A stretch of DNA of 23,580 nucleotides from a virus. The notes below the pieces were generated by a model, which saw nothing but the letters and a program-made list of their open reading frames with translations, made no database searches and had not been told where the DNA came from. Of the stretch, positions 1 to 23,580 are shown one piece after another. The stretch is taken from IMG/VR virus record IMGVR_UViG_3300012012_001593, positions 3,754 through 27,333 of that record; one strand, written 5' to 3'. Both the position numbers and the translations under genes were made by a program. Within the stretch, counting starts at the first letter, position 1, and each line of letters starts with the position of its first letter.

Positions 1-147
1 ATCGCCGCCGCGAAGGAGCGCGCCGACATCGAGACGGCCGTGGCCGCGCTGCGCCGCCCGCCTCCGACGCCGCCCCCCGTGGCACCGCCCGTCGTCGAGC
101 CCGACCCGATGGACGACGCGATCGAGCCGCCTGACCGCGAAACCTGA
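1..147 (+). CDS. C-terminal end of an upstream head-region gene (cut by window edge)
   Basis: An open frame runs from the first base to a TGA at 145-147 and gives 48 residues. It begins with a short charged, Ala-rich helix-like segment and ends in a Pro/Val-rich, acidic tail. It lies 17 nt before the scaffold-like gene and has the same strand and base composition. By position it would be the end of a portal, protease or head-morphogenesis protein, but nothing visible decides between these. The start lies outside the window. Confidence 0.6.
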   Translation: MAAAKERADIETAVAALRRPPPTPPPVAPPVVEPDPMDDAIEPPDRET

Positions 148-164
148 ACCAGAGGACCAAACCC

Positions 165-842
165 ATGGGCTACAACTGCCCCCACTGCTCCGTCGAGATC
201 ACCGGCGTTACCACCGAGGAAGGCGTAAAGAAGCGCCTCGCGGAGCAGAAGGCCGCGCACACCACGGCGCTCGCCGAGGTGGCCCAGCGCGCCGAGCAGG
301 CCGCCGCGAAGGCCGCCGCCGCTGAGGCCGACCTGGGCCGCCTGCGACCGCTCGCCGAGCGCGCCGAGAGCCTGGACCGCGACCTCGCCTACCAGCGCGC
401 CGGGATCCCCGAAGCCGCGTCGAAGGCGGTCGAGACGCTGTACCGCGGCTACCGCGCCGAGGCCGGAGACGCCGCCATCGACCGCGCCGCGTGGCTCGCC
501 GACGCCGCCGCCCAGGGCGACTACGCCGCGATGGTGGCCGCCGTCCGGGTCGCGCCCGCCGGGGCGCCCGCGACCCCGCCCGCCGCCGCGCCGCCGGCCG
601 CCAAGCCGCCGGGGGCCTCGACGCTGCCGCCGGCCAGCGCCAACGCGACCGCGAACCCGCCCGCGGCAGTCGCTCCGAAGATGAGCGCCGACCAGTTCCG
701 CGAGCAGACGGCGAAGCTCGCCGAGGCGGTCCGCGCCGCGCAGACGCCGGAGGCTCGCACGAAGGCCCGCGCCGACTACGACACGCAGCGGGCCGCGCTG
801 GTGGCGCAGATGGCCGCGCCGACGGTTGCCGTCACGACTTGA
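165..842 (+). CDS. Scaffold-like protein with N-terminal CxxC motif
   Basis: 225 aa. Residues 1-12 contain a CPHC pair that resembles half of a zinc knuckle. Residues 20-65 are an Ala/Glu/Lys/Arg-rich helix with strong coiled-coil character, 70-130 are helical, about 130-170 is a flexible Ala/Pro linker, and 175-210 is another charged helix. A purine-rich stretch (AGAGGACC) precedes the ATG. Capsid scaffolds are typically helical, low in aromatic residues and encoded just upstream of the major capsid gene. This protein fits, although a leftward cassette now separates it from the capsid gene. It would act inside the procapsid during assembly. The call rests on position and composition, not on a recognised family signature; a minor head protein is the alternative. 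Confidence 0.55.
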   Translation: MGYNCPHCSVEITGVTTEEGVKKRLAEQKAAHTTALAEVAQRAEQAAAKAAAAEADLGRLRPLAERAESLDRDLAYQRAGIPEAASKAVETLYRGYRAEAGDAAIDRAAWLADAAAQGDYAAMVAAVRVAPAGAPATPPAAAPPAAKPPGASTLPPASANATANPPAAVAPKMSADQFREQTAKLAEAVRAAQTPEARTKARADYDTQRAALVAQMAAPTVAVTT

Positions 843-854
843 CGGCGCCGCGGT

Positions 855-1019
855 TCACGCCAGCCCCCGGGCACGCAACCACTCCGACAGCGAGACGCCA
901 GCGGCGCGGGCCGCCGCGACCAGGCGATCCCGCTCCTCGGCGGTGCAACGAAGGCGCACCGTCACCGTGCGGAAGGGGATCGGGACGGCCACGCCGTCGA
1001 CGAGGCGGGCGCCAGTCAC
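855..1019 (-). CDS. Ribbon-helix-helix (Arc/CopG/MobC-like) small DNA-binding protein
   Basis: 54 aa from a GTG at 1019-1017, chosen because it overlaps the TGA of the upstream leftward gene (GTGA, 1016-1019). The pattern is a short beta strand (TVTVRLR, about 18-24), a helix starting TAEERDRL (27-39), a turn AAGVS and a second helix SLSEWLRARG (43-52). This is the usual ribbon-helix-helix layout found in Arc/CopG repressors and mobilisation accessory proteins, which bind palindromic DNA as dimers. A paralog lies at 19710-19886, with the same GTGA junction and the same C-terminal SEWLR-RGLA pattern. It ends 12 nt from the convergent scaffold gene. Inference: it may regulate its own operon through the palindromes at 1452-1474. 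Confidence 0.72.
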   Translation of the reverse strand: MTGARLVDGVAVPIPFRTVTVRLRCTAEERDRLVAAARAAGVSLSEWLRARGLA

Positions 1020-1402
1020 GCGACCGCCAGCGCGGCGGCGGCGGCGGCGCGGGCGGCGACTTGAGCATCGGCCCATGCTGCGGCCCACGCCGCGATTCGG
1101 TTCGCGCCGTGGTCCATGCTGGCGGCCCGCATCACGACGGCGCGGGCAGCGTCCCAGGCGGGACCGATCGAAACGTCGCAGGCGGCGCGCCATGCCGGGA
1201 GCCCGGCGGCACGTCCGACGGCGGCGCGGGCCGCGCCGTTCGAGGCGTCCACGGCGATCGCGCGAACCGCCGCCACCGACCCACGCGGGGCGCCGGTCCA
1301 TTCGCCATCACCGGCCGCGGCCCGGTCGGCGTCCCACGCCGAAACCCAGGCCGCGATCGAGTCGATGCTGCTGCTCTTGTACGATGCGGCGGTCGTCGCC
1401 AT
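1016..1402 (-). CDS. Unknown Ala/Trp-rich protein of an antisense cassette
   Basis: 128 aa. The ATG at 1402 has a well-placed GGAG 8 nt upstream; a GTG at 1432 is possible but has no good ribosome binding site. The protein is helical and dominated by Ala with regularly spaced Trp (AAW, AWDA, WRAA, AWDAARA, AAWAAAW), giving a heptad-like repeat, and ends in a poly-Ala run encoded by a GCG microsatellite near 1030-1055. No signal peptide or membrane segment is seen. It is translationally coupled to the ribbon-helix-helix gene and faces against the head genes. Its function is not recognised. Position and orientation resemble a moron, meaning an accessory gene expressed from its own promoter in a prophage. 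Confidence 0.6.
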   Translation of the reverse strand: MATTAASYKSSSIDSIAAWVSAWDADRAAAGDGEWTGAPRGSVAAVRAIAVDASNGAARAAVGRAAGLPAWRAACDVSIGPAWDAARAVVMRAASMDHGANRIAAWAAAWADAQVAARAAAAAALAVA

Positions 1403-1451
1403 GTTTGCTCCGGGGTGGCGTGCGTTGCTCACCCATACAGCATAGCACGAC

Positions 1452-1485
1452 GTAGCTACCGCGTGTAGCTACACCACAAAGAAAG
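1452..1485 (-). promoter_or_regulatory. Operator/promoter region of the left accessory cassette
   Basis: GTAGCTAC (1452-1459) and a perfect 12-bp palindrome GTGTAGCTACAC (1463-1474) are followed after 4 nt by AAGAAAG (1479-1485), which reads CTTTCTT in the direction of transcription. The element lies 61 nt upstream of the ATG at 1402. The same palindrome, 4-nt spacer and AAGAAAG box recur at 20511-20533 and 21131-21153 upstream of two other leftward operons. This is best read as a shared operator with promoter elements. The -35/-10 boxes cannot be placed with confidence. Confidence 0.65.
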
Positions 1486-1498
1486 CGGACGAGGTGGC

Positions 1499-1535
1499 GG
1501 CGCGCAACCGGGTGGCGCGCCACGGGCTGCCGTGG
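1499..1535. other. Inverted repeats in the gap before the capsid gene
   Basis: Three overlapping structures occur: GGCGCGC (1499-1505) pairs with GCGCGCC (1515-1521); GTGGCGCGCCAC (1512-1523) is a perfect palindrome; CCACGG-GCTG-CCGTGG (1520-1535) is a perfect 6-bp hairpin. No T-run follows, so a standard intrinsic terminator is not supported. They could mark a protein-binding site or alternative RNA folds. The rest of 1536-1639 shows no gene; it holds a weak GCCCC...GGGGT inverted repeat near 1573-1592 and possibly the promoter of the capsid transcript. Confidence 0.45.
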
Positions 1536-1639
1536 TAGCGTGAGTGCACATACCCCGCCGCGCTCTCGGGCTGCCCCTCCGTATGGGGTGCGCGTCGGAC
1601 CACGGTCACCCCGGCCCGCCCCCGTATCAGGCGCCGACC

Positions 1640-1680
1640 GTGCTCTACCACCTACGCGCCCTTGCGGCGCAGGAGAGCAC
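1640..1680 (+). promoter_or_regulatory. Leader hairpin enclosing the capsid gene ribosome binding site
   Basis: GTGCTCT (1640-1646) pairs perfectly with AGAGCAC (1674-1680), and inside it GCGCC (1656-1660) pairs with GGCGC (1666-1670) around a CTTGC loop. The Shine-Dalgarno AGGAGAG (1671-1677) lies largely within the outer stem, just before the ATG at 1683. In mRNA this could stabilise the leader or tune access of ribosomes to the capsid start. A second hairpin-plus-AGGAGAG leader precedes the gene at 3632. Confidence 0.5.
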
Positions 1681-1682
1681 AG

Positions 1683-2657
1683 ATGGCCACCGGCGCACCT
1701 ACCAGCCAGAGCGGCAGCGTTACCGACCACGGCTTTGCCTACATGTTCGCCCCGGCGGACATCGACATTGCGATCATGGACGCCCTCGACGCGGCGAAGT
1801 TGCCCACCGTCCGCCTCCGCGGCTCGTTCGCCGGCCAGGGCTCCACGGTGATGCGCGTCGAATACATCGACGGGATCGGCGCCGCGAACCCCATGGCCGC
1901 GCTCGTCTCCGAGACGGACGCGATCGCCATCTCGACCCCGACCTCGGGCTATTCGACGATCACCCTCGGGGAGTACGGCGTCGCCTACGGGCAGACGTAC
2001 ACCAGCCAGATCCTCGGCCGCCAGCCGGGCATCGGCCTGGAGAACATCGCGAGCCTGCCGTCCTTTGCCGGCTCCTACGTCGCCCGCTTCCGCGCGCTCT
2101 ACTGCGCGGCCGGCGCCGCGATCACCAACACCGTCGGCGCCGTGACCACGACCGCCAGCGTCGACGACCTGCTCGACCTGCTTGCCCTCGACCGCGCCTA
2201 CTCGTCCGAGATGGCGCCCGGCCGCGTCGTCACGATGAAGCCCGAGGCGTTCTCGCAGCTCCTCGAGTCGGCCCGCGCCGAGCCCGGCTTCCAGGGCGAC
2301 GCCAACTCGTTCGCGATCGGCCAGGCGAACGGGAACACGATGCAGTATGTCAGCAACTTCCTTGGCCTCGGCAAAGACTTCGTCCTCACCGACGACGTCA
2401 CCGCGAGCGGCGGCGGTCACAACAACTTCTGGGTTTCGGACGGCGGCATCGGCTACGCCACCGGCGACACCTCGCGCATCAACGCCCCGGCCGCCGTCAA
2501 CCCGCTCGCGGTGCCGGAGTGGGGGATGCTCATCCAGGACGTGCTCGTCGGGCTGAACCAGGCGACCCTCGAGCGCCAGGCGCGCGCGTGGCTCGGCCTC
2601 GGCCTCGGTTCCACCGAGGTCTACCGCCAGCGCCGGTGGCTCAGCATCGACGCCTGA
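1683..2657 (+). CDS. Major capsid protein
   Basis: 324 aa. The ATG at 1683 follows AGGAGAG by 5 nt; an in-frame ATG at 1662 lacks such a site. Features usual for HK97-fold capsid proteins are visible: an acidic N-terminal helix (about 20-40), a glycine-containing beta hairpin, a central helix-rich region with DDLLDLLALDRAYS (about 165-180), a loop domain rich in Asn/Gly (215-235) and a C-terminal stretch with NQATLERQARAWLGLG. Length and position between scaffold-like and neck genes agree. It forms the capsid shell. The family assignment is from pattern recognition of length, composition and order, without a database match. Confidence 0.82.
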   Translation: MATGAPTSQSGSVTDHGFAYMFAPADIDIAIMDALDAAKLPTVRLRGSFAGQGSTVMRVEYIDGIGAANPMAALVSETDAIAISTPTSGYSTITLGEYGVAYGQTYTSQILGRQPGIGLENIASLPSFAGSYVARFRALYCAAGAAITNTVGAVTTTASVDDLLDLLALDRAYSSEMAPGRVVTMKPEAFSQLLESARAEPGFQGDANSFAIGQANGNTMQYVSNFLGLGKDFVLTDDVTASGGGHNNFWVSDGGIGYATGDTSRINAPAAVNPLAVPEWGMLIQDVLVGLNQATLERQARAWLGLGLGSTEVYRQRRWLSIDA

Positions 2658-2698
2658 GCCCGGTTCCGACTCCATCACCGACAGAGAGGACGCCCACC

Positions 2699-3427
2699 AT
2701 GCCCGTGCCAAAGCGCGCCGCGAAACAACAGGAGTCGACGCCCGCCGCAGCCTATGCGATGCGCGACGACACCCAGGCCGTCAGCGACGCGCCGGTCCCG
2801 CTGGTGGAGCGTGCTCGCCCGCCGTTCATCCTCTGCTACAACCCGCTCGGGTGGGCACCGGCCGACGTCGACGGGACGGTGGTGTGGCTGCCGGAGGTGA
2901 TGGAGATCCCCGTCATCCCCGGCACCAACGGCGCTTTCGTGACGCTCAAGGGCCAGGACCCCAGCGACAGCATCCGATCGATGCGCGCCTACCTTCGGGA
3001 CGAGCGGGGCCTCGTCCCGCTCGACCGGGCTCTCCAGGTGCCCCCCGGAGTCCTCCCGGCCGGGGTGCCTGGAGGGTCCTGGTCCCGCTCGCTGGAGGTC
3101 CGCGTTCGCGGCATCCAGGGGCAGGTCGTCAGCTACCTCACGCCGTGGCACCTTGCGGCCCCGACCATGCCGGGGGCGCCCATCAAGTTCAAGCTGCACC
3201 GGGCGAGCTGGGACCGGTTCCGCGCGTGGCTCGTGTCGGAGGGCCACATCGTCGCCGACGCGACGCTCGCCGCCGTCCAGGCGGAGCACGTCCGCCGCGC
3301 CGCCGCCCGCCTCGACCGGGCCGAGACGACCGCCTATCCGAACGAGGCGATCGCCACGAAGCGGATCGCCGCCCGTCGCGCGGTGCTCGAGTCGGCGCAG
3401 GGCGCCCAGCTTCCCGAGGTGGCGTGA
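2699..3427 (+). CDS. Head-region protein of unknown function
   Basis: 242 aa. The ATG at 2699 follows AGAGAGGAC. Residues 1-40 are charged and probably disordered; 42-190 are a mixed fold with several Trp/Pro motifs (NPLGWAPADVDG near 50, TPWHLAAP near 148); 190-240 form a long Arg/Ala/Glu helix with coiled-coil character. It lies directly after the capsid gene and overlaps the next gene by one base (TGATG at 3425-3429). Candidates are a head-closure or capsid-associated protein. No family was recognised. Confidence 0.6.
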   Translation: MPVPKRAAKQQESTPAAAYAMRDDTQAVSDAPVPLVERARPPFILCYNPLGWAPADVDGTVVWLPEVMEIPVIPGTNGAFVTLKGQDPSDSIRSMRAYLRDERGLVPLDRALQVPPGVLPAGVPGGSWSRSLEVRVRGIQGQVVSYLTPWHLAAPTMPGAPIKFKLHRASWDRFRAWLVSEGHIVADATLAAVQAEHVRRAAARLDRAETTAYPNEAIATKRIAARRAVLESAQGAQLPEVA

Positions 3428-3585
3428 TGGCCGACAAGGGCGGCGCCACCCGCGACAGCATCGACAGCGCCGCCCGCACGGTGCGGGAGGCATCCGGTGG
3501 ACGGCTGACGCAGGAGCAGGCCCGCGAGCGGGTCGAGCGCGCCGTCCGGACCGGCGACAACAAGCGATCGAACGGGGGCCGATAG
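3427..3585 (+). CDS. Small charged protein, unknown
   Basis: 52 aa. It starts at an ATG overlapping the previous stop (TGATG), so it is translationally coupled. The sequence is hydrophilic, with a helical RLTQEQARERVERAVRTG segment (about 26-43) and a basic Asn/Gly/Arg end. No Cys, no membrane segment. Reality is supported by the coupled start and the lack of any other gene in the interval. Function unknown. Confidence 0.55.
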   Translation: MADKGGATRDSIDSAARTVREASGGRLTQEQARERVERAVRTGDNKRSNGGR

Positions 3586-3591
3586 GCTGCC

Positions 3592-3625
3592 GTGAACCCG
3601 CGGCGAAAGCCGCTTCACAGGAGAG
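3592..3625 (+). promoter_or_regulatory. GNRA-capped hairpin directly before the ribosome binding site of the 3632 gene
   Basis: GTGAA (3592-3596) pairs with TTCAC (3614-3618) and GCGGC (3600-3604) with GCCGC (3609-3613), with a GAAA tetraloop (3605-3608) and a CCC bulge on the 5' side. AGGAGAG (3619-3625) follows immediately and the ATG is at 3632. The fold leaves the ribosome site single-stranded. It may act as a 5' stabiliser or processing signal for a highly translated structural gene. It has no T-run, so it is not a typical terminator. Confidence 0.55.
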
Positions 3626-3631
3626 ACGACA

Positions 3632-4324
3632 ATGGCCACCACCACCACCTACGGGTCGAGCGCAACCCGCGCCCTCACCGCCCAGCTTCGCCTCAAGGGC
3701 GGCGTGCGCGTCACGGGCGCCCTTACCGGCAACCTGACGCTGGACACGCAGTCGAGCAACTTCCAGCACATCGACCCGGGCGCCGCGACCCGCACCATCA
3801 CGCTGCCGGCCGCCGCGTCCAGCGACGGCGCGCTGTTCTTCTTCCGCAACATCGGCACCGTCGTGGCCGTCGACGTGATCATCAGCGACGGCGCCACGGT
3901 CGACACGCTGCGCCCCGGCGAGTCGGCCACGCTCGTCTGCGACGGGACCGACTGGTTCGTGCAGTCGCGCTCCGCTCCGGTGCTCGTCGAGCTCAACTAC
4001 GCGGTGCCGACCGACGTCCTCGGCAACGTCTTCTTCACGGCCGATCGGGTGTACAACCTGATCGGGATCCGCCACGTCACGTCGACCGCCGGCACCGGCG
4101 GCGCCTGCACGGGCGTGATCAAAAAGGCCGCCTCTGGCACCGCGGTGGCGTCGGGTACGGCGATGCACGCGGGTTCGATCGACTTCGTGGCGACCATCTG
4201 GACGCCCGCGACGGTGGCCCCGACCGTGCTGGCGATCGCGGCCGGCGACACCCTCGGCATCGACGTCACCGGCACGTCGACCTCGGCGACCGGCACGGTG
4301 ACTTTGGTCCTCGCCCCGGTCTAG
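3632..4324 (+). CDS. Beta-rich head decoration or head-fibre-like structural protein
   Basis: 230 aa with a strong AGGAGAG leader. Residues 1-40 are Thr/Leu/Gly-rich. Residues 45-115 follow a beta-sandwich-like pattern common in phage surface proteins: an ITLPAA strand, a FFFRNIG strand, then DG-x-TVDTLRPGESATLVCDGTDW. Residues 120-230 are alternating Val/Thr/Ala strands with TGTSTSATGTVT at the end. It is low in Lys and has a single internal Cys pair region. Lying among head genes and carrying a strong leader, it may be an abundant capsid decoration protein or a short fibre. The exact role is inferred. Confidence 0.6.
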   Translation: MATTTTYGSSATRALTAQLRLKGGVRVTGALTGNLTLDTQSSNFQHIDPGAATRTITLPAAASSDGALFFFRNIGTVVAVDVIISDGATVDTLRPGESATLVCDGTDWFVQSRSAPVLVELNYAVPTDVLGNVFFTADRVYNLIGIRHVTSTAGTGGACTGVIKKAASGTAVASGTAMHAGSIDFVATIWTPATVAPTVLAIAAGDTLGIDVTGTSTSATGTVTLVLAPV

Positions 4325-4349
4325 TCCACCGAGCAGCAGGGGGTGACGC

Positions 4350-5123
4350 GTGAGCGCATCGGAGATCGTCTACACCGCGAGGGCGCCCTACCCGGACGTC
4401 CTCGAACGCGGACGCGCGCAGGTCGTGACCCTGCCGACGTACCGCGACGGTGTGGCCGCCGCTCCGGCCTCCGGCACCTTCACCCTTTGGGGGCCCACGC
4501 AGGTCGCGATCGTGTCGGCGCAGGCTGTCACGATCGCGTCAAGCGTGGCGACCTACTCGATCTCCGCCGGCACCCTGCCGGCGACGCTGGCGCTCGGCGA
4601 GGGCTACCTCGAGGAGTGGGCGCTTGTGATGCCCGACGGCACGACGCGCACCTACCGCCGCACCGCGGCGCTCGCGTTGCGGTCGCTGTACCCGGTCTAC
4701 TCCGACATCGACGCGCTGGCCGAATACCCTGGCATTCAGCGCGACATCGCAAGCAACGCGACCAGCCTCCAGGGCTACGTCGACGAGGCCTGGCGCCAGA
4801 TCCTCGGCCGGCTCGCCGAGCGCCGGGTGTACCCCTACCTGGTGATGACCGCCGACAGCTTCCGCGACGTCCACCGGCACATAACGCTGCACCTCACGTT
4901 CAAGTCGTTCTTCCGCGGCGTGTCGGGCACCGGCGAGAAGTATGCCGAGCTGATGCGCTACCACGACGCCGAGGCCACGAAGGCGTGGACCTCGCTTACC
5001 GCGCAGATGGACCACGACCACGACGGCTACGTCGACGGCGAGGCCCGCGAGCGCGCCAGCACGATCGTCCACATCAATGCGGCCGGGCCGCAGCGCGCTT
5101 TCTACCACCGCTATACCCTGTGA
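4350..5123 (+). CDS. Probable head-tail connector/adaptor protein
   Basis: 257 aa from a GTG at 4350 with a G-rich site (AGCAGGGGG) upstream. The first ~110 residues are beta-rich and the last ~140 are helical (SLYPVYSDIDALAEYPGIQ, DEAWRQILGRLAERRVYPYL, HITLHLTFKSFFRGVSG), a helical type seen in connector proteins that line the neck ring. Near residue 220 is DHDHDGYVDGE, which matches the first positions of an EF-hand-type calcium loop (D-x-D-x-DG-x-V-D). It lies between head and tail genes, as adaptors do. Family membership is inferred from architecture and position. Confidence 0.6.
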   Translation: MSASEIVYTARAPYPDVLERGRAQVVTLPTYRDGVAAAPASGTFTLWGPTQVAIVSAQAVTIASSVATYSISAGTLPATLALGEGYLEEWALVMPDGTTRTYRRTAALALRSLYPVYSDIDALAEYPGIQRDIASNATSLQGYVDEAWRQILGRLAERRVYPYLVMTADSFRDVHRHITLHLTFKSFFRGVSGTGEKYAELMRYHDAEATKAWTSLTAQMDHDHDGYVDGEARERASTIVHINAAGPQRAFYHRYTL

Positions 5124-5130
5124 GGCTACA

Positions 5131-5646
5131 ATGGCCGGCATCCGTAACGCCTTTGTCAAGATCGAGATCGGGGCCACGGGCCTCCCCACCACGCCGATCG
5201 CCGGGGGTGGGGCCGTCCCGATCAACGAGCTGATCGCGCTCGCCGTGGGCACCGGCGCCGGGCAGGTCAACCGGGCCTACATTGCGAACCGCTCGATCGG
5301 CGCGGCCGGCACCGAAGACCTGGACCTCTCCGGGACGGCGCTCCTCGACGTCAACGGCGACGCGGTCGCTTTGGACAACGTGAAGCTGATCTACGTCAAG
5401 AACACGAGCTCGAACGGCACCGGGTCCGTCAACCTGATGAACGCCACCGCGAACGGCGTCGGCAACGGCGCGAGCGGCTTCGTGACCGCCACCGGCGACA
5501 AGTGGAACATCCCGGCCGGCGGCGTCGGCCTCTGGTACAACCCCAACGGTTTCACGGTCACCGCGGCCACCGCGGACCTGATCACCGTCGCCGCGCCCGG
5601 CACCGCCGCGACCTACACCATCGTCATCCTCGGCGTCGACTCCTGA
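5131..5646 (+). CDS. Beta-rich neck/head structural protein
   Basis: 171 aa. The ATG at 5131 has GAGG 5-8 nt upstream and starts 7 nt after the previous stop. It is rich in Gly, Ala, Thr, Asn and Val with repeating strand patterns: DLDLSGTALLDVNGDAVAL (about 70-88), KLIYVKNTSSNGTGS (90-105), WNIPAGGVGLWYNP (130-143) and TAATYTIVILG at the end. It has almost no Cys and no membrane segment. The pattern is common in small phage structural proteins located among neck genes; a decoration role is equally possible. The stop overlaps the next start (TGATG, 5644-5648). Confidence 0.58.
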   Translation: MAGIRNAFVKIEIGATGLPTTPIAGGGAVPINELIALAVGTGAGQVNRAYIANRSIGAAGTEDLDLSGTALLDVNGDAVALDNVKLIYVKNTSSNGTGSVNLMNATANGVGNGASGFVTATGDKWNIPAGGVGLWYNPNGFTVTAATADLITVAAPGTAATYTIVILGVDS

Positions 5647-6149
5647 TGACGGCCTACCTCCCCAGCACCGTGGCCGAGGCTCTACGCGCCCGCGTCGAGC
5701 TTCTGCCCGTTCGCGCGGCCTACGCGCAGGACGCGACGGGCTGGGTGAGGTCGTCCTACATGCTGGTGCCGGAGTTCGAGCCCGACACGTCGGCCCACCT
5801 TCGGTTCTTCGTCGACGACCGCGCGCTGGTGCAGGGCGGCACCCCGCAGGTCTATACCAACGACTGCCCCGGCGTGACCGTGCGCGCCCCCGTGTCGGTG
5901 TCGTGGCTGATGCGGATGCGCCCGCTCTCCGACGGCGACGCCGATAACAACGTCGACGCCGTCACCGATTGGGACGCGGCATCCGTCGCCGCGTGCCACC
6001 TCGCCGGCTGGCTGCTCGACCCGACCTGGCACGACTACGACCTCGTCGCGCTCCAGCCCGCATTCCTCGACCGCCGGCCGATCCTCGGCGGTGACTGGCT
6101 CCAGTGTGAGCTTCGGCTCGCCGTCTCCTACACTCTCGACATCGGGTGA
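5646..6149 (+). CDS. Probable tail completion/terminator or neck protein
   Basis: 167 aa, translationally coupled to the previous gene. It starts with an amphipathic helix (AEALRARVELLPVRAAYAQ), continues with mixed strands (SYMLVPEFEP, HLRFFVDDRALVQ) and ends with a strand-rich part (DWLQCELRLAVSYTLDIG). Size, mixed fold and position immediately before the tail tube gene match tail terminator/completion proteins, which cap the tail at the neck. No diagnostic motif is visible, so the function is inferred from gene order. Confidence 0.5.
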   Translation: MTAYLPSTVAEALRARVELLPVRAAYAQDATGWVRSSYMLVPEFEPDTSAHLRFFVDDRALVQGGTPQVYTNDCPGVTVRAPVSVSWLMRMRPLSDGDADNNVDAVTDWDAASVAACHLAGWLLDPTWHDYDLVALQPAFLDRRPILGGDWLQCELRLAVSYTLDIG

Positions 6150-6153
6150 CCAA

Positions 6154-6648
6154 ATGGCCAAGGTGAACCTCCGCGACCTGACGATCCTTGCCGGCCAGGA
6201 CGGGACCGCGGTGGTGCTGTCGGCCGACCTGCGATGCGGCCCGGGCGACTTCGCCTTCGACGCGTTGAAGGAAGCCTTCTCCGCGGTGAACGCGATCTAC
6301 TGCAACGGGGTCTTCGAAGAGATGACCTACGGGTCGCAGGAGCCGGTCACCGGATCCGTCACGATCTACCACGACGGCTCGCTGACGGACACGATCACTG
6401 GCAAGCCGCTGGACTTCGTGCTGAAGACCGGCCTTTTTGCGAGTGGCACCACGGTCAACCCCGGCGGGCAAGGCCCCTGGGCCTGCGACCTCGTCTGGGG
6501 CGTCAGCAAAGGCGGCGTCGTGTCGCAGGTAAAGTTCCACACGTGCCGCCTGACGGCCAGCTACGCGACCAACGCCGAGGCCAACACCATCAGCCTGTCG
6601 TGGGAGGCCCACGGCCGCCCCGGCTTCGCGCCGGTGGTGATCTCGTGA
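6154..6648 (+). CDS. Major tail (tube) protein
   Basis: 164 aa. The ATG at 6154 lies 4 nt after the previous stop, with GGTGA upstream. The pattern is that of a small tail tube subunit: N-terminal strands (KVNLRDLTILAG, TAVVLSADLR), a central helix (DFAFDALKEAFSAVNAIY), a beta hairpin SVTIYHDGSLTDTIT, and C-terminal strands (VSQVKFHTCRLTASYATN, TISLSWEAHGRPGFAPVVI). The directly following chaperone pair with a -1 slippery site is the standard neighbour of tail tube genes. It would polymerise as stacked rings around the tape measure. Confidence 0.72.
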   Translation: MAKVNLRDLTILAGQDGTAVVLSADLRCGPGDFAFDALKEAFSAVNAIYCNGVFEEMTYGSQEPVTGSVTIYHDGSLTDTITGKPLDFVLKTGLFASGTTVNPGGQGPWACDLVWGVSKGGVVSQVKFHTCRLTASYATNAEANTISLSWEAHGRPGFAPVVIS

Positions 6649-6998
6649 GGCTCCCGAGCGGCGTCGAGCTCGTGCAGGTCCGGCGGTTCTCCGGCCTTGA
6701 CCGCCTCGTCATCCGCCAGCACCACGCCGAGGCCGAGCACGTCCGGGCGCGGTTCGCACTCGCCTACGCGGTAGTCGGGATCGCGCACGGGATCGGCAAT
6801 CCGCCGGCCGTGTGGTCGACGCCGGCCCTCGTCGCGTACGGCGAGTGGGTGTGTCTGCACCTGGAGACGTCCGAGGATGCCGAGGCGCTGGCGTCAGCGG
6901 TGCTCGGGTTCGCGACGCCGATCATCGTGGCCCAGCGGGTCACGGTCGAGGCCGTCGACGCGGCGGGAAAATCCGACGCGCCTCCGGCTGGGGCCTGA
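6645..6998 (+). CDS. Tail assembly chaperone, short (G-like) product
   Basis: 117 aa from a GTG overlapping the tail tube stop (GTGA, 6645-6648). It reads through a GGGAAAA heptamer at 6965-6971 in zero frame and ends at the TGA at 6996-6998. The protein is helical and neutral, with VRARFALAYAVVGIAHGIG and EDAEALASAVLGFATPIIVA segments. By analogy with lambda gpG it would bind the tape measure and tail tube subunits during tail assembly and be absent from the virion. The location between tail tube and tape measure genes, together with the slippery site, makes the call firm although the protein itself has no motif. Confidence 0.75.
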   Translation: MRLPSGVELVQVRRFSGLDRLVIRQHHAEAEHVRARFALAYAVVGIAHGIGNPPAVWSTPALVAYGEWVCLHLETSEDAEALASAVLGFATPIIVAQRVTVEAVDAAGKSDAPPAGA

Positions 6999-7192
6999 GG
7001 GGGCCGCAGATCGCGAGGCGCTGGCTCGGCGACGGGCTACGGTGGTGGGAGCTCACGGAGGCAGAGATGGCGATCTTGGTCGATCTCGAGGAGGCGGACA
7101 CCGGACAGCCGGTCCTCGAGCGGCCGATCGCCGCGCCACCCGAGGACGCCACGCCCGCCGAGCGCCTGCGGTACATCATGGGTGGCCCGTGA
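6645..7192 (+). CDS. Tail assembly chaperone, -1 frameshift (G-T-like) fusion product
   Basis: A -1 shift at GGGAAAA joins 6645-6971 to 6971-7192 and gives a 182-aa fusion. The first 109 residues are shared with the short product. The extension reads IRRASGWGLRGPQIARRW and contains a helix (LTEAEMAILVDLEEADTG) and an acidic Pro-rich part before LRYIMGGP. The downstream frame has no good independent start near the junction. In lambda and many siphoviruses the equivalent fusion is made at a low fixed ratio and recruits tail tube subunits. The stop overlaps the next start (GTGA, 7189-7192). Confidence 0.72.
6965..7000 (+). promoter_or_regulatory. Programmed -1 frameshift signal (slippery heptamer plus hairpin)
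   Basis: GGGAAAA (6965-6971) is phased as G GGA AAA in the zero frame, an exact X XXY YYZ site. After a 9-nt spacer, CCTC (6981-6984) pairs with GAGG (6997-7000), and inside it GGC (6986-6988) pairs with GCC (6993-6995) around a TGGG loop. The zero-frame stop (6996-6998) lies in the 3' arm. Heptamer phase, spacer and stem are those of known tail-chaperone frameshift sites. Confidence 0.8.
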
Positions 7193-7737
7193 GCTATCCG
7201 CAGTCGTCGGCCTTCTGGACCGCGTCGACCGCGTTCTGGGGCGCCATCACGGCCAACGGGCGCGCGAAGGCGAAGGGCTACAACCCGCCGCTGTCGAAGG
7301 CCGAGCGAAAGGCCGACCTCTGGACGCGCCGCGGCGAGCACTACCTGCGCGGGCAGGCGGGGCTTTTCCAGCGCCTCGGCGGGTCTGCAAAGGTCCAGGT
7401 GCTCGTCGACCCCGAGCTGACCCAGGACGTGCTACGCACGCTCGATCGCATGGCGCCAGCCGTCGCCGCCGTGTGGGATCGCCACCTCGGCGCGCTCGCG
7501 CTCAACGCCTTTCGCAACTGGCCCGTGGCGACTGGCCTTTCTCGCGCGCTTATCCAGCTCGACTACATCGCCGACGGCGACCAGTTCGTGGGGCGCGTCA
7601 AGAGCGCCGCGCCTTACACTTACTTCATCGCTGGCTCGCCGCATTGGAAGCTGATCCGCACGCCGGGCCGTGCGCTTGGCATCGTGCTCGGGCGTGAAGT
7701 GCTCGCAGCGGGCCACCTCGACGCAGGGGGGCCCTGA
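7189..7737 (+). CDS. Minor tail/neck protein, possibly HK97 gp10-like
   Basis: 182 aa from a GTG overlapping the chaperone stop. Residues 1-75 are basic and helical. A helix LRTLDRMAPAVAAVWDRHLGALALNAFRNW is followed by PVATGLSRALIQLDYIADGDQFVGRVKSAAPYTYFI (about 115-150; each segment is described from adjacent pieces). The sequence of a W-P-V-x-TG-x-S turn, a strand, then AAPYT-x-FI is what I expect of HK97 gp10-type tail/neck proteins. Such genes usually precede the tail tube gene, so this position is unusual. Its stop overlaps the tape measure start (TGATG). Confidence 0.45.
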   Translation: MSYPQSSAFWTASTAFWGAITANGRAKAKGYNPPLSKAERKADLWTRRGEHYLRGQAGLFQRLGGSAKVQVLVDPELTQDVLRTLDRMAPAVAAVWDRHLGALALNAFRNWPVATGLSRALIQLDYIADGDQFVGRVKSAAPYTYFIAGSPHWKLIRTPGRALGIVLGREVLAAGHLDAGGP

Positions 7738-9308
7738 TGGCGACCGACACCTACACCCTCGAATACGTCGCGAAGATCGAGAAGCTGCAAGCGGAGCTCG
7801 CGAAGATCCCCGGGGCCACCGACCGCAGCGCGTTGGCCGCCGCGCAGCGTCTCGAATCGCGGCTCGACAAGGCCGGCAAGACCGCCGGCAAGGGGCTCCA
7901 GACCAACATCGGCGGGTCGCTGGCGTCGCTCGCGAAGGCGGGCGGGTTCGGCGGGCTCGTCGAGCAGGTCGGCCACCTCGGCGCCGGGCTGGGTGGGCTT
8001 GGTCCCGCCGCCGGGGTCGCGGCCGGCGGGCTCGCTGCCGTCGGCGTGGCCGCGGCGGCGATCAACGCCGAGGTCGGGCTGGTGAGCCTGCTCTACGACG
8101 CGGCGAAGGCGTCGGGCGAGCTCGACGGCGAGACGCAGGCGCTCGACACCGCGATGACCGACCTCCAAAAGTCGATTGGGAAGCAGGTCGCGCCTGAGTT
8201 CGAGACGCTGCTCCTCCTGCTCGTCGCGGGCACGTTCGCCACGCAGGACATCGCGACGGAGTTTGGCAAGGCCGCGACCGCCACCGTCGACTGGTACGAA
8301 GACCTCGGCATCCTTGGCAAGGCGTTCGCGAACTACGTCGCGCCTGCGCTGGCCGGCGTCGCCGCAAACCGCCAGTTCCGCGACGCTATCGAGGCGGGCA
8401 CGAAGGCCGAGGGGTCCTACCTCGCCCGCGCGAAGGAGGCGATCGGCGTCGCCGACGAAAAGAAGAAAAAGACCGACGAGGAGACTGGCGCGAAGAAGGC
8501 CCACACGACCGCAACCCGCGACCACACCACCGCCCTGGAGGCCGAGATCGCGGCGCTCCAGCAGCGGGACGAATGGATGGCGAAGGCCGTCGCGCTGGAC
8601 CAGATGGAGGCCGACATCCTTGCGGGGCTGACGCCGCAGATCGCTGCCAACTCCGAGGCGATCGCCGAGCAGCAGCAGTTGCGGGCCGACGAGGCGATGG
8701 CCCGCGCCCAGATGGTCGACGACATGCGGGCACAGACGGCGCAGACGATCGCCGATCGCCGCACCGAGCGCGACGTGTTCCTCTCGACCGGCGCCGACAT
8801 CGCGGGCGGGATTGGCCAGATGCTCGGGCTGCTTGCCGACCAGGAGGGTGTCAGCCGGAAGACAGCGAAGGCGCTCGTCATTGCGCAGAAGGCCGCCGGC
8901 ATCGCGCAGGTCGGGATCTCCACTGCCGTGGCGATCATGCAGGCCCTCGCGTCCTTCGGCCCCGCCGGCCCCTTCGTCGCCGCTGGCTACGCGGTCACCG
9001 GAGCCGCCCAGGCCGCCGTGATCGCGGCGACGCCGCTTCCGAAGTTCCACCAGGGCGGCACGATGCAGGGCGACGAGGGGATCGCCGTCGTCCGCCAGGG
9101 CGAGCGCGTGATGACCCAGCGCGCCGCGAAGGACTACGACCAGGGCCTCGGTGACCTCAACCGCGGGGCTGGGGCGGGCGGCGGTGGCGGCTCGACCCGC
9201 GTCTCCTTCGAGGGCCGCGACCTCGACGTCATGCTCGCCCGCGTGGTACGTCAGCACGGGGCGACGCGCCGCGAGCTTGACGGCCGCCGCGTCCAAGGGG
9301 CGTACTGA
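7737..9308 (+). CDS. Tape measure protein (short)
   Basis: 523 aa, coupled to its neighbours by TGATG on both sides. It has an N-terminal helix (YVAKIEKLQAELAKIPG), Gly/Ala-rich hydrophobic stretches at about 68-110, a charged coiled coil in the middle (about 245-345, including a KKKKTDEE patch and many Gln/Glu/Ala), and a hydrophobic helix pair at 380-430. The C-terminal FHQGG...DEGIAVVRQGERVM motif (about 437-460) is typical of tape measure proteins. It sets tail length and lies inside the tube. At the usual ~0.15 nm per residue the tail would be roughly 80 nm, short for a siphovirus. Confidence 0.85.
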   Translation: MATDTYTLEYVAKIEKLQAELAKIPGATDRSALAAAQRLESRLDKAGKTAGKGLQTNIGGSLASLAKAGGFGGLVEQVGHLGAGLGGLGPAAGVAAGGLAAVGVAAAAINAEVGLVSLLYDAAKASGELDGETQALDTAMTDLQKSIGKQVAPEFETLLLLLVAGTFATQDIATEFGKAATATVDWYEDLGILGKAFANYVAPALAGVAANRQFRDAIEAGTKAEGSYLARAKEAIGVADEKKKKTDEETGAKKAHTTATRDHTTALEAEIAALQQRDEWMAKAVALDQMEADILAGLTPQIAANSEAIAEQQQLRADEAMARAQMVDDMRAQTAQTIADRRTERDVFLSTGADIAGGIGQMLGLLADQEGVSRKTAKALVIAQKAAGIAQVGISTAVAIMQALASFGPAGPFVAAGYAVTGAAQAAVIAATPLPKFHQGGTMQGDEGIAVVRQGERVMTQRAAKDYDQGLGDLNRGAGAGGGGGSTRVSFEGRDLDVMLARVVRQHGATRRELDGRRVQGAY

Positions 9309-12300
9309 TGGCCAGCCGCTACACGCCCCCTGCCTACCACGCGATCGGCGTCTTCGACGAGCGGTTCGTGCCCGACGAAGCCGACACGTCGAGCAGCTAC
9401 AGCGAGTCGACCCCCCGGCCGGGCGTCGGCGCGCCGTCGACGACCTCGACCTACGCCAGCGTCCGGGCCTCGGGCGCGCAGTCGGTGGGGCTGACGGTCA
9501 CGACGCAGGCCCCCGGGACGTGGCGCGGGATGCCCGACGGCGCGCGCCCGTCGTGGCGGCTGACCTCGGAGGCCACGACGCAGGGGCGCGGGTGGCTCAC
9601 GCCGTCGGCGATGACCGGCGCGTGGCCGCTGGACGCCGGAGACTACGCCTTCGCCGACGCCGTCGTGGTGCCGTCGACCCAGGCGGTGATGATCCTGGCC
9701 AACAACCAGACCAACCTTGAGCTGGAGTGTTGGCGCTTCGACCCGAACAGCGGGCCGATCGGCGGCGCGGTGCTCATCCTGGCGAGCGCCCCGTCCCTCG
9801 GCGTGCCGGCGGGGTGCGTGCTGCCGGTGTCGGAGCGGCTGCTGTGCATCTTCGTCGACCAGCAGGCCGACGTCTACTACAGCGACGACGCCGGGGCGAC
9901 GTGGGCGCTCTACGCGTCGGACGTGCTCGACACCTCCCTCGGCGGCGGGACCACGGCCTCGCGCGCGCGGGCGCTCGTGTCGCCGACGGGCTCGATCGTG
10001 CTGTCTGTGCAGTACAGCGACGGAGCCGAGAAGGCGGTGCAGTACGTCTCCACCGACTACGGCGCATCCTTCCAGCGCGTCGCCGCCGGGTGGGCGTGCG
10101 TGTCGAGCGATGTCGTGATGCTGGCCGACGGGTCGGTCGGCCTCGTCGACGTCTCGGGCGGCAACCTCCGGTGGCGCCGGGTGGCGTCGATCCGCGACCG
10201 CCTCGACCTCGCGACGACGTCGACCGTCAACACCGTGGGCACCATCCTCGACGCCGGGGTGTGTGTCGATGCCGACGGCAGCGTGTACGCCGCATCGCTG
10301 GTCGGCTCGGCGTGGCGGCTCTACCGCACCGACGACGCCGGCGCCTCGTGGCGCGCCTTCGACCACGTCCTCCGGTCCAGCGGCAACACCCGCTCGCTCG
10401 GGGCGCTCGTGTGGGCGGCCGGGTCGATGATCATGGCGAGCGGCACGAACACCTCGACCCCCGACTACCCGCTGATGGCGTTCCGGTGGGGCGGGTGGAG
10501 CAACATCGACACGAACCGCAACGGGGTGACCGCGTCGGCGACGGACCTGTGGGCCACGGCGGTCGCGCCGTCCGACAGCATCGGCGACGCGGTCGCGATC
10601 GGATGGACCTACTGCTCGATCGTGACGCTGCCGACGTCGGAGGGCTGGACCAGCGGCGGCGGGGCTCCCGCGAGCGGCTACGTCTACCAGACGCCGGCCG
10701 ACAGCGACGCCCGCACCGTGCTGCTGATCGCGTCCCTCGACGTCACCGCGGGCGGCTCGACGGCGGCCGACGAGGCCGGGATCATCGTCCGCCTGCGCAA
10801 CGCGGCAGCGAACAGCACGCGGGGCGTGGCGATCCGGTGCTCGTCCACGCAGTTTGCGATCTACGACATCGGCGCGGCGGCGATTGAGGCGACCATCACG
10901 CCGACGTCGATGACGAACCTGGAGATCCTGATCGAGATCGACAACAGCGTGCTGCGCGTCGGCTACCGCAACGCCGGAGCGACTGCATGGACCCAGGCGT
11001 CCTACTCGCTGTCGACGATCGCCGGCTCACCCGCGGCGGTGGTCGGGTGGGGCGACAACGGGATCGCGGGGAGTAACTTCCGCCTCCTGACGTACTGCGC
11101 CAACTGGACCGCCACGGCGGCGAACGTCGGCGCTGGCACGCGCCCGCTGGCATCGCGGCCCATCTCGTCGATCCCGTACCCGCTGTATCGCCTCGCCTCG
11201 ACGGCCACCGCCGCCGCGGTGTTTCTCGTCGGCGGCGACGGCCCGACCGGCTACGCCGACTCGTGGGCCATCGCGACCGCGCCGGACTACCCGATCTCCG
11301 CCGTCGACCCGCGGGTGTCGCCGTCTCCGGATGTGGTGTGGCGCTCGACCGACACCACCGAGCAGACGATCGCGTGGATTCCGGCGACCTCCACGCGGTG
11401 GACGTCCTCGTCAGTGGCGCTCGTCATCCTGCGCGCCAACTTCGCGACCGCCTACCTGGAGTATTGGGACGGCGCCGCATGGCAGACGTCGGGCACCTGG
11501 TCGAGCGTGATCGGCTCGTCGCTGACGGCGGCGGTGTCGGGCGACTGGGTCACGCCCAACGGCGGCACGATCGCGCGCTACGTCCGCCGCGGCGAGCTCG
11601 TTGGCGGCACGCTGAATCGCAACGGCACTCTGCGCCGGATCCTCGCCAACACCGAGGGCGTGTGGGGCACCGACGCGACGACGCGCCGCCTCGAGGTGCA
11701 GACCGACGGCGTGGTGACGGCGGGCGGGACGACCAGCATCCAGGCCCCGGACGGCGTGCTTGTCGTCCACGGCCTCACGGCCTCGCGCGCTCGCTGGCGC
11801 GTGCGGATCCCGTCGCAGTCGACCGCCGAGAGCTACTTCGAGGCCGGCCACATTGGGATCTATTCGGTCGCCGTGCCGGGCGCGGCCTTCGCGTGGGGCT
11901 GGACGGACGAGAGCCGGCAGAACGTCAGCGAGGCCCGCGACCGCTACGGGACCGCGTACCGCCGCGAGGAGGGGCCGCTACAGCGTATCTTCGCGATGGC
12001 GTGGACGGACGGCCAGGCGCAAGGCCCGCTCCGCACCGAAGGCGCCGCCGCCGCGGTGTCCTACGTCTCCGTCGACGGCACCAACGCGGTCGGCGTGCGG
12101 CGTGACGTGCCGTGGCTGCTCCGCGGGATGCTCGAGGAGGCGGCCGGCGGGACGCTGCCGGTGGTCGGGCTCGCGAACCTCACCGCGGACGTGTCGTCGC
12201 AGATGATCACCGACCCCTCCGTCTGGGTCGTCGGCTACTGGACGGGCTCGGTCGCGACCGCGCACGTGTCCGGCATCCTCGGGGACGACGAGGTTACGCG

Positions 12301-12334
12301 GGTGGAGACGGTGTCGATTGAGGCGCTGACGTGA
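9308..12334 (+). CDS. Large tail protein with Asp-box (BNR) repeats
   Basis: 1008 aa, starting at a TGATG overlap with the tape measure gene. Three Asp-box motifs (S/T-x-D-x-G-x-S/T-W/F) are seen: SDDAGATW near residue 192, STDYGASF near 248 and TDDAGASW near 341, as in sialidase-type beta-propellers. Residues 1-120 look like a virion-attachment domain; about 450-650 and 650-830 are beta-rich, lectin-like parts with many Trp/Ser/Thr; 900-1008 are mixed. In phages such propellers occur in tailspikes and tail-tip proteins that bind or cleave glycans. No catalytic Arg triad or Tyr could be assigned, so enzymatic activity is open. Confidence 0.68.
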   Translation: MASRYTPPAYHAIGVFDERFVPDEADTSSSYSESTPRPGVGAPSTTSTYASVRASGAQSVGLTVTTQAPGTWRGMPDGARPSWRLTSEATTQGRGWLTPSAMTGAWPLDAGDYAFADAVVVPSTQAVMILANNQTNLELECWRFDPNSGPIGGAVLILASAPSLGVPAGCVLPVSERLLCIFVDQQADVYYSDDAGATWALYASDVLDTSLGGGTTASRARALVSPTGSIVLSVQYSDGAEKAVQYVSTDYGASFQRVAAGWACVSSDVVMLADGSVGLVDVSGGNLRWRRVASIRDRLDLATTSTVNTVGTILDAGVCVDADGSVYAASLVGSAWRLYRTDDAGASWRAFDHVLRSSGNTRSLGALVWAAGSMIMASGTNTSTPDYPLMAFRWGGWSNIDTNRNGVTASATDLWATAVAPSDSIGDAVAIGWTYCSIVTLPTSEGWTSGGGAPASGYVYQTPADSDARTVLLIASLDVTAGGSTAADEAGIIVRLRNAAANSTRGVAIRCSSTQFAIYDIGAAAIEATITPTSMTNLEILIEIDNSVLRVGYRNAGATAWTQASYSLSTIAGSPAAVVGWGDNGIAGSNFRLLTYCANWTATAANVGAGTRPLASRPISSIPYPLYRLASTATAAAVFLVGGDGPTGYADSWAIATAPDYPISAVDPRVSPSPDVVWRSTDTTEQTIAWIPATSTRWTSSSVALVILRANFATAYLEYWDGAAWQTSGTWSSVIGSSLTAAVSGDWVTPNGGTIARYVRRGELVGGTLNRNGTLRRILANTEGVWGTDATTRRLEVQTDGVVTAGGTTSIQAPDGVLVVHGLTASRARWRVRIPSQSTAESYFEAGHIGIYSVAVPGAAFAWGWTDESRQNVSEARDRYGTAYRREEGPLQRIFAMAWTDGQAQGPLRTEGAAAAVSYVSVDGTNAVGVRRDVPWLLRGMLEEAAGGTLPVVGLANLTADVSSQMITDPSVWVVGYWTGSVATAHVSGILGDDEVTRVETVSIEALT

Positions 12335-13974
12335 GCCTCGCCCGCGCCGACGGCACCACCGGCGCGTGGCTGCTCGAGCTCGCCGCCGGCTACACACTCC
12401 GGCTCGCGACGCGCCCGACGACCGCCGACGGGCTCGCCTGGCGCGGCGGCCTCGTCTCGCCGCGGGTGTCGACGGCGCAGGCCACGGTGTCGCTCGAGGT
12501 GGTCGGCGTCGACTGGACCACGCTTCGGGCCGCCGGCCTCGACCCCGGCGTGATGCGCGCCCGGCTCTGGCTGTGGCACGCGGGGCAGACGCTCGAGGAG
12601 GCTTGGCTCGTGCGCGAGGGGCCGGTCGAGTCTGCCGACATCGGCGACCCCGGCGACTCGGCGACGATCTCGATCGGGGTCGAGCCGTGGGAGGACCTGG
12701 TCATGTTGCCGCCCCCGTCGGCGACGGTCGACGAGTCGACGTGGCCGGTGCGCACGTCGCCGTCGGCCTACGTCGTGCCGGAGTCGGTGAGCGGGTCACC
12801 CTACCCGATGGTCGTGGGCGCGCCCGGCACGGTGACGACGCTCGCCCTCGGCGCCCGGGTGCTGTCGCCCGCGTCGCCCGGCTACCTCGTCGAGTATTGG
12901 GGTACGCTGCCGGTGGCGTCGTGGCTTGCGTCGCGGCTGCTGATCGCCGGCCACCCCGTCTCGGCGACGTCCGTCCGGGTCGTCGACGTGTCGAGCGGGG
13001 CGACCGAGGTCCGCGCCGTCGCGACGACGACCGACCGCGCCGGCCGCACCGTCTCCTACGTCGACTGGACCGGCTCGACGGTGAGCCACCCCGACAGCGA
13101 GCACGAGGTCTGGATAGCCTGGGACCAGGGCGGCGGCGGGATCATCGGCGAGGGCGGGACGGCGGTTCGCGGGCTCGGCTCGCTGCTCGTCGAGATGATG
13201 ACCGGCGACCCTTTCCGCGTCGACGTCCGCCCGCGCGTGCCCTTCGACGTCGGCGCCCAGCGGGGCTTCGCCGCTTGGCTCGACCGGTACCTCGTCGACG
13301 CCGTCATCACCGACCGGCGCACGCTCTGGGAGTGGGTGCAGGAGATCGGCACTCTCGCCCCGATCCGCTGGTGCTGGCTCCGCGGCGGCGGGGCGTGGGT
13401 GCCGATGCGGTACGACGCCACCGAGGTCGACGCCGTCGGCCACATCCGGATCGGGCAGGGCCGGGGGGTCGAGCGGATCGGCACCGTCCGCCAGCCCGAC
13501 GAAGGCGCCCTGCCGTCGGAGCTCGTCCTCGACTACAGCCGCGAGGGCACGACGTACGCGAAGCGGGCGCGGCTCACCACGTCGGCGCGCGCGAAGGTGG
13601 CCGCGACGCAGCGCCCCGCGGTCGAGCCGTCGGCGCTCTGCGACGCCGCCTGGTCCCGCCGCGCCGCCCGCTACGGCACGACGGCCGCGCTCCGGACGGC
13701 CTCGGCCACCGCGGCGTGGGTCTACGACGACGCGACCGCGATGCAGCTGCTCCGCGACCTGGCCGCGCGAGCCTGCACCCCGCCGTCGACCTGCACCGTC
13801 GGCGGCGGGCGGGCGTTGGGCGCGTACGGCCCCGGCGACGTGTTGACCGTCACCGACGATCTCGAATGGACCGGCCGCCTCGCGCTCGTGACCGAGGCCC
13901 GGACGGACGGCCAGCGGTGGGAGCTCGAGCTTGACGTCCTCGCCGAGCCGCTGCGCCGTGGGGTGCGGACGTGA
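12331..13974 (+). CDS. Tail tip / baseplate hub-like protein
   Basis: 547 aa from a GTG in a GTGA overlap. The N-terminal ~130 residues are beta-rich (AWLLELAAGYTLRLATRP, ATVSLEVVGVDW, DSATISIGVEPWEDLV). The middle holds Ser/Val-rich strands. From about 290 a helix-containing part (AWLDRYLVDAVITDRRTLWEW) precedes strands and a helix QLLRDLAARA near 475. The order matches hub or distal-tail proteins in siphoviruses that follow the first tail protein after the tape measure. The domain order is suggestive of a hub with an immunoglobulin-like or galectin-like N-terminus, but I recognise no specific family. Confidence 0.5.
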   Translation: MSLARADGTTGAWLLELAAGYTLRLATRPTTADGLAWRGGLVSPRVSTAQATVSLEVVGVDWTTLRAAGLDPGVMRARLWLWHAGQTLEEAWLVREGPVESADIGDPGDSATISIGVEPWEDLVMLPPPSATVDESTWPVRTSPSAYVVPESVSGSPYPMVVGAPGTVTTLALGARVLSPASPGYLVEYWGTLPVASWLASRLLIAGHPVSATSVRVVDVSSGATEVRAVATTTDRAGRTVSYVDWTGSTVSHPDSEHEVWIAWDQGGGGIIGEGGTAVRGLGSLLVEMMTGDPFRVDVRPRVPFDVGAQRGFAAWLDRYLVDAVITDRRTLWEWVQEIGTLAPIRWCWLRGGGAWVPMRYDATEVDAVGHIRIGQGRGVERIGTVRQPDEGALPSELVLDYSREGTTYAKRARLTTSARAKVAATQRPAVEPSALCDAAWSRRAARYGTTAALRTASATAAWVYDDATAMQLLRDLAARACTPPSTCTVGGGRALGAYGPGDVLTVTDDLEWTGRLALVTEARTDGQRWELELDVLAEPLRRGVRT

Positions 13975-14402
13975 GCACCGAGACGCGACGCCCCGCCCGC
14001 CGCCCTGCCGGTCCCGCCTCGGGCGCGCTGTCGGGCTCGTTCGAGTCGCCAGCGTTGGGCGCGGTGCCGCTGACGGGCTGGTCGCTGTGGGAGGAGTGGG
14101 AGAGCGATCCCGCCTCGTCGTCCGCTGCGCCCGGGTCGGCCGCGTCCGTCGCGGTGACCGTGGACTTCGGGTCGACGTTCTCGCACCTCGCGACAACCGT
14201 GGTCACGGGGCAAGCGTGGGTCACCGCGGCCTCGCGGATCGTCGCCGTGCCGCTGGCGCCGGCCGGGAAGGAGATGGAGGTCGCGCTGCTCCAGCTTTCC
14301 CCCGTCGTGTCGAGCCTCGTCGTCGGGACCGGTTTTACGCTGACGGTGCTGTCACCCGTCCGCGCGAAGGGTACATACACCATCCACTGTGTAGGGGTCT
14401 GA
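13971..14402 (+). CDS. Small beta-rich tail protein
   Basis: 143 aa from a GTG in a GTGA overlap with the tail-tip gene. A basic Pro/Arg N-terminus (about 1-20) is followed by strand-rich sequence with Trp motifs (TGWSLWEEWES), ASVAVTVDFGSTF and a C-terminal YTIHCVGV. It has no membrane segment. It is coupled upstream and followed 1 nt later by the next gene. It is probably a virion component linking tail tip and fibre. Function inferred from place only. Confidence 0.5.
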   Translation: MSTETRRPARRPAGPASGALSGSFESPALGAVPLTGWSLWEEWESDPASSSAAPGSAASVAVTVDFGSTFSHLATTVVTGQAWVTAASRIVAVPLAPAGKEMEVALLQLSPVVSSLVVGTGFTLTVLSPVRAKGTYTIHCVGV

Positions 14403-14403
14403 C

Positions 14404-15861
14404 ATGGCCGGTATCGTCATCAGCACCGGGACCGGGTCCTCGTCCGAGCTCGCCGTCGACACCAGCGGCAACGCGAGCGTGCGGCTCCCACAGGTCACCA
14501 CGACCGCCGGAGTCGAGACGCCGGCCCAGGTTGGCGCGGTGCGGACGTTTAGCGAGAACGACGCCGGCACCGTGATCGGAACGGCGCACCTGCTCTCCCC
14601 CGAAACGTCCGACGACTACCGGCTGCGCACCGTGATCGACATGGTGCTCGACCGCGAGACGTTCATCTACGCCGCCCAAAACACCGCGCGCCACATCTAC
14701 CGAAACACGACGATGACGAACGTGTGGGGGTCGGGCTTCCTGACCACTAACGGGACATCGATCACGACGATCAATACCGGGACGTCGTTCGCGACGTACA
14801 CGACGTACCCGATCGTCAATGCCCAGACTTTGTACGCCGAGTTTCGGATGGCGCTTTCGGCGACGGTGGGCGTCACGAACACCACGATCGACTTCGGGTT
14901 CTTTATCCCGACGACCGGTGCCACGCCGTGGGCCCCGACGGACGGCGCCTATTTCCGCGTCACGTCAGCTGGCATCTTTGGCGTCGTGCTGTCGGCGGGC
15001 AGCGCAGAAGTGACCACCGCGCCGTTCTGGACGGGATGGGTCACCAACACCGTCTACAAGTTCGTGATCGCGGTTTCGGTGGGACAGGTCGAGTTCTGGA
15101 TTAACGACGTGCTCTACGGCCGGATCGACACCCCAGCCGGACGGACGGCCCCGTGTCTCGCTGGCTCGCTGCCCCTCGCCATCCGGCACGCAATCGGCGC
15201 CACCGCCGCGAGCGCCGCGTTCCAGGCCAAGTTTGCCAGCTACACCGTCTCCGTCGGCGGCTACGGCAACTCTGGGCGCGCCGAGGACGCGCTCGCAGGC
15301 TCCGGCATTCAGGCGTACCAGGGCCAGAGCGGCGGGACCATGGGGTCGACGTCGAACCTCACCAACAGCCAAGCCTTCACGTCGGCCGTGCTGTCGAACA
15401 CCGCGACGATCGTCACCGGGCTCGGCGGGCGCTTCGGGATCACCATTGGGGCGAGCGCGAATACGGACGGCATCTGTACGTCCTTCCAGAACCCCGCCAA
15501 CTCGACCACGTACGTCGGGCGACCGCTGCGGGTGTCGGGCTGCACGGTCTCCGCCGCCGTGCAGGCCGCGCTCGGGGCCACCGCGCTGCTGCTCGACCTC
15601 TACGTCGCGTATGGCCACACCGCGCTTTCGCTGGCAACGGCCGAGGCCGCGACCACGAAGGCACCGCGCCGCGTCCCGGTGGGCATCATGGCATTTCCGG
15701 CCAGCGCGGCGGCCGGCGTGGCAGGTCAGCCGCTCGTCGTGCAGTTCAGCGAGCCGATCGTCGTCATGCCGGGCGAGTTCATCCAGCTCGTGGCGCAGCA
15801 GCCGCTTGGCGTTACCGGTACCGTGTTCGTCGTCGCGCAGTTCGACGCCGGACTGATGTAG
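14404..15861 (+). CDS. Tail fibre / receptor-binding-type protein with lectin-like domain
   Basis: 485 aa. The ATG at 14404 follows AGGGG. Residues 1-60 are a Ser/Thr/Gly-rich attachment segment; 60-290 have a jelly-roll-like pattern (TLYAEFRMAL, TIDFGFFIPT, YKFVIAVSVGQVEFWINDVLYGRID), the last being typical of laminin-G/concanavalin-type lectin folds; 300-485 form a second beta domain with VGRPLRVSGCTVS, DLYVAYGHTAL and GEFIQLVAQQPLGVTGTVFVV. Members of this architecture are usually surface-exposed tail proteins. It would bind the host envelope. The specific ligand cannot be read. Confidence 0.58.
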   Translation: MAGIVISTGTGSSSELAVDTSGNASVRLPQVTTTAGVETPAQVGAVRTFSENDAGTVIGTAHLLSPETSDDYRLRTVIDMVLDRETFIYAAQNTARHIYRNTTMTNVWGSGFLTTNGTSITTINTGTSFATYTTYPIVNAQTLYAEFRMALSATVGVTNTTIDFGFFIPTTGATPWAPTDGAYFRVTSAGIFGVVLSAGSAEVTTAPFWTGWVTNTVYKFVIAVSVGQVEFWINDVLYGRIDTPAGRTAPCLAGSLPLAIRHAIGATAASAAFQAKFASYTVSVGGYGNSGRAEDALAGSGIQAYQGQSGGTMGSTSNLTNSQAFTSAVLSNTATIVTGLGGRFGITIGASANTDGICTSFQNPANSTTYVGRPLRVSGCTVSAAVQAALGATALLLDLYVAYGHTALSLATAEAATTKAPRRVPVGIMAFPASAAAGVAGQPLVVQFSEPIVVMPGEFIQLVAQQPLGVTGTVFVVAQFDAGLM

Positions 15862-15869
15862 GAGGCCCT

Positions 15870-16073
15870 ATGATCGCCGATACCATCACCACCGAAGCTG
15901 AGGCCGAAGCCGCCGCGCTCGTGATCCGCCTGACGGTCGAGCGTGACGCGCGCGTGTTCGAGTTTGCCGACGGCTCCGCGCTTGGCGGCAACGGCGTCTT
16001 GCAGGCGGTCACGACCTCCGACGGCGGCTCCACCTACATCGGCGCCGACGGTCACGTCTACGCGGCGCGCTGA
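15870..16073 (+). CDS. Small acidic tail-region protein
   Basis: 67 aa. The ATG at 15870 has an excellent GGAGG at 15861-15865. The N-terminal half is acidic and helical (TEAEAEAAALVIRLTVERDAR); the rest is Gly/Ser/Thr-rich strands ending GGSTYIGADGHVYAAR. The stop overlaps the next start (TGATG, 16071-16075). It may be an accessory or chaperone of the fibre genes on both sides. No family recognised. Confidence 0.55.
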   Translation: MIADTITTEAEAEAAALVIRLTVERDARVFEFADGSALGGNGVLQAVTTSDGGSTYIGADGHVYAAR

Positions 16074-16693
16074 TGGCCACGTACGGCCGGCTCGGCTGGA
16101 CTCTCAGCGACATCGCCGGCACCGGCGCGGTCACCACGATCGCGACCACGGCCGCGACGGAGATCGGCGTCCGCCAACTCGCCACCTCGGCGAATGCCAA
16201 CGACGCAAGCGTGCTAACGCTCGGCGACGGCGGCACCTTCGGGTTTCCGGTGGGGGTCGAGCTCGCCGTAAAAATCAGGGTCAGCGGGACGGCCACCGCG
16301 AACGTCGTCTGGGCCGGCCTCGTCGAGAGCGCGGCCAGCGTGCCGACGGGCGTGGCAAACAATAGCTTTGTCGGCTTCCGAACGACCAACGGCGGCAACT
16401 GGCTGCTTGTCGTGCGTAACGGCGCGTCGGAGTCGACCGTCGACACCGGCCTCGCGGGTGACGGCACGTGGCGCGTGATGGGCGTGGTACGCAACCTGAC
16501 GGGCATCCAGGCCCGCTACTACGACCTCAGCGACCGCCGCTTTTCCACTCCGCTGGATGTGGGTGCACCGGTGACGTCGGGCATTACCACCGACGTGCTG
16601 CTCCCGTGCGCGATGGGCGTGCAGGCCACGTCCGGCGCATCGCGCTCGGTTGAATCGGATTGGTGGGGGGTGGGGGGGCGGGTCGCGCGCTGA
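16073..16693 (+). CDS. Beta-rich lectin-like tail protein
   Basis: 206 aa, coupled by TGATG. A TVTT/Ala-rich N-terminus is followed by a jelly-roll-like succession of strands: GFPVGVELAVKIRVSG, ANVVWAGLVESA, SFVGFRTTNGGNWLLVVRNG (about 95-115), TWRVMGVVRN and YYDLSDRR. This resembles concanavalin/LamG-type domains of phage fibres. The last codons cross a G-rich tract (16662-16683) and the TGA is followed by C. The next gene is in the same frame with no further stop between them. Confidence 0.52.
   Translation: MATYGRLGWTLSDIAGTGAVTTIATTAATEIGVRQLATSANANDASVLTLGDGGTFGFPVGVELAVKIRVSGTATANVVWAGLVESAASVPTGVANNSFVGFRTTNGGNWLLVVRNGASESTVDTGLAGDGTWRVMGVVRNLTGIQARYYDLSDRRFSTPLDVGAPVTSGITTDVLLPCAMGVQATSGASRSVESDWWGVGGRVAR
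16662..16683 (+). repeat. G-rich tract with G6 and G7 runs
   Basis: The run GG-T-GGGGGG-T-GGGGGGG-C-GGG fits the pattern of a four-stranded G-quadruplex former and contains two homopolymers prone to slippage. It encodes the Trp/Gly/Val end of the 206-aa tail protein. Homopolymers in fibre genes can be phase variable; here a slip would alter only the last few residues and the stop. Confidence 0.5.
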
Positions 16694-16723
16694 CGTGGTA
16701 CGCTGCGCTGGTGGGGGTGCCCA

Positions 16724-17053
16724 TTGGCGGACGTAGACCTCGCGCTCGGCGTACAGGTGGAGGTCACCACCGGAACCACGGACCTCGTCCGCCGGTGCAA
16801 CTTCCCGGCGAACGCGCGCACGTTTCGCGTGCAGTTTCGCACCAACCCCGGCAAGATGGTGCTCGTGTCCGCCCTGGCGGATGGCGCCGCGTTGTCGACG
16901 ACGGACTACGAGTCGATCGCGGCGAACACGCTGATGGAGTTCGACGTCCCTGGCGTCGTTGGCCGCGCCCGCAACCTCGTGACCGCTTCGCGCCACGCCG
17001 AGTTCACCTCGGCGACCGGGTCGACGGTGTTCGAGATCGTCGCGCTGCCGTGA
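16724..17053 (+). CDS. Small beta-rich tail-region protein (TTG start)
   Basis: 109 aa. The best start is a TTG at 16724, preceded by GGGGGTG; there is no ATG or GTG in frame between the previous stop (16693) and residue 40. Strands dominate: LALGVQVEVTTGTTD, RTFRVQFRTNPGKMVLVSAL, NTLMEFDVPG and TGSTVFEIVALP. It may be a structural protein or a domain of a split fibre, because the upstream gene is in the same frame. The stop overlaps the next GTG start. Confidence 0.52.
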   Translation: MADVDLALGVQVEVTTGTTDLVRRCNFPANARTFRVQFRTNPGKMVLVSALADGAALSTTDYESIAANTLMEFDVPGVVGRARNLVTASRHAEFTSATGSTVFEIVALP

Positions 17054-17835
17054 TCCGCGCCTATCCCGGCGTCCTCGCCCCGCTGTTGGCGCCGCGCCCC
17101 GGTTCGCCCGGCGGCGTCGAGGTGCCGCTCGGGCTGGGCGCTACGCGCTGGTGGTGCGCCGACGTCGGACACGACCAGTCGTCCACGATCGCCTCCTGGC
17201 GCGACATCCTCGTCGGCGCCGAACTCACCGCCGCCGGCTCCGCGCGGCCGTCCTACAGCGCTGCCGGGTGTGGCTCGCGACCGGCGATCTCGTTTGACGG
17301 AGTCGCGGAGTACCTCACGATCGCGGGCTCGGCCGCGCTCGACGCGGGCACCGGGATGACGATCTACGCTGTCGCCGCGTCGGCCTCGGCCCTCGCCGAC
17401 GCCACGATCGCGAGCCGGTGGGACGCGGTCGCCGCTAACCAACTCTGGCTCCTCCAGCTCCACGCCGGGGCCGCGGTCGCGACGGGCAGCGCGTCGATCT
17501 CCGAGACGGGCACCAACACTAACCGCTTCTCGATCCGCACCGGCACGCTCAACCAGAGCGACGACCCCAGCTCAGGCGCGAACAACCCCCGCGGCAACCT
17601 GCTCCACTGGGACGGCGCCACCGTGACCCGGTACACCGGCCAGCTCGCCGGGAGCGGGACTGCCTGCGCCGGAGCCAAGTCGAGCGACGCGACCGCGATG
17701 GAGGTGGGCCGCGTCTCGGGCACGACCTACGCCGCGATGGAGCTCCGGCACCTGATCATCATCCCCCGCGCCCTGACGGTTACCGAGCGCGCCGCGCTGT
17801 GGGCCTGGGCCGCGGCCGACTGCGGGGTGCCCTGA
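17050..17835 (+). CDS. Lectin-like (LamG/ConA type) tail protein
   Basis: 261 aa from a GTG in a GTGA overlap. The pattern WWCADVGHDQSSTIASWRDI (about 35-54), then RPAISFDGVAEYLTI, a hydrophobic MTIYAVAASA strand and the LHWDGATVTRYTGQLAGSG hairpin followed by ELRHLIIIPRALTVTERAAL matches the concanavalin/LamG-like domains found in phage and bacterial surface proteins (W.. D.. FDG.. strands.. xLxE). It would be an exposed carbohydrate-binding virion protein. The fold call is from motif order, not a search. Confidence 0.6.
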   Translation: MIRAYPGVLAPLLAPRPGSPGGVEVPLGLGATRWWCADVGHDQSSTIASWRDILVGAELTAAGSARPSYSAAGCGSRPAISFDGVAEYLTIAGSAALDAGTGMTIYAVAASASALADATIASRWDAVAANQLWLLQLHAGAAVATGSASISETGTNTNRFSIRTGTLNQSDDPSSGANNPRGNLLHWDGATVTRYTGQLAGSGTACAGAKSSDATAMEVGRVSGTTYAAMELRHLIIIPRALTVTERAALWAWAAADCGVP

Positions 17836-18077
17836 TGGCCTACACGACCCGCACGGCCCGCGTCGTCGACACCCTCGGCGACTACCAGCGCACCCCGGGC
17901 GGCACCGTCTACGCGCAGGGCACCGCCGACGGCGACGGGGCTCGCGAGCGGACGTGGGTGACCCGCGTCGGCGTCGGCGAGTGGCCGCGCCCCGCCGTCT
18001 GTGCGCAGGAGGTCGCCGACCTCATCGCGACCGACCTCCCGCCCGTCCCCGACTCCCACCCCGCCTGGAGGCCCTGA
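17835..18077 (+). CDS. Small protein between tail and lysis genes, unknown
   Basis: 80 aa, TGATG-coupled on both sides. Strand-like start (YTTRTARVVDTLGDYQ), a Gly/Asp-rich turn and a helix with one Cys (PAVCAQEVADLIATDLP), ending in a Pro-rich tail. No membrane segment. Function not recognised. Confidence 0.52.
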   Translation: MAYTTRTARVVDTLGDYQRTPGGTVYAQGTADGDGARERTWVTRVGVGEWPRPAVCAQEVADLIATDLPPVPDSHPAWRP

Positions 18078-18253
18078 TGTCCCGCAAGATCGACAAAGCC
18101 GAATGGGGCGAGATCGCGAAGGCCGCCGGGCAGCTCGCCCTCGGGCTCGTGGTCGCGCTCATCGACGGACGCCTCGCGCCGGCCGAAGCCGCGCGCCTGT
18201 TGCCGCTCGCCGAGCAGGTCGTCGTGGCGATCCGCGACGCGGCGCGAGACTGA
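18077..18253 (+). CDS. Small helical protein with hydrophobic segment, unknown
   Basis: 58 aa, starting at a TGATG overlap. A charged N-terminus (SRKIDKAEWGEIAKAAG) leads into a hydrophobic LALGLVVALIDG segment (about 20-31), too short and interrupted for a confident membrane span, then an Ala/Leu amphipathic helix. It lies 2 nt before the one-TM gene, in the lysis region. A holin-associated or phage structural role are both possible. Confidence 0.48.
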   Translation: MSRKIDKAEWGEIAKAAGQLALGLVVALIDGRLAPAEAARLLPLAEQVVVAIRDAARD

Positions 18254-18255
18254 CG

Positions 18256-18516
18256 ATGTCCGACGCCGCCGACAAGCCCCCGACCCCGACGGAGCGGATC
18301 GCGCGCGCGGTGGTGGCCGCCCAGCGCAGCGTCGCCGATCCGACGCCGCCGACGGACAACGACGCGAAGTCGATCGCCGCGCTCGCGAGCATCGTCAACC
18401 GCGCGCTCCTGCTCGTCGGCCTCGTCGTGCTCGTCCTCGGCGGCCTCGTCGGCGTCGGCGTCAGCCTGCGCGGCATGGGCACCACCATCACCACGACCGC
18501 GACGGGTGCGCCGTGA
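18256..18516 (+). CDS. One-transmembrane protein, holin candidate
   Basis: 86 aa. A hydrophilic N-terminus (about 1-48, Pro/Asp/Arg-rich) is followed by one clear membrane segment ALLLVGLVVLVLGGLVGVGV (about 50-69) and a short polar Thr-rich end. It overlaps the amidase start by GTGA, the place where holins usually lie. Small single-span proteins next to an endolysin may be holins or pinholins; a spanin or other inner membrane protein is not excluded. Function inferred from topology and neighbour. Confidence 0.5.
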   Translation: MSDAADKPPTPTERIARAVVAAQRSVADPTPPTDNDAKSIAALASIVNRALLLVGLVVLVLGGLVGVGVSLRGMGTTITTTATGAP

Positions 18517-19097
18517 GGGTCATCCTCGACCGCCAGCACGCCGGCCAGGTCGGGCGCATCGCTGACCGCGGGGCGCAGGCCGACCTCGACCACAGCGGCG
18601 GCATCGACGCGCACGAACGCGAGGCGATGCTGACGCCCGGCTACATCCTCGCCGCCGAGGCGCGGCTGATCGCGCTGGGGCACGAGGTCATCGTGATCAG
18701 CGACGGCACCTACGCGGCGCGGGCGCTGCGGGCCATCGACTACGGCGCCGACGTCTACGTGGCGTGTCACGCCAACGCCGGGGCGGGCGACTACGGCCTC
18801 GCGGTGGCGAACGTCGGCAGCACCCAGGGCGCCGCGCTCGCCGCCGCCATCACGCGCCACCTCGGCACGCTGTGCCCGGAGCTCCGGCGCACGGTGGTCG
18901 GCGACACGTCGGCCGCCAGCTTCCCGCGCGCCGCCGCCTGCATCGGTGGCGTGGCGAAGGCCCGCGCCGTCGGCATCTGCTACGAGCCCGGGTTCCTCGA
19001 CCAGCCCGCCCACGCTGCGCTGTGGACGCCCGCCGGCCTCGTGCGCGTCGGCCAGGCGCTCGCCGAGGGTATCCACGCCTGGGGCGCGGGCCGGTGA
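18513..19097 (+). CDS. Endolysin: N-acetylmuramoyl-L-alanine amidase (Amidase_3-like)
   Basis: 194 aa from a GTG in a GTGA overlap. The order fits zinc amidases of the Amidase_3 type: an N-terminal strand VILDRQHAG with H9, E37 in HEREAML before a helix and the GHEVIVISD strand, ADVYVACHANAG with H86, and CYEPGFLDQ with E158. Expected zinc ligands are H9, E37 and H86, with E158 as catalytic acid. The usual GHG motif is RQHAG here. The enzyme would cleave the bond between the glycan and the peptide of peptidoglycan at lysis. No signal peptide is seen, so it likely needs the holin or a neighbour for export. Confidence 0.75.
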   Translation: MRVILDRQHAGQVGRIADRGAQADLDHSGGIDAHEREAMLTPGYILAAEARLIALGHEVIVISDGTYAARALRAIDYGADVYVACHANAGAGDYGLAVANVGSTQGAALAAAITRHLGTLCPELRRTVVGDTSAASFPRAAACIGGVAKARAVGICYEPGFLDQPAHAALWTPAGLVRVGQALAEGIHAWGAGR

Positions 19098-19528
19098 CCC
19101 TGCCTAGCTGCACCGACAACGGCGGCGACTGGCCGCGCCTCGTGCGCGACCTCGTCGAGGCGTTGGGGCGGCACGAGGCCCAGACCGACCGGCTGATCGC
19201 GCTGTGCGAGCGGCTGGCGTCGCTCCACGAGCGCGATGTCGAGCTGCGCGAACTCGCGGCGGCGCTCGAGCGCCAGCGGATCGAGCTCGCGGGGCGTCAG
19301 CTCGACCGCGAGGCCGAGGCGACCGCGCGCGCCGAGCTTGCCGCGGCTGCTGCGGAGGACCGCCGTCGCGACTGGTGGGAGACGGCGTGTGACCGCGGGC
19401 GTGCGCTGCTCGCGTCGTCGCACGCCGATCGCCTGCTCGGCGGCTCCGTCGGGGCGCTGCTGATCATCTTGGCGTGGCTGGTGTCGCGCATCACCGGCAC
19501 CGCGCCGACATCCCTGGGGGGACCGTGA
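19094..19528 (+). CDS. Coiled-coil protein with C-terminal membrane segment (lysis region)
   Basis: 144 aa from a GTG in a GTGA overlap with the amidase. Residues 20-100 are a long Arg/Glu/Leu/Ala coiled coil (LIALCERLASLHERDVELRE, AAALERQRIELAGRQLDREA), followed by a Trp-Trp turn and one hydrophobic segment VGALLIILAWLVS near 122-135. The order (coiled coil then membrane anchor) is unlike typical i-spanins, which anchor at the N-terminus; it could be a holin-like or a tail-anchored lysis regulator. The stop overlaps the next GTG. Confidence 0.5.
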   Translation: MTLPSCTDNGGDWPRLVRDLVEALGRHEAQTDRLIALCERLASLHERDVELRELAAALERQRIELAGRQLDREAEATARAELAAAAAEDRRRDWWETACDRGRALLASSHADRLLGGSVGALLIILAWLVSRITGTAPTSLGGP

Positions 19529-19707
19529 CGATCCTGATGCAGTACGCACTCGCACCGCTGCTCGACACGTCCTCCGCCCGCGTGGCGCGGCTGCTCGCCG
19601 AGCCCCCACCGCCGGCACCGCTGCGCGAGATCCGCGCCGACGTCGAGGCGGAGCAGGGCCGGCCCGTCGTGCGGCTGTGGACCGGCGAGGTTCGGGGCGC
19701 GCGGTAG
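19525..19707 (+). CDS. Small protein closing the late operon, unknown
   Basis: 60 aa from the GTG in the GTGA overlap at 19525-19528 (an internal ATG at 19537 would give 56). A hydrophobic start (ILMQYALAPLLD) is followed by a Pro-rich turn and a charged RADVEAEQGRPVVRLWTG end. It finishes 2 nt from the convergent ribbon-helix-helix gene; no terminator fits in between, so both transcripts must run into the opposing gene. Function unknown. Confidence 0.48.
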   Translation: MTILMQYALAPLLDTSSARVARLLAEPPPPAPLREIRADVEAEQGRPVVRLWTGEVRGAR

Positions 19708-19709
19708 CC

Positions 19710-19886
19710 TCAGGGCGCGAGCCCACGCACGCGCAGCCACTCCGACAGCGTGACGCCCGCGGCCCGCGCGTTGGCGGCGAGGGTGGCGCGCTCGGCGGCG
19801 GTGACGCGGACCGCGATGACGTTGTCGCGGGGCTCGTCGGCGCGCCAGCGGCCGTCGGGGGTGCGGGTGGGCGGTGTCGTGGTCAC
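19710..19886 (-). CDS. Ribbon-helix-helix protein, paralog of the 855-1019 gene
   Basis: 58 aa from a GTG at 19886 that overlaps the upstream TGA (GTGA). A polar Thr/Pro/Arg N-terminus is followed by the strand NVIAVRV (22-28), helix TAAERATLAANARAAG (29-44) and VTLSEWLRVRG (45-55), ending LAP. The C-terminal 25 residues match the left paralog almost exactly (xAARAAGV-S/T-LSEWLR-x-RGLA), and the genes share the 14-nt block CCACTCCGACAGCG at 879-892 and 19737-19750. It is likely a dimeric DNA-binding protein, perhaps controlling the shared palindromes. Confidence 0.72.
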   Translation of the reverse strand: MTTTPPTRTPDGRWRADEPRDNVIAVRVTAAERATLAANARAAGVTLSEWLRVRGLAP

Positions 19887-20152
19887 GCGGACACCGCGGC
19901 GGCGAGCAGCAGGTCGAGCGCGGCGCGGTGGTGGCGCGCGACGTCGTCGAGGTAGTCGCCGTCCTCGTCGGCGATGCTGGCGGCCCCCATCCGGCGGGCC
20001 TCCGACTCGGCGCCGCCGAGCCACTCGTCGAGGCTGGGGCGGTGGGCGATGAGGCCGAACTCCTCGACGACGTTGGCGGGGCTGCGGTCGCCGAGCACGG
20101 TGAGCCAGTAGGCGGCGAAGTCAAGCGGGGTGGCGGTCGGGGCGGTGGTCAT
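19883..20152 (-). CDS. Small acidic protein coupled to a ribbon-helix-helix gene
   Basis: 89 aa. The ATG at 20152 has GGAGG 6-7 nt upstream inside the R2 repeat. After the MTTA start the sequence has FAAYWLTVLGDRSP, a FGLIAHRPSLDEWLGGAESEARRMG helix and a DEDGDYLDDVARHHRAALDLLLA helix. It is soluble and acidic. No family recognised. The first four codons (MTTA) belong to the duplicated leader, not to homology of the proteins. Confidence 0.58.
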   Translation of the reverse strand: MTTAPTATPLDFAAYWLTVLGDRSPANVVEEFGLIAHRPSLDEWLGGAESEARRMGAASIADEDGDYLDDVARHHRAALDLLLAAAVSA

Positions 20153-20225
20153 CGGTGCCTCCTACGCCCGAAGCCCGCCACCGTGACGTGAGCGGGCGGG
20201 GCGGCGGGCGCTGGGGCGCTAGGCG
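20141..20225 (-). repeat. R2 intergenic hairpin repeat, copy A
   Basis: Matches 20759-20839 with one substitution and one 4-nt insertion. It covers the stop of the gene at 20219, the gap, the GGAGG site and the first four codons of the next gene. In the leftward mRNA CCCGCCGCC (from 20200-20208) and GGTGGCGGG (from 20174-20182) form a 9-bp stem (one G-U) around a loop that contains CACGTCAC. The hairpin may protect or cut the mRNA or attenuate transcription; no T-run is seen. Confidence 0.75.
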
Positions 20226-20455
20226 AGGGCCGCGAGGGCTTCCGTCAGCGTGGCGGCCGGGGTGCCGTACCAGCGGCCAAACTCGCCGCCGTTCGGGCAG
20301 GTGGGGCCGTAGCAGAGGTGGGCGACGGTGCGGCTCGGGGTGACAACCACGTTGACCTCGCGGCCGGCCTGGAATGCCTGCACCGCGATGTGGTCCCAGA
20401 AGGTGCGGTAGGAAACGGTGGCGAGGATGGCGGCGAGGTCGGCGGTGATGGTCAT
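20219..20455 (-). CDS. Small accessory protein (first gene of right operon 2)
   Basis: 78 aa. The ATG at 20455 has GGAG 6 nt upstream; an in-frame ATG at 20485 lacks a good site. After MTITA, an amphipathic helix (DLAAILATVSYRTFWDHIAV) leads into FQAGREVNVVVTPSRT, then a CYGPTCPNGGEFGRWYG segment with a CxxxxC pair, ending in a helix. It is soluble. Function unknown. It follows the shared leader repeat R1. Confidence 0.58.
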   Translation of the reverse strand: MTITADLAAILATVSYRTFWDHIAVQAFQAGREVNVVVTPSRTVAHLCYGPTCPNGGEFGRWYGTPAATLTEALAALA

Positions 20456-20546
20456 CGGAGGCTCCGGGGTGGTTGGTGACCCCATCCATGTAATACACCG
20501 TCCCCCGACCGTGTACCTACAGCGCGAAGAAAGTTGAAGATACTTC
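20451..20546 (-). repeat. R1 leader repeat, copy A
   Basis: Aligns without gaps to 21071-21166 (offset 620), 86 of 96 positions identical; the differences cluster at 20493-20497 and 20522-20526. It contains the ribosome site, a leader with CCCCATCCATGTAATAC and the operator. The stop codon of the upstream gene (20546) abuts its far end. Confidence 0.8.
20511..20533 (-). promoter_or_regulatory. Operator/promoter element of right operon 2
   Basis: GTGTACCTACAG (20511-20522), 4 nt, AAGAAAG (20527-20533), 56 nt before the ATG at 20455. GAAG-ATA-CTTC (20536-20546) flanks it. A TATTAC on the leftward strand in the leader (around 20491-20496) is a possible -10, but no clear -35 is at 17 nt. Confidence 0.6.
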
Positions 20547-20770
20547 TACGACCGCGCGCCCGACGCGGTCGTAGGCGACGACGCGCGAAGGTCGGCGAGG
20601 AGCAGCGCGCCGAGGGCGTCGTACACCGGGCCGCGCACCGGGCCGGCCTTCGCGTGGGCGGCGCTGTTGCGCGCCGAGAAGGTGTCGTGGTCGATGGTGC
20701 CGGCGTAGTAGGCGTCCACGTTGGCGCGGATCTCGGCGTGGATGCTGGCGGCGGTCTGGGCGGTGGTCAT
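20546..20770 (-). CDS. Small accessory protein (second gene of right operon 1)
   Basis: 74 aa. The ATG at 20770 follows GGAGG in the R2 copy B leader. After MTTA the protein is helical: IHAEIRANVDAYYAGTIDHD, TFSARNSAAHAKAG and VYDALGALLLADLRA. Soluble, no Cys. The AxVDAYYAGTIDHDTF pattern looks like a small helical domain but is not a family I can name. Different from the 89-aa protein at the equivalent place in operon 2. Confidence 0.58.
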   Translation of the reverse strand: MTTAQTAASIHAEIRANVDAYYAGTIDHDTFSARNSAAHAKAGPVRGPVYDALGALLLADLRASSPTTASGARS

Positions 20771-20839
20771 CGGTGCCTCCTACGCCCGAAGCCCGCCACC
20801 GTGACGTGAGCGGGGCGGCGGGCGCCGGGGCGCTAGGCG
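20759..20839 (-). repeat. R2 intergenic hairpin repeat, copy B
   Basis: Second copy of the element at 20141-20225, 4 nt shorter. Stem arms map to 20792-20800 and 20814-20822. The same stop-hairpin-GGAGG-ATG-MTTA arrangement is kept, and so is the CACGTCAC loop. Confidence 0.75.
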
Positions 20840-21075
20840 CGCTGCGGGGCGGGCGACCCGTCGGAGAAGGTGCGCTCGTAGGTGCGAAACAGGCGCCCGC
20901 CGACGCGGTCCTCGGTAACGAGGCGGTCGGGGCCAGCAAGGTGCCAGCGGAGCCCGTCGCCGCGGTCGGCGGCGATGAAGGAGGCATCCACGAAGGCGCC
21001 GCCGTGGCGGCCGACGAGGCAGGTGTCGCCGCTGTTGCGGGGCGTCGAGGTCGGGACGGTGTGGGCGGTGGTCAT
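20833..21075 (-). CDS. Small accessory protein (first gene of right operon 1)
   Basis: 80 aa. The ATG at 21075 has GGAG 6-7 nt upstream. After MTTAHT the sequence is strand-rich: TCLVGRHGGAFVDASFIAA, LRWHLAGPDRLVTEDR, RLFRTYERTFSDG. Soluble and basic. It fills the position of the 78-aa protein in operon 2 but shows no clear similarity to it. Function unknown. Confidence 0.58.
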   Translation of the reverse strand: MTTAHTVPTSTPRNSGDTCLVGRHGGAFVDASFIAADRGDGLRWHLAGPDRLVTEDRVGGRLFRTYERTFSDGSPAPQRA

Positions 21076-21166
21076 CCGAGGCTCCGGGGTGGTTGGTGAC
21101 CCCATCCATGTAATACGCCGTCGGTCTACCGTGTACCTACACGGCAAAGAAAGTTGAAGGTACTTC
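21071..21166 (-). repeat. R1 leader repeat, copy B
   Basis: Second copy of 20451-20546. The identity drops sharply after TACTTC at 21161-21166. Confidence 0.8.
21131..21153 (-). promoter_or_regulatory. Operator/promoter element of right operon 1
   Basis: GTGTACCTACAC (21131-21142) has GTGTA/TACAC half-sites around 2 nt, then 4 nt, then AAGAAAG (21147-21153), 56 nt before the ATG at 21075. GAAG-GTA-CTTC follows at 21156-21166. Same arrangement as the other two sites. Confidence 0.62.
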
Positions 21167-21397
21167 GCCAGCCCGCCTACGACGCGGCTTTACCGCGCCG
21201 CGCTCCCGTTGTGGCAGCACCGCGCCGAGGTGTCACGACGCCACGACCTGGGATCAGATCCCAGCCGCTGGGATCTCGGGCCTCCTCTGGCGGGATCACG
21301 ACTCGGCAACCGGCGGCCCGATCGTGGTGCTACGCCGAGTTCTCGGACGTCCGGACCCCCGAAAGTTCTACTACCTGTACTACTGACGAGCCCGTCG
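21167..21397. other. Gene-free gap with GGGATC repeats; candidate attachment or recombinase-binding region
   Basis: No gene is seen. A 17-nt perfect inverted repeat CTGGGATC-A-GATCCCAG (21248-21264) is followed by TGGGATCTC (21269-21277) and CGGGATCACG (21291-21300). The pattern continues just inside the adjoining gene with CGGGATCTC (21401-21409), GTGATCCCG (21417-21425) and GTGATCCCA (21429-21437). CGGACGTCCG (21344-21353) is another perfect palindrome. Repeated short sites near an integrase operon suggest arm-type or attachment sites; a repressor operator is an alternative. Confidence 0.42.
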
Positions 21398-21700
21398 TCA
21401 CGGGATCTCCGGGGCGGTGATCCCGGACGTGATCCCAGCCCCCAATGGCGCCGCGAAAAAAGCCACCTTCTCCTCCATGTCGCGCTTCGCCTCCTCTGCC
21501 CTGAAGTATCGGTGCCCCGCGTTGATCAGCGTCGCTCCGTCGCAGGTGAGGCTGGCCTTGTACTCGCAGGGCCATGCGTCCAGGAAGTCGACGGCGACGA
21601 TCCGCGCCGTAAATGGGCCGTCCACGCCGTCGTAACCGACCTCGATACGCTGGCCCCCGTTCATGGGCGCCTGACGGCCCCACCGCGTCGTCCACCTCAT
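21398..21700 (-). CDS. Unknown protein at the end of the integrase operon
   Basis: 100 aa from an ATG that shares one base with the integrase stop (TGATG, 21702-21698), with GAGGGG just upstream. N-terminus basic and Trp-containing (RWTTRWGRQAP); then strands QRIEVGYDG, TARIVAVDFLDAWPCEYKAS and LTCDGATLINAGHRYF; then a charged helix RAEEAKRDMEEKVAFFAA. Two Cys (near 45 and 53). Coding of the end carries GGGATC motifs. No family known. Confidence 0.58.
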   Translation of the reverse strand: MRWTTRWGRQAPMNGGQRIEVGYDGVDGPFTARIVAVDFLDAWPCEYKASLTCDGATLINAGHRYFRAEEAKRDMEEKVAFFAAPLGAGITSGITAPEIP

Positions 21701-22836
21701 CACCCCTCCTCGCGGCGTCGCCGCAGTTCGAGCACCTTCGGCCCCGCGTCGAGCCGCGACACCGCGTCGCGTAGCCGGTCGGCGGTCGGCCGCACGTAGG
21801 CCCGGAGCAGCGTCTGCACGCTGTGCCCCGTCAGCTCGGACACCGTCCGCGCGTCGACGCCCCGGTCGAGCAGCGACATCGCCGCCATCCGGCGCAGCCC
21901 GTGGGCGGTGTAGGCGGGCAGGCCGGCGACGCGCGACGCCTGCTCGAGCGCAGCCGCGGCCACCGCTGCGGGCTGGATGGGCAGGCCGTCGACGAGGCGA
22001 GCCCCCGGCGCGCGGTCGCGGGTCAGCCGCTCGACCAGCGCCGCGAGCTCGCCGACCACCGGGTAGCGCCGCGGGCGGACCTTGCCGCGCCGCTGGCGGG
22101 CTTCGTCGCGGCCGTGGACGACGAGTACGCCGCCGGCCCGGTCGTAGTCGCCCACGGTCGCCGCGGCGGCCTCGCCGACCCGCATCCCAGTGAGCGCCAG
22201 CAGCTCGACGAGGTCGCGACCCCGACCCGCCGGCATTGCCGCGAGGAGCGCCCACACCTCGCCGCGCTCGGGCGTCGCCGCGTTGTTGACGTGGGCCTGC
22301 TCGTCGACGCGCAACATGCGAGCCAGCTCGGGCGGCTTCGGCGCGCCCCGCTCGTGCGCCCACTTCAACGCGATTCGGAGTGTGAGCACCGACTGCGCCG
22401 CGGTGCGCTGGCCGACGCCCTCGCGCAGCCAGCCGGTCACGACGTCGCCGACGGCGGCGCGGGTGAGCGCGTCGAGGCGCACGTCGCCGATCGACTCGAC
22501 CCAGTAGGCCGCGGTGCGCCGGTAGCCCTCGCCGGTCGCGTGCGCGATCTGGCCCGTCTCGACGCGGGCGGCCTGCGCGTCAGCCCACATCGCCAGCGCC
22601 TCCCCCACCGTGCGAGCGTCCGCGGGGCCGACGACCTGGGAGGGCAGGCCCCGCGCCACCAGGCCGGCGAGCGCCACCGCCACCTCGTCGCGGGTCGCCC
22701 ACCCCGACCACACCGCCCGGCGCTCCGCCTCCCCCTTCGTCCTCGCCCGCCAGTACCACCGCTCGCCCTGCTGGCCCCGCGCTGCCAGCACCGAGGCCCG
22801 CACGGGCCCTATCTCCACCGCCGCCGGTCGTCCCAT
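21700..22836 (-). CDS. int: Tyrosine recombinase / phage integrase
   Basis: 378 aa from the ATG at 22836, preceded by GGGAGGGAC. A TTG 18 nt upstream (22854) would add 6 residues. The N-terminal part (about 1-70) looks like an arm-binding domain, 75-170 is the helical core-binding (SAM-like) domain, and 185-370 is catalytic. R219 (TGMRVGE), K252 in the beta hairpin, H312 and R315 (AHGLRR), H338 (TGHS) and the nucleophile Y347 (LLRAYVR) are all present. It would catalyse site-specific recombination between phage and host attachment sites, with the excisionase-like neighbour for excision. Serves as the main evidence that this element is temperate or an integrated prophage. Confidence 0.92.
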   Translation of the reverse strand: MGRPAAVEIGPVRASVLAARGQQGERWYWRARTKGEAERRAVWSGWATRDEVAVALAGLVARGLPSQVVGPADARTVGEALAMWADAQAARVETGQIAHATGEGYRRTAAYWVESIGDVRLDALTRAAVGDVVTGWLREGVGQRTAAQSVLTLRIALKWAHERGAPKPPELARMLRVDEQAHVNNAATPERGEVWALLAAMPAGRGRDLVELLALTGMRVGEAAAATVGDYDRAGGVLVVHGRDEARQRRGKVRPRRYPVVGELAALVERLTRDRAPGARLVDGLPIQPAAVAAAALEQASRVAGLPAYTAHGLRRMAAMSLLDRGVDARTVSELTGHSVQTLLRAYVRPTADRLRDAVSRLDAGPKVLELRRRREEG

Positions 22837-23050
22837 TGTCCCTCCCGTATCCAAGCGCCGCCAGCCAAGCGGCCCAGCTCGCCACGATCGCCCGCCCGCC
22901 CGCCGGAGTGTACGCCGACGCCGGCCGCCGCTCGCGCACCCACCCCTCCGACCGCCCCAGCGCGTACGCCACCTCGTCGGCCGACACCGGCGTCGACGGG
23001 GCAGCGCAGAGCGCGGCGCGGGCGGTGATGCGGGCGGCGAGATCGCTCAC
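22580..23050 (-). CDS. Excisionase-like HTH protein overlapping the integrase start
   Basis: 156 aa if translated to the first stop. The GTG at 23050 is chosen for its GTGA overlap with the upstream gene. Residues 1-70 carry a recognisable small HTH pattern: TPVSADEVAYALGRSEGWVR (20-39) then ERRPASAYTPAGGRAIVASW, as in excisionase/MerR-like DNA-binding folds with a wing. From residue 72 the frame runs inside the integrase gene for about 257 nt as Gly/Arg/Ala-rich sequence without domain features. The tail may be real, or the true stop may be lost to a sequence change. Likely role: DNA-bending excision factor or local regulator. Confidence 0.5.
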   Translation of the reverse strand: MSDLAARITARAALCAAPSTPVSADEVAYALGRSEGWVRERRPASAYTPAGGRAIVASWAAWLAALGYGRDNGTTGGGGDRARAGLGAGSAGPAGRAVVLAGEDEGGGGAPGGVVGVGDPRRGGGGARRPGGAGPALPGRRPRGRSHGGGGAGDVG

Positions 23051-23580
23051 CGCCAGCCGGCCAGGGCGGCGTTGTCGAACATCTCGACCTGCTCCTGCTC
23101 GCAGAACCCCCACGCCGTGCAGCTCGCCCGCGCGTCGGAGCGTTCGCGCCCGGGGCGGTTGGCCCACGCGATGGCGTCGTCGACCGGCGCCTGGGCGCGC
23201 AGCCGAGCGGACACCCAGCCGGCCACGTCGTCGACGCCAGCCGCGACGGCCTCGTTGGTGAGCCTGCGCTCGTCAGCGCGGTAGTCGTGGTTCTCGAAGA
23301 ACGCCCGGAACTTCGGCGTACCGTCCGGCTGCATCGACCAGCCTGTCGTCCCGGGGTTGCGCTTCGCTCCCTTCGCGTCCATGCGCGCCCGCGCGTGTTC
23401 CGACGTCCACGCTTCGAGTTGGCGCAGCATCTCGACCCACTCCGGCGACGTCTCAGCCCACGTCTTGATCTCCGCCTTCCTGGCGTAGATGCAGGGCCAG
23501 CAGCCCACGCGCGAGCCTGTCTCGTACAGGGCGTTCACGCGGACGCCGTGGCGGTGGTGGATCGTCACCACATCTTGCAG
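23047..23580 (-). CDS. PAPS reductase-family (phosphoadenosine phosphosulfate reductase / DndC-like) protein, N-terminus cut
   Basis: 177 residues visible, open at the right edge. The DVVTIHHRHGVRVNALYETG, then SRVGCWPCIYARKAEI pattern (visible residues 3-37) is typical of phage-encoded PAPS-reductase-like ATP pyrophosphatase proteins. The catalytic SGGKDS-type loop would be outside. Two Cys pairs, CWPC (27-30) and SCTAWGFC near the C-terminus, could ligate an iron-sulfur cluster. It may serve sulfur assimilation or thiolation chemistry. It couples by GTGA to the excisionase-like gene, so it is in the integrase operon. The exact reaction cannot be fixed from this half. Confidence 0.72.
   Translation of the reverse strand: MQDVVTIHHRHGVRVNALYETGSRVGCWPCIYARKAEIKTWAETSPEWVEMLRQLEAWTSEHARARMDAKGAKRNPGTTGWSMQPDGTPKFRAFFENHDYRADERRLTNEAVAAGVDDVAGWVSARLRAQAPVDDAIAWANRPGRERSDARASCTAWGFCEQEQVEMFDNAALAGWR

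What the first reader, a model, noticed from the sequence alone, without database searches (positions are those of the whole stretch)
20141..21166. Cassette array: conserved regulatory joints with unrelated genes between them
Two operons lie in tandem as R1-gene-R2-gene. R1 copies (20451-20546 and 21071-21166) match 86/96 without gaps; R2 copies (20141-20225 and 20759-20839) differ by one base and a 4-nt gap. The repeats cover leaders, stop codons, ribosome sites and the first MTTA codons. The four coding sequences between them look mutually unrelated. Conservation of joints above genes suggests that coding sequences are swapped through recombination at the joints, a modular accessory-gene site in the phage. 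It could also be a duplication followed by fast divergence.
Basis: partly seen in the sequence, partly recalled or inferred. Interest (0 to 1): 0.68.

Follow-up and report, generated by a model that had tools for sequence, protein, structure and literature searches.

The report
Phage promoter joints with swapped genes
In an uncharacterised temperate phage, the same regulatory stretch stands in front of at least three unrelated sets of small genes, which suggests that the virus keeps the control switch and exchanges the accessory genes behind it, as a few other phages are known to do.

Summary
On the minus strand, R1 (86/96 identical) and R2 (80/81 plus a 4-nt gap) alternate with four small genes (here A, B, C, D) that show no detectable relatedness as protein or DNA. 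R2 at 99% beside zero coding similarity rules out plain duplication with coding drift, so genes were replaced between the joints.

It heads another unrelated gene (F) inside the structural operon, about 19 kb away. All three R1 copies keep a TGTAGSTACA dyad, a 17-nt promoter-like spacing and a leader ending in CCACCCCGGAGC; these blocks occur nowhere else in the 38.9-kb record. Two R1-headed units end in related ribbon-helix-helix genes (E, G), the only two in the phage.

Best reading: R1 is a shared promoter/operator for accessory (moron) genes. E/G are probable autoregulators, an arrangement like anti-CRISPR acr-aca operons, though no gene function was shown. The phage's RecT-like protein could drive exchange at the joints.

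Active cassette exchange is inferred: no relative carrying R1 or R2 was found. Closest precedents are cluster K SAS/ESAS, T4 PeSLs and SIRV2 early promoters. New variant of a known kind.

The parts
21071..21166 (-). R1a: promoter-like region, operator-like dyad, leader with GGAG ribosome site, start codon of gene A. Inferred -35 TACACG 21135-21130, 17-nt spacer, inferred -10 TACATG 21112-21107; dyad TGTAGGTACA 21141-21132
   Evidence: promoter boxes are inferred, the consensus scan found none
20833..21075 (-). gene A, 80 aa, MTTAHTV..., orphan
   Evidence: no family hit (phrogs only E 0.04), no phage hit
20759..20839 (-). R2a: stop of A, GC-rich foldable linker, AGGAGG ribosome site, first codons of B
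20546..20770 (-). gene B, 74 aa, MTTAQTA..., orphan; its last codons lie in a 12-bp hairpin (20574-20546) directly before R1b
   Evidence: no phage hit
20451..20546 (-). R1b: as R1a. TACACG 20515-20510, 17 nt, TACATG 20492-20487; dyad TGTAGGTACA 20521-20512
20219..20455 (-). gene C, 78 aa, MTITADL..., orphan
20141..20225 (-). R2b: as R2a with a 4-nt longer GC tract
19883..20152 (-). gene D, 89 aa, MTTAPTA..., orphan
19710..19886 (-). gene E, 58 aa, ribbon-helix-helix (PF21983 NikA-like); its GTG overlaps the TGA stop of D (GTGA 19886-19883)
   Evidence: Pfam E 2.8e-9, 37.4 bits, cut-off 27; sequence
1400..1489 (-). R1c: third, diverged R1 copy inside the structural operon. TACACG 1467-1462, 17 nt, TATGCT 1444-1439; dyad TGTAGCTACA 1473-1464; leader ends CCACCCCGGAGC
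   Evidence: profile of R1a+R1b only gives E 8.4e-6, 20.7 bits; best in 20 shuffled phages 8.2 bits
1016..1402 (-). gene F, 128 aa, Ala-rich, orphan, headed by R1c
855..1019 (-). gene G, 54 aa, ribbon-helix-helix paralogue of E (67% over 36 aa); its GTG overlaps the TGA stop of F (GTGA 1019-1016)
   Evidence: Pfam E 9e-11; E and G are the only PF21983 matches in the record

Best explanation
R1 is a portable promoter/operator/leader that heads at least three accessory (moron) transcription units of one temperate phage: R1a-A-R2-B, R1b-C-R2-D-E and R1c-F-G. R2 is a stop-to-start linker that couples the second gene of the two array units. The regulatory joints are kept by selection because they answer to the same regulator, while the genes between them have been replaced. 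Replacement most likely happened by homologous exchange through the 80-100 nt joints, with the phage's own RecT-like annealing protein able to promote it. The palindrome TGTAGSTACA over the inferred -35 is most likely the operator, and the ribbon-helix-helix proteins E and G, last in two of the three units, are the likeliest to bind it as autorepressors, as MobC does on plasmid RA3 and Aca proteins do in anti-CRISPR operons. Shown: the joints, their exclusivity, the unrelated genes, the third copy, the E/G homology and the RecT-like gene. Inferred: promoter boxes, operator function, E/G binding, and the exchange itself.
For: R1 86/96 and R2 80/81 against no similarity of the enclosed genes. 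R1c found with a profile of R1a+R1b alone, E 8.4e-6, above 20 shuffled controls. TGTAGSTACA: all matches lie in the three R1 copies, 0 expected by chance in the window, none in L004 or L003. CTTTCTTYG and CCACCCCGGAGC each occur exactly three times in the record, all in R1. Half of the R1a/R1b differences fall in the 17-nt spacer (5 of 10, Fisher p 0.014), and the 17-nt spacing is kept in R1c although the spacer sequence differs. R1 is a local GC minimum, 0.55 against 0.72. E and G are the only two PF21983 proteins in the phage, both end R1-headed units, and both overlap the preceding gene by GTGA. The unit R1c-F-G runs against the structural operon between a scaffold-like and a capsid-like gene, as morons do. 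RecT-like protein in the same phage (phrog_561 E 2.9e-33; PF03837); such recombinases make mosaics between diverged temperate phages (PMC3945230). Precedents: RHH MobC binds a palindrome in its own promoter (PMC4175270); Aca sites are inverted repeats inside core promoters (PMC9410906).
Against: No relative with R1 or R2 and other genes was found, so exchange was not observed. The sigma-70 scan found no promoter above threshold, and the boxes are weak matches. The array's first unit (A-B) carries no E/G-like gene. The R1 leader folds no better than shuffles. Host and expression are unknown. All comparisons rest on one metagenomic phage record.
Confidence: 0.6

Rival explanations
1. One tandem duplication of a two-gene unit, after which the coding sequences simply diverged fast while the regulatory joints stayed.
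For: The order R1-x-R2-y is repeated at a 618-620 nt period. A faint similarity continues about 20 nt upstream of R1 and into the first codons of A and C.
Against: R2 differs by 1 in 81, yet A/C and B/D show no protein or DNA similarity against shuffled or codon-shuffled controls. Drift cannot plausibly erase coding similarity in both pairs at that age. R1c heads a third unrelated gene elsewhere.
Confidence: 0.1
2. Duplication of the unit, then a single illegitimate replacement in each interval. The joints are passive leftovers, not exchange points.
For: Needs no related donors. R1 and R2 have diverged to different degrees (10/96 against 1/81, Fisher p 0.012), so their histories may differ.
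Against: Replacement ends exactly at the gene edges in all intervals, and R1c-F-G needs a further independent event with the same boundary.
Confidence: 0.22
3. The units are toxin-antitoxin or addiction modules: D/F toxins with RHH antitoxins E/G, autoregulated at the R1 dyad.
For: E and G are RHH proteins; distant matches to MazE7 (PDB 6a6x, E 0.005) and to RelB (E 0.008 for E and 0.044 for G, below cut-off). They overlap the upstream gene.
Against: D and F match no toxin or defence family and are not related to each other. A-B has no RHH partner. The Pfam match is to the NikA/MobC branch.
Confidence: 0.12
4. R1 is itself a small mobile promoter element that copies itself in front of genes, with no gene exchange.
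For: Three dispersed copies at two sites about 19 kb apart.
Against: No terminal repeats or target duplications were noticed (not searched systematically); the boundaries coincide with stop and start codons; and R2, which lies inside the operon, behaves the same way. Not tested against transposon families.
Confidence: 0.06

Closest known systems
SAS/ESAS of cluster K mycobacteriophages (Pope et al. 2011, PMC3203893)
   Same: Conserved repeats at the start codons of many unrelated non-structural genes; ESAS adds an inverted repeat thought to bind a protein; includes the ribosome site.
   Different: SAS is a 13-bp GGGATAGGAGCCC sequence in 11-19 copies and ESAS is a pair of 17-bp repeats; here R1 is about 95 bp in three copies with another dyad and an inferred promoter, and R2 is a second, intra-operon joint.
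T4-type PeSL mobile regulatory cassettes (Arbiol et al. 2010; Comeau et al. 2014; originals not held, known from PMC4503421 and own knowledge)
   Same: Repeated promoter-bearing intergenic cassettes that mediate shuffling of small early genes.
   Different: PeSLs join an early promoter to a terminator stem-loop in large lytic phages; here no terminator with a U-run, a small temperate phage, and shuffling not observed between genomes.
Shared early regulatory sequence of archaeal virus anti-defence genes (SIRV2, PMC11065993)
   Same: One highly conserved regulatory sequence before many small unrelated genes, at least one of them a DNA-binding regulator.
   Different: Archaeal TATA/BRE promoters before single genes; function proven there for some genes, none here.
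acr-aca operons (PMC9410906, PMC7648647)
   Same: Small unrelated genes followed by a conserved DNA-binding gene; inverted repeat within the inferred core promoter; different genes beside the same regulator.
   Different: The Aca families described there are HTH proteins (PMC9410906, PMC7648647), whereas E/G are RHH; no acr homologue and no anti-CRISPR activity shown.

Membership tests
Mobile regulatory cassette / start-associated repeat (PeSL, SAS/ESAS type) | Near-identical regulatory sequence before unrelated genes in one genome | tested here: met
   R1 three copies, R2 two copies, genes unrelated
Mobile regulatory cassette / start-associated repeat (PeSL, SAS/ESAS type) | Same cassette with different genes in related phages | tested here: inconclusive
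   No relative with R1/R2 in IMG/VR, GTDB genomes or phage records
Mobile regulatory cassette / start-associated repeat (PeSL, SAS/ESAS type) | SAS consensus GGGATAGGAGCCC, or promoter plus terminator stem-loop (PeSL) | tested here: not met
   R1/R2 sequences differ from the SAS consensus; terminator scan finds none
acr-aca operon | Conserved small DNA-binding gene downstream of unrelated small genes | tested here: met
   E after C-D, G after F; E/G homologous, D/F not
acr-aca operon | Inverted repeat within the core promoter | tested here: inconclusive
   Dyad present in 3/3 R1 copies, but the promoter itself is inferred
acr-aca operon | Regulator belongs to a known HTH Aca family | tested here: not met
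   E/G are ribbon-helix-helix, PF21983
acr-aca operon | Upstream gene inhibits CRISPR-Cas | not testable with these tools
   needs experiment; no family hits
Moron | Autonomous unit, own promoter, inserted between conserved phage genes | tested here: inconclusive
   R1c-F-G opposes the structural operon between a scaffold-like and a capsid-like gene; no relative without it was available
Type II toxin-antitoxin module | Recognisable toxin next to an RHH antitoxin | tested here: not met
   D and F match no toxin family

The most novel reading that the evidence does not exclude
The three R1 units form an anti-defence regulon of an acr-aca type whose regulator is a ribbon-helix-helix protein (E/G) rather than an HTH Aca. 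A, B, C, D and F would then be new anti-defence proteins, exchanged as cassettes at R1 and R2 joints.
Probability: 0.2. Interest if true: 0.7.

Novelty: new variant of a known kind. Interest (0 to 1): 0.45.

Why it matters
A regulatory sequence that stays fixed while genes change is a handle for finding accessory phage genes that have no homologues. It worked in archaeal viruses for anti-defence genes. Here the handle (R1, R2, and an RHH gene at the unit's end) is defined precisely, so the exchange idea and the function of five orphan genes become testable in this otherwise isolated phage group.

Tried and rejected
Homology of A/C and B/D: rejected. D/F similarity at DNA level (2 of 300 shuffles) looked suggestive but vanished at protein level and was dropped. 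A/D and D/E DNA hits were explained by a GC-rich match and by overlap of the compared stretches. Fold comparison of A and C: single-sequence AlphaFold2 models too poor (pLDDT 42 and 49), so no fold search was run. Rfam: nothing. PADLOC: nothing. Relatives through capsid-like protein, integrase, TerL and the E/G profile in IMG/VR: none useful; the one E/G hit (L007, 47% over 34 aa) shares no other gene and no R1/R2. The integrase profile in GTDB genomes gave only distant integrases (about 21-40% identity), and none of the fetched loci holds R1 or R2. TerL in 396 genomes sampled from the phylum of a Mycolicibacter genome and 301 from the phylum of a Chloroflexi genome: none and one marginal hit. 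R2 RNA fold: z about -2 in both copies, but two near-identical copies carry no independent evidence. R1 leader fold: no better than chance.

Full report
What was checked. The window lies in a 38,921-base virus record. The finding is on its minus strand. R1 and R2 are present at the stated coordinates with the stated identities. Read 5' to 3' on the minus strand the order is R1a, gene A (80 aa), R2a, gene B (74 aa), R1b, gene C (78 aa), R2b, gene D (89 aa), and then gene E (58 aa), whose GTG start overlaps the stop of D. The joints start at a stop codon and end a few codons into the next gene. In A, B and D the first codons are identical (ATGACCACCGCC); C differs (ATGACCATCACC).

Are the genes related? 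Protein scores of all pairs, with the shared first codons removed, fall within shuffled controls. DNA of A against C and B against D does not beat codon-shuffled controls, and neither do the nine frame pairings beyond one 10/200 among 18 tests. All four genes have strong coding periodicity (third-position GC 0.94-0.98), so they are genes and not decayed copies. R2 is 99% identical while its neighbours share nothing. Plain duplication followed by coding drift therefore does not work; at least one gene of each pair was replaced.

A third R1. A profile built from R1a and R1b alone finds one more place in the record, window 1489-1407 minus, E 8.4e-6 and 20.7 bits; the best hit in 20 shuffled versions is 8.2 bits. 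This R1c shares CTTTCTTTG, the palindrome GTGTAG(G/C)TACAC and the leader end CCACCCCGGAGC with the others. These blocks occur exactly three times in the record, and TGTAGSTACA matches only within R1 copies. R1c heads gene F (128 aa, orphan) and gene G, on the strand opposite to the surrounding structural genes, between a scaffold-like gene (165-842) and a capsid-like gene (from 1683). That is the layout of a moron, though no relative without the insert was available to prove it.

E and G. Both are ribbon-helix-helix proteins of PF21983, 67% identical over 36 residues, the only two in the record, each last in an R1-headed unit, each overlapping the preceding gene by GTGA. The preceding genes D and F are not related.

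Reading R1. Aligning the three copies gives TACACG, 17 nt, then TACATG (a, b) or TATGCT (c) as a box pair kept at promoter spacing in all of them. The 17-nt spacer holds 5 of the 10 differences between R1a and R1b (Fisher p 0.014), and R1c keeps its length with another sequence. R1 is a GC trough (0.55 in a 0.72 phage). The consensus scan calls no promoter, so the boxes are an inference. The dyad overlaps the inferred -35. MobC of plasmid RA3, an RHH protein, represses its own operon by binding a palindrome between -35 and -10 (PMC4175270), and Aca proteins bind inverted repeats in the core promoters of the anti-CRISPR operons that they end (PMC9410906). By analogy E and G are the best candidates for R1-binding autorepressors. 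This was not tested.

How genes could be exchanged. The phage encodes a RecT-like protein (phrog_561 E 2.9e-33; PF03837). Rad52-like recombinases, RecT among them, generate mosaics between temperate phages and prophages by homology that tolerates divergence (PMC3945230). Joints of 80-100 nt should be suitable substrates. R1 and R2 have diverged to different extents (10/96 against 1/81, p 0.012), which fits separate histories better than one duplication, though different constraint would do the same.

What could not be shown. No related phage was found: exact and degenerate R1/R2 patterns gave no hit in IMG/VR, an R1 core pattern none in GTDB genomes, blastn of the array none in phage records; A to E have no tblastn hit in phages; the capsid-like protein, TerL and integrase gave no close relative. 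Exchange is thus inferred from one genome.

Comparison with known systems. Cluster K mycobacteriophages carry start-associated sequences before unrelated genes, half with an added inverted repeat (PMC3203893). T4-type phages have PeSL cassettes reported to mediate gene shuffling (cited in PMC4503421). SIRV2 and other archaeal viruses share one regulatory sequence before unrelated small genes, several proven anti-defence (PMC11065993). The present case works like these but is not a member of SAS (other sequence) or PeSL (no terminator found). It adds a two-level layout (promoter joint plus intra-operon joint) and an RHH gene in place of the HTH of Aca proteins. I rate it a new variant of a known kind, interest 0.45.

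Noticed in passing
window 21167-21400: Noncoding stretch next to the integrase side of the array with clustered GGGATC half-sites and perfect dyads (CTGGGATC-A-GATCCCAG; AGATCCCAGC-C-GCTGGGATCT). Candidate attP region with arm-type sites.
   Followed up: partly
window 20546-20574 (minus): 12-bp hairpin formed by the last codons of gene B directly before R1b, without a U-run; possible insulator between the two operons.
   Followed up: no
L004 2491-3438 (minus): RecT-like ssDNA annealing protein, possible agent of exchange.
   Followed up: partly
L004 5138-5437 (minus) and 5527-5787 (plus): Divergent pair of HTH regulators, repressor/Cro-like, with a GGGGT-ACGCTC-ACCCC dyad between them.
   Followed up: partly
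L004 8641-8808: Tandem repeat of about 97 nt encoding a repeated KGQPRASEGPA stretch in the 419-aa ORF at 8397-9656.
   Followed up: no
window 23047 to L004 about 680 (minus): ORF with the SGGKDS motif of PAPS-reductase-like enzymes, running across the window's right end.
   Followed up: no
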